Positions 1-64,000 of a stretch of DNA of 64,000 nucleotides are shown here, piece after piece. Both the position numbers and the translations under genes were made by a program. The notes beneath the pieces are model-generated. The model ran no database searches, was not told the origin of the DNA, and saw only the letters and a program-made list of their open reading frames with translations. The stretch covers positions 62,001-126,000 of the forward strand of contig BJHS01000001.1 in the NCBI GenBank assembly GCA_014193315.1. The letters are read 5' to 3'. Position 1 is the first letter of the stretch. The number at the start of each line of letters is the position of its first letter. This stretch comes from Verrucomicrobiota bacterium (GTDB lineage: Bacteria > Verrucomicrobiota > Verrucomicrobiia > Opitutales > UBA953).

Positions 1-318
1 AACCTCAGCGGCGCCGGCGCGATGGGCCTCGAGGGCGTGGTCCGCAACGTGATGGATCCCAACGCCGCGATGGAGGCCGCCTACCGCGTCTTCCGTCTCG
101 AGCTGGTCAATGGCGAGGTCCTCGATAGTTTCTACGTGACCGAGGACGCCAAGGCCTACGTCATCCGCCAGCCGGGAAGCGAGGAGATCCGCGTCCCCAA
201 GGACAAGGTGCGCTCCGCCCGTTACCTGCGCCGCTCGCTCATGCCGGAAGGCCTGCTCGACGCCATGTCGGACCAGCAGGTGGCCGATCTCCTGGCCTAC
301 CTGATGACGCTGAAGTAA
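1..318 (+). CDS. C-terminal fragment of PVC-type heme-binding / c-type cytochrome domain protein (5' end outside window)
   Basis: Frame open from window start; C-terminus ...MPEGLLDAMSDQQVADLLAYLMTLK is typical of Planctomycete/Verrucomicrobia heme-binding proteins. Confidence 0.6.
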   Translation, partial: NLSGAGAMGLEGVVRNVMDPNAAMEAAYRVFRLELVNGEVLDSFYVTEDAKAYVIRQPGSEEIRVPKDKVRSARYLRRSLMPEGLLDAMSDQQVADLLAYLMTLK

Positions 319-333
319 AAGGGTAGGGATGGA

Positions 334-482
334 GCTAGGGCTTGGGCCAGGGCTAGGGCTGGTTGATGCCAAAGTCAGCGCGACGGCAGGGGTTCACCCT
401 GCTTTCGCTTACTGGCCCTGCATGGTCTCTTGTCGCTGCCGACCTAGCTTCTTCGAGCCCAAGCCCTGGCCCAAGCCCTAGC
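334..482. repeat. Inverted repeat, 26/27-bp arms (334-360 and 456-482) around a 95-nt loop; arms are GGGNNN repeats
   Basis: gctagggcttgggccagggctagggct vs reverse complement of agcccaagccctggcccaagccctagc, one mismatch. Confidence 0.9.
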
Positions 483-548
483 CCTGGCCCACATCTTGCC
501 AGGCCTTCTTCGCTTGCCGAGGGGGCGTAGGGGCTTACGGCTTGAGGT

Positions 549-2327
<1,779 letters not shown>

Positions 2328-2402
2328 GGGGGCGAAGAGGGTGGAGGGGGACGAGTGCGTTGATTTCAAGGCACCTTGAACCAAGCCCTCCGCCCGCTTC
2401 CC

Positions 2403-3521
2403 TCAAACCTTCAGGAAGACCTTGTGCTTCTGAAGGAACCAGAGGAAGAGCCATTCGACGGCGACGAAGCCGACGGAGAGGGTGAGCTCCTGTCCCGCCG
2501 GAAGTGCTTTCGCCACGCCACCGAGCAAGGCGTTCGCCGTAAAGGCGAAGCTGATGAACTTACCTGCCATGTAGATGAGCACCGAGTTCATGCCGATGAC
2601 CGCGAAGAAGAAGCCGAAGCTTCGCCAGCCTAAGATGTCGATGAGGGCATAGAAAGTCGCGAGGAGCAGGAAACTCCAGCCGCCGGCGAAGAGCACGAAC
2701 GAGCTGGACCAGAGGTTCTTGTTGATGGGGAAACCGTAGTCCCAGAGGCCGCCCGCGGCCAGGCAGAGCAAACCAGCCAGCGCTAGCCGTCGGGCCTTTT
2801 TCCAAGGCGATATTTCCTCGGTGGGGCGTTGCAACCAGAGGCCGGCGAAGATGCCAAGCAGCGCCGTCCCGATCGCGGGGATGGTCGAGAAAAGGCCTTC
2901 GGGGTCGTGAAACGTTCGATGGAGTTTGCCCGGCATCAACAGGCGATCCACGTAGCTGGCGAAATTACCCTTTGGTGAGAGGTCGCCCGGCGCGAAACCA
3001 GGTACCGCACAGGTCATCATCACCCCATAATAGCCGAGGAGGATTCCCCCGAGCCACCACCAGAGCCGCCGAGGGTTATGGGCGTTGGCGACGTAGATCA
3101 GTTGGGCGAACATGCCCGCGAGCCCGATACGGCCGAGCACGCTCCCGAAGCGCATCTGGTCGAGTCCTTTCCATTGCAGGCCATTATTGTAGATGATGCC
3201 CAGCAGGACCAGCAGCAGCCCGCGCCGGATGATTTTGACCACGACCTCCCGACGGTTATCGGCCCCGAGATGGTTCCGCAGCGAGAACGGCGTCGAGACG
3301 CCCGCGAGGAACAGAAAGGTGGGGAAGATGAGGTCGTATGCCTGGAACCCATCCCACGCGACGTGCTTCATCTGGTCAGCCATGACGGCGACCCAGGCCC
3401 AGCCGGTAAGCGCGAGCAGGGCGTGGACGATACCCTCGCCGCCGAGGATCCAGAAGAGGTCGAACCCGCGGAGGGCATCCAAGGAAAGCAGGCGTGGGGA
3501 CTTCGGGGCGGGGGTGTCCAT
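2403..3521 (-). CDS. Heparan-alpha-glucosaminide N-acetyltransferase-like / DUF5009 acyltransferase family membrane protein
   Basis: RLLSLDALRGFDLFWILGGEG N-terminal motif, multiple TM segments; start taken at MDTPAPK. Confidence 0.75.
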   Translation of the reverse strand: MDTPAPKSPRLLSLDALRGFDLFWILGGEGIVHALLALTGWAWVAVMADQMKHVAWDGFQAYDLIFPTFLFLAGVSTPFSLRNHLGADNRREVVVKIIRRGLLLVLLGIIYNNGLQWKGLDQMRFGSVLGRIGLAGMFAQLIYVANAHNPRRLWWWLGGILLGYYGVMMTCAVPGFAPGDLSPKGNFASYVDRLLMPGKLHRTFHDPEGLFSTIPAIGTALLGIFAGLWLQRPTEEISPWKKARRLALAGLLCLAAGGLWDYGFPINKNLWSSSFVLFAGGWSFLLLATFYALIDILGWRSFGFFFAVIGMNSVLIYMAGKFISFAFTANALLGGVAKALPAGQELTLSVGFVAVEWLFLWFLQKHKVFLKV

Positions 3522-3628
3522 AGGCACGGTTTTAGCGGTTGGCCGTGCACAGTCCAAACGAAAAGGCCCGCCCGGGGTTCTTCCCATAATGTCCTTTTCT
3601 CCCTCGGGTGGGTCTGCGACCATGGAGC

Positions 3629-4033
3629 ATGCCCGTCGAACCCGCCCTCGTCGTCTCTCGCGCTCAGGTGATCGCCCGGGGAGTGCGCTGCCACTGCCCT
3701 AACTGCGGCAAGCGCGGCTTGCTCGCCACCTGGTTCCACCTGAATAAGGCCTGCGCCGGTTGCGGCATGGATCTGGCGAAGTCGCATGGCTTCTACTCGG
3801 GGACGACGTCGATCGGCTACGTCGCCGCCATCCTCTTCGTCCTGATCCCTGATTTTGTTTTGGTCTCGGCCAAGGTCATCGGTGTCACCGCGGGAATCCT
3901 GCTTGGGATGGCCGGCTCTTTTGCTTTCATCGTCCTCATCTACCCGGCCATGCTGTGCTGGATGGTCATGGCCTACCACGTGGCTTTGCCGGGGGAATTG
4001 CCCGCCAATGGCGGCGGGCGAGGGGAGGAGTAA
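3629..4033 (+). CDS. DUF983-like zinc-ribbon membrane protein
   Basis: CHCPNCGKRGLL...CAGCGMDL followed by two TM helices. Confidence 0.7.
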   Translation: MPVEPALVVSRAQVIARGVRCHCPNCGKRGLLATWFHLNKACAGCGMDLAKSHGFYSGTTSIGYVAAILFVLIPDFVLVSAKVIGVTAGILLGMAGSFAFIVLIYPAMLCWMVMAYHVALPGELPANGGGRGEE

Positions 4034-4040
4034 GCGGTTC

Positions 4041-4046
4041 TTGACA
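4041..4046 (+). promoter_or_regulatory. Possible -35 element (TTGACA) upstream of metF
   Basis: Consensus TTGACA 33 nt before the metF ATG; -10 not convincing. Confidence 0.25.
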
Positions 4047-4078
4047 TGCATCATCGTATCTCGATAGGTTGATACTTT

Positions 4079-4957
4079 ATGTTGCGGTCCCAGTTCCTCC
4101 AAGCCTTGCGCGATCCCGTCCGACCCACGGTATCGGTGGAGTTCTTTCCGCCCAAGACCCCCGAGGCGGGTGCCAAGATGTTGGACGTCGCCCGGGCGTT
4201 GCGGCCCGCGGGCATCGACTTCGCCTCCTTGACCTATGGTGCCGGCGGCACTTCGCGGGACACGACCCTCGCCTACGGGGCCGAACTGGTGAAGCTCGGC
4301 TTCCCCCTTGTCGGTCACCTCACCTGCGTCGGGCACTCCCGGGCCGAACTCACCGACGTCATCGCCGGCTACGATACCGCCGGCTTCGCCGGCATCCTCG
4401 CCCTGCGGGGCGACCCGCCCAAGGGCCAGGCCGCTTTCACGCCTCATCCCGAGGGTTTTGCGCAGGCGGAGGGGCTCGTCCGGCACATCTCGACCGTCCG
4501 CCCCGGTCGCTTTGCGGTCGGGGTCGCTGGTTTTCCGGAACGCCACCCCGACGCCGTGGATGACCTCTCGGACATTCGTTTTCTCGCGGGCAAGGTGGCG
4601 GCCGGCGCGGACTTCGTCACCACGCAGCTGTTCCTCGATAATGATGATTACTTCCGGTTCGTCGCCCGGGCCCGCGCGGCTGGCGTCACGGTCCCGATCT
4701 TGCCCGGCGTCATGCCGGTGCTGTCCTTGAAGCAGGCCCGTAACTTCTGCGGCTTCTGCAAGGCGCGCCTACCCGAGGGCTTGATCCAGGAACTCGAGGC
4801 CTGCGGGCCGGACGAGGAAGCGCAGCGCCGAGTCGGGGTCTCCTGGGCGGTCCGGCAGGTGCGCGGGCTGGTCGCCCGCGGTGCGCCTGGCTACCATGTC
4901 TACATCCTCAACCGCTCCGAGTCGGCGGTGGAGCTGTTCGCCCAGCTCAAGTCCTAG
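4079..4957 (+). CDS. metF: Methylenetetrahydrofolate reductase
   Basis: VSVEFFPPKTPEAG, LTYGAGGTSRDTT, ILALRGDPP motifs. Confidence 0.93.
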   Translation: MLRSQFLQALRDPVRPTVSVEFFPPKTPEAGAKMLDVARALRPAGIDFASLTYGAGGTSRDTTLAYGAELVKLGFPLVGHLTCVGHSRAELTDVIAGYDTAGFAGILALRGDPPKGQAAFTPHPEGFAQAEGLVRHISTVRPGRFAVGVAGFPERHPDAVDDLSDIRFLAGKVAAGADFVTTQLFLDNDDYFRFVARARAAGVTVPILPGVMPVLSLKQARNFCGFCKARLPEGLIQELEACGPDEEAQRRVGVSWAVRQVRGLVARGAPGYHVYILNRSESAVELFAQLKS

Positions 4958-5004
4958 GCGTCTAATAGGTTTGTCATCCCCGCCCACCGCGGGTGAGATG
5001 GCCT

Positions 5005-6264
5005 ATGTCCGCCCCCTCGACTTCAGCCGTTTCTCACGTTGGCTGGCAGCGAGGCTTCTGGAGCCTGATGGCCACCCAGTTCCAGAACGCCTTCAGCGAC
5101 AATGCGCTTAAGCAGCTCATCATCCTGGTGCTTCTGGCCAGCGCCGCCGCGACCTCCGGGGAAGCCGGGGACGATCGGCTGGTCTCTTTGGTGACGGCGG
5201 TTTTCTCCGCGCCTTTCATCCTCTTCGCGATGCTGGGGGGCTGGCTGGCGGACCGTAACAGCAAGCAGAGCATGATGGTCTACGTGAAGTCGGCGGAGAT
5301 GGGCATCATGGCGTTCGCTGGGCTCGCCCTATGGCTCAAAAGCTTACCGCTTATGTTAGGTGCCATCTTCCTGATGGGGTGCCATAGCGCCATCTTTGCC
5401 CCTTCGAAGTATGGCATCCTGCCGGAAATTTTACCGCACGACAAGCTCTCCTGGGGTAACGGTATCCTTGAGCTGCTCACTTTTCTCGGCGTCATCCTCG
5501 GCACGGTGGCCGCCGGAGTCTTCTCCGACGCCTTTGCGGGACGCGAGTGGATCGCCGGCCCGATCCTGGTGGTCATCGCCTTCGGCGGTTGGCTGCTCAG
5601 CCGACAGGTCACGCCCGTTCCTGCGGCCGACCCGACCTGCCCGGTCCGCATCAATCCCGTCACCGACCTCTGGCGTCAGCTCCTAATCATGAAGCAGGAT
5701 CGGGATCTCTGGCGCGCGTGCTGGGGTAACACCGGCTTCTATTTCATCTCGGCCTTGGTGATGATGAACGTGGTGGTCTTTGGGAAGAGCGTCCTACATC
5801 TGACCGGCACCCAGAACAGCATGATGAACGTGTGGTTGGCCCTCGGTATCGGCATCGGGAGCGTCGTCGCTGGTTACGCTTCGCGCGGCCGCATCGAATA
5901 TCGCCTCGTCCCGCTTGGCGCGCTTGGCCTGGCCCTGAGCACCGTGCCGATGGGAATGGAGGGGGTCACCCCCGACACTTTCCGAATCTGCATGGCTACC
6001 TTGGGCTTCTCCGCCGGCCTCTTCATCGTCCCCGTCGTCTCCGTCATCCAGCACCGTCCTTCGCCGGAGAGTAAAGGCGCGGTGCAGGGTAGCGTGAGTA
6101 GCCTGAGCTTCCTCGGGATTCTGGCTGCCGCCGGCGTCCAATACGTCGCCCGCGAGACATTCCATATCAGTTCTGGCCAGGTCTTCTGGGTCTGCGGGGT
6201 ATCGGCGCTCATCTGCGGTGCCTACGCGGGGGTTTCCCGGGGTCGGATGATCGTGGCGGAGTGA
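5005..6264 (+). CDS. MFS transporter (LplT-like); GTG at 4993 is an alternative start
   Basis: 12-TM MFS layout; GGWLADRNSKQ and FAPSKYGILPEILP motifs. Confidence 0.8.
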   Translation: MSAPSTSAVSHVGWQRGFWSLMATQFQNAFSDNALKQLIILVLLASAAATSGEAGDDRLVSLVTAVFSAPFILFAMLGGWLADRNSKQSMMVYVKSAEMGIMAFAGLALWLKSLPLMLGAIFLMGCHSAIFAPSKYGILPEILPHDKLSWGNGILELLTFLGVILGTVAAGVFSDAFAGREWIAGPILVVIAFGGWLLSRQVTPVPAADPTCPVRINPVTDLWRQLLIMKQDRDLWRACWGNTGFYFISALVMMNVVVFGKSVLHLTGTQNSMMNVWLALGIGIGSVVAGYASRGRIEYRLVPLGALGLALSTVPMGMEGVTPDTFRICMATLGFSAGLFIVPVVSVIQHRPSPESKGAVQGSVSSLSFLGILAAAGVQYVARETFHISSGQVFWVCGVSALICGAYAGVSRGRMIVAE

Positions 6265-6290
6265 GGGCCGGCCGCCGGCTGCCGCCCGCT

Positions 6291-6309
6291 TCTTAATCTT
6301 GGATTAAGA
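6291..6309. promoter_or_regulatory. Palindromic operator candidate TCTTAATC-ttg-GATTAAGA
   Basis: Perfect 8-bp inverted repeat 32 bp upstream of the response regulator ATG. Confidence 0.5.
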
Positions 6310-6341
6310 GGCGATCTGGTAGACTATGGGCCAAGTCCCCG

Positions 6342-7019
6342 ATGCGTATCCTCCTTGTCGAAGACGAAGCCCCGCTCCGTACCGGCCTGCTCAAGGTCTT
6401 GCGCGAGGAAGGGTATGCCGCTGATGGGGCCGCCGACGGGGCGGAAGGACTGCACAAGGCCTTGGAGTGCGACTACGACGTCATCCTGCTCGACCACATG
6501 ATGCCGGTCATGGATGGGCGCGAGATGCTCCGCCGTCTCCGCGGGGTCAAGCGGACCCCGGTCATGATGCTCACGGCCCGCAATTCCGTGGAGGATCGCG
6601 TCGTCGGCCTGGACCTCGGGGCCGACGATTACCTCGCGAAGCCGTTCGTCCAGCAGGAGTTGCTGGCGCGGCTCCGCGCCCTCGTCCGACGCAATCGGCC
6701 CAGCGCTGGCGTCACCATCTCGTTGGGCGAGGTCAGCATCGACACGGTCGCCCGCCGCGTGACCAAGGCGGGGAAGGAAGAGCCGGTCACCGGTCGGGAG
6801 TACACCTTGCTCGAGTACTTGGCTCACCGCCGCGGGGCCGTCGTCACCCGTGCGGAGCTCTATGAGCACCTTTTCGACGAGAACGAGGATACTTTATCGA
6901 ACCTCCTGGAGGTCCACGTTTGCAACCTCCGGCGCAAACTCGGGGCCGACTTGATCAAGACCCGGCGCGGGCTGGGTTATGTCATCGAGGCCGCGCCCGA
7001 AGGGAAGGAGCGCCCGTGA
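6342..7019 (+). CDS. OmpR-family response regulator
   Basis: Receiver domain (LLVEDE, LLDHMMPVMDG, DDYLAKPF) plus winged helix. Confidence 0.93.
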   Translation: MRILLVEDEAPLRTGLLKVLREEGYAADGAADGAEGLHKALECDYDVILLDHMMPVMDGREMLRRLRGVKRTPVMMLTARNSVEDRVVGLDLGADDYLAKPFVQQELLARLRALVRRNRPSAGVTISLGEVSIDTVARRVTKAGKEEPVTGREYTLLEYLAHRRGAVVTRAELYEHLFDENEDTLSNLLEVHVCNLRRKLGADLIKTRRGLGYVIEAAPEGKERP

Positions 7020-8476
7020 TTTTTCATTCCATCCGCTGGCGCATCCTGGCTTGGAATTTCGCGCTGCTCGCCGGGACCGCCGCGGTCCTGCTGGTCGCCT
7101 TCTACCGCCATGAGCGGGCGAACCGCTATCAGGAAGTCGACCTGCGCCTGCGGCAGATGATGACCACCAACATGGGGGCGGTCAGCGAAGTCGCACCCGG
7201 GCTCGGGGCCCCGCGTCCGGGGGCCAACGGCGGGGGTCAGCCGCGGCCGCGCACGAGCGAGACTCCCTCGCAACGTAAGATCAAGGCGGAGCAAACGCTC
7301 CGCGACTTGGCGCAGCAAGGTTGCCAGGTCTTGGTCGTCGCCTTGGTCGATGCGAAGGTCGCCTTTACGACGGCGCCCGCCACCGAGGCGACCGCGGCCT
7401 TGGTCTCCGCCTGCCTCGCCCAGTTGGAGCCGATGGGGGAGGAGCCAGGGCCGGTTCGTCCGACCGATGTCATGTTCACGCTGGATAATCGGCGCATCCT
7501 GCTGCATCGCCCGCCCGGCCAGATGTTCGTCGCTTTCTTGCTCGATACCTCGGCGCTCGAGGCGGACCTGCGGCTGCTCGCCTGGAAGTTGCTGGCCGCC
7601 GAGTTGGCCTTGACGGTCGTCGGATGCGCGGTGGGTTGGGCCCTGGCTGGTCGGTCGCTCCGGCCGCTCGACCGGATTGCGGTCGACGCCGAGGGCATTG
7701 CCGCCGGCGACTTTGGTCGACAGATCGATGTCGAGGATACGGAAAGCGAGCTCGGCCGCCTCGCGGTCGTGCTGAATGACACCTTCGGCCGGATGAACGC
7801 GGCGCGGGAACGCGTGACGCAGTTCACGGCCGACGCCTCCCACGAGCTTCGCACGCCCTTGACGGTCATCTTGTCCGACAGCCAAGGCGCGTTACGCCAG
7901 GAGCGGACGCCCGCCGAGTATCGGGCCACGCTCGAGGCCATCCAGCTTTCGGCCCTGCGGATGAAGGCGATTTCCGACGCTTTGTTGGAACTCGCCCAAG
8001 GTGACGTGGGCCGTCCCGTGGCGCCGGATGACTGCGACCTTGCGGACCTCGCCGACGAGGCGGTGGCCTTGCTCGGACGGTTGGCCCGTGAGCATGAGGC
8101 GAAGCTCGTCGCGCAACTCGAGGGTGCGCCGGTCAAGGGCGACGCGGCCCGCCTCGGTCGCGTCATCCTCAACCTCATCGTCAACGCGATCTTACATAAC
8201 GCCGCCGGCGTCACCGTCACGGTCTCGACCGCCACGAGCGCGGGTCGGGCCATCCTGACGGTGGCCGACGATGGGCGCGGCATCGCGGCGGCGGACCTAC
8301 CGAGGATTTTTGAACGGTTCCATCGGGCCGACCCTTCGCGTTCGCGCCATACCGGCGGGGCGGGACTGGGGCTTGCGATCGTGAAGCAGGCCGTCGAGGT
8401 TCACGGAGGCACCATCGCCGTCACCAGCGAACTAGGCCGAGGCACCACCTTCGTCGTGAGCCTGCCGGCCGCCTAA
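7016..8476 (+). CDS. Sensor histidine kinase (HAMP, HisKA, HATPase)
   Basis: DASHELRTPLTVI H-box, DDGRGIAAADLPRIFERF, GGAGLGLAIVKQ; GTG start overlaps the RR stop codon. Confidence 0.92.
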   Translation: MIFHSIRWRILAWNFALLAGTAAVLLVAFYRHERANRYQEVDLRLRQMMTTNMGAVSEVAPGLGAPRPGANGGGQPRPRTSETPSQRKIKAEQTLRDLAQQGCQVLVVALVDAKVAFTTAPATEATAALVSACLAQLEPMGEEPGPVRPTDVMFTLDNRRILLHRPPGQMFVAFLLDTSALEADLRLLAWKLLAAELALTVVGCAVGWALAGRSLRPLDRIAVDAEGIAAGDFGRQIDVEDTESELGRLAVVLNDTFGRMNAARERVTQFTADASHELRTPLTVILSDSQGALRQERTPAEYRATLEAIQLSALRMKAISDALLELAQGDVGRPVAPDDCDLADLADEAVALLGRLAREHEAKLVAQLEGAPVKGDAARLGRVILNLIVNAILHNAAGVTVTVSTATSAGRAILTVADDGRGIAAADLPRIFERFHRADPSRSRHTGGAGLGLAIVKQAVEVHGGTIAVTSELGRGTTFVVSLPAA

Positions 8477-8479
8477 CCG

Positions 8480-11458
8480 TCAGCCGGCGGCGAGGATGCG
8501 GGCCTTGATCTCGGCGATGGGCATCGCGTTCAGCAGGACCGGCGAGAGCCGGTTCTCGTTGATCGGCGGGAGGGCCGTGAGGCGTTCGCTGAGCACCAAG
8601 GTGCGGTTGGCGGCGACCTCGTCGACGCGGTCCACCGGCGTGAAGCGCGGGGCGGCCTTGAGTAGCTCCGGGTTCGAGCGGATGAGTTCACCGATGGCCT
8701 GCACGGCGTCGGCGAAGCGGTCGAGTTCGGCCTTGGTGTAGGATTCGGTCGGCTCGATCATGAGCCCGAAGACCTCGGGGAAGGCCACGGTCGGGGCGTG
8801 GAAGCCGAAGTCGAGGAACAGCTTGCCGACGCGAGAGATGATGTTGGGGCGCGGGATGCCGGCGGCCTCGATGCGCTTGAAGTCCTCTTCGGTGAGCGTG
8901 AGGATGAACTCGTGCATGCGCGGGACGCCATCGGCGGCGGTGGGCAGGGAGGGGAATTGCCGGCCGAGGCGCGCAAAGAGGTACCGGCTGGCGAGCACCG
9001 ACATGGCGGACATCCGCGGCACGCCCTCTCGGCCGAGGCGCTGTAGGTAAGTGTACACGCGTACCTTGTGGGCGAAGTTACCCCAGTGACGGTGGAACGA
9101 GCCGATGCTGTGCTTGGGGCGGACCGGGACGAAACGGTCGCCCTGCTTGATGATCTGGAAGCCCGGGAGGAAGTCGACGAGGCGGGCGGAGACCCCGACG
9201 ATACCGTCGCCTGGGCCCCCGCCGCCGTGCGGGACGGTCCAGGTCTTATGCAGGTTATTATGGACGGCATCGACGCCGAGTTTGTCCAGGTTCACCCAGC
9301 CAGCGATGGCGTTCATGTTGGCGCCGTCCATGTAAACGAGGCCGCCCGCACGGTGCACCGCATCCGCCATGCGTTTGAAGTCGGTCTCAAAGACGCCCGA
9401 CGTGTTTGGGTTGGTCACCATCATGCCAGCGACACGGTCACCGTATTGCGCAATCTTGGCGGCGAAGTCGGCTTGGTCGACGCGACCATCGGGCGCGGAC
9501 TTGAGAATAACGATACCGGAAGGTGCACCGTCCGCACGCTGGCGGTTGATGAAGCCGGCGGTCGTGGCCGTGGCGAAGTTTGTGCCATGGGCCGACGACG
9601 GAATGAGCATGATGTCGCGGTGGGCTTGGCCGTGGTGGCGGTGGTATGCCTGGAAGAGTTTGAGCCCCACGAGCTCGCCTTGGGCACCCGCGACGGGCTG
9701 GGTGGTCAGGCCCGGGAGGCCAGTGATGGCCTGCATCCACTGCTGAATCTGCCAGAGCAATTCCAGTGAACCTTGGGCGTCTTCGACGGGGGCTTGCGGG
9801 TGCAGAGCGGTGAAGCCCGGCAGCCCAGCGGCCCAATCATTGATGTGCGGGTTATACTTCATCGTGCACGAACCGAGCGGGAAGCAGCCGGTATCGGGCG
9901 AGATGTTGAGTTCGCCGAGCTTGCTGTAGTAGGCCTTGAGTTCGGCCAACGGGAAGGACGGGAGGCCCACCTCGCCGGACCGCAGTAGGTGGGCGGGGAC
10001 GGCCGGCAGCGTGGCGGAGCCAGTGGCTTTGCCGTAGAGACCTTCGAAGAACGTCACGAGGCGGTCGGCATCGTCGTCGGTCTGGATGTCGCTGAACGAA
10101 ATCTTGAGCAGCGCGCAGTTGCAGGGCGTGCGGCCAGTGATGTCGACCCCGAGGTGCAAGCCAGCAGTGCGGCCCTTGGCGAGTACGGCCGCGGCAGGTT
10201 CCGGCAGCATCAGGCTGAATTCATTCCAGAATGCTTGTTGGGCGTAGCAGACCTTGAGGCTCGGGATGGTGTGGAGTTTGGCGGCGGCGCGATGGGCGCG
10301 CTCGCGGCCGGCGGCACAGCTGGCCGCCATGCCGGCCTCGCCGCGGGCGAGGATGGCGGCACCCGCGATGGTGGCGATGAAGGCCTGGTTGGAGCAGATG
10401 TTCGACGTGGCCTTATCCTTGCGGATGTGTTGCTCGCGGGTGGAGAGCACCATGACGATGCAGTCGCGGCCGGCGTTGTCCTTGGCCTTGCCGACGAAGC
10501 GGCCGGGAGTTTCGCGGACTTCGTTCTTACGCTCGGCGTTGTGGCGGACGGCGAAGATGCCGAGGCCGGGACCGCCGAAGTTAGCGCCGATGGCGAGGTG
10601 TTGGCCTTCACCGACGAGGATGTCGGCACCCTGGCGTCCGTAGTCGGCCGGCGCTTTGAGGCCGCCGGTGGCGAGGAGCATCGGGTCGATGACGGCGATG
10701 GATTTCACGCGGGCGTCGGCGCAAGCGTCGGCGAGCTCATCGGTGTCCTCGACGAGGCCGAGGTGGTTGACCTGCGGAAAGATAACGGCGGCGACCTTGC
10801 CCTCCAGCGAAGCCACGCGGGCCTTGATTGCGGCACCCCGGATCCGGCCGGTTGCTTCTTCCGGGGCGAGGAATTCGAGTTTCAACGAGGTTTCAGCGCA
10901 GTGGGTGCGGAGCACCTCAAGGTCACCCGGGAAGAGGTTCGCCGCGACGAGGACGGTGTCCGCCTCGGACATCCGCACGGCGCAGACGGCGGCTTCGAAG
11001 AGGGCGCTGGCGCGGTCGTAGAGCGAGGAGTTGACGGCCTCGAAGCCGGTGAGCTGGGCGAGGGTGGACTGGTAGATCCAGTGGGTGATCAGCGTGCCTT
11101 GCGACCGTTCAGGCTGGTACGGCGTGTAGGAGGTCGTGAGGTTACGGATCGAGCAGACATGCCCGACAATCTCATGGGTGCGGTAGACCTGGAGTCCGTC
11201 GCCGAGGAAGCCGGTGGCCACGTGGTTCTTCCGTGACAGGGCCTCCATGGCGTCCGCCAAGTCGGGGTAGGCGAGCTCAGCCGGGAGGTCTGGCGCGGTC
11301 GGGAACTTCACGTCATCGGCGATATGGCTATACAGTCCGGGGAAATCGCCCCCCCCGCTCGCAGCGAACATCTCGCGGATGTCGGCCTCGGTGGCCGGGA
11401 TGTAGTGGCGGGCGAGTTCGCGCGAGATTTTCGAAGGGTCGAAGGGCAGTTGAGCCAT
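8480..11458 (-). CDS. gcvP: Glycine dehydrogenase (decarboxylating), GcvPA-GcvPB fusion
   Basis: N-half YIPATEADIREMF...TSYTPYQPERSQGTL (GcvPA-like); C-half DTGCFPLGSCTMKYNP...LHKTWTVPHGGGGPGDG (GcvPB-like). Confidence 0.93.
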   Translation of the reverse strand: MAQLPFDPSKISRELARHYIPATEADIREMFAASGGGDFPGLYSHIADDVKFPTAPDLPAELAYPDLADAMEALSRKNHVATGFLGDGLQVYRTHEIVGHVCSIRNLTTSYTPYQPERSQGTLITHWIYQSTLAQLTGFEAVNSSLYDRASALFEAAVCAVRMSEADTVLVAANLFPGDLEVLRTHCAETSLKLEFLAPEEATGRIRGAAIKARVASLEGKVAAVIFPQVNHLGLVEDTDELADACADARVKSIAVIDPMLLATGGLKAPADYGRQGADILVGEGQHLAIGANFGGPGLGIFAVRHNAERKNEVRETPGRFVGKAKDNAGRDCIVMVLSTREQHIRKDKATSNICSNQAFIATIAGAAILARGEAGMAASCAAGRERAHRAAAKLHTIPSLKVCYAQQAFWNEFSLMLPEPAAAVLAKGRTAGLHLGVDITGRTPCNCALLKISFSDIQTDDDADRLVTFFEGLYGKATGSATLPAVPAHLLRSGEVGLPSFPLAELKAYYSKLGELNISPDTGCFPLGSCTMKYNPHINDWAAGLPGFTALHPQAPVEDAQGSLELLWQIQQWMQAITGLPGLTTQPVAGAQGELVGLKLFQAYHRHHGQAHRDIMLIPSSAHGTNFATATTAGFINRQRADGAPSGIVILKSAPDGRVDQADFAAKIAQYGDRVAGMMVTNPNTSGVFETDFKRMADAVHRAGGLVYMDGANMNAIAGWVNLDKLGVDAVHNNLHKTWTVPHGGGGPGDGIVGVSARLVDFLPGFQIIKQGDRFVPVRPKHSIGSFHRHWGNFAHKVRVYTYLQRLGREGVPRMSAMSVLASRYLFARLGRQFPSLPTAADGVPRMHEFILTLTEEDFKRIEAAGIPRPNIISRVGKLFLDFGFHAPTVAFPEVFGLMIEPTESYTKAELDRFADAVQAIGELIRSNPELLKAAPRFTPVDRVDEVAANRTLVLSERLTALPPINENRLSPVLLNAMPIAEIKARILAAG

Positions 11459-11495
11459 GGGTTGAAGTGGGGGGACATTTTTTGAACCCCTGACG

Positions 11496-11526
11496 CTCAC
11501 CCGCAACCGTCCAGCCCTGCGGTGAG
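11496..11526 (-). promoter_or_regulatory. Hairpin in gcvP 5' leader (CTCACCGCA / TGCGGGTGAG, one bulge)
   Basis: 9-bp stem, 12-nt loop, between putative promoter and gcvP start. Confidence 0.4.
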
Positions 11527-11661
11527 GGGGTATTAGAGGGGGCGGATTTGCCTATAAGCAAAGGACGCTATCGGCGGCCGCATAAGACCGAAACCACTCG
11601 AGTGTGAATAACTCGCGGGTGCGGATTTGCCACGAAAGGGGCGAGGGCCTACTTTGTGGCG

Positions 11662-12303
11662 ATGACCCGCCAAGACCGAGCCGACTTCGTCGCCCGAACC
11701 TTGGCGAAGCTCTACCCCGCGACCCCGATCCCGTTGGACCACACGGATGCCTTCACCTTGTTGGTCGCGGTGGTGCTGTCGGCGCAGTGCACGGATAAGA
11801 AGGTCAACGAAGTCACCCCAGCCTTGTTCGCCGTCGCGGGTACGCCCGCGAAGATGGCCGCGATGCCGGTTGATCGGGTGCTAGGTTTGATCCGACAGCT
11901 CGGCCTCGCCCCGCAGAAATCCAAGGCCCTGGTCGGTCTGGGCAAGATGCTCATGGCCAAGCACGGCGGGCAGGTTCCCCGGACCTTCGAGGAACTGGAG
12001 GAGCTGCCGGGCGTCGGCCACAAGACCGCCTCCGTGGTGATGGCGCAGGCCTTCGGCGTCCCGGCCTTCCCGGTGGATACCCATATTCATCGCCTCGCGA
12101 AGCGTTGGAAGCTCAGCCCCGGCAAGTCCGTCGAGCAGGTCGAACGCGACCTCAAGAAAGTCTTCCCGGAGAACAGCTGGAATAAACTCCACCTCCGCAT
12201 CATCTTCTTCGGCCGCGAGCACTGCACCGCGCGCGGTTGCGACGGGAAGACGTGTGGGATTTGTGGGGAGTTGAAGGAGAGGGCAAAAAGGAGTGCAGAG
12301 TGA
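11662..12303 (+). CDS. nth: Endonuclease III family DNA glycosylase/AP lyase
   Basis: LLVAVVLSAQCTDKKVN, ELPGVGHKTASVVMAQAFGVPAFPVDTHIHRLAKR (HhH-GPD). Confidence 0.92.
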   Translation: MTRQDRADFVARTLAKLYPATPIPLDHTDAFTLLVAVVLSAQCTDKKVNEVTPALFAVAGTPAKMAAMPVDRVLGLIRQLGLAPQKSKALVGLGKMLMAKHGGQVPRTFEELEELPGVGHKTASVVMAQAFGVPAFPVDTHIHRLAKRWKLSPGKSVEQVERDLKKVFPENSWNKLHLRIIFFGREHCTARGCDGKTCGICGELKERAKRSAE

Positions 12304-12309
12304 GGAGTA

Positions 12310-12335
12310 CAGAGTGCGGAGTGCGGATTACGGAG
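12310..12335 (+). repeat. Left terminal repeat of four-helix-bundle cassette
   Basis: CAGAGTGCGGAGTGCGGATTACGGAG; 22/26 match to reverse complement of 12914-12939; local degenerate GAGTRC repeats from ~12290. Confidence 0.7.
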
Positions 12336-12361
12336 CACGTAGGGGTTACGCTGCGTGGATT

Positions 12362-12774
12362 TCAGCGCGGCGGCCTTGGTTTCGGAATAGTTTCGTGTTC
12401 TTCCTTCTGCTTTCGATAGTGAATAAGTCCGCCGATGAGACGTCCAACTACCATGGCTTGCTTCATCAGGCGTCGGCCGTCTGCATCTGACAGGAGCTTC
12501 ACGCTAAGGCAGACTTCAATCTGCGTCTCTAGTTCGCATAGCGAGCCTCGGGCGATGTAGAGAAAACGAAGTGAGTCCTTGTTCGATCCTCGGCCATTAC
12601 CCTCGGCGATATTGGATGGGACTGAAATGGCCGACCAACGTATCTGGTCAGCAACCCCCGGTCGATGCCGTCCTTCTGGTGCTTGCAAACCTCGTAGATC
12701 TGGATGGCCAAGGTCTTGGCCTCTTGCCAGGCAAGCAGACGTCGATGCGTTGGTCCTTCCGTTTTATTCTCCAC
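12362..12774 (-). pseudogene. Four-helix-bundle protein (23S rRNA IVP / S23-like), frameshifted
   Basis: N-part LLAWQEAKTLAIQIYEVCKHQKDGIDRG (ORF 12529..12774) and C-part ADQIRWSAISVPSNIAEGNGRGSNKDSLRFLYIARGSLCELETQIEV (ORF 12362..12688) lie in different frames, meeting at a G5 run (C5 at 12655-12659 on +). Confidence 0.8.
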
Positions 12775-12913
12775 TGCCCCATGGCTGCTTTCCGTGGCAG
12801 TAAGGTCGACGGTGGAAATGCCTTAGCCAACAGTCGGTGAAGGGTTCAGGCCGGGAAATGCAGTCTGTGGGGTATTCAACGCCAGACCTTCCCGGCAGGG
12901 ACCAAGTTCCTCC

Positions 12914-12939
12914 CTCTGTAATCCGTACTCTGAACTCTG
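12914..12939 (-). repeat. Right terminal repeat of four-helix-bundle cassette
   Basis: Reverse complement CAGAGTTCAGAGTACGGATTACAGAG pairs with 12310-12335. Confidence 0.7.
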
Positions 12940-12949
12940 GGTGATTCAC

Positions 12950-13390
12950 TTACCCCACCAACTTCTCGTGCTTCTCCCTGAATTCGTCGCTCCAGGCCGC
13001 CGGCTGGTGGGTCGTGCCGTCCATGCGGCAGACCGTGCGGGAGGCCTTGGCATAAAGGATGGCGTGATCCGGGCTCCGGAACTCGACATCCACCGTCAGG
13101 CCAGCGGCGCGGACTTTGCGGACACTGAGAATCAGCTTCACGTCGCACTCTGGGCGGATGGCGACGAGGTAGTGCAGTTCGATATCGCGGACTACTACGT
13201 AGACATCTGGCGCCACGGCGGGGTCGATCGTGTCTTTGCCCATCAAGGCGATGAACATCACCTTCTGTGCACGTTCCATCATGAGCACATAGTGCGAGTG
13301 ATGGAGGATCCCGAGACCGTCGGTCTGGTCGAACCAAGTCCGGATGGTCACGTGGAAAGTTTTATCAGGCTGGAGTCCGTCGGCGGGCAT
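12950..13390 (-). CDS. YbgC/4HBT-like acyl-CoA thioesterase
   Basis: Hotdog-type sequence FDQTDGLGILHHSHYVLMMERA; start taken at MPADGLQ. Confidence 0.7.
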   Translation of the reverse strand: MPADGLQPDKTFHVTIRTWFDQTDGLGILHHSHYVLMMERAQKVMFIALMGKDTIDPAVAPDVYVVVRDIELHYLVAIRPECDVKLILSVRKVRAAGLTVDVEFRSPDHAILYAKASRTVCRMDGTTHQPAAWSDEFREKHEKLVG

Positions 13391-13437
13391 GCGGGGTACC
13401 TTGGGGGAAAGGCCCCGTCGTGCAAGCATCCCGCGTG

Positions 13438-13536
13438 AAAAGGGGTCAGGCCGTTAGTGAGGCAGGCTGTTAGTTTAAACGCCATTTTCGAGCCTCCAAA
13501 CTAACAGGTAGGCCCGCGAACGGCCTGACCCCTTTT
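13438..13536. repeat. REP/BIME-like palindromic element
   Basis: AAAAGGGGTCAGGCCGTT (13438-13455) pairs perfectly with AACGGCCTGACCCCTTTT (13519-13536); inner stem CTGTTAGTTT (13467-13476) / AAACTAACAG (13498-13507). Confidence 0.88.
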
Positions 13537-13591
13537 ATGGGGTGTTTGTCCGTGGTCTTGTTTTCAGCACTGGAAACCTTAATCAAACTGC

Positions 13592-14119
13592 ATGCTGGTC
13601 ATCCACGGACACTACAAGTTCTTCCCTAAGAGGGTCGCCTGTAAGAATGCTTGGTGCACCTCGTGCGAGGATGAGACGCTGGCCGTCGGGACACGCCGCA
13701 TCCTTTTTCTGCATCTATTCTTCATCCCCATGCTCCCGATTGGGACCATGACCACCTGGATCTGCGGCCATTGTCAGGGCGATGTCGACGCTCGCCGTCC
13801 AGTCCGGTCTTGGATCGCGGGTTGCGGGATCATGGGCGGCACTTTCTTCGTCCTGCTTGCCCTCGCGGGTATCCTGGGGGCGGTCTTGTCCGAGAAGCGT
13901 CAGCTCGATTGGACCGATCCCCTGCCGTTCCTCGTTTTGGGTCTGGTGATGATCTGCGGCTTTCTCTGGGAGCGCTGCCGGGCCCAGCGGGGCTACGAGG
14001 CCGCGGCCAAGCAGGTCGAGCCGTTGGCAGGGGATGCCTGTCCGCTCTGCGGTCAGCAGGTCCTATTGTTGGGCAAGCCCCGCTGCGAGGCCTGCGAGGT
14101 GGACATCATTACCCGCTAA
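13592..14119 (+). CDS. Zinc-ribbon-containing membrane protein, hypothetical
   Basis: CKNAWCTSCED, CGHC, CPLCGQQV...CEAC motifs with two TM helices. Confidence 0.6.
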   Translation: MLVIHGHYKFFPKRVACKNAWCTSCEDETLAVGTRRILFLHLFFIPMLPIGTMTTWICGHCQGDVDARRPVRSWIAGCGIMGGTFFVLLALAGILGAVLSEKRQLDWTDPLPFLVLGLVMICGFLWERCRAQRGYEAAAKQVEPLAGDACPLCGQQVLLLGKPRCEACEVDIITR

Positions 14120-14146
14120 AGTCCCGGACGACGGGCTCGGTGCGGG

Positions 14147-15145
14147 TCAGCCTTTGGCTCGGAACGTCGCCGCGAGGCGGTCGAGCTCGGTCCAGGTGTC
14201 GACGGCGGGCTTGAGCCCGAGGTCGCGGTGCGCGGCGGAGACGTCGAACCAGTGGTCCTTGGCGAGCTCAACGGCGACGAAGCGGGTCATGGGCGGCTCA
14301 CCTTTGAGCGGGAGCAGTGTCCAGAGGCCTTCCATCAGCGCACCGAGCGCGTAGGCGCGGCGGAGTGGCATCCGCTTGGTGATGGGCAGGAGGCCGGCCC
14401 CGACGACGAGGCGGTTGATGAAGTCCCAGAGCTTCACGGGTTGGCCCTGGGAGAGGAAGTAGGCCTTGCCATTGGCGCGACCGGCGAGGAGCGCGTCCAG
14501 CGCACCGAGGTGGGCGTTCGCCGCGGTGTCGACGTGCGTGACGTCGACCAGGTTTGCCCCGTCACCCACGATGCGCAGTTTACCGGCGCGGGCAGCGGCA
14601 AGGACGCGGGGGAAGAGGTGGTGGTCGCCCGGGCCCCAGATGAGGTGTGGGCGGAGCGCACAGACCTTGAGCCTCTCCGAGGCGGCCTCGAGGGCGCGGC
14701 GCTCGGCGGTGGCCTTCGTCTCGGCGTAGGCGCAGAGGAACTCCGTGCCGTAGGGGAGGGACTCATCGGCCCCGCGAAAGGACTCGCCGTTGAAGACCAC
14801 GCTCGGGGTACTTGTGTAGACCAAGGCCGTGACGCCGTGGTCGCGGCAGGCCTGCACGACGGTTTCCGTTCCCGTGATGTTGCTGCGCACGTAATCCTCC
14901 CACTTCCCCCAGACCCCGGCCTTGGCCGCGACGTGGAAGACGTAGTCGCAACCTTTGACGGCGGCGGTCAGCATCGCGGCGTCGGCGAGGTCGCCCCGGT
15001 GGAACTCCACTCGCGCGGCCAAGTCAGTCGCCAAGGCCGAGCGACCGTAGACGCGCACCGTGTAGCCGCGGGTGAGGCAGCGCTCCACCACGGCGCGCCC
15101 GAGGAAGCCGCCGCCACCGGTTACGAGAACGGTAGGGTGGCTCAT
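14147..15145 (-). CDS. oleD: OleD-like NAD-dependent epimerase / 3-beta-HSD-family reductase
   Basis: VLVTGGGGFLGRAVVERC, HVAAKAGVWGKWEDY, YTSTPSVVFNGE; ATGA overlap with upstream oleC. Confidence 0.75.
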   Translation of the reverse strand: MSHPTVLVTGGGGFLGRAVVERCLTRGYTVRVYGRSALATDLAARVEFHRGDLADAAMLTAAVKGCDYVFHVAAKAGVWGKWEDYVRSNITGTETVVQACRDHGVTALVYTSTPSVVFNGESFRGADESLPYGTEFLCAYAETKATAERRALEAASERLKVCALRPHLIWGPGDHHLFPRVLAAARAGKLRIVGDGANLVDVTHVDTAANAHLGALDALLAGRANGKAYFLSQGQPVKLWDFINRLVVGAGLLPITKRMPLRRAYALGALMEGLWTLLPLKGEPPMTRFVAVELAKDHWFDVSAAHRDLGLKPAVDTWTELDRLAATFRAKG

Positions 15146-16824
15146 CGGCGGAAAAGGCGCAAGGGGTTCAGTCGCTCCACCTGAAGGCGTTCCGTCCATT
15201 CCTTGGCGAGGCGGAGCCGGTGGATCTTGGCGTTGTGGCGCACGTCGACCGGCAACTTCAGTTGGAAGAGGAAAGTCTCCACGCGTGCTGCCGATGGGTT
15301 GCCCTCGGCGCAGGCGCGCAGCTGGGCGATGAACTGTTCGCGCTCCCCGCCGTCGGCGGGGAAGCGTCCGGCGCGGGGCTCCACGACCAAGGCGGGGATG
15401 AGAGGTGCCTTGGTCCCCAGTCCGATCAGGGCGCAACGTGCCACGTCGGGGTGGGCGCGGAATGCCGGCTCCACCGCCTCCGTGCAAAGATCGCCGGCCT
15501 TCGTGCGCACTTTCTCCGCGCGTCGACCCAAGAAACGCAGCAACCCATCGCTGCCCAGCGCACCGAGGTCGCCCATGCGGTGCCAGACGCGCGTCCCGTC
15601 CGCGATCTTGGCTAGGCTGGTCGCCTGGGGAAGTCCGTGGTAAGTGCGGGTGACGCTAGGTCCGGTCGCGATGATCTCCCCGATTTCGCCAGGGGCACAG
15701 GCGGTCGTCTCGGCCAAGGAGGCCAGCGACTTGCCGACCTCGCGAATGATGCGGATCTCCACGCCGACCACGGGACGGCCGATGCACGTGCCTTCCCCGC
15801 GGCGAGCGGTGGCGCGGTGGGTGGAGAGTAGCTCTCCCGCCTCGATCGTCGTGACCGGCAGGCATTCCGTGGCGCCGTAGGGCGTGTGGATCTGCGCTTG
15901 CGGCGCGACCCGACGCATCTGCTCCAGTAAGCCCGCGGGCACCGGGGCACCGGCGATGAGCACTCGTCGCAACGACGGTAGTTTAAGGCCGCGCCGTTCG
16001 CAGTGGTCGGCCAAGCGCCCCCAGATCGCCGGCGAACCGAAGGAATTCGTCACCTTCTCCGATAGGAGGGCCGATACGATCGGTGCCGGGTCGGCGGCCG
16101 CGGGGCGCGACGGGTCGAGGAGCGGCGTGACTGTAGTCATGCGCAGGGCGGGGTTGAAGAGCGCGAAGAGCGGCAGCATCGGCATGTCGACCTCGCCGGC
16201 CTGGATCGCGTAGGTGCGGCGGATCAGCTCGATCTGCGCGTCGAACATCCCGTGCGTGTAGTCGACGCCCTTGGGCGCACCCGTGGAGCCAGAGGTGAAG
16301 AGAATCGCGGCCGGGGAGTCGGCCGTGACCTCCGTCAGCGGGCGCGGTTCGGCGGAGGCGCATTGCTCCCGGAGGAGTCGCCATTTCGTCGTCCCGACCT
16401 TGATGCGGGTGCGCAGCGAGCGGAAGGCCGGCAAGGGGAGCCGGCTTAGCCAAATCGCGGTGCGGACGCCGACCACGGCCTCGGGCTGGGTGTGGCGCAC
16501 GCAGCGCAGGAAGGCGCCCCATCCCATCCCTGGATCGATCGCGACGGGGATCGCGCCGAGTTTGAGCAAGCCGAACATCGCCACGATGAGGTCGTGCCCT
16601 GGGCGCACGGCCAGCAATGTCCGGGTGCCCAGGGCGATGCCTTCGGCATGGAAAATCCGGGCAGCGGCGTCGCTTTCTTGGTCCAGCCGGCGGAACGAGC
16701 AGCGGGCATGGACGACCTTGCCATCCGGGCCGACCGAGAGGGGGGCGAGCGTCGCCAGGGCGTCGGGCTGTTCCCGCGCGGCTTGGCGCAGGTGACGGGC
16801 GACATTGCTTCCGGGGACGATCAT
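15142..16824 (-). CDS. oleC: OleC-like AMP-dependent synthetase (beta-lactone synthetase family)
   Basis: ILFTSGSTGAPKGVDYTHGMFDAQIE, MLPLFALFNPALRMTTV, NSFGSPAIWGRL, IHTPYGATECLPV. Confidence 0.8.
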   Translation of the reverse strand: MIVPGSNVARHLRQAAREQPDALATLAPLSVGPDGKVVHARCSFRRLDQESDAAARIFHAEGIALGTRTLLAVRPGHDLIVAMFGLLKLGAIPVAIDPGMGWGAFLRCVRHTQPEAVVGVRTAIWLSRLPLPAFRSLRTRIKVGTTKWRLLREQCASAEPRPLTEVTADSPAAILFTSGSTGAPKGVDYTHGMFDAQIELIRRTYAIQAGEVDMPMLPLFALFNPALRMTTVTPLLDPSRPAAADPAPIVSALLSEKVTNSFGSPAIWGRLADHCERRGLKLPSLRRVLIAGAPVPAGLLEQMRRVAPQAQIHTPYGATECLPVTTIEAGELLSTHRATARRGEGTCIGRPVVGVEIRIIREVGKSLASLAETTACAPGEIGEIIATGPSVTRTYHGLPQATSLAKIADGTRVWHRMGDLGALGSDGLLRFLGRRAEKVRTKAGDLCTEAVEPAFRAHPDVARCALIGLGTKAPLIPALVVEPRAGRFPADGGEREQFIAQLRACAEGNPSAARVETFLFQLKLPVDVRHNAKIHRLRLAKEWTERLQVERLNPLRLFRR

Positions 16825-16837
16825 GAGCCTGAAATGA

Positions 16838-16861
16838 AGAAGCCCCGAATCTGGGGCTTCT
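16838..16861 (-). terminator. Rho-independent terminator hairpin
   Basis: AGAAGCCCC-gaatct-GGGGCTTCT, perfect 9-bp stem, T-rich on minus strand; downstream of 16885..17148. Confidence 0.7.
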
Positions 16862-16884
16862 GCAAGGCTAGTCGACCGTCCGAC

Positions 16885-17148
16885 TTAGTAGTCGGTGATG
16901 GTGATCGCGCCCCAAAGGAGGGTGTAGCGGTCGCCGCTCGTCGTGCGACGGGTGAAAAGCTCGTTGGTGCTGAGGTGCATCGAAGCCTTGTTCATCGGGG
17001 CGTAGGAGGCCGGCTCCGTCTTGATGATGCCCAGGAAATTGTGGCTCGGTTCGAGGGAGACGCCCTTACCGTGGTTGGGGGTGTCGTAGGTGTTGCAGCC
17101 GACAAGGGCGGAGGCGGCGAGCAAAGAGGCGAGGGCGATCTGCTTCAT
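16885..17148 (-). CDS. Small putative lipoprotein, hypothetical
   Basis: Signal peptide with lipobox-like SALVGC. Confidence 0.6.
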   Translation of the reverse strand: MKQIALASLLAASALVGCNTYDTPNHGKGVSLEPSHNFLGIIKTEPASYAPMNKASMHLSTNELFTRRTTSGDRYTLLWGAITITDY

Positions 17149-17202
17149 GGTGGGGAGGTCGTGAGATTTGGCAGGGGGGAGAGGGGTGACAAGCCAGAAA
17201 CC

Positions 17203-18063
17203 TTACCCGTTCACCCATTGGTGCCACGCGGTCACCAATTCCGGACCCCGGAAGAACCAGAGGGCGCCGGCGGCGGCCATACTGGGGACGAAAGGCACGA
17301 CCCCGGCGTAGTCCTCCCCCTTGATGAATTTGGCCGAAATCAACCCGGGAAGGGCGGTAATCACCCCGATGACCGACCCGCCGAAGACGCAGAAAAGGGC
17401 ACCTTGCCAACCGCAGAAAGCACCGACCCCGGCACCTAAGATGATGTCGGCTTCGCCCATGGCCTCGCGGCCGGCCATGGCGGTACCGATGGTGCGGATC
17501 CACCAGACGATGGCCGTCCCGACCGCCACCCCGACCAGGCTGTCGGAAAGCGAAAGGACGCGGTCAAGGACCGGCATCCCGGGATTGCTCACATGCCCAT
17601 GCAGGGAGGGGATGAGTACCGAGAGGAAGATACCTGCGCCGACGAGGGTGAAGTTGGGGCCGTCCGGCACCGTCATGTCGTCGAGGTCGCAGCCGGCCAG
17701 CAGGACGAGCAAGGGGAGGAAGACAAACGCGGCCGCGGCCTTGGGGCCGGGAAGCAAGGTCCACGCCGAGACGAAGAGCAGGGCGGTGATCAGTTCGACC
17801 AATGGGTAGCGGACCGCGATCTCCCGGCCGCAGCAGCGGGCGCGGCCGCGCAGCACCAGCCAGCCGATCACGGGCAGGTTAAGCCAGCGTGGGATGGGTT
17901 GGCCACAGGCGCACCGCGAGGCCGGCGTCACGATCGACTCGCCTTTGGGTAGACGGTGGATGCAGACATTTAGGAAGCTGCCGACGCAGGCACCGAGGAG
18001 GCCGATGAGCACAGCCGCGCTACGCGGGTAGTCGGCGGAGAAGCGCTGCAGTTCGACAAGCAT
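17203..18063 (-). CDS. pilD: Prepilin peptidase (A24 family)
   Basis: GSFLNVCIHRLPKGESIVTPASRCACGQPIPRWLNLPVIGWL, GEADIILGAGVGAFCG. Confidence 0.9.
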   Translation of the reverse strand: MLVELQRFSADYPRSAAVLIGLLGACVGSFLNVCIHRLPKGESIVTPASRCACGQPIPRWLNLPVIGWLVLRGRARCCGREIAVRYPLVELITALLFVSAWTLLPGPKAAAAFVFLPLLVLLAGCDLDDMTVPDGPNFTLVGAGIFLSVLIPSLHGHVSNPGMPVLDRVLSLSDSLVGVAVGTAIVWWIRTIGTAMAGREAMGEADIILGAGVGAFCGWQGALFCVFGGSVIGVITALPGLISAKFIKGEDYAGVVPFVPSMAAAGALWFFRGPELVTAWHQWVNG

Positions 18064-18065
18064 GG

Positions 18066-18956
18066 TCAGGGGGTGATTTCGCCCAGCGCACGGCGCATGG
18101 GTTCGGCGGGAGGGAGGATGCCGGTCCAGAGACGGAAGGCGAGCGCTCCCTGCCAGCGGAGCATCGATCGACCATCGCAGCCCTCGGCTCCGGCGGCGCG
18201 GGCATCGCGCAGGAGGCGCGAGGGGGCGACCGCGTAGGTCGTATCAAAGACGAAGTGTCCGGGGTGTAGCGCGACCGTTCCCAGCGGCGACGGGTCGTCG
18301 GCCTTGAGCCCGAGCGTGGTGCAGTTCACGACGAGCGCCGCGGCCGGTAACGCCGTCAGCGCGTCGAGGCCCGCCCCGTGCGCGAGGGGGTCCGCGAGCG
18401 CGGCCGCCAGTTCGACGGCTTTGGCGGCGTCGCGATTATGGATCGTCAGCCGGGCGCAGCCCGCGTCGAGGCAGGCCGCCGCGACCGCGCGGGCGGCCCC
18501 ACCCGCGCCGAGCAGGACGACCGGGCGGCCTGCGACGGAGGCGCTGGTTTGCTCGCGCAACGCTTCGAGAAACCCTTGTCCGTCGGTGGTATGCCCCGCC
18601 CAGCCCGTCGCGGTCGCGACCAAGGTGTTCACGGATTCGGCCCGCCGAGCCTCCGGCGAGAGCGACTCAACGAGCGCGAGGGACGGGATCTTGTGCGGGA
18701 CGGTGAGGTTCAGGCCGGTGAAGCCAAGCGCATGCAATCGCACCAGGGCCGGCGCTAGTTCGGCGGCGGTGATGTGCAGGCGGTGGTAGCGCCACCCGGC
18801 TAGTTCGGGGTGGGTGGGTAGGAGCGCGGCGAGGGCGGCGCCGTGCATCGCCGGACTGAGCGAGTGGGCGATGGGGTCGCCGAGCACGCCGAGCTGCGGG
18901 CCGGCGAAACTCGCGGTGTCTAAGGACGCCAGCGTCAGGGTCTCAGGCGCGTTCAT
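18066..18956 (-). CDS. aroE: Shikimate dehydrogenase
   Basis: LGVLGDPIAHSLSPAMHGAAL, LNLTVPHKIPSL, VLLGAGGAARAVAAACLDAG. Confidence 0.93.
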   Translation of the reverse strand: MNAPETLTLASLDTASFAGPQLGVLGDPIAHSLSPAMHGAALAALLPTHPELAGWRYHRLHITAAELAPALVRLHALGFTGLNLTVPHKIPSLALVESLSPEARRAESVNTLVATATGWAGHTTDGQGFLEALREQTSASVAGRPVVLLGAGGAARAVAAACLDAGCARLTIHNRDAAKAVELAAALADPLAHGAGLDALTALPAAALVVNCTTLGLKADDPSPLGTVALHPGHFVFDTTYAVAPSRLLRDARAAGAEGCDGRSMLRWQGALAFRLWTGILPPAEPMRRALGEITP

Positions 18957-19788
18957 CGAGTTGCTCCAAGGCGTGGACGAATCCCAGGAAGAGCCGACTG
19001 CTCCGGTCGTCGCCCTGCGCTTCGTATTGCGAGACGAGGTTGCGGCAGCAACGGGCCAAGGTCTGTTCGACGGAGACCGGGCCGAGGAACGCTTCGTCCG
19101 CCGGCAACTGATTGTCGAGGAGCATGAGTTGGATCTCCGCGCGCGTCCGAAAGGCCCCGCCTTCGTAGCAGTCGATGTAGAGGGGTTCGCGGCCGCGGAA
19201 GACCCCGACCATGAAGCGTCCAGGCAAGCCGACCGGCTGCAAGGGGAGGCCCAGCCGGCGACCGACGAGCAGGAAGATGAGGCAGAGCGAGATGGGAATC
19301 CCGCGGCGGGTATGGATCACGCGCGAGAGCAGGGAGGAGGCCGGGGCGGAGAAACTTTCCTGCGCCCCCCGGTAGCCTTCTTCCCCGAAGACGACCCGGC
19401 AGAGTAGCCGACACTTGGCTCGGACGTCCAGCGGCTCGGCCATGAGCTCGCGGGTGCGGGCGGCCAGCCGATCCAGCTCTTCGGCGTAGGCTTGGGGGGG
19501 CAGGGAGGGGTGGGAGGCCCGTTCGAGCAGGAGGCAGGCTTCCTCGAGGTCGATCTCCCCGGCGCGGAGGTAGGCGAGGAATGACTGGGCCGCCGCATCG
19601 GTGGTGCGGAGGTTCGCGAGAAGCGATTGGGCGTGCGGCGCGAGCTTCGCCTTGGTCGCGACCTTTTCCAGCCACAGGATGCCCGCGGTCCCGGCGGCCT
19701 TGACCTGGGCAGCCACGGCTTGCCGGACGACCGGGGACGGGTCGTCGAGGAGGCGCTCGAGGGCTGCCAGCTGCGCATAAGGCGTCAT
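18943..19788 (-). CDS. SirB1-family transglutaminase-like protein
   Basis: LLSRVIHTRRGIPISLCLIFLLVGRRLGLPLQPVGLPGRFMV. Confidence 0.8.
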   Translation of the reverse strand: MTPYAQLAALERLLDDPSPVVRQAVAAQVKAAGTAGILWLEKVATKAKLAPHAQSLLANLRTTDAAAQSFLAYLRAGEIDLEEACLLLERASHPSLPPQAYAEELDRLAARTRELMAEPLDVRAKCRLLCRVVFGEEGYRGAQESFSAPASSLLSRVIHTRRGIPISLCLIFLLVGRRLGLPLQPVGLPGRFMVGVFRGREPLYIDCYEGGAFRTRAEIQLMLLDNQLPADEAFLGPVSVEQTLARCCRNLVSQYEAQGDDRSSRLFLGFVHALEQLDERA

Positions 19789-20015
19789 GCGTCCGATAGT
19801 TTACGTCCCGGTGCCCCCCGGGCAACACGGGACTGCGACCGCGAGTGGGTCAAGGTGGCGACAACTCGTCCCGCCGGCGACGCGCTGTCGCTCCCGTTGT
19901 CGCTTCAAAGTGGTCAGGAAGGGCGGGGTCCGCGGGGCGTGCACGCCATCCCTGCCCCCAAACGCCCTCGGGGATGCCTCTCGTCCTTTGGAACGGTTAC
20001 TGCAACCTGTCACCT

Positions 20016-22613
20016 ATGTCCACTCCCTACGGCAACCTGACTGACAAGACCACCGAGGCGTTGCAGTTAGCGACGACCGAGGCGATCAACCGTCGCCATT
20101 CCTCCCTTGAGCCCGCCCACGTGCTCGTGGCCCTCCTCGCGCAGGATGGCGGCGTCGTGCCTTCGCTCTTCCGTCGCGCCGGCAAGGATGAGCAAGCGAT
20201 CGCCGCGGCCGCCGCGGGCGTCCTCGCCCGACTCCCTAAACTCGCGCAGAGCGCTGGCCAGCCCGGCCTTTCCGCCGACACCCACCAACTGCTCCTCAAG
20301 GCGAAGGAGGAGGCCCAGTCGATGAAGGACGAGTTCGTCTCGGCCGAGCACGTGTTGCTCGCCCTGGCCGAGTCCGCGTCGTTGCGCGCCGCCTTCGAGC
20401 AACAGGCCTTCGGCCGGCGCAACATCCTGGGCGCCCTCCAGGCGGTGCGTGGCGCCCAGCGCGTCACCTCCGCTAACCCCGAGGCCACCTACGAGGCGCT
20501 CGAGAAATACGGCATGGACCTCACCGCACGCGCCCGCACCGGCAAGATGGACCCGGTGATCGGCCGCGACGAGGAGATCCGCCGCGTCATCCGCATCCTT
20601 TCCCGCCGCACCAAGAACAACCCCGTGCTCATCGGCGAGCCCGGCGTCGGCAAGACTGCCGTGGTCGAGGGCCTGGCGCAGCGCATCGTCAATGGCGATG
20701 TGCCTGAAGGCCTGCGGGATAAAACCGTGTTCTCCCTCGACATGGGCTCGCTCCTCGCCGGCGCGAAGTACCGCGGTGAGTTCGAGGAACGTCTGAAGGC
20801 CGTGCTCGCGGAGGTGAAGAACGCCGAGGGCCGGATTTTGCTGTTCATCGACGAGATGCACACGCTGGTCGGCGCCGGTAAGGCCGACGGCGCGATGGAT
20901 GCCGCCAACCTCCTCAAGCCGATGCTCGCCCGCGGCGAGCTGCATTGCATCGGCGCGACCACCCTCAAGGAGTTCCGCGAGCACGTGGAGAAGGATCCCG
21001 CTCTGGAGCGTCGCTTCCAGCAGGTGCTGGTCGAGCCGCCGAGCGTGGCCGACACGGTTTCCATCCTCCGCGGGCTGAAGGAACGCTTCGAGGTGCACCA
21101 TGGCGTGCGCATCGAGGACGCCGCGCTGGTCGAGGCCGCCACGCTCTCGGACCGCTACATCACCGCGCGCTTCCTGCCGGACAAGGCCATCGACCTCATC
21201 GACGAGGCCTGCGCGCAGATCCGCACGGAGATCGACAGCGTGCCGTCCGAGCTCGACGCGCTCAATCGCCGGGTGCTGCAACTCGACGTCGAGGAGTCCG
21301 CCCTGAGGCACGAGAAGGACGATGGTTCCAAGGCGCGCCTCGCCACGCTCCGCAAGGAACTGGCCCAGGCCCGTGAGGAGCAGACGGAGTTCCGCGCCCG
21401 CTGGCAGGCCGACAAACAGGCCGTCACGAAGGTCCGCGAGGTCCGCGAGAAACTTGAGACCGCCAAGGCCGACATGGCCCGCGCCGAACGCGCCAGCAAA
21501 CTCGAGGAGGTCGCCAAACTCCGCTACGGGGTCATCCCCGAACTCGAGAAGGAGGCCGCGCGCCTCGAGTCCGGCGCGAAGTCCGCCACCGGCCTTTTCC
21601 GCGAGACCGTCACCCCCGAGGAAATCGCCGAGGTCGTGGCCCGCTGGACGGGCGTGCCGGTGAGCAAATTGCTCGCGGGCGAACGCGAGAAGATCCTCCA
21701 CCTCGCCGACAGCCTCAAGGCCCGCGTCATCGGGCAGGACGACGCCGTCCGCGCCGTGGCCGAGGCGGTGCAGCGTTCCCGCGCCGGCGTGCAGGACCCG
21801 CGCCGCCCCGTCGGCTCCTTCCTCTTCCTTGGCCCCACCGGCGTCGGCAAGACCGAGCTCGCCAAGGCCCTCGCCATCGAGCTCTTCGATAACGAGAAGG
21901 CGATGATCCGCATCGATATGTCCGAGTACATGGAGAAGCATGCGGTCTCGCGCTTGGTCGGCGCGCCTCCCGGTTACATCGGTCACGAGGACGGCGGTCA
22001 GCTCACCGAGGCGCTCCGTCGCCACCCCTACGCGGTGGTCCTGCTCGATGAGGTCGAGAAGGCGCACCCGGAGGTCTTCAACATCCTGCTCCAGGTCCTG
22101 GATGATGGTCGCCTGACCGATTCGCAGGGCCGGACCGTCGATTGCCGCAACGCGATCTTCATCCTGACCTCCAACATCGGCAGCCGCCACATCGCCGAAC
22201 AGGCGGGCTTCGGCCTGACCGAAGGCGTGCGTGAGGCGGTGATGACGGACCTGCGCGGTCATTTCCGGCCGGAATTCCTCAACCGTATCGACGAGGTTGT
22301 CCTCTTCCGCCCGCTGGGCGAGGCCGAGGTGGCGACCATCGCCGGGCTCCTCCTGCGGGGACTCAATGCCCGCCTCGCCACCAAGCGTATCCGGCTTGAG
22401 CTCACGCCCGAGGCCCTGGCTTGGATTGCCGCCCGCGGCTTCGACATCGTCTATGGCGCCCGCCCGCTCCGCCGCTTCTTGCAACGCGAACTCGAGACAC
22501 CCCTGGCGCGCGACCTCCTCGGCGGCAAGATTCCGGACGGCAGCCTCGTCCGGGTGCGCCGGGCCAAGGAAGCCCTCGCCTTCGAGGTCGTCGCCGGCGG
22601 GTTTTCGGATTGA
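20016..22613 (+). CDS. clpB: ATP-dependent chaperone ClpB
   Basis: Clp-N domain, two Walker A motifs ([30 protein letters not shown]), coiled-coil middle domain. Confidence 0.95.
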
Positions 22614-22645
22614 AGAAGGCCCGCGCCCGCTGAATCCTGTCGGCC

Positions 22646-23590
22646 ATGACCGCTACGCGCATCCGCTGCGGGGTGGCCGGCACGGGTTCGCTCGGCCAGC
22701 ACCACGCCCGCATCTACTCGACCCTGCCGGGCGCCGAACTCGCCGGCATCTTCGAGCCCGACGACAGCCGGGCGGCCGAGGTTTGCGCCAAACATGGTTG
22801 CCGACGCTTCGCCACCCTCGAGGAGATGGCGGCGGCCTGCGACGCCGTCAGCGTCGTCGTCCCGACCAATCACCATGCGGCGGTCGCGCTCCCCTTGCTG
22901 GCCAAGGGCGTCCATCTCCTGATCGAGAAGCCGATCTGCGTCACGCTCGCGGAGGCCTCCCAAATCCTGGAGGCCGCCGCCCAGGCCGACCGGATCGTAC
23001 AGGTCGGGCACATCGAGCACTACAATCCGGTGATGTCTTACCTCGAGAAGGCGGTCGTCGATGCCCGCTACATCACCGCGGAGCGTTTGGCTCCCTTCAC
23101 CCCCCGGGGCACGGAAGTCGGCGTCGTCCTCGACCTGATGATCCACGACATCGGCATCGTCCTGCAGTTGGCGAACTCGCCCGTCGAGCGCATCGACGCC
23201 GTCGGCGTCTCGGTCGTCACGAAGACCGAGGACATCGCCAATGCCCGGATCGCCTTCAAGAACGGCTGCGTCGCCAACCTCAGCGCCAGCCGCGTCTCGC
23301 TGAAGAAGAACCGCGAGATTCGCGTCTTCCAGACGGGCGGCTACCTCTCCATCGACTTCATGGGCCAGAAGGGACACACCGTGCGGGTTGACCCGACCGC
23401 CGAGGGTGGTTTCGCCAAGGAGGAGATCCCGATCGAGAAGGGTGAGCCCCTCGCCATCGAACTCGCCTCGTTCACCGCATGCGTCCGCGACCGCAGCCGC
23501 CCGAAGGTCAGCGGCGAACTCGGTCGTACCGCCCTAGCGGTCGCCATCCAGATCACCGAGCAAATCCGCGCCGGCATGGCGCGCCGATGA
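22646..23590 (+). CDS. Gfo/Idh/MocA family oxidoreductase
   Basis: VAGTGSLGQHHARIYSTLPGAEL, LIEKPICVTLAEA. Confidence 0.88.
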   Translation: MTATRIRCGVAGTGSLGQHHARIYSTLPGAELAGIFEPDDSRAAEVCAKHGCRRFATLEEMAAACDAVSVVVPTNHHAAVALPLLAKGVHLLIEKPICVTLAEASQILEAAAQADRIVQVGHIEHYNPVMSYLEKAVVDARYITAERLAPFTPRGTEVGVVLDLMIHDIGIVLQLANSPVERIDAVGVSVVTKTEDIANARIAFKNGCVANLSASRVSLKKNREIRVFQTGGYLSIDFMGQKGHTVRVDPTAEGGFAKEEIPIEKGEPLAIELASFTACVRDRSRPKVSGELGRTALAVAIQITEQIRAGMARR

Positions 23591-24774
23591 GCGCGTTCCC
23601 GGCCATCCCCGCGGCCTTTGACCGCCCGCGCGCGGGCGAAGTCGATGTGCTTGTCGTGGCCGGCGAGCACTCGGGCGATCAGCATGCGGCCAAGCTCGTG
23701 GCCGACCTCCGCGCCGCGCACCCTCGCCTGCGGATCGCCGCCTTCGGCGGCCCCTGCCTGCGCGAGGCGGGTGCCCAGTTGTTGTTCGACATGACCGGTT
23801 TCTCGGCCGTGGGGATCGTCGAGATCCTCGCCGCCTACCCCTTTTATCGGAAGCTGTTTGAGCGGGTGGTGGCCTGGACTTTGCACTGGAAGCCACGCCT
23901 CGTCATCCTGGTCGATTACCCCGGCTTGAATCTCCGTCTGGCCGACCGGCTTCGCCGCGGCGGCCTCTCCCGGGCCGGCGGTGGCCCGACCGCCGTCATC
24001 CAGTACGTGAGCCCGCAGCTTTGGGCCTGGAAGCCGAAGCGCCGCTTCACCATGGCCCGCGACCTCGATGGCGTCGGCACCATCTTCCCGTTTGAGCCGG
24101 CCGTCTATGCGGACACCAGGCTGGACGCGCGTTTTGTGGGACACCCCTTTGCGGAGCCTACCCATGAATCGCCGCTACGCTACGACCTGGACGGGCCGGT
24201 CTTGCTGCTTCCGGGTAGCCGACCGAAGCCGGTGCGTAAGATCTTCCCCGCGTTGATCGAGGCCTTCGCCCGTTTCCGCCGGACGCATCCCGGTCGCCGG
24301 GCGCTCGTCTTGCATACCGGGGGTGAAGTGCACGCAGAGCTTTATCGTCTCTGTGCGGAGTACGGCGACACGGCCAAAGGTATCGACCTGCGGCCGGTCG
24401 CGGAAGGTGTCGTCGGGGCGAGCGCGGCGCTCGTCAGTTCCGGCACGATGTCCCTCACCGTGGCCTTGGCCGGGATTCCAGGTGCGGTCGTCTACCGCGC
24501 CAACCCGCTGACCTGGGTGGTGGGGCGCCGCTTGATCGCGGGGCGGGTCGACCACCTCGGGATCGCGAACATCCTCCTGCAGCGCGCCGCATGGCCCGAA
24601 TACCTGCAGTCGGCCTGCGAGCCGGGCGCCTTGGCCGACCGGCTCTCCCTTTGTAGCGACGACCCCGCGGAGCGCGTCCGGGCCGCTGCGGACGCCTCTG
24701 AGCTCCATGTCGCCCTGGCCGCCCGCGCGGGTTCCACCCCGGCGGAATGGGCGGCCTCTTTTCTCCGGGCATGA
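23587..24774 (+). CDS. lpxB: Lipid-A-disaccharide synthase
   Basis: VVAGEHSGDQHAAKLVADLR, YVSPQLWAWKPKR, LLLPGSRPKPV; ATGA overlap with previous gene. Confidence 0.92.
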   Translation: MSAFPAIPAAFDRPRAGEVDVLVVAGEHSGDQHAAKLVADLRAAHPRLRIAAFGGPCLREAGAQLLFDMTGFSAVGIVEILAAYPFYRKLFERVVAWTLHWKPRLVILVDYPGLNLRLADRLRRGGLSRAGGGPTAVIQYVSPQLWAWKPKRRFTMARDLDGVGTIFPFEPAVYADTRLDARFVGHPFAEPTHESPLRYDLDGPVLLLPGSRPKPVRKIFPALIEAFARFRRTHPGRRALVLHTGGEVHAELYRLCAEYGDTAKGIDLRPVAEGVVGASAALVSSGTMSLTVALAGIPGAVVYRANPLTWVVGRRLIAGRVDHLGIANILLQRAAWPEYLQSACEPGALADRLSLCSDDPAERVRAAADASELHVALAARAGSTPAEWAASFLRA

Positions 24775-25646
24775 GCACTTCGCTCCAGATTGCCGTGCTC
24801 GGGTGCGGTTACGTCGGCACCGCTTTCGCTCATCAGGCCAAGGCGGCTGGGCATCAGGTGCTGGGCGTCGTTCGCAGCGTCGCCTCCCGTGACCGGCTCC
24901 GGGCGGAAGGCTTGGCGGCCGAGGCGTTCGACCTTTTCGCCGGCGACTGGTCGGCGCTGCCAGCGGCCTTCGATGTCGTGGTGTATGCCGCAAGCACGGG
25001 TGGCGGCGGACCCGAGGCCTACGCGCTCGCCTATGATGTCGGGGTCCGGCGCAGCCTGGCTTGGGCGCAGGCCGTCGGCGCCGACCGGTTCCTCTTCACC
25101 AGTTCGACGGGCGTCTACCGCCAGGATGATGGCACGACCGTCGATGAGGAATCGTCGGTGGGCGGCGAACCGACCGCGGAGGCGATCCTAGCGGGGGAGC
25201 GCGCGGTCCTCGCCTCCGGGCTGCCGTACGCTCGTGTGCTGCGCTTCGGTGGACTGTATGGTCCCGGCCGGCATCACTTGCTCGATCAACTTCGCCGCGG
25301 CGAACAGGTCTTCGGCGGGCGCGTGGATCATTTCATCAATTACCTCCACCGCGATGACGCGGCGGCCGCGGTCCTGTGCGCCGCGACGGTGGGGCGCGCG
25401 GGCCCGCGGGTTTACAATGTCTGCGATGGCCGGCCGCTGACGAAGCAGGCGCTCGTCGAATGGCTGGCCGCTCGCCTGGGGCTGGCCGCCCCGGTGTTCG
25501 ATGCCGCTGCTCCCGCCGGCCCGCGGATGGCCCGGGGTGGGCGAACTCAGCCCAACCGGGTGATCGCGGCCGACCGGATTCGCCGCGAACTGGGCTGGGG
25601 CCCGGTCTATGGGGATATTCGTGCGGGTTTGACGGCCTTGCTGTGA
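24771..25646 (+). CDS. NAD-dependent epimerase/dehydratase (extended SDR)
   Basis: IAVLGCGYVGTAFAHQ, FTSSTGVYRQ, GLYGPGRH; ATGA overlap with lpxB. Confidence 0.85.
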   Translation: MSTSLQIAVLGCGYVGTAFAHQAKAAGHQVLGVVRSVASRDRLRAEGLAAEAFDLFAGDWSALPAAFDVVVYAASTGGGGPEAYALAYDVGVRRSLAWAQAVGADRFLFTSSTGVYRQDDGTTVDEESSVGGEPTAEAILAGERAVLASGLPYARVLRFGGLYGPGRHHLLDQLRRGEQVFGGRVDHFINYLHRDDAAAAVLCAATVGRAGPRVYNVCDGRPLTKQALVEWLAARLGLAAPVFDAAAPAGPRMARGGRTQPNRVIAADRIRRELGWGPVYGDIRAGLTALL

Positions 25647-25675
25647 GTACCCGGCCTTCCGCAGGTGTCGTCCCT

Positions 25676-25702
25676 GTGGCAGGGTGTTCACCCTGTCGCC
25701 AC
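25676..25702 (+). terminator. Hairpin between SDR gene and porin (terminator or operator)
   Basis: GTGGCAGGGTG-tt-CACCCT(gtc)GCCAC. Confidence 0.35.
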
Positions 25703-25755
25703 GGTTCTGTCACAATTGAATGAGATAGTCCCTTCGCACACCGCACCCAACACCT

Positions 25756-27150
25756 ATGAATAACTGCCTCAAGTCCATGCTCATCGCCGCGGCGGCCCTC
25801 ACGGCCGTTTCGGCTTCCGCCCAAGACAAAGCCACGCTCGACCTCCTCGTGAAGAAGGGCGTGATCACCGCTGAAGAACGCGCCAAGACGCTCGACGAGG
25901 CCGCCAAGGCCCGCTCCGTGTCCGGCGTCAATCGCGTGTTCCCGAAGGAAGACGCCACCAAGCGCTTCACCATCGGCGGCTACTTCCAGTCCCAGTACCA
26001 GAACTTCGATTACTCCCAGGGCGGCACCGCCGCCGCGGTCAACCAGGCCTCCCAAGGCAGCTTCCTGATGCGCCGTCTCTACGTCGAGCTGACCGCCGAC
26101 GTCGGCGCGGGCATCTCGGGTAACCTCGTCCTCGACACCTCCGGCAACACCAGCTCGAGCTCCACCTCGTGGCTCGACCGTGCGATCGTCTCGCACACCA
26201 GCTCGATCGGCAGCTTCGACCTCGGCTACCGCAAGGTGGCTTGGGGCTACGAAGAGAGCACGTCCACCTCGCTCTTCAAGGCTTCCTCCGGCAAGCTCTC
26301 CACCGTTGAGCGTGGTATCACCAACCGCTATTGGGCGGAAGGTGAAAACGGCACCGCGGCCAGCCCGGCCCGCTCCGATGGCCGTCGCCTCGGCTTCGCC
26401 GCCCACCACACCGGTCTGCACTACAACAGCCCGGCCAACCCCCAAGGCTTCGAGTACGGCGCTTCCGTCGTGAACTCCGCGCAGGGTCGCTTCACCGAAG
26501 GCACGAACACCAACGACCTCGCCTACTACGCGAACATCGCTTGGAACAACAAGGTCTCGGACAACGAAGCCTACTCCGTTGGCGTCAACTGGGGCACCTC
26601 CCGTTACTTCGCGGCCACCACCAGCACGACGGTGACCTCCCCGAGCAACACCTTGGCCAATATCTCGGGCTACAACCCGTTCATCATGGCCAAGTACTTC
26701 GCCTGGACCTTCCAGGGTGAGTACATGAACACCAAGGTGACGAGCTCCAAGGACGCCGTCGCCAACATCGACGACCGTGACCACACCCCGACCGGCTACA
26801 ACGCCATGGTCGTCTACAAGATCAACGACAACTGGGAAGGCGTCGCGCGCTACACCAGCCTCGACACCGATGGCCGTGGCCAGAAGATCAGCGATGGCGA
26901 GCGTGGTTTCGGCGTCGCCGTGGGTAATGCCGGCGGTCTGTACGACGAGTCCCATGCCCTCTACCTCGGTGTGAACTACTACTTCAACCTGGAGGCCCTC
27001 GGCCAGCAGGTGAACGGTTACAACGCCAAGATCCAGTTCGGCTTCGAGCGCGCTGAGTTCAAGGGGATCATCACCCCGGCCACCGGCGCCGTCTCCGGCG
27101 ACAAGGCCACGGTCGACGCGATCCGTCTGCAGGCTCAGGTCGCCTTCTAA
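25756..27150 (+). CDS. OprP/OprO-like porin (putative phosphate-selective)
   Basis: Signal peptide, SGVNRVFPKEDATKRFTIGGYFQSQYQNFDY, FLMRRLYVELTADVG, C-terminal ...LQAQVAF. Confidence 0.75.
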   Translation: MNNCLKSMLIAAAALTAVSASAQDKATLDLLVKKGVITAEERAKTLDEAAKARSVSGVNRVFPKEDATKRFTIGGYFQSQYQNFDYSQGGTAAAVNQASQGSFLMRRLYVELTADVGAGISGNLVLDTSGNTSSSSTSWLDRAIVSHTSSIGSFDLGYRKVAWGYEESTSTSLFKASSGKLSTVERGITNRYWAEGENGTAASPARSDGRRLGFAAHHTGLHYNSPANPQGFEYGASVVNSAQGRFTEGTNTNDLAYYANIAWNNKVSDNEAYSVGVNWGTSRYFAATTSTTVTSPSNTLANISGYNPFIMAKYFAWTFQGEYMNTKVTSSKDAVANIDDRDHTPTGYNAMVVYKINDNWEGVARYTSLDTDGRGQKISDGERGFGVAVGNAGGLYDESHALYLGVNYYFNLEALGQQVNGYNAKIQFGFERAEFKGIITPATGAVSGDKATVDAIRLQAQVAF

Positions 27151-27177
27151 ATCCTCGGATCAGGAAGGTTCCCGCAC

Positions 27178-27207
27178 GGGGCCGGCGCAAGCCGGCCCCT
27201 TTTGTTT
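27178..27207 (+). terminator. Rho-independent terminator of porin gene
   Basis: GGGGCCGGC-gcaa-GCCGGCCCC-TTTTGTTT. Confidence 0.92.
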
Positions 27208-27260
27208 GGCTGGTTGGCCGAAACTTGCCCGTCGCCGGCTCGGGGGTTAGCTTTCGTGCC

Positions 27261-27764
27261 ATGGCCGACACCCTCAGCCGAGCCGCGCGCAGCGCCTTGA
27301 TGGCCAAGGTGAGCGGCAAGGGGAACGCCTCTACGGAACTGGCCATGGCTCGCGTCTTCCGGGCCGAAGGGCTCACCGGTTGGCGGCTGCAACGTCGGCT
27401 GACGGGTGGGCGCGGCGCCACCGCCTGGAAGGTGCGACCGGACTTCGTCTTCGCCCGTCAGCGTTGGGCGGTGTTCGTGGATGGGTGCTTCTGGCATGGC
27501 TGCCCGCGACACGGCACCCGTCCCGTCGGTCGCGCGGCTTTCTGGCGACGGAAGTTCGCGGCGAACCAGGCCCGCAATCGGCGCAACACCCGGCAGCTCC
27601 GCGCCGCGGGTTGGCGCGTGGTGCGGCTCTGGGAGCATGATTTGCGTCGCTCCGCCCGGTCTGCGCTGCTGCGCAAGCTGCGCGGCCTGCGGGCCGCCGT
27701 CGCCGCACACAAAAAACCCGGCCGAGTGGCCGGGTCAAGGGGGCGAAGCCGCGGGGCGGCTTAG
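27261..27764 (+). CDS. vsr: Very short patch repair (Vsr-like) DNA endonuclease
   Basis: MAKVSGKGNASTELAMARVFRAEGLTGWR, RPDFVFARQRWAVFVDGCFWHGCPRH, WRVVRLWEHDL. Confidence 0.9.
   Translation: MADTLSRAARSALMAKVSGKGNASTELAMARVFRAEGLTGWRLQRRLTGGRGATAWKVRPDFVFARQRWAVFVDGCFWHGCPRHGTRPVGRAAFWRRKFAANQARNRRNTRQLRAAGWRVVRLWEHDLRRSARSALLRKLRGLRAAVAAHKKPGRVAGSRGRSRGAA
27712..27736 (-). terminator. Rho-independent terminator for 27761..28360, inside the vsr 3' coding end
   Basis: ACCCGGCC-gagt-GGCCGGGT (27717-27736) with A6 on +, T6 on -. Confidence 0.88.
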
Positions 27765-28360
27765 CGCGCGCGGTAGTTCGGGGACGGGTTATCGAAGCCC
27801 TTGGCGTCGGCCTTGATGCGCGCATTTTCCTCTTCGAGCACCGCCAGCTTCTTGCTGACCTCGTCCAGTTTGGCATTGGCGTCGCGGAGGGCGATGGAGG
27901 CTTGTTCGAGGTCGCCCTCGGCCCTCTTGGCCTTGGCTTGGGCGGCGCGGAGGTCGGAACCGTCGCGTAACTTGGCGACCTCGGCATTGGTCTCGTTGAT
28001 GCGGGCGGCGGCCTCGGAGCGAGCCTTCTCGAGCTCGGCGATCTTGGTGGCGGAGGCCTTGAGCTCAGCCAGGGCCTTGGTCAGGTCTTCGCTGGTCTTC
28101 TTCGAGCCATCCACGGTGGCTTTGGCGGCCTCCTTGGCGGCAGCCTCGCTGGCGAGGGCGGCCTTGGCGCGGACCTCGGCTTCGAACGTCTTTCGCTCGG
28201 CGGCGGCGATTTTGGCCCCCGAAGCACGAATGGCGACCAGGGACTCTTCCTTGGCATTGATGACGTCCTTCTTGGCGATGTCAGCGTCGTTGAAGGTGAC
28301 GACCGTGATGCCCGCCAGGGCGGCGGCCACGAGGCTGAGGATGGTGGTGGTAGGGTTCAT
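27761..28360 (-). CDS. Ala/Lys/Glu-rich coiled-coil protein with N-terminal TM, hypothetical
   Basis: N-terminal TM then long heptad-like coiled coil. Confidence 0.65.
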   Translation of the reverse strand: MNPTTTILSLVAAALAGITVVTFNDADIAKKDVINAKEESLVAIRASGAKIAAAERKTFEAEVRAKAALASEAAAKEAAKATVDGSKKTSEDLTKALAELKASATKIAELEKARSEAAARINETNAEVAKLRDGSDLRAAQAKAKRAEGDLEQASIALRDANAKLDEVSKKLAVLEEENARIKADAKGFDNPSPNYRAR

Positions 28361-28412
28361 GATTTTCGCGGACTTTGGCTGAAAACCTTCGTGGGTCAAG
28401 CGCCTACGGGCT

Positions 28413-29588
28413 TCAGGAGAGGCGGTTCTTGTAATCCGCGTAGCCGAAACGGCGGACCACCTCGGTCCGGCCCGTCGCCGGGTCGTGGCTGGCGATGGCC
28501 GGCAAGGGCACCCCGTTGAAGGTCGTGTTCTTCACGAACGTGTAATGCGACATATCCAAGAAGACCAGACGCTGGCCGACCTGGAGGGGAGCCGGGAAGG
28601 AATAGTCCCCGATGACATCGCCGGCGAGGCAGGTCACGCTGCCGAGCCGGTAGGTGTGGGCGAGCTTGCCGGGCAAGTCGGCCCCGACGATGTCCGCGCG
28701 GTAAGGCATCTCGAGCGTGTCCGGCATGTGACAGGTCGCCGAGACGTCGATGATGGCGATGTCCACGCCGTTATGGACGAGGTCGAGGACCGTGCCCACG
28801 AGGACCCCGGTGCCGATGCCGATGGCTTCCCCCGGCTCGAGGTAGACTTGGATCTGCTCGCCCCAGCGGGCGCGGAAGCCGGTGATGATGCGCACGAGGC
28901 GGTCGAGGTCGTAACCCTCGCGGGTGATGTGGTGGCCGCCGCCGAAGTTCACCCACTTCATCCGCGGGATGAATTCGCCGAACTTCACTTCGAAGGCTGC
29001 CACCGTCCGCTCCAGGACGTCGGAGCCCTGCTGGCACATCGTGTGGAAGTGCAGCCCCTCGAGGCCGTCGAGGTCGCTCGCCGCCTTGATCTCGGAGCGG
29101 AGGGTGCCCAGGCGGGAGCCGGCGGCGCAAGGGTTGTAGAGTTCGACGTCGACCTCGGCGTGCTCCGGGTTGACGCGTAGGCCGAAGGAGACTTTCCGAC
29201 CGGCGGCCTGGGCGGCGGCCCGGTGGCGCTTCCATTGCGCGGGCGAGTTGAACGAGATGTGGTCCGCCACGCGCAGGAGCTGGGCGAACTCCTCGTCCTT
29301 GAAGGCGGGCGAGTAGGCGTGCACCTCGCCGCCGAATTCTTCCCGGCCAAGCAGGGCTTCGTGGATGCCGCTGGCGGTCGTGCCCACGAGGTATCGCGAG
29401 ATCAGCTTGGCCTCGCTGAATTGGGCGAAGCCCTTGAGGGCGAGGAGGATCTTGGCCCCGGAGCGGTCCATCACGCCTCGGAGCGTGCGGAGGTTCTGTT
29501 CCAGCAACCCGCGGTGCAGGACGTGGCAGGGGCTCGGGACCTGGGAGAGGTCGACCTTCGCGAAGGCTTCGGTGAGGGCGTCGGACAC
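28413..29588 (-). CDS. nspC: Carboxynorspermidine decarboxylase
   Basis: PSPCHVLHRGLLEQNLRTL, ILLALKGFAQFS, WVNFGGGHHITREGYD, YLEPGEAIGIGTGVLVG; GTG start. Confidence 0.9.
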   Translation of the reverse strand: MSDALTEAFAKVDLSQVPSPCHVLHRGLLEQNLRTLRGVMDRSGAKILLALKGFAQFSEAKLISRYLVGTTASGIHEALLGREEFGGEVHAYSPAFKDEEFAQLLRVADHISFNSPAQWKRHRAAAQAAGRKVSFGLRVNPEHAEVDVELYNPCAAGSRLGTLRSEIKAASDLDGLEGLHFHTMCQQGSDVLERTVAAFEVKFGEFIPRMKWVNFGGGHHITREGYDLDRLVRIITGFRARWGEQIQVYLEPGEAIGIGTGVLVGTVLDLVHNGVDIAIIDVSATCHMPDTLEMPYRADIVGADLPGKLAHTYRLGSVTCLAGDVIGDYSFPAPLQVGQRLVFLDMSHYTFVKNTTFNGVPLPAIASHDPATGRTEVVRRFGYADYKNRLS

Positions 29589-29626
29589 GGCGGAAAAATT
29601 GGCGCAGGCTGGGCGGGGGGCAAACG

Positions 29627-29648
29627 AAAAGCCCGCCGGAGGGCGGGC
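29627..29648 (-). terminator. Hairpin terminator between carboxynorspermidine dehydrogenase gene and nspC
   Basis: GCCCGCC-gga-GGGCGGGC with T-run on minus strand. Confidence 0.8.
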
Positions 29649-29662
29649 TGCGGGCGGGTCGT

Positions 29663-30862
29663 TCAGGCGACCGGGAGTTCCTTCACGTGCCAAGGCAGGC
29701 CGCGCTTGTTCAGTTCGGCCATGAACGGGTCCGGGTCCATCTCTTCCATGTTCCAGACGCCCGGCTTGAGCCAAGCGCCGCCCGCGAGCATCGCCCCGCC
29801 GATCGCCGCGGGGACGCCTGTGGTGTAGCTGATCGCCTGCGACTTGACCTCCGCGTAGCACTCCTGGTGGTCGCAGATGTTGTGGATGAAGACCTTGCGG
29901 GGTTTGCCGTCCTTGCTCCCGGTGATCTCGCAGCCGATGCAGGTCTTGCCCTTGGTGCGCGGGCCTAGCGAGGCCGGGTCGGGCAGCAAGGCCTTGAGGA
30001 ACTGGATCGGGACGATCTGGTGGCCTTGGAATTCGATCGGGTCGATGCGCGTCATGCCGACGTTCTCCAGCACGCGCAGGTGCGTGAGGTAGTTCTGCGA
30101 GAAGGTCATGAAGAAGCGGATGCGCTTCAGTCCCTTGATGTTGATGGCGAGGGACTCGAGCTCCTCGTGGAAGAGCAGGTAACTGTCCTTGGGGCCGATG
30201 CCCGGGTAGTCGTAGACCCATTTCACGGAGAGCGGGTCGGTTTCCTTCCACTCGCCCTGTTCCCAGAAGCGGCCGCGCTGCGTGATCTCGCGGATATTGA
30301 TCTCCGGGTTGAAGTTCGTGGCGAAGTGGTAGCCGTGGTCGCCGGCGTTGGCGTCCATGATATCGATCGTCTCGATGGTGTCGAAGAGGTGCTTCTGGGC
30401 GTAGGCGCAGAAGACATTGGTGACGCCCGGGTCGAAGCCGGAGCCGAGGAGGGCCGTCAGGCCCGCCTTCTCGAAACGCTCGCGGTAGGCCCACTGCCAG
30501 GAGTACTCGAACTTCGCGAGGTGCGGCGGCTCATAGTTGGCGGTGTCGACGTAGTGGATGCCGGCGTGGAGGCAGGCGTCCATCAGCGGGAGGTCTTGGT
30601 AGGGCAGGGCGACGTTGATGAGCAGGTCGGCCCCGAAGGATTGGATGAGTGCGACGGTCGCCTTGACGTCGTCGGCGTCGACCGTGGCGGTCCGGAGCGT
30701 GCGGCCGGTCGCCTGCTTGACGTCGGCGGCGATCGCCTTGCACTTGTTCTCGTTGCGCGAGGCCAGCATGATTTCCGAGTAGTATTCGGTCAGCATGGCG
30801 CACTTGTGGGCGACGACGTTGCCCACGCCGCCCGCGCCGATGATTAGGACTTTTTTACTCAT
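29663..30862 (-). CDS. Carboxynorspermidine dehydrogenase (saccharopine dehydrogenase family)
   Basis: KKVLIIGAGGVGNVVAHKCAM; adjacency to nspC. Confidence 0.85.
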   Translation of the reverse strand: MSKKVLIIGAGGVGNVVAHKCAMLTEYYSEIMLASRNENKCKAIAADVKQATGRTLRTATVDADDVKATVALIQSFGADLLINVALPYQDLPLMDACLHAGIHYVDTANYEPPHLAKFEYSWQWAYRERFEKAGLTALLGSGFDPGVTNVFCAYAQKHLFDTIETIDIMDANAGDHGYHFATNFNPEINIREITQRGRFWEQGEWKETDPLSVKWVYDYPGIGPKDSYLLFHEELESLAINIKGLKRIRFFMTFSQNYLTHLRVLENVGMTRIDPIEFQGHQIVPIQFLKALLPDPASLGPRTKGKTCIGCEITGSKDGKPRKVFIHNICDHQECYAEVKSQAISYTTGVPAAIGGAMLAGGAWLKPGVWNMEEMDPDPFMAELNKRGLPWHVKELPVA

Positions 30863-30905
30863 AGGGTGGGCTTGATTTCTGTCCACAAGGGGGGAGGGGG
30901 GAAGC

Positions 30906-30933
30906 AAAAAGGATGCACAGGCCTGCCCTGTGC
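30906..30933 (-). terminator. Terminator downstream of tRNA-Asp
   Basis: GCACAGG-loop-CCTGTGC followed by T-run on minus strand. Confidence 0.75.
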
Positions 30934-30998
30934 CGGTGACGATCCGGCGACAGGGCTTCTCCGGCCGCCGAAGCGGCCTTCAAAGGCGTCCTTTTGGC

Positions 30999-31075
30999 TG
31001 GCGGGATGGACGGGACTCGAACCCGCGACCTCCTACGTGACAGGCAGGCGCTCTAACCAACTGAGCTACCACCCC
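30999..31075 (-). tRNA. tRNA-Asp (GTC), CCA encoded
   Basis: GGGGTGGTAGCTCAGTTGGTTAGAGCGCCTGCCTGTCACGTAGGAGGTCGCGGGTTCGAGTCCCGTCCATCCCGCCA, cloverleaf folds. Confidence 0.97.
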
Positions 31076-31141
31076 GGACAGCCAAAAGGAAGGTGAACAA
31101 AGGTCCCCGCCCCCCTGCCTGTCAAATGGAAAACCCGCGAA

Positions 31142-32401
31142 TCAGGAGCGGACTTGGCCTTGACCCGTGATTTCGAACTTCCAGGTGGTCAATTCACGGA
31201 TTCCCATCGGTCCGCGGGCGTGCAAGCGGTCCGTACTGATGCCAACCTCAGCCCCAAAGCCGAATTCGCCGCCATCGGTGAAGCGGGTGCTGGCGTTCCA
31301 GTAGACGCAGGCGCTGTCAATCTGGGCGAGGAACGCCCGGGCGGCCGCCTCGTCCTCGGTCAGGATGGCATCGGAATGGTGCGATCCCCGGGTCTCGATG
31401 TGGTCGACCGCCTCGGCCAGGCCGTCCACGACTTTCACGTTCAGGATGAGGGCCAGGTGCTCGGTGCGGAAATCGGCCTCCGTGGCGGGGAGCGCCCCGG
31501 GCATGAGCGGGAGCGCCCGGGGGCAGGCACGGACCTCGGTCTTCTGCGCCGTGAGGGTGGCCGCCAGGAGGGGGAGGAAGGTCGGAGCGACCTCGGCGTC
31601 GATGAGGACGGTCTCCGCGGCGTTGCAGGCGCTGGGGCGTTGGCACTTGGCGTTGACGATGATCGGCAGCGCCTTGGCCAGGTCGGCGCGCGCGTGCACG
31701 TAGACGTGGCAGATGCCCGCGTCATGCTTGATGACGGGAACCTTGGCGGAGTTGACGACGGCCTCGATGAGGCCCGGGCCGCCGCGCGGCACGATGATGT
31801 CGACGATGCCGCGGAGCGAACCCAGGGCCGGCACGGCCTCGCGGTCGGTGAAGGGTAGGAGCGTCACGGCTTCGGCGGGAAGCCCGGCGGCGTGCAGACC
31901 AGCCCCGAAGGAACGGGCGAGGGCGAGGTTGGTGCGGAGCGCCTCGCTGCCGCCGCGGAGCACGCAGCCGTTACCGGATTTGAGGCAGAGGGCGGCGGCG
32001 TCGACGGTGACGTTGGGGCGCGACTCGAAGATGATGGCGACGAGCCCGATCGGCACGCGGCGGCGGACGATCCGCAGGCCGTTGGGGCGCGTCCAGTCCT
32101 CGGTGACCTCGCCGACCGGGTCGGGGAGTTTGGCCACGTCTTCGCAGGCCACGGCGATGGCCTCGAGGCGGGCAGGGTCGAGGTGGAGGCGGTCGATCAA
32201 GGCCTCGGTCAGCCCTTTGGCGCGGGCCAGCGCGAGGTCCTCGGCGTTAGCCGAGAGGATGGCGGCTTCGTCCGTACGCAGGGCGGAGGCCGCGGCGCGC
32301 AGGGCTTGGTCGCGGACCGCGGTGGGGGCGAGCGCCAGGGCGCGGGAAGCCTTCTTCGCCGCTTGGGCGAGGGCTGTCACGCGCTGGAGCAGGTCGCTCA
32401 T
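31142..32401 (-). CDS. proA: Glutamate-5-semialdehyde dehydrogenase
   Basis: FESRPNVTVDAAALCLKSGNGCVLRGGSEA, KCQRPSACNAAETVLID. Confidence 0.95.
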   Translation of the reverse strand: MSDLLQRVTALAQAAKKASRALALAPTAVRDQALRAAASALRTDEAAILSANAEDLALARAKGLTEALIDRLHLDPARLEAIAVACEDVAKLPDPVGEVTEDWTRPNGLRIVRRRVPIGLVAIIFESRPNVTVDAAALCLKSGNGCVLRGGSEALRTNLALARSFGAGLHAAGLPAEAVTLLPFTDREAVPALGSLRGIVDIIVPRGGPGLIEAVVNSAKVPVIKHDAGICHVYVHARADLAKALPIIVNAKCQRPSACNAAETVLIDAEVAPTFLPLLAATLTAQKTEVRACPRALPLMPGALPATEADFRTEHLALILNVKVVDGLAEAVDHIETRGSHHSDAILTEDEAAARAFLAQIDSACVYWNASTRFTDGGEFGFGAEVGISTDRLHARGPMGIRELTTWKFEITGQGQVRS

Positions 32402-33162
32402 CGCAGGGAGAAGCGGGTCCCGAGCTTCTGGCCGGCGGCCAGCTCGAGCAGCACCTTCGGCCGGCGGCCGTGAGCGATCACCGTGTCCACGCCGCCTTCG
32501 GCGGCGATTTCGGCCGCCTGCAGTTTCGTGACCATACCGCCGACATTGCGCTCCGAACCGGCGCCTCCCGCGAGCCCGCGGATGGCATCGTCGATCTTGA
32601 CGACCTTCGGGATACGGTCGCCCGTCCCGTCGGACTTCGTCATCAGCCCGTCGACGCCGGAAAGAATCACGAGCAGGTCGGCGCCGACTAGTGCGGCGAC
32701 GTGCGCGGAGAGGCGGTCATTGTCGCCCACGCGGATCTCTTCGTCGGCGATGGCGTCGTTTTCGTTGATGATCGGGACGAATCGCTTGCGCTTCAGGAGC
32801 AGGTCTAGGGTCGCGCGGGCGTTGCGGGTGCAGGCGCGGCTATCGAGATCCCAGTAAGTGAGGAGCATCTGGGAGCCGAGGAGCCCGTGGCGGGCGAAGT
32901 GGCGGCCATAGACGGACATCAATTCCGGTTGGCCGACCGTGGCGCAGGCCTGCAGTTCGCGAGCGTCCTTCGGCCGCTTCTCCAGACCCATGGCGGTCAT
33001 GCCGGCCGCGACGGCGCCGGAAGAGACGAGGACGACCTCGATGCCGCGCTTCATCAGCCCGGCGACCTGATCGGCGATGCGTCCGATTTGGACGCGGTCG
33101 ACCTTGCCGTCCTGGCGCGTCAGGAGGCCTGAACCTAACTTGATGACCCAGCGTTTCGACAT
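32398..33162 (-). CDS. proB: Glutamate 5-kinase, short form
   Basis: VIKLGSGLLTRQDG, VVLVSSGAVAAGMTAMG, NENDAIADEEIRVGDNDRLSAHVA. Confidence 0.93.
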   Translation of the reverse strand: MSKRWVIKLGSGLLTRQDGKVDRVQIGRIADQVAGLMKRGIEVVLVSSGAVAAGMTAMGLEKRPKDARELQACATVGQPELMSVYGRHFARHGLLGSQMLLTYWDLDSRACTRNARATLDLLLKRKRFVPIINENDAIADEEIRVGDNDRLSAHVAALVGADLLVILSGVDGLMTKSDGTGDRIPKVVKIDDAIRGLAGGAGSERNVGGMVTKLQAAEIAAEGGVDTVIAHGRRPKVLLELAAGQKLGTRFSLR

Positions 33163-33210
33163 GTGGTGGAAAGGGTGAACCTAGCGGAGGGAGTCCGCGG
33201 ATGTCCAGCG

Positions 33211-34260
33211 TCAGAGTGCGCTGCCGTCGCGGGCCGGCGGGATGAGCCCCACGGCCAACCAGCCTTTTTCCGTCAGGACGCGCCCCTGCGGGGTGCGGGT
33301 CACGTAGCCTTCCTGCACGAGGAAGGGTTCGTGGACCTCCTCCAGCGTGTGGGCGTCCTCGCCGATGGCCGCGCCGATGCTGCTGAGGCCGACTGGGCCG
33401 CCCGCGTGCTTCTCGGCCATCGCGCGGAGGAAGCGATGGTCCATTTCGTCGAGGCCATGCTGGTCAATCTCGAGCAGTTCGAGGGCCGCCGCGACGACCG
33501 CCTGGTCGGCCTTGCCGCCCGCGCGCTCGAGGGCGTAGTCGCGCGTGAAGCGGAGGAGGTTGTTGACAATCCGCGGCGTGCCGCGGGCGCGGCGCGCGAC
33601 CTCAGCGGCCCCGCCGGCGTCGAGGTCGAGGTGGAGCAGTTGGGCGTTGCGGCGCACGATGGAGAGCAATTGGTCGCGCGTGTAGTAGTCGAGGCGCGTC
33701 TGCAGCGTGAAGCGGCTCCGGAGGGGCGCGGTCAGCAAGCCCGTGCGCGTCGTGGCCCCGACCAGCGTGAACTTCGGGAGGTCGAGCCGGACGGAGCGCG
33801 CGTTCGGCCCTTGGTCGATCATGATGTCGATGCGGAAGTCCTCCATCGCGGAATAAAGGAACTCCTCGACCGTCTTCGGGATGCGGTGAATCTCGTCGAT
33901 GAAGAGTAGTTCGCCTTCCTGCAGGCTGGTCAGCAACCCGGCGAGGTCGGAGGCTTTTTCGACCACGGGTCCGGACGTCACGCGGATCGGGCGCCCCATC
34001 TCCTCGGCTAGGATCATCGCGAGGGTCGTTTTGCCCAGGCCGGGCGGGCCGTGGAGCAGGATGTGGTCGAGCGGGCGTTCCTCGCGGCGGGCCGCGCCGA
34101 TCATCACGCGCAGGCGCTCGACCGTGCGCGCTTGGCCCACGAAGTCGTCCAGCCGCGGCGGCCGTAGCCCGGCATCGAGTGTCCGGTTCGGGCGCGCCAG
34201 TGCCTCCTTGCCGGCGGGCGGCGGGTTGGGTTCGTCGGCAGGTTCCTTGGCGCGGGCCAT
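33211..34260 (-). CDS. ruvB: Holliday junction DNA helicase RuvB
   Basis: LRPPRLDDFVGQ, LLHGPPGLGKTTLAMILAEEM, FIDEIHRIPKTVEEFLYSAMEDF. Confidence 0.96.
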   Translation of the reverse strand: MARAKEPADEPNPPPAGKEALARPNRTLDAGLRPPRLDDFVGQARTVERLRVMIGAARREERPLDHILLHGPPGLGKTTLAMILAEEMGRPIRVTSGPVVEKASDLAGLLTSLQEGELLFIDEIHRIPKTVEEFLYSAMEDFRIDIMIDQGPNARSVRLDLPKFTLVGATTRTGLLTAPLRSRFTLQTRLDYYTRDQLLSIVRRNAQLLHLDLDAGGAAEVARRARGTPRIVNNLLRFTRDYALERAGGKADQAVVAAALELLEIDQHGLDEMDHRFLRAMAEKHAGGPVGLSSIGAAIGEDAHTLEEVHEPFLVQEGYVTRTPQGRVLTEKGWLAVGLIPPARDGSAL

Positions 34261-34297
34261 GCGCTCACCGTGCGGACTCGGCGGGGCTTGGCAACCC

Positions 34298-35590
34298 TCA
34301 GTCCTCGCGCAGGTCTTTCGGCATCGCGTTGGCTGGTAGGCGCCGTACCGCCGCGCCGAGTTGGCTCAGCCTTTCCTCGAAGCGTTCGTAGCCCCGGTCC
34401 AGGTGGTAAAGCCGTTGGACCCAGGTCTCCCCCTTGGCGACCAGCGCGGCGAGGATGAGGGCGGCGGAGGCACGCAGGTCGGAGGCCATCACCGGAGCAC
34501 CCGACAAGGGTTTCCCCCCGTGGACGGTGGCCACCGCGCCCTCGACCGCGATGTCGGCGCCCATCCGCTGGAGTTCCGCCGCGTGCATGAAACGGGCGGG
34601 GTAGATCTTTTCGGTGAAGGTGCTGCGTCCGTCGACGCGGAGCTGCAACGCCATGAACTGCGCCTGCAGGTCGGTCGGGAAGCCAGGGTAAGGGGCCGTC
34701 ACGACATCGACCGGTCGGGTCGGTGGGCCGAAGGCGCGGATGCGGCCAGGGGCCGTCTCGACGCCGACCCCGGCTTCGCGGAGTTTTGCGAGGAAGGCCT
34801 CAAGGTGCGCGGGTTCGGCACCCTCGACGGTGACGTCGCCTCCAGTGATGGCGCCGGCGACGAGGTAGGTGCCGACCTCGATGCGGTCGGGGATGATGGT
34901 GTGCTCGCAACCGCGGAGGGCCGCGACGCCTTCGACGACGATCGTCCCCGTGCCCTGGCCCGAGATGCGGGCGCCCATCTTGGTGAGCAGGGTGCACAGG
35001 TCGACGACCTCGGGTTCGCGCGCCGCGGCGAGGATGCGGGTGACGCCGGGCGTGAGCGTCGCCGCCATCACGAGGTTGGCCGTGCCGAGCACGGTGCTGC
35101 CCATCGGGCCGCCCATGTCGACTTCGATGCCGCGGGCGGCCGTCGCGTCCACGTGCACCAAGCCGGCTTCGACGGCGACCGCGCAACCCAGGGTCTCTAG
35201 ACCACGTAGGTGCAGGTCGATGGGGCGGGGGCCGATCACGCAACCGCCAGGGATCGCCATCTCGGCGCGGCGCAGCCGGCCGACCAGTGCACCGAGCAGG
35301 CAGACGGAGGCGCGCATCTTGCGTACCAGATCATATGGGGTGCGGTGGGTCAGGGTGGCCGCCCGGATCACCCAGGTGCCCGGCCGCGGCTGCGCGACTT
35401 CCGCGCCTTGGTGGCGAAGGATCTCCGCCATGAAGCGGATATCGCTGAGGTCGGGCACACCGTGTAGCGTGACGACCTCCTCCGTGAGGAGCGCCGCGGC
35501 GAGAATCGGTAGCGCGGCGTTCTTCGACCCAGCGGCGCGGACGACGCCCCGGAGGACGGGGCCGCCTTCGATGTACGCGACTTCCAGCAT
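34298..35590 (-). CDS. murA: UDP-N-acetylglucosamine 1-carboxyvinyltransferase
   Basis: [45 protein letters not shown]. Confidence 0.95.
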
Positions 35591-35601
35591 GTCCTTAAAA
35601 G

Positions 35602-35631
35602 AAGCGGGGGCGCCGGTTGGCGCCCCCGCTT
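35602..35631 (-). terminator. Strong terminator hairpin
   Basis: AAGCGGGGGCGCC-loop-GGCGCCCCCGCTT perfect 13-bp stem, T-rich tail on minus strand. Confidence 0.85.
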
Positions 35632-35634
35632 GGT

Positions 35635-36555
35635 TCAGCCTTCGCGAGGGCCGCTGCGGTCGCCGCGGGGGCCACGCGAGTCACCACGACCGCCGCGGTT
35701 GCCACCACGATCACCGCCGCGATTACCGCGGAAGTCGCCACGGCCACGGCCGCCGCGCTGGCCGCGTTCATGACGTTCGCCGCGGTGTTCGCCGCGGGGT
35801 TGAGAGGCGGAGCGTTCCGCCGGGACGAAGACGGCTTTGTCGGGGATGCCGAATAGGGAGGCGAGCTTGCGCTTCACCGTCGCCCAGAAGCCGATGGGGG
35901 CTTGGACGGGGATGACGACTGGCTCGATCTGGATACGCGGACGTTCCTCGCGGCGCGGGCGATCCTCGCCCCGGGGCCGATCCTCGCGACGGGGGCGGTC
36001 GCCTTGCGGCGCGCCTTCCTGGCGGGGTTCACGCGGTTCGCGACGTTCGCGGGGCTCGCGGCGGGGGCGACCTTCGAAGGCGCTGCCATCCGAGGGGATG
36101 CCGGGCTGGCGGCCTTCGGGCGCCGGGGCGCCTTCGGCTTGCTCCGGACGCGGTTCGCGCGGAGGGCGCAGTTCGCGGGGCTCGCGGGGTTCGCGACGCT
36201 CGCGCGGCTGCTGGGCCGGCTGCTGGGCGCGATCACCCGAGAGCGATTCGGTCAGTTCGGCAGGGTTCTCGACGACGCCGATGGTCGGGCGGGACGTTTG
36301 ACCGGGAGCGGTCGGGGCGCCTCCGCGGGGCGTGCCACGGCGGCCGAACTGCTTCGGGGGCAGGATCGTGCCTGGGGCGGCGGCGGGTTCGTTCGTGGCA
36401 CCGATGACGGACAGGGGCGGGAGTTCCGCGTGGGCGGATTCCAGCTTGGCTGCCCGGATGTTCGGGGCGGGGGTGCGGACTTCGTTAGCGCTCGCGTCCG
36501 CAGCGGGCTGTTGGGAGGAGGCGTGCTCCTGGCCCTGGGTTTCTTCTTGGCTCAT
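35635..36555 (-). CDS. Intrinsically disordered Arg/Glu/Pro-rich protein with C-terminal RGG box, hypothetical
   Basis: REPREPREL/RREDRPRGEDRPRREERPR charge blocks; C-terminus RGGRGRGDFRGNRGGDRGGNRGGRGDSRGPRGD. Confidence 0.75.
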   Translation of the reverse strand: MSQEETQGQEHASSQQPAADASANEVRTPAPNIRAAKLESAHAELPPLSVIGATNEPAAAPGTILPPKQFGRRGTPRGGAPTAPGQTSRPTIGVVENPAELTESLSGDRAQQPAQQPRERREPREPRELRPPREPRPEQAEGAPAPEGRQPGIPSDGSAFEGRPRREPRERREPREPRQEGAPQGDRPRREDRPRGEDRPRREERPRIQIEPVVIPVQAPIGFWATVKRKLASLFGIPDKAVFVPAERSASQPRGEHRGERHERGQRGGRGRGDFRGNRGGDRGGNRGGRGDSRGPRGDRSGPREG

Positions 36556-36683
36556 GTTGCTTGGGTTGGGGCGGCCTTCGTTTGGGCCGACCGGTGATGC
36601 GGCGCCTCCAGAGTGGGGGCGTGCCGCGATGGCTCGGGCCCGTTAGGAATGGAGGACGATCCTCCAAGGGGCACCGAATAGAC

Positions 36684-36703
36684 CCCGGGTAGGAACCCGG
36701 GGA
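36684..36703. promoter_or_regulatory. Hairpin CCCCGGGT-agga-ACCCGGGG upstream of RGG-protein gene / downstream of rny
   Basis: Perfect 8-bp stem; second hairpin GGAGGA-cga-TCCTCC at 36651-36665. Confidence 0.5.
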
Positions 36704-36750
36704 ATGTTGTGAATAAGTCGATACCTCCCGCTTAACAACAAGAAACCGAC

Positions 36751-38187
36751 TCAGCGGGCTTCTTCGGCGAACCTTTGTTCACGAATAAGCACGATTTTGA
36801 CGGTTCCGGGGTAGGAAAGTTTCTCTTCCACGAGCAACCGGATGCGGCGGGCCAGTTCCGCGGCCGCCGTGTCATTCACTTTACCGGGGTCGACGATCAC
36901 CCGCAGTTCCCGACCGGCTTGGAAGGCGAAGGCCTCCCGCACCCCGTCAAAGGACTGGGCAATCTCCTCGAGGCCGCGGGCGCGTTGGACGAAACTTTCC
37001 AGGGTGGAGGCCCGGGCTCCTGGGCGGGAGCCGGAGGCACTGTCGGCGATCATCACCAGGGGGGCATAGAGGCTTTCGGCCTCAACCTCGCGGTGGTGTG
37101 CGGCGACCGCGTTGACGACCCGCGGGTCTTCGCCGAGCCGACGCAGCAAGGCGGCGCCATCCAAGGCATGGCTACCACCCGCCTCCGCCTCGATTGCCTT
37201 GCCAAGGTCGTGGAGCAAGCCGGCTCGCTTGGCGGGGATCGGGTCGATGCCGATCTCGGCGGCGAGCATCGCGCAGAGTTGCGCGACCTCGATGGAGTGG
37301 GCCAGGGTGTTCTGGTTTGCGGAAAGACGGAAATGTAGCCGCCCCAGGAGTTCCTCGACCGTCTCATGCATGGGGGGGAGGCCGAGGTCACGGACGGCGT
37401 CCCGGCCTAATCGGCGGGCCAATTTCACGACTTCCTCCGCGGCCGTCCGTACGGTTTCCTCGATTAAGGTGGGGGTCACGCGACCGTCCTTGACGATGCG
37501 TTCAAGGGCGATGCGCGCGATTTCGCGGCGCACCGGGTCGAAGCAGGAGACCAGCACCTGCCCCGGGGTGTCGTCGATCAGTAGGGTGGCGCCGGTCGCC
37601 TGTTCGAAGGTGCGGATGTTTCGCCCTTCGCGGCCGACGATGCGCCCCTTCATATCCTCATTGGGAAGGTAGACCAGCACGGAGGTCGCATCCTGCGTTG
37701 TCTGGGTCGTGAGGCGTTGCATCGCCGAGAGTAGTTTGCGGCGGGCCTCGTCGGCGACTTCTTGCTCGGACTGGTCTAGCATCTCGTGGCGGAGCATCCG
37801 GACTTCCTCCGTCATCTCCTTCCGCAGGGTCTCGATCGTGAGGGCCCGGGCTTGGTCAGGATTCAGGCCGGCCAAGCGTTGGAGTTCCTGGGTCAGGCGG
37901 TCGTGTTCGCGCCGGGATTCGGTGTGCAGGGCCTCGGCGACCCTGGTTTGGGCGGCGGCTTCCGCGGTTAGGCGGGTTGCCACCCGCTTCTCATCCTCGG
38001 CTTCGGCCCGGAGTTCGGAGGCCTCCAGGGTGGCTTCGCGCCGGGCCAGCTCGACCTCGGCCCGCAACTTGGCTTCGCGCATCGCCCCGCGGCTGTTCTC
38101 ATGCCATTTGGCGATGGAATAGGCCGCGATCGCCCCGCAGGAGAAGGTCACGGCGGCGATGAAACTTTGATCGGCGGCGGCCGGCAT
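36751..38187 (-). CDS. rny: Ribonuclease Y
   Basis: N-terminal TM plus coiled coil, KH motif (MKGRIVGREGRNIRTFEQATGATLLIDD), HD domain (HSIEVAQLCAML...LLHDLGKAIE). Confidence 0.93.
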   Translation of the reverse strand: MPAAADQSFIAAVTFSCGAIAAYSIAKWHENSRGAMREAKLRAEVELARREATLEASELRAEAEDEKRVATRLTAEAAAQTRVAEALHTESRREHDRLTQELQRLAGLNPDQARALTIETLRKEMTEEVRMLRHEMLDQSEQEVADEARRKLLSAMQRLTTQTTQDATSVLVYLPNEDMKGRIVGREGRNIRTFEQATGATLLIDDTPGQVLVSCFDPVRREIARIALERIVKDGRVTPTLIEETVRTAAEEVVKLARRLGRDAVRDLGLPPMHETVEELLGRLHFRLSANQNTLAHSIEVAQLCAMLAAEIGIDPIPAKRAGLLHDLGKAIEAEAGGSHALDGAALLRRLGEDPRVVNAVAAHHREVEAESLYAPLVMIADSASGSRPGARASTLESFVQRARGLEEIAQSFDGVREAFAFQAGRELRVIVDPGKVNDTAAAELARRIRLLVEEKLSYPGTVKIVLIREQRFAEEAR

Positions 38188-38303
38188 GGTGGCGAACGGG
38201 TCCGGGAGGCCCGGGAGCCCACGCTTGTCCGAACCCCGGCGGTCGCAAGCCCTTTCGGGAGGTTCGCCTTGCTTCAGTCGCCCAATCCGTGGTTCTTTAA
38301 GGC

Positions 38304-39638
38304 ATGTCCACCCGCTACGATGATGAGCCGCCGATGGCGGCGGTCTGGTGGGAAAAGTTCGTTAACTTCGCCTGGCGCACCGATTGGACGCAGGTGGTCC
38401 TGATTCTCGGCTTGAGTGCCCTCGGGGTGGTCGCGATCTGGTCGGCTGGCGAGTTCCGGCAGAGCGGCTTCTGGCGCTCCCAGATCGTCTTCCTCGTCAT
38501 CGGGTGGTTGGCCTATTGGGTCGTTGCCTCAATCGACTACCGGATGTTCCTGCGGCATGCCCGCCTCATTTACCTAGTCGGCTTGCTGCTCCTTTTGCCG
38601 GTCTCGGTCAGCGCCTTGCTCAAGCAGGACCTTGGTTACTTGGTCCGGAGCATCAATGGCGCCCGCCGGTGGATGGATTTCGGCTTCTTTTCCATCCAGC
38701 CCTCCGAGTTCGCCAAGGTGGGGACGTTGGTGCTCATCGCGGCGCTGCTGGCCCGTTCGCCCATCGGGGTCTTTCGGGCGAGTTGGCTGACCGTGCTCAG
38801 GGTCGCGGGGGCCGCCGCGCTGCCGTTTGGCTTGATTTTTGTGCAGCCCGACCTAGGTTCAGCGCTTATCTACCTGCCGCTCTCATTCCTCCTCCTTTAT
38901 GTCGCCGGCCTGACCTTCAGGTTCTTCTTGGTGGCGGGGGTGGCATCCTTGCTCCTCGGTGGTTTGGTGGCGATTGACTTGGTGCAGTATGCCGACAAGG
39001 TCGTGGCTTATTCCGCGGAGCATAAGGAAGACAAGGATCCGGCCAAGGCCGTGCGCGGCAAGCATGAGGCCACCGCCTGGTTTGTCCTGCTTAAGGACTA
39101 TCAACGCGAGCGCATCATGTCGTTCGTGGCCCCGGACGTCATCGACCCGAGGCATCTCGGCGCGACTTGGAACGTCCGTCAGGCGAACATCGCGGTCGGC
39201 CGCGGCGGTTTGACGGGGCAGGGCGTCGGTAATGGCACCCAGGCCCGCTTCGGCTACCTCCCCGAGGCCGCCGCCCATAATGACTTTCTCTTTTCCGGGA
39301 TGGCCGAGGAAATCGGCTTCACCGGAGCCCTTTCGGTGATCGTCGGTTTCGCCCTCCTGTTCTGGCGCGTCGTCCGCACCGCCGCCCGGGCGGCCGACCG
39401 TTTTGGCTCGCTCCTTGCCCTCGGCGCCGCCGCCATCCTTGGCACGCACGTCGTGGTCAACGTGGGGATGAACATCGATTTGATGCCGGTCACCGGCGTC
39501 CCGCTTCCTTTCCTCAGCTACGGAGGATCTTTCGTGCTCAGCTGCTTCCTGCTCCTTGGATTAGTCCAGAGCGTCCACCGGCATTCGGCCGGCGGCGGCG
39601 AAGGCGGAGGTCCTCCGGCAACCGGCTTAACCGCCTGA
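38304..39638 (+). CDS. rodA: Rod shape-determining peptidoglycan glycosyltransferase RodA (SEDS family)
   Basis: RRWMDFGFFSIQPSEFAKV, AEEIGFTGAL, TGVPLPFLSYGGSF. Confidence 0.92.
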   Translation: MSTRYDDEPPMAAVWWEKFVNFAWRTDWTQVVLILGLSALGVVAIWSAGEFRQSGFWRSQIVFLVIGWLAYWVVASIDYRMFLRHARLIYLVGLLLLLPVSVSALLKQDLGYLVRSINGARRWMDFGFFSIQPSEFAKVGTLVLIAALLARSPIGVFRASWLTVLRVAGAAALPFGLIFVQPDLGSALIYLPLSFLLLYVAGLTFRFFLVAGVASLLLGGLVAIDLVQYADKVVAYSAEHKEDKDPAKAVRGKHEATAWFVLLKDYQRERIMSFVAPDVIDPRHLGATWNVRQANIAVGRGGLTGQGVGNGTQARFGYLPEAAAHNDFLFSGMAEEIGFTGALSVIVGFALLFWRVVRTAARAADRFGSLLALGAAAILGTHVVVNVGMNIDLMPVTGVPLPFLSYGGSFVLSCFLLLGLVQSVHRHSAGGGEGGGPPATGLTA

Positions 39639-39642
39639 CCCG

Positions 39643-41367
39643 ATGCCCGCCCACAACGAACCCGAAGACATTCACGAAGAAATCCCGGAGGGCGCCGACG
39701 CCCCGAACGCCCTCATCGACCAGCGCAAGCTCGCCGACGAGGCCGGCCGACGACGCAAGGAGCTCCCGCTGCTCCAGCGGATCGTGAAGCACTTTTCCAA
39801 GGACCGCGCCGTCTACCGTGAGCTCGTCATCAATGCCGAGACCCTCGAGAAGCGCGTGGCACTCCTGACCAACGGCGTCCTCGATAAGTTCGAGATCGAG
39901 CACAAGGGCGAGAACCGCATGGTCGGCGCGATCTTCAAGGGGCGCGTCCAGAACCTCGAGGCCGGCCTCAAGGCAGCCTTCGTCGACATCGGCCAGCCGA
40001 AGAACGCTTTCCTCCACTACTGGGATATGCTCCCGGCCGCCAATGACTCGCAGGTCGAGTTTATCCGCGACAACGAGTCCGAAGAGCAGAAGCAGAAAAG
40101 GGCCCGGTACCAGGCCAAGGACATCCCGCAGCTCTTCCCCGCCGGTTCCGACATCGTCATCCAGGTCGTCAAGGATCAGATCGGCACCAAGGGCCCCCGT
40201 TCGACGACCAACATCGCGCTGCCCGGTCGCTACCTCGTTCTGATGCCCTTCAGTGGCGCGTGCGGCGTTTCCCGCAAGATCGAGGACGACAAAGAACGCG
40301 ATCGCCTCAAGGACATCCTTCGTTCCCTCACGATTCCCGAGGGGATGGGCATCATCATCCGCACCGCGGGAGAAGGCAAGCAGACCAAGTGGTTCGTGCG
40401 GGACCTGCACGTCCTGCTCAAGAGTTGGCAGGCCATCGTCGAGAAGATCAACGCCCCCGACCGGAAGCCCGTCCTGCTCTACCAAGAGCCCGGGCTGATC
40501 GAGCGAACCGTCCGCGACTTCTTGACGGAGGAGATCGACCGCATCCTCGTCGACAACCCGGAGGACTTCAAACTGGTGCAGGAACTCGTGGGCGTGGTCT
40601 CCCCGCGCTCCCGTTCCCGGGTCGAGCTTTACCAGGATCCGATCCCGGTGTTCGAACGCTATAACATCGAGCGCCAGATCGAGCAGTTGTTCCAGCGCCG
40701 CGTCCCGCTTCCCAGCGGCGGTGAGATTGTGATCGACGAGACCGAGGCCCTGACCGCCATTGACGTCAATACTGGCGGCCATCGCGGCAAGGATAACGCC
40801 AAGGACGGTAACTTCATCACCCAGGCCAACCTCGAGGCCGTCACGGAGGCCGCCCGCCAAATCCAGCTCCGCAACCTCGGCGGCCTCATCATGATCGACA
40901 CGATTGACATGAAGAACCCCAAGGACCGCAAGAAGGTCTACGACACCTTGCGCGAGGCGATGGAGGGCGACCGGGCCAAGCACCAGATTCTGCCGATCTC
41001 CCAGCTCGGCGTGCTCCAGATGACGCGCCAGCGCCACACCGAGTCGAACACGACATCGATGTACACGGCCTGCCCGCATTGCGTGGGCCGCGGCATCGTG
41101 AAGAACCCCCGGACGGTTTCGGTCGAGATCCAGCGCAAGCTCCTCAGTGTCATCCGCCGTCTGCGGGAGCAGCATGGTCCCGACAAGGACCTGGAGATCA
41201 ACATCCTCCTGCATCCGATCAACCTCGATCGCATCGTCACGGAGGACCGGGAGTACTTCCGTGACCTGATGAAGTCCTGCAAGGTGCGGATCGGGACCAA
41301 GCCTGACCCGACCTACAGCATCGAGGCCTTCAAGCTCTTCGACGGCGCCGGCCGCGAACTGCGCTAA
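39643..41367 (+). CDS. rng: Ribonuclease E/G family
   Basis: GAIFKGRVQNLEAGLKAAFVDIG, TEALTAIDVNTGG, TACPHCVGRGIV. Confidence 0.92.
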   Translation: MPAHNEPEDIHEEIPEGADAPNALIDQRKLADEAGRRRKELPLLQRIVKHFSKDRAVYRELVINAETLEKRVALLTNGVLDKFEIEHKGENRMVGAIFKGRVQNLEAGLKAAFVDIGQPKNAFLHYWDMLPAANDSQVEFIRDNESEEQKQKRARYQAKDIPQLFPAGSDIVIQVVKDQIGTKGPRSTTNIALPGRYLVLMPFSGACGVSRKIEDDKERDRLKDILRSLTIPEGMGIIIRTAGEGKQTKWFVRDLHVLLKSWQAIVEKINAPDRKPVLLYQEPGLIERTVRDFLTEEIDRILVDNPEDFKLVQELVGVVSPRSRSRVELYQDPIPVFERYNIERQIEQLFQRRVPLPSGGEIVIDETEALTAIDVNTGGHRGKDNAKDGNFITQANLEAVTEAARQIQLRNLGGLIMIDTIDMKNPKDRKKVYDTLREAMEGDRAKHQILPISQLGVLQMTRQRHTESNTTSMYTACPHCVGRGIVKNPRTVSVEIQRKLLSVIRRLREQHGPDKDLEINILLHPINLDRIVTEDREYFRDLMKSCKVRIGTKPDPTYSIEAFKLFDGAGRELR

Positions 41368-41387
41368 CCGCTAGCCTGGTCGGGCTC

Positions 41388-41419
41388 GAGGCCCCCCGCC
41401 GGTGACGGCGGGGGGCCTC
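41388..41419 (+). terminator. Terminator (possibly bidirectional) between convergent rng and P-type ATPase genes
   Basis: GAGGCCCCCCGCC-ggtgac-GGCGGGGGGCCTC perfect 13-bp stem. Confidence 0.85.
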
Positions 41420-41428
41420 TTCGTGCCT

Positions 41429-43354
41429 TCAGCTTTCGCGGCTCGGCCGGTGGGCCAGCAGCCGCAGGCCGTTGAGGCAGACGATGACCGTGCTGCCTTC
41501 ATGGACGCCCACCCCGACCGAAAGGGGGACCCCGGGCCCGAGGATTACGTAGGCGGCCATGCCAAGCGCGGCGCCGACCGAGATGAGCACGTTGACGCGG
41601 ATCGCCCGGCGGGCCGCCCGGCTGAGCTCGATCGCGTCGACGAGCCGCTCGATCCGGTCGTCGGTCAGGACGACGTCGCTCGACTCGAGGGCCGCGTCGC
41701 TGCCGCGTCCGCCCATGCCGATGGCGACGTCGGCCGCCGCGAGGCCCGGGGCGTCGTTCACGCCGTCGCCGACCATCGCGACGATGCGGCCTTCGGCGGA
41801 GAGCCGGCGGATGGCGGCCATCTTGGCGTCGGGCGTCAGGGCGGCGCCGTAGGACTGGACGCCGACCTGCCGGGCGGCGACGGCCGCCGCTTCCTCGCGG
41901 TCGCCGGTCAGCATCACCGTGCGGATGTGCCGGGCGTGGAGCGCGGCAAGGGTCGGGGCGCTGGCGGCGCGAATCTCGTCCACCAGGGTGGCGCGGACGG
42001 TGACGGTGCCGTCGGAGGCCCAGACTTCGCTGACGATGGTGCCGGCGGGGACCAGGGCGCCGGCGATCTCGCGCGCCCCGGTGAATTCGCGGGTGCCGAC
42101 GCTCCAGCGGGTGCCGTTGATGGAACCCGCGACGCCTTGGCCCGGCGAGTTGGACAGGCCGACGACTTCGAGCTGGCCGGCGCCTTCCCGGCGGCACGCG
42201 GCGACGACGCCGGCGGCGAAGGGGTGGGTGGTTCCGGCTTCGAGCGAGAGTAGGGCGGAGAGGGCCCGCCGGCGGTCCGCGTCGGCTGGCAGGACTTCCA
42301 GCGCGGCAACCACGGGGGTGCCCGCGGTCAGGGTGCCTGTCTTGTCGAAGCACACGCAATCGACGTCGGCCAGTCTTTCCACGGCGGCGCCGCCGCGGAA
42401 GAGGATGCCGTGGCGGGCACCCGCCGCAATGGCCGCCAGGACCGCGGAGGGGACCGACAGCACCAACGCGCAGGGGCTGAGCACCACGAGTAAGGTCATC
42501 GCCCGGTACAGCGCGGAGTTCGCGGGGGTGATGCCGTCGCGGAAGGGATGTCCAGTCAGGAGTAGCACCCCCAGGAAGAGGACGGAGGCCGAGAGGGTGA
42601 AAATCGCGTAGGCGTCGCCCCATCGGTCGATGGCTCGCTGCGCGGGGGCCTTGCTCTCCTGGGCCTCCCGGATGAGTTTCACGATGCGGTGGAGGGCGCT
42701 GTCCGCCTCGGCGCGGGTCACCTGCACCACCAGACGGCCCCAGTCATTGAGGGTGCCGCCCGCGACCGCTTCGCCGGGGCGTTTGCTCACGGGCTTGGCC
42801 TCGCCGGTGAGGTTGGACTCGTCGACTGCGCTCTCGCCTTCGAGGACCTCGCCGTCGGCCGGGACGAGCTCTCCGGGTAAGATCGCGATGCGGTCGCCCG
42901 GCGCCAACAAGGCGACCGCCACCTCCCTCTCGGTCCCGTCGGGTCCGATGCGGCGGGCTTGCTTCGGGGAACGGTCGAGCAAGGCGTCGATCGCCCCGCG
43001 GGTGCGATCCATGGCGTAATGCTCAAGGGCGCCGGCCGTCGAGAAGAGGAAGAGGAGGAGCACGCCTTCGAGCGGCTGGCCGACGACCCAGGCGCCGGCG
43101 GCGGCGAGCAACATGAGCAGGTGGACATCGATCCGGCGGTGCCAGCGGAGCGCATGCCAGCCTTCCGCGGCGGCTTCCCAGGCGCCGGCGACGCAGGCGA
43201 GGCCGGCGAGCGTCCCGCGCAGGCTGGCAGGGCCCGCCGCGAGGTCCACGGCGAGGGCTCCGAGTCCCAGGAGGGCGCAGGCGAGGGCCAGCGCGGCGAG
43301 CATCCGCCACTCGCCCGGCTCTTCATGTTCGTGCGGGTGATGGGTGCTGCTCAT
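41429..43354 (-). CDS. P1B-type heavy-metal-translocating ATPase with SPC TM motif and His-rich N-terminus
   Basis: LSPCALVLSVPSA, CFDKTGTLTAGTP, MVGDGVNDAPGLAAADVAIGMG; N-term MSSTHHPHEHEEPGEW, no HMA domain seen. Confidence 0.92.
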   Translation of the reverse strand: MSSTHHPHEHEEPGEWRMLAALALACALLGLGALAVDLAAGPASLRGTLAGLACVAGAWEAAAEGWHALRWHRRIDVHLLMLLAAAGAWVVGQPLEGVLLLFLFSTAGALEHYAMDRTRGAIDALLDRSPKQARRIGPDGTEREVAVALLAPGDRIAILPGELVPADGEVLEGESAVDESNLTGEAKPVSKRPGEAVAGGTLNDWGRLVVQVTRAEADSALHRIVKLIREAQESKAPAQRAIDRWGDAYAIFTLSASVLFLGVLLLTGHPFRDGITPANSALYRAMTLLVVLSPCALVLSVPSAVLAAIAAGARHGILFRGGAAVERLADVDCVCFDKTGTLTAGTPVVAALEVLPADADRRRALSALLSLEAGTTHPFAAGVVAACRREGAGQLEVVGLSNSPGQGVAGSINGTRWSVGTREFTGAREIAGALVPAGTIVSEVWASDGTVTVRATLVDEIRAASAPTLAALHARHIRTVMLTGDREEAAAVAARQVGVQSYGAALTPDAKMAAIRRLSAEGRIVAMVGDGVNDAPGLAAADVAIGMGGRGSDAALESSDVVLTDDRIERLVDAIELSRAARRAIRVNVLISVGAALGMAAYVILGPGVPLSVGVGVHEGSTVIVCLNGLRLLAHRPSRES

Positions 43355-43482
43355 GTCGCGAAGGATGTCGTCGCGATGCGCGTCGGTCAATGATGCGCGC
43401 ACCGTCGCCGTATCAAAAACTTCGCTACGAAGTCGACCGCCGCGGAGCGGAAAAAGTTTTCGTGCGATACGTGAAAATTCCT

Positions 43483-43511
43483 CTTGCGCAAGCGCGAGTT
43501 ATGCTTATGAA
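43483..43511 (+). promoter_or_regulatory. Putative promoter (TTGCGC-16-TATGAA) with -35 inside palindrome CTTGCGCAAG (43483-43492)
   Basis: Sequence match; 24 nt upstream of the GTG start at 43535. Confidence 0.45.
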
Positions 43512-43534
43512 TCTAACCAAGAGTTAACCGCAAC

Positions 43535-43930
43535 GTGACGAACCGAACCGAAACCCCGAGCGAAAGTCTCATCACCGTGTCGCTTCCCCCGAAGCTTCAC
43601 GCCGAGGCTGTCGCCTTTAAGCAGCGGTCCGGTTTCTCCACGTTGAGCGAGGTCATCCGGCACGCTCTGGATCGCTTCGCCGACTCCCGCCCGGCGATCG
43701 AGCCTTCTCGCTCCCGCCAAGTTTCTTTCCGCGTACCGTCGGAGCTCCGCACTCGAATCACCCGTCAGGCGCGTCAGGCGCAGGTGAGTGTAGGGCGCAT
43801 CGTCAGGGTGGCGCTTCAGGCGCTGCCCTCTAACCCAACAACGATCCAAAAAAAGGAAAAAACTATGGCAAAAAAGAAGGCCGCTGCTAAAAAGGCGACC
43901 AAGAAGGCCACCAAGTCGAAGAAGAAGTAA
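43535..43930 (+). CDS. Tandem ribbon-helix-helix (CopG-like) protein with Lys/Ala-rich histone-like tail; GTG start
   Basis: Two RHH-like units (LITVSLPPKLHAEAV...LSEVIRHALDRF; RQVSFRVPSELRTRITRQARQ...VGRIVRVALQAL) then MAKKKAAAKKATKKATKSKKK. Confidence 0.7.
   Translation: MTNRTETPSESLITVSLPPKLHAEAVAFKQRSGFSTLSEVIRHALDRFADSRPAIEPSRSRQVSFRVPSELRTRITRQARQAQVSVGRIVRVALQALPSNPTTIQKKEKTMAKKKAAAKKATKKATKSKKK
43865..43930 (+). CDS. Possible nested 21-aa Lys-rich peptide from internal ATG
   Basis: AAGGAAAAAACT-ATG has its own SD-like AGGA; same frame as host ORF. Confidence 0.35.
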   Translation: MAKKKAAAKKATKKATKSKKK

Positions 43931-43988
43931 TTCTTCTAAGACTGTTCCGTCCCTCGGGATGGATGGCGCCGGCACCCCCGGTTTACAC

Positions 43989-44020
43989 AAGGACCCTCGC
44001 AAGGGGGTCCTTTTCTTTTT
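43989..44020 (+). terminator. Rho-independent terminator
   Basis: AAGGACCC-loop-GGGTCCTT followed by TTCTTTTT. Confidence 0.88.
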
Positions 44021-44089
44021 CCGGTTTCGCCGACCCGATATAGGCTTGAAAGGGTGGGCGGGGGCACGGTTTGTTATCCCCCTGTATCC

Positions 44090-45352
44090 ATGAGCACCCC
44101 TATCCCCGCCGGCGCCGGCAAAATCACCGTCGCCAATGGCAAGCTGACCGTCCCTGACCGCCCCATCATCCCGTTCATCGAAGGTGACGGCACCGGTCCC
44201 GACATCTGGCGCGCTTCCGTCCGCGTCCTGGATGCCGCCGTGGCCAAGGCTTACGCCGGCACGCGTCAGATCCAGTGGCTCGAGGTCCTAGCCGGCGAGA
44301 AAGCTTTCAACCAGACCAAGAACTGGCTCCCCGAGGAGACGCTGACCGCCTTCCGCGAATACCTCGTCGGCATCAAGGGGCCGTTGACGACCCCGACCGG
44401 AGGCGGCATCCGCTCGCTCAACGTCGCCTTGCGTCAGCAGCTCGATCTTTATGTCTGTCTTCGGCCGGTGCAGTGGTTCACCGGCGTCCCTTCACCGGTG
44501 AAGAACCCCGGCAAGGTCGACATGGTTATCTTCCGCGAGAACACCGAGGACATCTACGCCGGTATCGACTTCGAAGCCGGTTCGGAGGTCGCCCTCAAGA
44601 CCCTCGAGTTCATCAAGACGAACTTCCCGAAGGAATTTAAGAAGATTCGTTTCGGCGACGAACAGCCCGCCACCGTCGGCCTCGGCATCAAGCCGGTTTC
44701 CCGTCCCGGTTCCGAGCGCCTGATCCGCTCGGCGATCCAGTACGCGATCGCGAACAAGCGCAAGACGCTGACCCTCGTCCATAAGGGTAATATCATGAAG
44801 TACACCGAGGGCGCCTTCATGAAGTGGGGCTACGACCTCGCCAAGAGCGAGTTCGGCGCGGTCGAGATCGACGGCGGTCCCTGGTGCAAGATCCCTGAAG
44901 GCAAGCCCGGCGCGGGCTTGATCATCAAGGACGCGATCGCGGATATCACCCTCCAGCAGGTGCTCACCCGCCCGACCGACTTCGATGTCATCGCGACCCT
45001 CAACCTGAACGGCGACTACCTCTCCGACGCCCTGGCGGCGCAGGTTGGCGGCATCGGCATCGCCCCGGGCGGTAATATCAACTACCTCACCGGCCACGCG
45101 ATCTTCGAGGCCACCCACGGCACCGCGCCGAAGTACGCCAACAAGGACGTCGTCAACCCTGGTTCCGTCGTGCTCTCCGGCGAGATGATGCTTCGTTACC
45201 TCGGTTGGACCGAGGCGGCCGACCTCATCCTGAAGGGGCTCAACGGCGCCATCGGGGGCGGCCGCGTGACCTATGACTTCGCCCGCCAGATGCAGGGCGC
45301 GACGGAGATTAAGTGCTCGGAGTTCGGCGACGCCATCATCGCGTCGATGTAA
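44090..45352 (+). CDS. icd: NADP-dependent isocitrate dehydrogenase
   Basis: [49 protein letters not shown]. Confidence 0.95.
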
Positions 45353-45446
45353 GCCCCAGGTGGGCGTCTTCCGGCCGTTGGCGGGTCCGCTTGGGACTTG
45401 CCAACGGCCTATTTTTTGGCAGGTATCTTCTTCTCCCTACATCACC

Positions 45447-46217
45447 ATGAAGCACACCCTCACCGTCCTCGCCCTCGCCAGCCTCACCGCCGGCTCCTTC
45501 GCCCAGTCCGCCCCGGCTCCCGTCGCGGCCACCGCCTCCGACCTCGCGGTCCGGGGTGGCATCTCCTGGTCCGGCAAGAACGTCTTCCGCGGCAAGGAAC
45601 GCTCCAGCGACACCGGCCTGATCCAGTCCGACATCACCGCCGAGTATAACATCCCTGGTTTCTCCGGCGTCTCCGCTTACCTCTCCTTCTACAACGCCGA
45701 CAGCTTCGAGCGCGTCTATGTCCTCGGCGCCCGCACCGACGACTCCCTCGGCCGCCTCGACGTGGGTATCCAGCGCTCCTCCGCGGTCTCCGCCAAGAGC
45801 CTTGCCGCCCACGGCTTCACCCTCCTGGACTCCAACCGTGAGATCTATGTCGGCCAGTCGTTCAAGTCCCTGCCGTTCTCCCCGGTCGCGACCCTCTACT
45901 ACAGCACCGATCTCAAGGAACTCACCCTCGACCTCGCCGCCTCCAAGTCCTTCAAGGGCGCCGACCTCGGTATCCCTGGCTTTGAAGTCGTGGTGAAGGG
46001 TAACCTCGGTCTCTCCGACGCCAAGGACGCCAATGGCGACGGCCTCAAGGCCAAGAATGCCTATACCTACATCGGCGCCTCCGTCGACGTCACCCGTGCC
46101 GTCGGCCAGGGTGCCGTGGTCGGTGCCGGCCTGAACTACGCCTATAACACGGACGGCCAAGCCGCCGTGAAGAGCTCGGCGACCTTCCTGAAGGTTTTCG
46201 CCAACTTCAAGTTCTAA
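45447..46217 (+). CDS. Putative beta-barrel outer membrane protein
   Basis: Signal peptide (MKHTLTVLALASLTAGSFAQ), alternating beta pattern, C-terminal ...VFANFKF. Confidence 0.65.
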   Translation: MKHTLTVLALASLTAGSFAQSAPAPVAATASDLAVRGGISWSGKNVFRGKERSSDTGLIQSDITAEYNIPGFSGVSAYLSFYNADSFERVYVLGARTDDSLGRLDVGIQRSSAVSAKSLAAHGFTLLDSNREIYVGQSFKSLPFSPVATLYYSTDLKELTLDLAASKSFKGADLGIPGFEVVVKGNLGLSDAKDANGDGLKAKNAYTYIGASVDVTRAVGQGAVVGAGLNYAYNTDGQAAVKSSATFLKVFANFKF

Positions 46218-46241
46218 GCCCTGCGCCCCAAGGAGTGCCCC

Positions 46242-46276
46242 GGGAGGCGCGGTTTCGGCCGCGCCTCCCTTGTTTT
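46242..46276 (+). terminator. Rho-independent terminator
   Basis: GGGAGGCGCGG-tttcgg-CCGCGCCTCCC-TTGTTTTT. Confidence 0.9.
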
Positions 46277-46362
46277 TGGGTATTTTTGACCTTAGCCCGC
46301 CGGGGGTGCATTCGGGTGTTGACGGAGGGGGGTGCTTTACCATGTTCCCGCTTTCCCTCTTT

Positions 46363-46794
46363 ATGAAGACCACGCTAGCCAAGAACGTGCAGCTCAAGGA
46401 CAAGACCTGGTACGTCGTCGACGCCAAGGACCAGGTCCTCGGCCGCCTTGCTGTCAAGATCGCCAATATCCTGCGCGGTCGCCACAAGCCCACCTACACC
46501 CCCCACGTCGATACCGGTGACTACGTCATCGTGATCAACGCCGACAAGGTTCGCCTGACCGGTGCCAAGGAAGAGGACAAGACCTACATGTTCTACACCG
46601 GCTGGGTCGGCACCGCCTACCGCCGTACGGCCGCCGCGATGCGGGCCAAGCGCCCCGAGTTCCTGGTCACCCATGCCGTCAAGGGCATGCTGCCCAAGAA
46701 CCGTCTGGCTAACGACATGATCGCCAAACTTCGCGTCTACGCCGGTGAACAGCACGAGCATGCCGCCTCCAACCCGATCCCTTTCAAGGGTTAA
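46363..46794 (+). CDS. rplM: 50S ribosomal protein L13
   Basis: WYVVDAKDQVLGRLAVKIANILRGRHKPTYTPHVDTGDYVIVINADKV. Confidence 0.96.
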   Translation: MKTTLAKNVQLKDKTWYVVDAKDQVLGRLAVKIANILRGRHKPTYTPHVDTGDYVIVINADKVRLTGAKEEDKTYMFYTGWVGTAYRRTAAAMRAKRPEFLVTHAVKGMLPKNRLANDMIAKLRVYAGEQHEHAASNPIPFKG

Positions 46795-46812
46795 GCCCCG
46801 ACCTTCCCGTCA

Positions 46813-47214
46813 ATGAGCGCCAAGTCCCCCGAAATCTACACCGCCGTCGGCCGTCGTAAGACCGCCTCGGCCCGTATCCGCCTTTCCCGCGGCACCGGTT
46901 CGATCTCCATCAATGGCAAGCCTGCCGAGGAGTACCTCTACACCGAGGCTCTGGTGAAGTCCGCCACCCTCCCGATCCGCACCGCGGGTCTGGAAGGCCA
47001 GGTCGACGTGATCGTCAAGGTCATCGGCGGAGGCCCCAACGGCCAGGCCGGCGCTATCTCGCATGGTCTCGCCCGGGCCATCCAGAAGCTCGACGGCACC
47101 CTGCGCGCCCCCCTCAAGAAGGAAGGCCTCCTGACCCGCGACGGTCGTATGCGCGAGCGTAAGAAGCCTGGCCGCCCCGGTGCCCGCAAGCGCTTCCAGT
47201 TCTCCAAGCGCTAA
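46813..47214 (+). CDS. rpsI: 30S ribosomal protein S9
   Basis: AVGRRKTASARIRL, C-terminal DGRMRERKKPGRPGARKRFQFSKR. Confidence 0.97.
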   Translation: MSAKSPEIYTAVGRRKTASARIRLSRGTGSISINGKPAEEYLYTEALVKSATLPIRTAGLEGQVDVIVKVIGGGPNGQAGAISHGLARAIQKLDGTLRAPLKKEGLLTRDGRMRERKKPGRPGARKRFQFSKR

Positions 47215-47237
47215 ACCGCCCCGAGACAGGAACGACG

Positions 47238-47265
47238 AAGGCCCCGGCTCCCCGGGGCCTTTTTG
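47238..47265 (+). terminator. Rho-independent terminator
   Basis: AAGGCCCCGG-ctcc-CCGGGGCCTT-TTTG. Confidence 0.9.
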
Positions 47266-47324
47266 TTGCCCAGTTTCCCTCCTCCGCCCATCAATTTGTC
47301 ACGTCCCTCCAACATCCTTCCGCC

Positions 47325-48374
47325 ATGACCTCCCCCTTGACCAAAGTCGGCATCGTCGGCGCCTCCGGCTACACCGGGGAGGAGCTCGTCCGCGTCCTCG
47401 CCCGCCACCCGCGGGTCACGCTCGCGGCGGTGTGTTCCCGGACCTTGGCCGGCAAGGCCGTCGCCGACGAGATTCCGCGGCTGCGCGGCGTGGTCGACCC
47501 GGCGCTACGCTTCGCCCCCTCCTCGCCCGAGGAGTGCGCGAAGTCCGACGTGGAGGTCTGGTTCCTCGCGCTGCCGCACGGCGTCGCCGCGGAGTACGCC
47601 GCTCCCTTGGTCGCGGCGGGCAAGCGCGTGCTCGACCTCTCGGCCGACTTTCGTTTGCGCGACCTTGCGCTGTACAAGCAGTACTACGGTCATGACCACC
47701 CGGCCCCGGCGCTCGCCGCGCAGGCCCGCTACGTCATCCCGGAACTTCAGGCCGACGACGCTTGGAAGTCCGCGAAGCTCATCGCTTGCCCGGGTTGCTA
47801 CCCGACCAGCATCCAGGTTCCGCTCATCCCGCTCCTGCGCGCGGGCCTGCTCAAGCCTGCGCCGGGCCAGCTTGTGATCAACGCCTACAGCGGCGTCTCG
47901 GGCGCCGGCAAGAAGGCCGACGTGGCCTTCCTCTTCTCCGAGCGCGACAGTTCCATCAAGGCCTACGGCATCCCCGGTCACCGGCATCTCGCCGAAATCG
48001 AGGAGCAGTTCGCCGCCGCCGCGGGCCAGCCAGTCGTCGTCCAATTCAACCCGCACCTCGCCCCGATGCATCGGGGCATCGCCACGACCATCGTCGTGCC
48101 CGCCCCCGGCGTCACCGCCGCCCAGGTCGAGGCCGTGTGGCAGCAGGCCTATGCGGGCCGGCCGTTCGTGACCTTGCTCAAGTCGGGCGATTTCCCCGAT
48201 ACCGCCCACGTCGCCAACACCAACCGGGTCGCCTGCTCGGTCGTCGCCGACGCCCGCACCGGGAACCTCATCATCACGTCCGTCATCGACAACCTCCTCA
48301 AGGGGGCCGGCGGCCAAGCGGTCCAGAACCTCAACCTGATGATGGGCTGGCCCGAGGCCGAAGGCTTGCGCTGA
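47325..48374 (+). CDS. argC: N-acetyl-gamma-glutamyl-phosphate reductase
   Basis: VGIVGASGYTGEELVRVLARHP, CPGCYPTSIQVPLIPLL. Confidence 0.95.
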   Translation: MTSPLTKVGIVGASGYTGEELVRVLARHPRVTLAAVCSRTLAGKAVADEIPRLRGVVDPALRFAPSSPEECAKSDVEVWFLALPHGVAAEYAAPLVAAGKRVLDLSADFRLRDLALYKQYYGHDHPAPALAAQARYVIPELQADDAWKSAKLIACPGCYPTSIQVPLIPLLRAGLLKPAPGQLVINAYSGVSGAGKKADVAFLFSERDSSIKAYGIPGHRHLAEIEEQFAAAAGQPVVVQFNPHLAPMHRGIATTIVVPAPGVTAAQVEAVWQQAYAGRPFVTLLKSGDFPDTAHVANTNRVACSVVADARTGNLIITSVIDNLLKGAGGQAVQNLNLMMGWPEAEGLR

Positions 48375-48383
48375 GTTTTCCCC

Positions 48384-49613
48384 ATGTCCCTCGAGTTTAC
48401 CAACGATTCCCCCGGGCTGACCGACGTCCCGGGCTTCCGCGTCGGCGCCGCCGGTTGCGATATTCGCAACAAGGGCCTCGACCGCCTCGACCTCACCCTG
48501 GTCGTCGCCGACCGTCCTTGCGTCGCCGCGGGCGTCTTCACCACGAACGACGTCAAGGCTGGCCCCGTCCGCTACTCCCAGACCGTCCTGGCGGCCTCCG
48601 CGGAGCGGATCCGAGGCATCGTCGGCAATAGCGGCAACGCCAACGCCTGCACGGCCGCCCAAGGCGACCAGGATGCCGCCGCGATGGCCCAGCTCGCCGC
48701 CACCGCCGTGGGTTTCCCGTCGGACGCTTTCCTCGTCTGCTCCACCGGCCGCATCGGTGAACTCCTGCCGATGACCAAGGTCGCCGAGGGCATCAAGGTC
48801 TCCGCGGCTCGCCTCACCCGCGACGCCGCCGAGGGCGTCCGCTCCGCCAACGCCATCCTGACCTCCGACACCCGTCCGAAGAGCTGCAGCGCCCGCTTCA
48901 CCTGGGAAGGGAAGGTCGTCACCGTGGCCGGCATCGCGAAGGGCGCCGGTATGATCGAGCCCAACATGGCCACGATGCTCGCCTTCGTCTGCACCGACGC
49001 GGCCGCCTCGCCCGCCGAACTCAAGACGGCCCTCAAGTCCGCGTCCGATCAATCCTTCAACTGCGTCAGCGTCGACGGCGACATGTCCACCAATGACACC
49101 GTTCTTCTGCTCGCCTCCGGCGCCGCCGGCGTCGCGGTCGGGGCGTCCGCCCCCGCCGCCCTGCGCGCCCTCTTTCAAGAAGCCCTCGATCAGGTCTGCT
49201 TCGCCCTCGCCGAGAAGATCGTGGGCGACGGCGAGAAGATCACCAAGGTGGTCTCCGTCGAGATCGAGGGTGCCCGCAGCCGCGCCGACGCCGAGAAAAT
49301 CGCCCGCGCGATTGGCAACTCCCTCCTAGTGAAGTCCTCCTGGTTCGGCGAAGACCCCAACTGGGGCCGGCTCGCCGATGCCGCCGGCTACGCCCGCACC
49401 GGGCTGGATGAGACCAAACTGGATATCTTCTACGACGACGTGCCGGCCGTCCTCGGCGGCCGGCCCTTGCCGGAGAATAAGCCGCGCTGGAAGCAGGTGG
49501 TGCAGGCCGCCCGGTTCGCGGTGCGCCTGAAGCTCAACCTCGGCGACGCAAAATTCCGCCTGCTCGCGGCCGACCTTACCGACGGCTACGTGAACTACAA
49601 CAAGAGCGAGTGA
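48384..49613 (+). CDS. argJ: Bifunctional glutamate N-acetyltransferase/amino-acid acetyltransferase
   Basis: [35 protein letters not shown]. Confidence 0.95.
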
Positions 49614-49671
49614 GCCCGGGTTTTCCCCCTTGTCTCGCCCGCCCGCCCTGTCGACACTCCCGGTCCGACCG

Positions 49672-50553
49672 ATGAGCACTCCCGCCGCGCACAAAGCCGA
49701 GGTCCTTCTCGAGGCGCTTCCTTACATCCATAAGTTCCGTGGCTCCACCTTCGTGGTGAAGTACGGCGGCAGTTTCATGGACGACCCGAACCCCGAGGGC
49801 CGCGACCGCGTGGCCACCGACATCGCGTTCTTGGCGGCCGTCGGCATCCAGGTCGTCGTCGTGCACGGAGGCGGCAAGGCGATCACCCGCGCGATGGACA
49901 AGGCCGGCCTCAAGTCCGAGTTTCGCGGGGGTATGCGCGTCACCGACGCCGCCACCGTCAAGATCGTCGAAGAGACCCTCAACGGCGAGATCAACGGCCA
50001 GATTTGCGACTCCCTGCGCGCCCGCGGCGCCAACCCGCTTGGGATGCCCGGCAATCACCTCAACCTCTGCGAGAAGCTCCTCGGTACGGACGAGCAGGGG
50101 AAGCCGTGCGACATTGGTTTCGTCGGGGATATCAAGTTCGTGAAGACGAAGTTGATTAAGAAGGCGTTGGCCGACGGCCACCTGCCCGTGGTCTCGCCCA
50201 TCGCCCTAGATGCTGACGACCAGGCTTATAACACGAACGCCGACGTGGCGGCGGCCGCGGTGGCGCACTCCCTCCGGGCGCGGCGCCTCATCTTCATGAG
50301 CGATGTCCCCGGCCTGCTGGCCGACCCGAAGGACCCGGCCTCGCTCATCACGACGCTGAAGGTCGGCGAGGTCGACGAACTCAAGCACAAGGGCGTCATC
50401 GCCGGCGGGATGATCCCGAAGGTCGACAGTGCCGTGAAGGCTCTCAAGGAAGGCGTCCGCCGCGTGCACTTCATCGACGGCCGCGTGCCGCACGCCCTCC
50501 TGCTCGAGGTCTTCACCGACAAGGGCATAGGCACCGAGATCATCCACGGTTGA
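49672..50553 (+). CDS. argB: Acetylglutamate kinase
   Basis: [37 protein letters not shown]. Confidence 0.95.
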
Positions 50554-51773
50554 TGAGTGGCCCCTCCCCAGATTCCGCCGCCGAGAACTACGCGGCCCAC
50601 GTCGCCCACAACTACGGCGCCCCGCCCATCACGTTGGTGAAAGGGCAGGGCTCTTATGTCTGGGACGCGGCGGGTAAGCGTTACCTCGATTTCGCTTCGG
50701 GCATCGCCGTCAATGTCGTCGGCCACGCGCACCCTCACTGGGTGAAGCGGGTGACCGAGCAGGCCGGCAAACTGGTCCACGTCAGCAACCTCTACCGCAA
50801 CGAACCGCAGGGCGAGCTCGCCCGGGCCCTCGCGGGGCGCTGCGGCCCGGGACGCGTCATCTTCTGCAACAGCGGAGCCGAGGCCAACGAAGGCCTGCTC
50901 AAGCTCGCCCGTCTCCACGGCCAGCGCAAGTCCGGCGCGGAAGGCGCCTGCATCGGCGTCGTCGTGGCCGAGAAGGCCTTCCATGGCCGCACCTTCGGGG
51001 GTATGTCCGCCACGCCCCAGGAGAAAATCCAGAAGGGATTCCGCCCACTGCTCTCTGGTTTCACCGCCGCGCCCCTCAATGACCTCGCCGCTTGGGCTAA
51101 GGCGATCGACGCCAAAACCACCGCCGCCGTCCTGATTGAATCCATCCAGGGCGAAGGGGGCGTGAACCCCGCTACTCCCGAATTCCTGCGTGGGATCGCG
51201 CAGCTCTGCCGCGAACGTGACGTCCTCTTCCTGATCGACGAAATCCAGTGCGGCATCGGCCGGACCGGAAAATTCTTCGCGTATGAGCATGCGGGCGTGC
51301 AGCCTGATGCGATCGCTATGGCCAAGGGGCTGGGGGGCGGTTTCCCGATCGGCGCGATCTGGATGGCCCCTCCGCACGACGACTTGTTCCAGGCTGGTTC
51401 CCATGGCACCACCTTCGGGGGCGGCGCCCTCGCGGCGACCGCTGGTCTCGCCGTGCTCGAGATCCTCGACGCCGAACAACTCGTCGCCAAGGTCGCCGAG
51501 CGCTCCGAAGGCTGGCATGCCGAATTGCGTCAACTCGTCGCGCTCCGCCCCGACCTCGTGAAGGAGGTCCGTGGCGCCGGCTACATGGTGGGCGTCATCC
51601 TTGCGATTGACCCGGTGCCCGTCGTCACCGCCTTGCGGGCGGCCGGCCTGCTGACCGCTCCGGCCGGCGGGGTCGCGGTCCGCCTGCTGCCGCCGCTCAA
51701 CGCCTCGCCGGAGGAACTCGCCGAAGCGGTGACGATCCTGCGGCAGGTGCTCGCTGGCTGGCCGGTCGCCTGA
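50553..51773 (+). CDS. argD: Acetylornithine aminotransferase
   Basis: YLDFASGIAVNVVGHAHP, NSGAEANEGLLKLAR, AFHGRTFGGMSAT; start overlaps argB stop. Confidence 0.94.
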   Translation: MSGPSPDSAAENYAAHVAHNYGAPPITLVKGQGSYVWDAAGKRYLDFASGIAVNVVGHAHPHWVKRVTEQAGKLVHVSNLYRNEPQGELARALAGRCGPGRVIFCNSGAEANEGLLKLARLHGQRKSGAEGACIGVVVAEKAFHGRTFGGMSATPQEKIQKGFRPLLSGFTAAPLNDLAAWAKAIDAKTTAAVLIESIQGEGGVNPATPEFLRGIAQLCRERDVLFLIDEIQCGIGRTGKFFAYEHAGVQPDAIAMAKGLGGGFPIGAIWMAPPHDDLFQAGSHGTTFGGGALAATAGLAVLEILDAEQLVAKVAERSEGWHAELRQLVALRPDLVKEVRGAGYMVGVILAIDPVPVVTALRAAGLLTAPAGGVAVRLLPPLNASPEELAEAVTILRQVLAGWPVA

Positions 51774-51842
51774 CCGGGTTTCCCGCCCTTATTTTCCGCT
51801 GTCCAAACGAGGCTGGAGGGCTATGGTCGAACGCTTTCCGAG

Positions 51843-52790
51843 ATGCGTCATTTCCTGAAGGAGACCGACCTGAGCCCGGCCGAAACGGCCCAGGTCTTCG
51901 CCGCCGCCGCGGCCCTCAAGGCGGGCCGCGGTCGGTCGGCGGGCTCCGCCCTGGCGCACCAGTCCTGGGGGCTCATGTTCTTCAAGAAGAGTACCCGGAC
52001 CCGGGTCTCCTTCCAGGTCGGCGTGCACGAGCTCGGCGGCCTGCCGGTGATGCTCAACGCCGATGACCTGCAGATTTCGCGGGGCGAGACCGTGGCCGAC
52101 ACCGCCCGCGTCCTCTCCCGTTACCTCCACGGCATGGTCATCCGTTGCCATGAGCATAGCCTCCTCGAGGAGTTTGCCCGCTGCGGGACGATGCCCGTCG
52201 TCAACGCGCTGTCCGATTTCCTGCACCCCTGTCAGTTCATGACGGACATGTTTACGCTGGCCGAGCGCTACGCCCCCGGCCGTCCGGAGGCGTACGCCGC
52301 TTCGCTCAAGGGCAAGAAAGTCGCCTTCCTCGGTGACACCGCCTGTAACATGGCCAATTCCTTCGTGCTCGGCGGTGCCGCCCTGGGCGTTGAGATCGCG
52401 CTCTCCGGTCCGGCCGGCTACGAGCCTAGCGCCGAGATCCGCTCCCAGCTGAAGAAGGATGGCCTCGCCGAGACCTTCACGTTCTCGACCGACCCCGCCG
52501 CCGCCGTCAAGGGTGCCGACATGGTCTACACCGACGTCTGGGTCAGCATGGGGATGGAGGCCGAGAAGGCCGAACGCCTGAAGCTCATGCAGCCTTACCA
52601 GGTCAATGCGGCGCTGCTGGCCCAGGCCAAGCCCTCCGCCTATTTCATGCACTGCCTCCCGGCCCACCCGGGCGAGGAAGTCTCCGCCGAGGTGCTTGCG
52701 AGCAAGCAGAGCATCATCTTCGACCAAGCCGAGAACCGTCTGCACGTGCAGAAGGCCATCCTCGCGCACCTCGCCGCCCACTGCGTCTGA
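51843..52790 (+). CDS. argF: Ornithine carbamoyltransferase
   Basis: FFKKSTRTRVSFQVG, ALSDFLHPCQFMTDM, HCLPAHPGEEVS. Confidence 0.92.
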   Translation: MRHFLKETDLSPAETAQVFAAAAALKAGRGRSAGSALAHQSWGLMFFKKSTRTRVSFQVGVHELGGLPVMLNADDLQISRGETVADTARVLSRYLHGMVIRCHEHSLLEEFARCGTMPVVNALSDFLHPCQFMTDMFTLAERYAPGRPEAYAASLKGKKVAFLGDTACNMANSFVLGGAALGVEIALSGPAGYEPSAEIRSQLKKDGLAETFTFSTDPAAAVKGADMVYTDVWVSMGMEAEKAERLKLMQPYQVNAALLAQAKPSAYFMHCLPAHPGEEVSAEVLASKQSIIFDQAENRLHVQKAILAHLAAHCV

Positions 52791-52808
52791 TTTTCCCCTA
52801 CCACTAAC

Positions 52809-54065
52809 ATGAGCAAGCAGAAGAAAATCGTCTTGGCCTATTCCGGTGGTCTCGACACCTCCGTCCTCCTTTCCTGGATCAAAGATAAGCACCACGCCGA
52901 GATGATCGCGTTCTGCGCCGATATCGGCCAGGAAGACGAGCTCAAGGGGCTCAAGCAGAAGGCCATGAAGACCGGCGCCTCCAAACTCTACGTCGACGAC
53001 CTTCAGGCGGAGTTCGCCCGCGACTTCATTTTCCCGATGATGCAGGCAGGCGCCATCTACGAAGGCCAGTACTACCTCGGAACTTCCATCGCGCGCCCGC
53101 TCATCGCCAAGCGCATGGTCGAGATTGCCCGCAAGGAAGGCGCCACCGCCATCGCCCACGGCGCCACCGGCAAGGGTAACGACCAGGTCCGCTTCGAGCT
53201 GACCTGCGCCGCCCTCGCCCCCGACCTCGAGATCATCGCCCCTTGGCGCAACGAGGCTTTCCGCAAGGATTTTCCCGGCCGCGCCGAGATGATCGCCTAT
53301 TGCGCCGAGAACAAGATTCCGGTGGAGGCCAGCGCCAAGAAGCCTTACTCCTCGGACCGTAATCTCCTGCACATCTCCTACGAGGCCGGTATCCTCGAGG
53401 ACCCGTGGATGGACGCCTTCGCCCCGGCGAACAAGGCCATGTTCAAGCTCTCGGTCGCGCCCGAGGATGCGCCGGACAAGCCTGAATACGTCGAGCTCGA
53501 GTTCCGCCAGGGTGATTGCATCGCCGTCAACGGCAAGAAACTCGATCCCCTCGGCGTCATGCGCACCCTCAATAAGCTCGGCGGCCGGCATGGTGTCGGC
53601 CGCGTCGACATGGTCGAGAACCGCTTCGTCGGCATGAAGAGTCGCGGCGTCTACGAGACCCCGGGCGGCACCATCCTTCACTTCGCCCACCGCCAGATCG
53701 AGTCGCTGACCATGGATCGCGAGGTCATGCACCTGCGCGACTCGCTCGTCCCGCGCTACGCCACGCTCGTCTACAATGGCTTCTGGTACGCCCCGGAGCG
53801 CCTCGCCCTCCAGGCCCTCATCACCGAGTCCCAGCGCAACATCACCGGTACCGTCCGGGTGAAGCTCTACAAAGGCAGCACCTACGTCGCTGGCCGCAAG
53901 AGCCCGCGATCATTGTACAACCCACACATCGCCACGATGGAGGCCGACCCGACCAAGGCCTACAACCAGGACGACGCCACCGGGTTCATCCGCCTGAACG
54001 GCCTGCGTCTGCGCGTGAACTCGAAGGTCAACGGCGTCGCCAACCTAAGCAAGCCCGTCCGCTAA
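52809..54065 (+). CDS. argG: Argininosuccinate synthase
   Basis: [35 protein letters not shown]. Confidence 0.96.
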
Positions 54066-54086
54066 GCGGCTGGGGTGGAAAAGAAG

Positions 54087-54116
54087 AAGGGCGTCCCCGG
54101 TCTCGGGGACGCCCTT
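54087..54116. terminator. Bidirectional terminator between argG (+) and tRNA-Cys (-)
   Basis: AAGGGCGTCCCC-ggtctc-GGGGACGCCCTT, T-rich flanks on both strands. Confidence 0.88.
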
Positions 54117-54128
54117 CCTGTTTTAAAC

Positions 54129-54203
54129 TGGAGGCGCGGGTCGGAATTGAACCGACGCATGGGGCTTTTGCAGAGCCCGGCCTTACCACTTGGCTACCGC
54201 GCC
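54129..54203 (-). tRNA. tRNA-Cys (GCA), CCA encoded
   Basis: GGCGCGGTAGCCAAGTGGTAAGGCCGGGCTCTGCAAAAGCCCCATGCGTCGGTTCAATTCCGACCCGCGCCTCCA. Confidence 0.97.
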
Positions 54204-54302
54204 TAAAGACTGACCAGACCTCAAAATGGCCGTGGCCGAACGCCTTTCAAGGGTTTTATGCGCGGGCTTCCCTTTCGGGCGAGAACCCCCTAGAAAGCCT
54301 CC

Positions 54303-54794
54303 ATGTCCTCCACGCCGCCCTTCCGTATCGGTCTCGGTTATGACATCCACCCTTTGGTGGGCGGGCGCCCTTGCATCCTCGGTGGCGTGGCCATCCCTTC
54401 GGACGTCGGCCCGGACGGGCATTCCGACGCGGACGTCCTCCTGCATGCCGCTGCCGATGCGGTCCTTGGGGCCGCTGGGCTGCGGGATATCGGCTACTAT
54501 TTTCCCAACACGGACCCCGGCTTGAAGGGATTGGACTCGGCCCGGATCTTGGAGCGGGCGATCAGGGAGGCGGGGGCGGCGGGTTGGCAGCTCGGCAACC
54601 TGGACATCGTCCTGATCGGCGAGCGGCCTAAAGTCATGGCCTATGTCGAATCCATCCGGGCTTCGGTGGCAAGAATTGCTGGAATTCAGCCAAATCAGGT
54701 AGGAATCAAGGCCACGACCAACGAGGGGATGGACTCCATTGGGCAGGGCAAGGCCTTGGCGGTTCAGGCGGTTTGCCTCGTTTTTGCTAAATAA
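54303..54794 (+). CDS. ispF: 2-C-methyl-D-erythritol 2,4-cyclodiphosphate synthase
   Basis: GLGYDIHPLVGGRPCILGGVAIP, GHSDADVLLHAAADAVLGAAGLRDIG. Confidence 0.95.
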   Translation: MSSTPPFRIGLGYDIHPLVGGRPCILGGVAIPSDVGPDGHSDADVLLHAAADAVLGAAGLRDIGYYFPNTDPGLKGLDSARILERAIREAGAAGWQLGNLDIVLIGERPKVMAYVESIRASVARIAGIQPNQVGIKATTNEGMDSIGQGKALAVQAVCLVFAK

Positions 54795-54828
54795 TCACCC
54801 CATTCGGGCGATTTCAGCCCTTTAGGGC

Positions 54829-54857
54829 TTGTCAAACACGGGTAAAAAATCTAGATT
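54829..54857 (+). promoter_or_regulatory. Promoter of ndk (TTGTCA-17-TAGATT)
   Basis: Near-consensus sigma70-type elements, 17-bp spacing, 31 bp before the ndk ATG. Confidence 0.65.
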
Positions 54858-54888
54858 GGTTGACCGTCTACCTCAAGGCGGAACACCC

Positions 54889-55323
54889 ATGGAAACCACC
54901 CTCATCATCCTCAAGCCCGATTGCATGGAGCATCGTCTTTGCGGCACCGTCTTCGCACGTTTTGAGGCCGCTGGTTTCGAGGTTCAGGCCTGCAAGATGG
55001 CACGCCTGACTGCCGCCCAGCTCCGCGAGCATTACGCCCACGTGGCCGACAAGCCTTTCTACCCCGAGATTGAGGCCTTCATGGCCTCCCGCCCCGTCAT
55101 CGTGGCGGTGCTTTCCGGTGACAACGTCATCGCCAAGGTGCGCGAGCTCCTAGGGCCGACCAATTCTAAAGTGGCTCCGAGGGGCACCATCCGTGGGGAT
55201 TATGGCACGGAAATGATGCGCAACGTTTGCCACGCCTCCGACAGTCCCGCCGCCGCGGAAGCCGAGGTTCGCCGTTTCTTCCGTCCCGACGAAGTGTTTT
55301 CCTCCGTGGTAAGCCGAGTCTGA
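54889..55323 (+). CDS. ndk: Nucleoside diphosphate kinase
   Basis: TLIILKPDCMEHRLCG, GTIRGDYG, NVCHASDSPAAAEAE catalytic His region. Confidence 0.9.
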   Translation: METTLIILKPDCMEHRLCGTVFARFEAAGFEVQACKMARLTAAQLREHYAHVADKPFYPEIEAFMASRPVIVAVLSGDNVIAKVRELLGPTNSKVAPRGTIRGDYGTEMMRNVCHASDSPAAAEAEVRRFFRPDEVFSSVVSRV

Positions 55324-55345
55324 GCGAGAAGCATAGCACCAAAGC

Positions 55346-55373
55346 AAGCCCCGCTGTTCGCGCAGCGGGGTTT
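55346..55373 (+). terminator. Rho-independent terminator of ndk
   Basis: AAGCCCCGCTG-ttcgcg-CAGCGGGGTTT. Confidence 0.8.
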
Positions 55374-55462
55374 GTCCTTGCCTTGCCGCGCCGCCACGCC
55401 CTTTTGCCGTCGCGTTGAATTCCCCGTTGCTCTCTGGCGGGGGATTTGGGCAATCTCGCCCC

Positions 55463-56731
55463 ATGCTGGACCCTAAGTTCCTCCGCGAAAACATCGACCT
55501 CGTCCGCAAGGGGGTGGCCCGGAAGAAGTTCCAGGTCGACCTCGACGCCGTCCTGGCCGCCGACGAAGCCCGCCGCCACGCGGTGGCCGAGTTCGAGGTC
55601 GCCCGTTCCGCGCAGAACGCCGCGAACAAGGAGATGGCCGCGATGCCGAAGGGTTCGCCGGAATTCCAGGCGAAGGTCGCCGAGATGAAGGCCGCTTCCG
55701 CGCGCGTGAAGGAGCTCGAGAAGAAGGTTTCCGAAGTGGAGGAGCAGATGAAGGCCGTTGCGCTTTCCGTCCCGAACATCCCGCACGACTCCGTGCCCGA
55801 AGGTCGCACCGAGGCCGACAACAAGGTCATCCTCGAGTGGGGCGATCATGCGAAGCTCATTTCCCCGGCCGCTAAGCCTCACTGGGACATCTCCTGGTTC
55901 AGTAAGGCCATCGATTTCGAACGCGGCGTGAAAGTCACCGGCGCGGGCTTCCCGTTCTACGTCGGCGACATGGCCCGCCTCGTCCGCGCGCTGATCCAAT
56001 ACTTCCTCGAGGAGGCCGGCGCCAACGGCTATACCGAGGTCCACGCGCCGTTGCTGGTCAACGCCGCATCCGCCACCGCCACCGGCCAGCTCCCTGACAA
56101 GGAAGGCCAGATGTACCACGCGCAGACGGATGATTTCTACCTGATCCCGACGGCCGAGGTGCCGGTCACGAACTTCTTTCGCGACGAGATCCTCGACGAG
56201 GCCTCGCTGCCGGTGAAGCGTTGCGGCTACACGCCGTGCTTCCGTCGCGAAGCCGGCAGTTGGGGCGCGCACGTGCGCGGCCTGAACCGCCTGCACCAGT
56301 TCGATAAGGTCGAGCTCGTGAAATGGACGCACCCCGATAAGTCTTTCGAAGAACTCGAACTCCTGCGCGGCGACGCCGAGCGCCTGCTCCAGAAGCTGGA
56401 CCTGCCTTACCGCGTGCTGATGATTTGTGCCGGTGACATCGGTTTCTCGCACAGCAAGCAGTATGACCTCGAAGTGTGGGCCGGCGGCCAGAAGCGCTGG
56501 CTCGAAGTCTCAAGCTGTTCCAACTTCACCGACTTCCAGGCCCGCCGCGCGGGGATACGATTCCGCCCGAAGGATGGGAAGCCGGAGTTCGTCCACACCC
56601 TCAACGGTTCCGGCCTCGGCCTGCCGCGCGTCCTCGCCGCCATCCTGGAGAACAACCTCCAGGCCGACGGCACCGTGCGCGTGCCCGAAGCGCTCCGTCG
56701 TTGGTACGGCAAGGAAACGCTGTCGTTCTGA
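55463..56731 (+). CDS. serS: Seryl-tRNA synthetase
   Basis: N-terminal coiled coil; CFRREAGSWGAHVRGLNRLHQFDKVE, GSGLGLPRVLAAILENN. Confidence 0.96.
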   Translation: MLDPKFLRENIDLVRKGVARKKFQVDLDAVLAADEARRHAVAEFEVARSAQNAANKEMAAMPKGSPEFQAKVAEMKAASARVKELEKKVSEVEEQMKAVALSVPNIPHDSVPEGRTEADNKVILEWGDHAKLISPAAKPHWDISWFSKAIDFERGVKVTGAGFPFYVGDMARLVRALIQYFLEEAGANGYTEVHAPLLVNAASATATGQLPDKEGQMYHAQTDDFYLIPTAEVPVTNFFRDEILDEASLPVKRCGYTPCFRREAGSWGAHVRGLNRLHQFDKVELVKWTHPDKSFEELELLRGDAERLLQKLDLPYRVLMICAGDIGFSHSKQYDLEVWAGGQKRWLEVSSCSNFTDFQARRAGIRFRPKDGKPEFVHTLNGSGLGLPRVLAAILENNLQADGTVRVPEALRRWYGKETLSF

Positions 56732-56778
56732 CATCCGCTTTGGATTGGCAGGGCTTCGCCCTGGCTTAGTCTGACCGC

Positions 56779-58173
56779 GTGCCGATGAGCCTGCCCACTC
56801 CCGATACCTTGCGCGCGGCCGCTTTGCGGCTGCCGCGCTTGCCGTCGCCGCCGGAAGCCAACGGACCCATCGCCGTGGCCGTCTCGGGCGGCGCCGATTC
56901 GGTCTACCTACTCTGCGCGCTCTGGGCGGACGAAGTCGTGCGTCCGCGCCTGCACGTCCTGCATTTCAATCATCGGGTCCGCGGCGAAGCTTCCAGGGAA
57001 GATGCGCGCTTCGTAATGGCGCTTTGCGCCGCGCTCGGCGTGCCTTGCGGGTTGGGTTTGCGCGCAGGGCAGGGTGCGGCCGCGGAGGCGGACTTGCGTT
57101 CCGCCCGCGATGCTTTCTTCGCCGAACAGCGTCAGGCCCTCGGCTATGAACTGCTTTGCACGGCGCATCACCTCGATGACGTCGTGGAGAATGCGTTGCT
57201 CCGCTTCGCTCGCGGTGCCGGGCTGGCGGGCCTGGCCGCCCCCCGCGCCCTGCAGGGTTTTCGCGATGGGCATCGCCGCTGGCGGCCGCTGATCGAAGCG
57301 GGCCTCGCGAAGCCGGCCTTGCTCGCCGCCCTGCGCGCCGCCGGCATTCCTTGGCGCGAAGATGGGACGAATGGCTTGCCCATCGCGTCGCGTAATCGCA
57401 TCCGGGCCTGGCTGGCCGCCGGCGGGGAATCCGCCCTCGGCGCAGGCTACCCCGAAGGGTTCGCCCGTTCCGCCCGCATCATCGGCGAAGCGCAGGAGGC
57501 CTTGGCCGGTTGGGCCCGCGAACTGGGCTGCGTCTGCTCCGCGGCCGGCACCATGCCCGTCGGGGCGTTGAAGGGTCGGCCAGAGGCCTTGGCCCAGGAG
57601 TGCTTGCGGGAGTTCTTGCATCGCCATGGGGTCGTCGACCCGAGCGGGCCGTCGCTGCGTCCGCTGACGACGGCGATGGTCGCCGGGGGCGAGGCCCGGT
57701 CGGCCGTCCGCGGGGTGGTGGTGTGCGTGGAAGGCGGCGAACTTTCCGTCCGGACGGTGCCTCCGTCGTTCGGTCCCGCCGAGCGCCGTTTGCGGGTGGG
57801 CTTTCCCGATGAGGAATGCGGCTTGCTGGCCGAAATCTGGGAGGTCGATGCCGCGCTGTGGGTAAGCCTGTCCCGTGGCGACATCGCCCCCACGAACGTG
57901 GTGTATGTCGCCGCGCCGCCGGCGCCGCTGGTTTGGCGTGGCCGGGCGGACGGTGATCGCTTCCAGCCCCTCGGGTCGCCGGGGTCGGCGAAACTGTCGG
58001 ACCTCCTCATCAACCGAAAAATCCCCGCGAACCTCCGGGAAAGTTTGCCGGTGGTGCTGTGCGGTGGTGAAATCCTTTGGGTGCCAGGCTTGCCGCCGGC
58101 CGAAAACGCCCGCCTGACCGGGCCCACTAAGGGGGCTGTCCGGTTGACATGGGACGCTCCGTGGGTAGGCTAA
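56779..58173 (+). CDS. tilS: tRNA(Ile)-lysidine synthetase
   Basis: VAVSGGADSVYLLCAL, LHFNHRVRGEASREDARFV, TAHHLDDVVENALLRFARG. Confidence 0.92.
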   Translation: MPMSLPTPDTLRAAALRLPRLPSPPEANGPIAVAVSGGADSVYLLCALWADEVVRPRLHVLHFNHRVRGEASREDARFVMALCAALGVPCGLGLRAGQGAAAEADLRSARDAFFAEQRQALGYELLCTAHHLDDVVENALLRFARGAGLAGLAAPRALQGFRDGHRRWRPLIEAGLAKPALLAALRAAGIPWREDGTNGLPIASRNRIRAWLAAGGESALGAGYPEGFARSARIIGEAQEALAGWARELGCVCSAAGTMPVGALKGRPEALAQECLREFLHRHGVVDPSGPSLRPLTTAMVAGGEARSAVRGVVVCVEGGELSVRTVPPSFGPAERRLRVGFPDEECGLLAEIWEVDAALWVSLSRGDIAPTNVVYVAAPPAPLVWRGRADGDRFQPLGSPGSAKLSDLLINRKIPANLRESLPVVLCGGEILWVPGLPPAENARLTGPTKGAVRLTWDAPWVG

Positions 58174-58184
58174 AACCTCTCCTC

Positions 58185-60158
58185 ATGAGTCAAAACGACA
58201 ACAATGATGACCGCGGCGGCAAGCGGGTGAACAGCAAGCCGGTGTTCGTCTGGTTGCTCCTCATGTTGGCCATCTTCATGCTGGTCAATTATTCGGCCGG
58301 CCCCGGCAAGGCCCCCGACGCCCTGACCGTCCCCCGACTGCTGGTGATGGCGCAGGAGAAGAAAATCAAGTCGCTCATGGTCAAAGCCGACCCGACTGGT
58401 GGTTCCGATAGTTGGTATCAGCTGAGCGGCGAGCTCGAGGTCAAGGGGGGCGACGCCCAGGAGAAGGCGCGTTTCGTCGCCCAAGGCAAACTGACCGACA
58501 AGGACTACGAGGCGCTGCGCGCCAACGTGGGTAAGTTCGAGGAAGCGCCGGCCCAGACCGGCCTGACGATGTTCCTCTACAATGTGCTGCCGACGTTGCT
58601 CATCTCCGGGCTGTTGCTGTTCATGATGTATCGCTTCCTGAAGAACGCGAACAAGGGCGCCATGCAGTTCGCCAAGAGTCGCGCCCGCCTCAATTCGACC
58701 GAGAAGGAGACCACCACGTTCAAGGATGTCGCCGGCTGCGATGAGGCGAAAGAGGAGGTCAAGGAGATCGTCGACTTCCTCAAGGACCCGAAACGTTTCA
58801 CCAAGATTGGCGCCTCGATCCCGAAGGGCGTCCTCATGGTCGGCCCTCCGGGTACGGGCAAGACCCTGCTCGCGCGCGCCGTCGCGGGCGAGGCCGGGGT
58901 GCCGTTCCTCAGCATCAGTGGCTCCGATTTCGTCGAGATGTTCGTGGGCGTGGGCGCGGCCCGCGTGCGCGACACCTTCGAGCAGGCCCGCAAACTCGCC
59001 CCTTGCATCATCTTCATCGACGAAATCGACGCGGTCGGTCGCCAGCGCGGCGCCGGCCTCGGCGGCGGCAATGACGAGCGCGAACAGACGCTCAACTCCC
59101 TCCTCGTGGAGATGGATGGCTTCGACGGTCAAGCGGGGGTGATCGTGATCGCCGCCACGAACCGCGCCGATGTGCTCGACGCCGCCTTGCTGCGCCCCGG
59201 TCGCTTCGATCGCCAGGTCTTCGTCGACCTGCCCGACCTTCGCGGGCGCGAGGCCGTCCTGACGGTGCACGCCAAGCGCTTCCAACTCGCCCCGTCCGTC
59301 GACCTCCTGCGCATCGCCCGCATGACGACAGGCATGTCCGGGGCCGACCTTGCGAACCTGCTCAATGAGGGCGCGTTGCACGCGGGCCGCCGCCAGCGCG
59401 ACAAGGTGGAGATGATCGATATCGAGGAGGCTCGCGACAAGATCGCCTACGGCCGCGAGCGCAAGAAGGGGATGGATGAAGAGGATCGCCAGAGCACGGC
59501 CTACCATGAGGCTGGCCACGCGGTCGTCCAAGCGCTCATCGACGACGGTGCCCTGCCGCTCCATAAGGTGACGATCATCCCGCGCGGCCGCGCCCTGGGC
59601 ATGGCGATGCTGATGCCGACCAAGGATTTGCTGGGCTACTCGAAGCAGCGCCTGCTGAATTACATCTGCATGGCGATGGCGGGCCGCATCGGCGAGCGCG
59701 TCACCACGGGCGACGTCTCCAACGGGGCTTCCTCCGACATCAAGCAAGCCACCCGCATGGCCCGCCAGATGGTCTGTGACTGGGGGATGAGCGACCTCGG
59801 GCCGATCGCCTTCGGCGAGAACTCCGACACCGTCTTCCTGGGCCGGGAGATTTCCCGCACGCAATCCCATGGCGACGAGACCGCCCGCCGCATCGACGAG
59901 GCCGTGGCTCGTATCATCACCGAGCAGTTCACCCGCGCCGAGAAGCTCATCGCCGAGCATGCCGAGGCTCACCGCAAAATCGCCGAGGCGCTGCTGGAGC
60001 ACGAGACCCTCGATGGCGTCCATGTCATGGAAATCCTCAAGACCGGCGCCCTGCAGACCCCGATTGTCGGACAGCCCGTCGTCACGCCTGTCCGCGAGGC
60101 CGCGCCGCCCTTGCCGAGCCCCGAGACCGGCACGCAGTCGGCCCCGAGCCCCGCTTGA
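58185..60158 (+). CDS. ftsH: ATP-dependent zinc metalloprotease FtsH
   Basis: [25 protein letters not shown] of AAA domain, HEAGH zinc motif. Confidence 0.97.
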
Positions 60159-60196
60159 GGTTTGCCCCCCGGTCACCCCGGGGCTATTTATCATCC

Positions 60197-60775
60197 ATGG
60201 TCATCGGACTCACCGGCGGAATCGGCTGTGGCAAGACCGCCGCGGCGGCCTGCTTCGCCCGCCGGGGCTTTCAGGTCGTCGACGCCGATGCCCTCGCCCG
60301 GGAGGTGCTGGGATCGCCTGCCTGCGTCGCACAGCTTTTGGCCCGATGGGGCAGGGCATGCCTGCAGGCTGATGGCACGCCGGACCGGGCTTGGTTAGCG
60401 GCCAAGGTCTTCGGCGACCCGGCGGAGCGGGCTTTTCTCGAAGCCGTGACCCATCCGGAGGTGGCGCGGCGGAGGCTTGCGGCCGTGGCGGATCGATCCC
60501 GCGACCACGTGGTGGAGATTCCCTTGCTTTTCGAGAAGAACCTGGCGTCGGAGTTCGATTGGGTTGTCTGCGTGAACAGCTCCGAGGGCGTGCGTTTACA
60601 ACGTTTGGAAAAAAGAGGCTTGAGTTCGGAGCAAGCCAGGGAGCGGATGAAGTCGCAACTACCTATGTTTGAGAAGGTTAAGGGTTCCCATCGGGTTATT
60701 TTCAACGATGGCGATGTGGCCTTTCTCGATGCTCAAGTCGAGGCTTTGGTTCGCGGGCTCCGCACCGCGAGTTAA
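60197..60775 (+). CDS. coaE: Dephospho-CoA kinase
   Basis: VIGLTGGIGCGKTAAAACFARRGFQVVDADALAREVLG. Confidence 0.93.
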   Translation: MVIGLTGGIGCGKTAAAACFARRGFQVVDADALAREVLGSPACVAQLLARWGRACLQADGTPDRAWLAAKVFGDPAERAFLEAVTHPEVARRRLAAVADRSRDHVVEIPLLFEKNLASEFDWVVCVNSSEGVRLQRLEKRGLSSEQARERMKSQLPMFEKVKGSHRVIFNDGDVAFLDAQVEALVRGLRTAS

Positions 60776-60895
60776 GCCGTTTTTTGCCGACTTTTCGGTT
60801 GCGGCAAGGGTTGCTGGATTTACGGTTTCGTTTCCCGTCATTCCCTGCCCTAGGTTTGACCTCCCTCACCCCAACTTCCGACCGGATTTCCCACT

Positions 60896-62614
60896 GTGAC
60901 GACCGCCGACGATTTCGTCATCCAATTCATCCAGAACAAGGGGCTCGTGTCCCCCGCCTCCGTGGCCGAGGTTCGCGCCGAGCTGGGGGCGGCCCTGGAT
61001 GGCCAGCACCCCGACACCTTGGCCTTGGCCAAGTTGGTCGAGGGCGGTAAGGTGACCTGGGCGGCCATCACCCAGGCTTTGGGCTTGGAGTTCGACATGG
61101 AAGTCGTGGACGTGACCCAGGTCGCACCGGCCGAGGAATTGCTCAAGCTCGTCAGTCGCGAACAAGCCGAGCGCCAAAACATCCTGCCGCTCCAGATGGA
61201 TGGGGTCGAACTCCTCGTCGCCATCGCCGACCCGCTCGATACCGAGACGCTCGATTCTCTGTCGCGGATCCTGAAACTGCCGATTAACCCCAAGTTGGCG
61301 ACGCCGGACGCGCTCAAGGCGGCCATCACACGTTGCTACAGCGGTGGTCAGATAAACGTCTCCTACTCCGACGTCTTCGGCAAGGCCGAGGGCGACGGGC
61401 TCTCCGTCGAGCTCCCGCAGGGCGGGGAAGTCAAGGAAGACGATGCGCCGATCATCCGCTACGTCAACTCGCTCATCGTCGATGCGATCCGCCGCAAGGC
61501 TTCCGACATCCACCTCGAGCCCCTTGAGAAGCGGTTCCGCGTCCGCTTCCGGGTCGACGGCGTCCTGCAGGAGATGAAGGGCCCTCCGAAGCGACTGCAG
61601 GCCTCCATCATCTCCCGCCTGAAGCTCATGGCCGATGTCTCCCTCGCCGAGAAGCGTATCCCGCAGGACGGACGCATCCAAGCCCGCACGGGTGGTCGCG
61701 ACATCGACTTGCGCGTCTCCGTGCTTCCGACCGTGTACGGCGAGTCCATCGTCATGCGAATCCTCGACAAGGAAGGCCTCAAGCTCGGCCTCCCCGAGCT
61801 CGGCTTCTTCGCGGATGACCAGGCCAAGTTCCAGGGCCTCATCTCCGGCTCCGACGGGGTTTTCCTGGTCACCGGCCCGACCGGCTCCGGCAAGTCCACC
61901 ACGCTTTATTCGGCGCTGAACTACATCAACAAGCCCGACCGGAAGATCATCACCGTCGAGGATCCCGTCGAGTACCAGATGGCCGGCATCAATCAGGTGC
62001 AGGTGAAGCGCGATGTCGGCATGACCTTCGCGGCCGCGCTGCGCGCGATGCTCCGCCAAGCGCCGAACATCGTGATGATCGGGGAAATCCGCGACTTGGA
62101 GACCGCCGAAATCGCGATCAACGCGGCCCTCACCGGTCACATGGTGTTCTCGACCCTGCACACCAACGATTCCGTCAGCGCCGTCACCCGCCTCGTCGAT
62201 ATCGGCGTCAAGCCCTTCCTCGTGTCCGCGGCGCTCCGGGGCGCGCTGGCCCAGCGCCTGGTCCGCCGCGTCTGCCAGTCCTGCGCGCAGCCCTACAAGC
62301 CGACGGCCAAGGAACTCTACACCATTGGGATGACCGAGCAGGATGTCGCCGGGGCCAGCCCGATGAAGGGCGCGGGTTGCCCCAAATGCGGCGAACGCGG
62401 CTACAAGGGCCGCCGCGGCGTCTTCGAACTCTTCGTCATCACCGAGGAGATCCAGGAAATGATTTATTCCGGCGCCCCCCTCGTCGACCTCCGCCGCAAG
62501 GCCCGCGAGGCCGGCATGCGCACCATGCGCGAGGACGGCCAGCGCAAGGTCGCCTCCGGGATGACCACCATCGAGGAGGTCATGGGCGCCACCGTGACCG
62601 ATGACGTCATCTGA
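60896..62614 (+). CDS. pilB: GspE/PilB family type IV pilus/type II secretion ATPase; GTG start
   Basis: [46 protein letters not shown] zinc pairs (CQSC, CPKCG). Confidence 0.9.
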
Positions 62615-62615
62615 C

Positions 62616-63686
62616 ATGGCCTACGACATCCACCAGCTCCTCGAGGCGATGATCGAGAACGGCGCCTCCGACCTGCACCTGCACGTCGGCCGCGCACCCA
62701 GCCTGCGCGTCGGCGGCAGTGTCGTCTCCATCGAGGGCGTCGCGCTCACCCCCGAGGACACGGAGGCCCTCGTCCAGTCCATCACCCCGCCCGCGCAGTT
62801 GGAACGGCTGAAGCGCGACGGCGGCTGCGATTTCGGTTTCTCCTTTCACAAGAAATCCCGCTTCCGCGTGAACGTCTACCGGGGCAAAGGCGTGCTGGGC
62901 ATGGTCCTCCGTTTGATCCCGGCCAAGATGTACACGCTCGAGCAGCTCCGCCTGCCGCCGATGATCAAGGACCTGCTCCGGCGGCCGCGCGGCCTGATCC
63001 TCGTGACCGGCCCGACCGGTTCGGGTAAGTCGACCACGCTCGCCTCGATGGTCGATTGGATCAACCATAACGAGGACGGTCACATCGTCACCATCGAGGA
63101 CCCGATCGAGTACTACCACGCCCACAAGAACTGCGTCGTCACCCAGCGCGAGGTGCACAACGACGTCCCGAGCTTCGCCGAAGGCATCCGCTCGGCGCTC
63201 CGCCAGGACCCCGATGTCATCCTGATCGGGGAGATGCGCGACCTCGAGACGATCGAGGCCGCCGTCTCCGCCGCCGAGACCGGCCACCTGGTCTTCGGCA
63301 CCCTCCACACGACGGGCGCGGCCCGCACGGTCGATCGGATCCTGGACGCCTTCCCCGCCGGCGCCCGCGACCAGATCCGCGTGCAGCTCGCCTCCTCCGT
63401 CGTCGCCGTCATCTCCCAGTGCTTGCTGCGGACCACCGACGAGAAGCGCGTCGCCGCCTACGAGATCATGATCCGGACGGACGGCATCGCCGCCAAAATC
63501 CGCGAGAACAAGACCTTCCAGATCACCTCCGACATCGAGACCGGCGCGGCGCGCGGCATGCGCACCTTGGACGCCGACCTCCTGGCGCTGTTCAATCAGG
63601 GCGTGATCGCCGAGGACGAGGTCTTCAACTATTGCCAGGACTCCGAGATGATGCGCCAGCGTATCAAGGGCGGCGCCGCCCGTTAA
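62616..63686 (+). CDS. pilT: Twitching motility ATPase PilT
   Basis: [66 protein letters not shown]. Confidence 0.94.
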
Positions 63687-63707
63687 TCCCCACCCACTTG
63701 CTTTCCC

Positions 63708-64000
63708 ATGTTTGACGACCACAGCGACCTTATCCGCGAAATCGCCCTCGAGGCGGGGCTGGCGGACCAGACCCAGTCCGATGACATCTGGGAATCCCAC
63801 GCGACCACCGGTAAATCCTTCGCCGACAGCCTCATCGACGCCGGGCTCGCCGACCGTCCCGCGATCCTGCAGGCCATCGCCGATCACCTGCATGTGCAGT
63901 ACTACTCCGTCGTCCCCGCCGAGACCGACGCCGAGGTCGTGCGCCTGCTCAAGCCGGCCCAGGCCCACAAGTACATGGTCGTCCCCGTCTCCGATGAGGC
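63708..64000 (+). CDS. GspE/PilB-type ATPase N-terminal domain (MshEN-like), truncated by window end
   Basis: SFADSLIDAGLADRPAILQAIADHLHVQYYSVVP; directly downstream of pilT. Confidence 0.65.
   Translation, partial: MFDDHSDLIREIALEAGLADQTQSDDIWESHATTGKSFADSLIDAGLADRPAILQAIADHLHVQYYSVVPAETDAEVVRLLKPAQAHKYMVVPVSDE

Follow-up and report, generated by a model that had tools for sequence, protein, structure and literature searches.

Oppositely oriented GGGNNA repeat arrays frame intergenic gaps in a genus of Opitutales

Bacterial genomes can carry short simple repeats in the spaces between genes. Here we describe a genus-specific family of telomere-like G3-tract arrays in Opitutales that stand at the edges of intergenic gaps, their G-rich strands pointing outward from the adjacent gene. 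Judged by this orientation rule and by analogy with repeats of other phyla, a two-way transcription boundary would be the best-supported function, and we tentatively take it as the most likely one. Neutral repeat turnover combined with selection against unfavorable orientations is a close rival and nearly as likely.

The family came to light in a 64,000-nt stretch of a freshwater Verrucomicrobiota bacterium (contig BJHS01000001.1, positions 62,001 to 126,000), henceforth termed the window. The window opens within the final portion of a PVC-type heme-binding CxxCH protein gene (TIGR02604/TIGR02603), which ends at 318, and argS starts at 549. The gap between them consists of a G-rich array (319–358), a loop of ca. 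97 nt (359–455), a C-rich array (456–490), and a 57-nt block adjoining argS. Directly 3' of the heme-binding gene's stop codon, the G-rich array begins on the plus strand with a degenerate outer part (GGGTAGGGATGGAGCTA, 319–337), a stretch that reads AAGGGTAGGGATGGAGCTA and is additional to the left arm. The left arm itself, GGGCTTGGGCCAGGGCTAGGG at 338–358, contains four G3 tracts with the 3-nt spacers CTT, CCA, and CTA. The loop is assigned to no strand, is single-copy in the genome, and contains an inner hairpin (GGCAGGGGTTCACCCTGC). On the minus strand, the array at 456–490 holds six G3 tracts with 3-nt spacers (488–490, 482–484, 476–478, 470–472, 464–466, and 458–460). The block next to argS (GGCCTTCTTCGCTTGCCGAGGGGGCGTAGGGGCTTACGG, 492–548, plus strand) is conserved in relatives with and without the element. 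A first-pass annotation had described the two arms with their four and six tracts, a 26/27 inverted repeat around a 95-nt loop, and a position between a cytochrome-like gene and argS. Direct reading of the sequence bears out these coordinates and counts: the 27-nt arms at 334–360 and 456–482 are complementary at 26/27 positions (96% identity) across a 95-nt spacer (361–455), and the tracts of the right arm span 458–490. The upstream gene is the heme-binding one. A second register, 343–360 with 474–491, pairs at 18/18 positions.

The element is thus a paired, oppositely oriented simple-repeat array of the form (GGGNNA)n...(TNNCCC)n. All seven matches to GGGCYWGGGCYWGGG in the window (one mismatch allowed; 0.38 expected, reached by none of 100 shuffles) fall inside it. 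Its RNA is predicted to fold stably (z = -4.6). The sequence of both arms would permit a G-quadruplex, and folding of the element as a cruciform, a hairpin, or a G-quadruplex is possible.

Beyond the window, the 2.36-Mb, 97%-complete assembly to which it belongs contains 44 matches to GGGNNAGGGNNAGGG, counted as overlapping three-tract GGGNNA matches, against 6 for a reversed control pattern. The argS relatives of this genome are freshwater Opitutales metagenome-assembled genomes such as UBA953, and four-tract arrays occur in 39 of 47 genomes of the genus, with up to 129 overlapping matches per genome. In 13 further genera of this order, GGGCTAGGGCYWGGG had no match. In a class-wide sample, more than one match was found only in genus members, and six outside genomes had one each, similar to control counts. 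The element is therefore one member of a dispersed (GGGNNA)n family limited to one Opitutales genus and essentially lacking elsewhere in the class. The count across the genome and its relatives, which the first-pass annotation had proposed, thus returned many copies, and its suggestion of a dispersed repeat holds for the arms, which recur genome-wide and genus-wide, but not for the loop. The loop had no blastn match in 44 other genus genomes and is 91–92% identical at the same place in one relative, G014; the loops of the argS element and of a second element each occur once per genome.

Spacers differ by species, the leading type being CTA in the genome of the window, GTA/ATA in G015, G016, G041, and G022, and ACA/GCA in G019. 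The association is strong among the matches listed (chi-square p ~ 1e-18), a value that is too small because units within one array are not independent. Some loops additionally contain degenerate 7-nt tandem repeats (ATACTCN, GTRCRGA, GGARACC; L103 1393–1494, L164 1980–2100, L168 3290–3370, L120 1570–1650), some of which themselves form inverted pairs, and several families of short repeats seem to abound in the genus. On one contig of G024 (L160 2020–2132 and 7037–7182), two elements have, unlike most, similar loops and outer flanks (CAAAAGTG / CACTTTTG), possibly from a recent duplication.

The placement of the arrays relative to genes follows a grammar. We collected 181 arrays from stretches around matches in the window's genome and its relatives and predicted genes by means of a model of codon usage that had been trained on the window; 15 of the 181 overlap predicted genes. 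Among 152 intergenic arrays with both neighbors, 129 direct the G-rich strand away from the nearest gene and into the intergenic space (p ~ 4e-19). The rule is obeyed at stop edges (55 vs 15) as well as at start edges (74 vs 8), in the window's genome alone (33/40, p = 4e-5), and among arrays without an opposite partner (33/39, p = 1e-5). As a consequence of this direction, the G-arm always comes first where arrays are paired, as seen in 34 of 34 close pairs; pair polarity and the gene-edge rule are interdependent. Two of the 34 are orthologous argS copies, with the window's own pair at the same site, so that the cross-species pair counts are not fully independent. Many arrays lie 0–20 nt after stop codons, and those before start codons mostly keep a distance of 40–100 nt, which would leave room for a promoter.

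These observations favor a two-way boundary. RNA polymerase leaving either neighbor would transcribe successive G3 tracts immediately beyond the gene edge, where an RNA G-quadruplex could form; the C-rich partner would be transcribed next, allowing a long hairpin to close. Tracts and hairpin together might promote the ending of transcripts or protect their 3' ends, and curb read-through from both sides, with the boundary placed outside the promoter of the next gene. The stable fold of the argS element and the C-tracts of its argS-side arm, which are largely kept across nine species beside variable spacers, are in line with such a role. Several results count against it, however. Between array and start codon, promoter-like hexamers score hardly above shuffled sequence (6.68 vs 6.45), giving no clear signal of a sigma-70 promoter. 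Convergent gene pairs are not enriched among the array contexts (tandem 98, divergent 32, and convergent 22, against a background of 127, 50, and 39), and divergent genes flank 15 of the 40 arrays in the window's genome. In addition, most scored argS loci lack a complete element (see below), and the arms of a pair are not clearly co-adapted.

Co-adaptation was assessed by comparing arms with their own and with swapped partners. Spacer triplets gave p = 0.057, and duplex energy gave p = 0.14 for cores and 0.01 with flanks, and some elements mix CTA-type spacers in one arm with GTA-type spacers in the other. The arms of a pair are hardly copies of each other and match their own partner barely better than the arms of other elements; we rejected the idea of exact inverted copies. 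Arm complementarity is mostly a by-product of the common hexamer consensus, and the almost complete match of the window's arms is the best of the set rather than typical of it. Only strict pairs were used as evidence of pairing, since loose partners (GGGN3GGG) have a high background (40/106 strand-instances vs 28/40). In the argS ortholog set, the covariation term is close to zero and three of the four pairs with two-sided changes lie inside the loop, and we therefore make no strong covariation claim.

Parallels exist in unrelated bacteria. Intergenic GGGAATC arrays occur in Xanthomonas and Anabaena/Nostoc; two species of Xanthomonas have 70 and 75 inverted pairs in convergent orientation, and the G-rich strand of the arrays is coding in the 50 nt that follow a stop and non-coding in the 50 nt that precede a start (Rehm et al. 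2015, PMC4692102). In one Xanthomonas (Xac), RNA-seq placed transcript starts and stops more commonly at repeats able to form a G-quadruplex than at the control repeats, irrespective of strand, and the former were scarcer in transcript interiors (PMC4692102), a coincidence that would support a boundary role for arrays with equal gene-edge grammar. The present arrays share with these GGGAATC, or (GGGANTN)n, repeats their dispersed intergenic G3-tract units with G-quadruplexes possible in principle, restriction to a lineage, convergent inverted pairs, strand orientation at stops and starts, and patchiness between close species. They differ in unit length, six rather than seven (GGGNNA, with the spacers CTA, GTA, or RCA by species), in their host, Verrucomicrobiota rather than Gammaproteobacteria or Cyanobacteria, and in having fewer copies in the window's genome. 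We tried the heptamer GGGANTN as unit and found the hexamer instead, which makes the family a variant of the Xanthomonas/Nostoc kind and not the identical repeat. A hexamer variant of this poorly understood kind is our best reading of its identity. The STRR heptamers of heterocystous cyanobacteria are likewise short degenerate tandem repeats, intergenic and strain-variable, and are set apart by unit length and lineage. A literature search, with subscription journals mostly outside its coverage, found no published description of the family in Verrucomicrobiota.

The argS locus records the history of one element. At the heme-gene/argS junction, 24 genus genomes were scored, of which nine carry the full element, five the C-array only, and ten neither; no single site thus needs the element. 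Turnover here is fast, with at least eight changes between the three states on a tree of argS and the upstream gene in which several branches are weakly supported. The 57-nt block adjoining argS is nearly unchanged whatever the state, and argS therefore does not require the element. The block bears no resemblance to the sigma-70 consensus and is presumably a promoter/ribosome-binding or regulatory site. Across the genus, it (CTTCTTCGCTTGCCGA, window 492–548 and orthologs) is kept even beside a different upstream gene (L024, L026, L027). Between the window's genome (G000) and G014, identity is 89% for argS (71% at its four-fold sites) and 71% for the upstream gene, and we infer a mosaic allele from homologous exchange. 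Along the argS region of this pair (L189 vs L190), the upstream gene is 71% identical and the loop and argS are ~90% identical, a step that suggests a recombination breakpoint at or near the G-array.

This turnover is what would be expected if the arrays were neutral or selfish simple repeats without positive function, grown and shrunk by slippage and moved between relatives by homologous exchange. We regard this as a serious possibility, yet short of even probability. The orientation rule would then reflect selection against G-rich leaders before starts and C-rich stretches just after stops. Array number and spacers vary between close species, C-array-only alleles look like growth from a TAAGCCC seed that is present in empty alleles too, the arrays are mainly intergenic, and the G000/G014 mosaic fits exchange. 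Neutrality would need an added cause, however, to explain why sister genera and most of the class lack the arrays and why the orientation rule is so strong, and it sits poorly with the kept C-tracts and with an equal grammar in unrelated phyla that use another unit length (PMC4692102).

A role in stabilizing the 3' end of the upstream gene's mRNA, by REP-like protection from 3' exonucleases with the second array pairing as a clamp, is unlikely. The many arrays 0–20 nt after stop codons and the strong fold would suit it, but for at least half of the rule-obeying arrays the nearest gene edge is a 5' start (74, against 55 at stops), and divergent genes flank many arrays.

Less probable still is an intrinsic terminator of the usual kind for the heme-protein gene, or an attenuator or leader of argS; a terminator and an argS leader structure were among the proposals of the first-pass annotation. 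The location between two co-directional genes would suit them. A short-loop, G+C-rich stem followed by a T run was not found at the element, whose loop is 97 nt, and the near-background contexts, with the family between divergent genes as often as other intergenic regions or oftener, are unlike what terminators would give. A search with Rfam covariance models returned no leader; its single match, of chance level, lies at the 3' end of argS. The element lies upstream of a 57-nt block that is conserved independently and kept where the element is missing or one-armed, as at 15 of the 24 loci. Together, these results argue against both an ordinary terminator and an essential argS leader.

A non-autonomous mobile element (REP/BIME or MITE), in which the arrays would serve as terminal inverted repeats, is largely refuted: filled and empty alleles at one site and dispersed copies would suit it, but loops are single-copy, arm ends and lengths vary, empty argS alleles hold 15–25 nt of other sequence without a clean junction, no target-site duplication is evident by eye at this one site, and no Y1/RAYT-type transposase was found in G000 or in array-rich G012 and G022. 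REP/BIME systems with RAYT transposases share intergenic palindromic units in many copies, whereas the present family lacks a conserved palindrome body and an associated transposase. Association with a transposase (PF01797) was rejected, as it does not track with the arrays, and a MITE was rejected for want of a conserved body. With unique loops and no tracking transposase, the family is neither a classical REP nor a MITE.

At its broadest, the two-way boundary would be a general code, in which Verrucomicrobiota, Xanthomonas, and Nostoc independently evolved G3-tract pairs that mark both edges of a gap, with species-specific spacers in the present genus as if renewed genome-wide by a common process; we consider this extension rather doubtful. 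The occurrence of an equal gene-edge grammar in an unrelated phylum with another unit argues against an accident of one lineage. The orientation rule provides a sharp, testable clue to the role of bacterial G-quadruplex repeats, and the argS locus offers natural empty, one-arm, and two-arm alleles for direct comparison.
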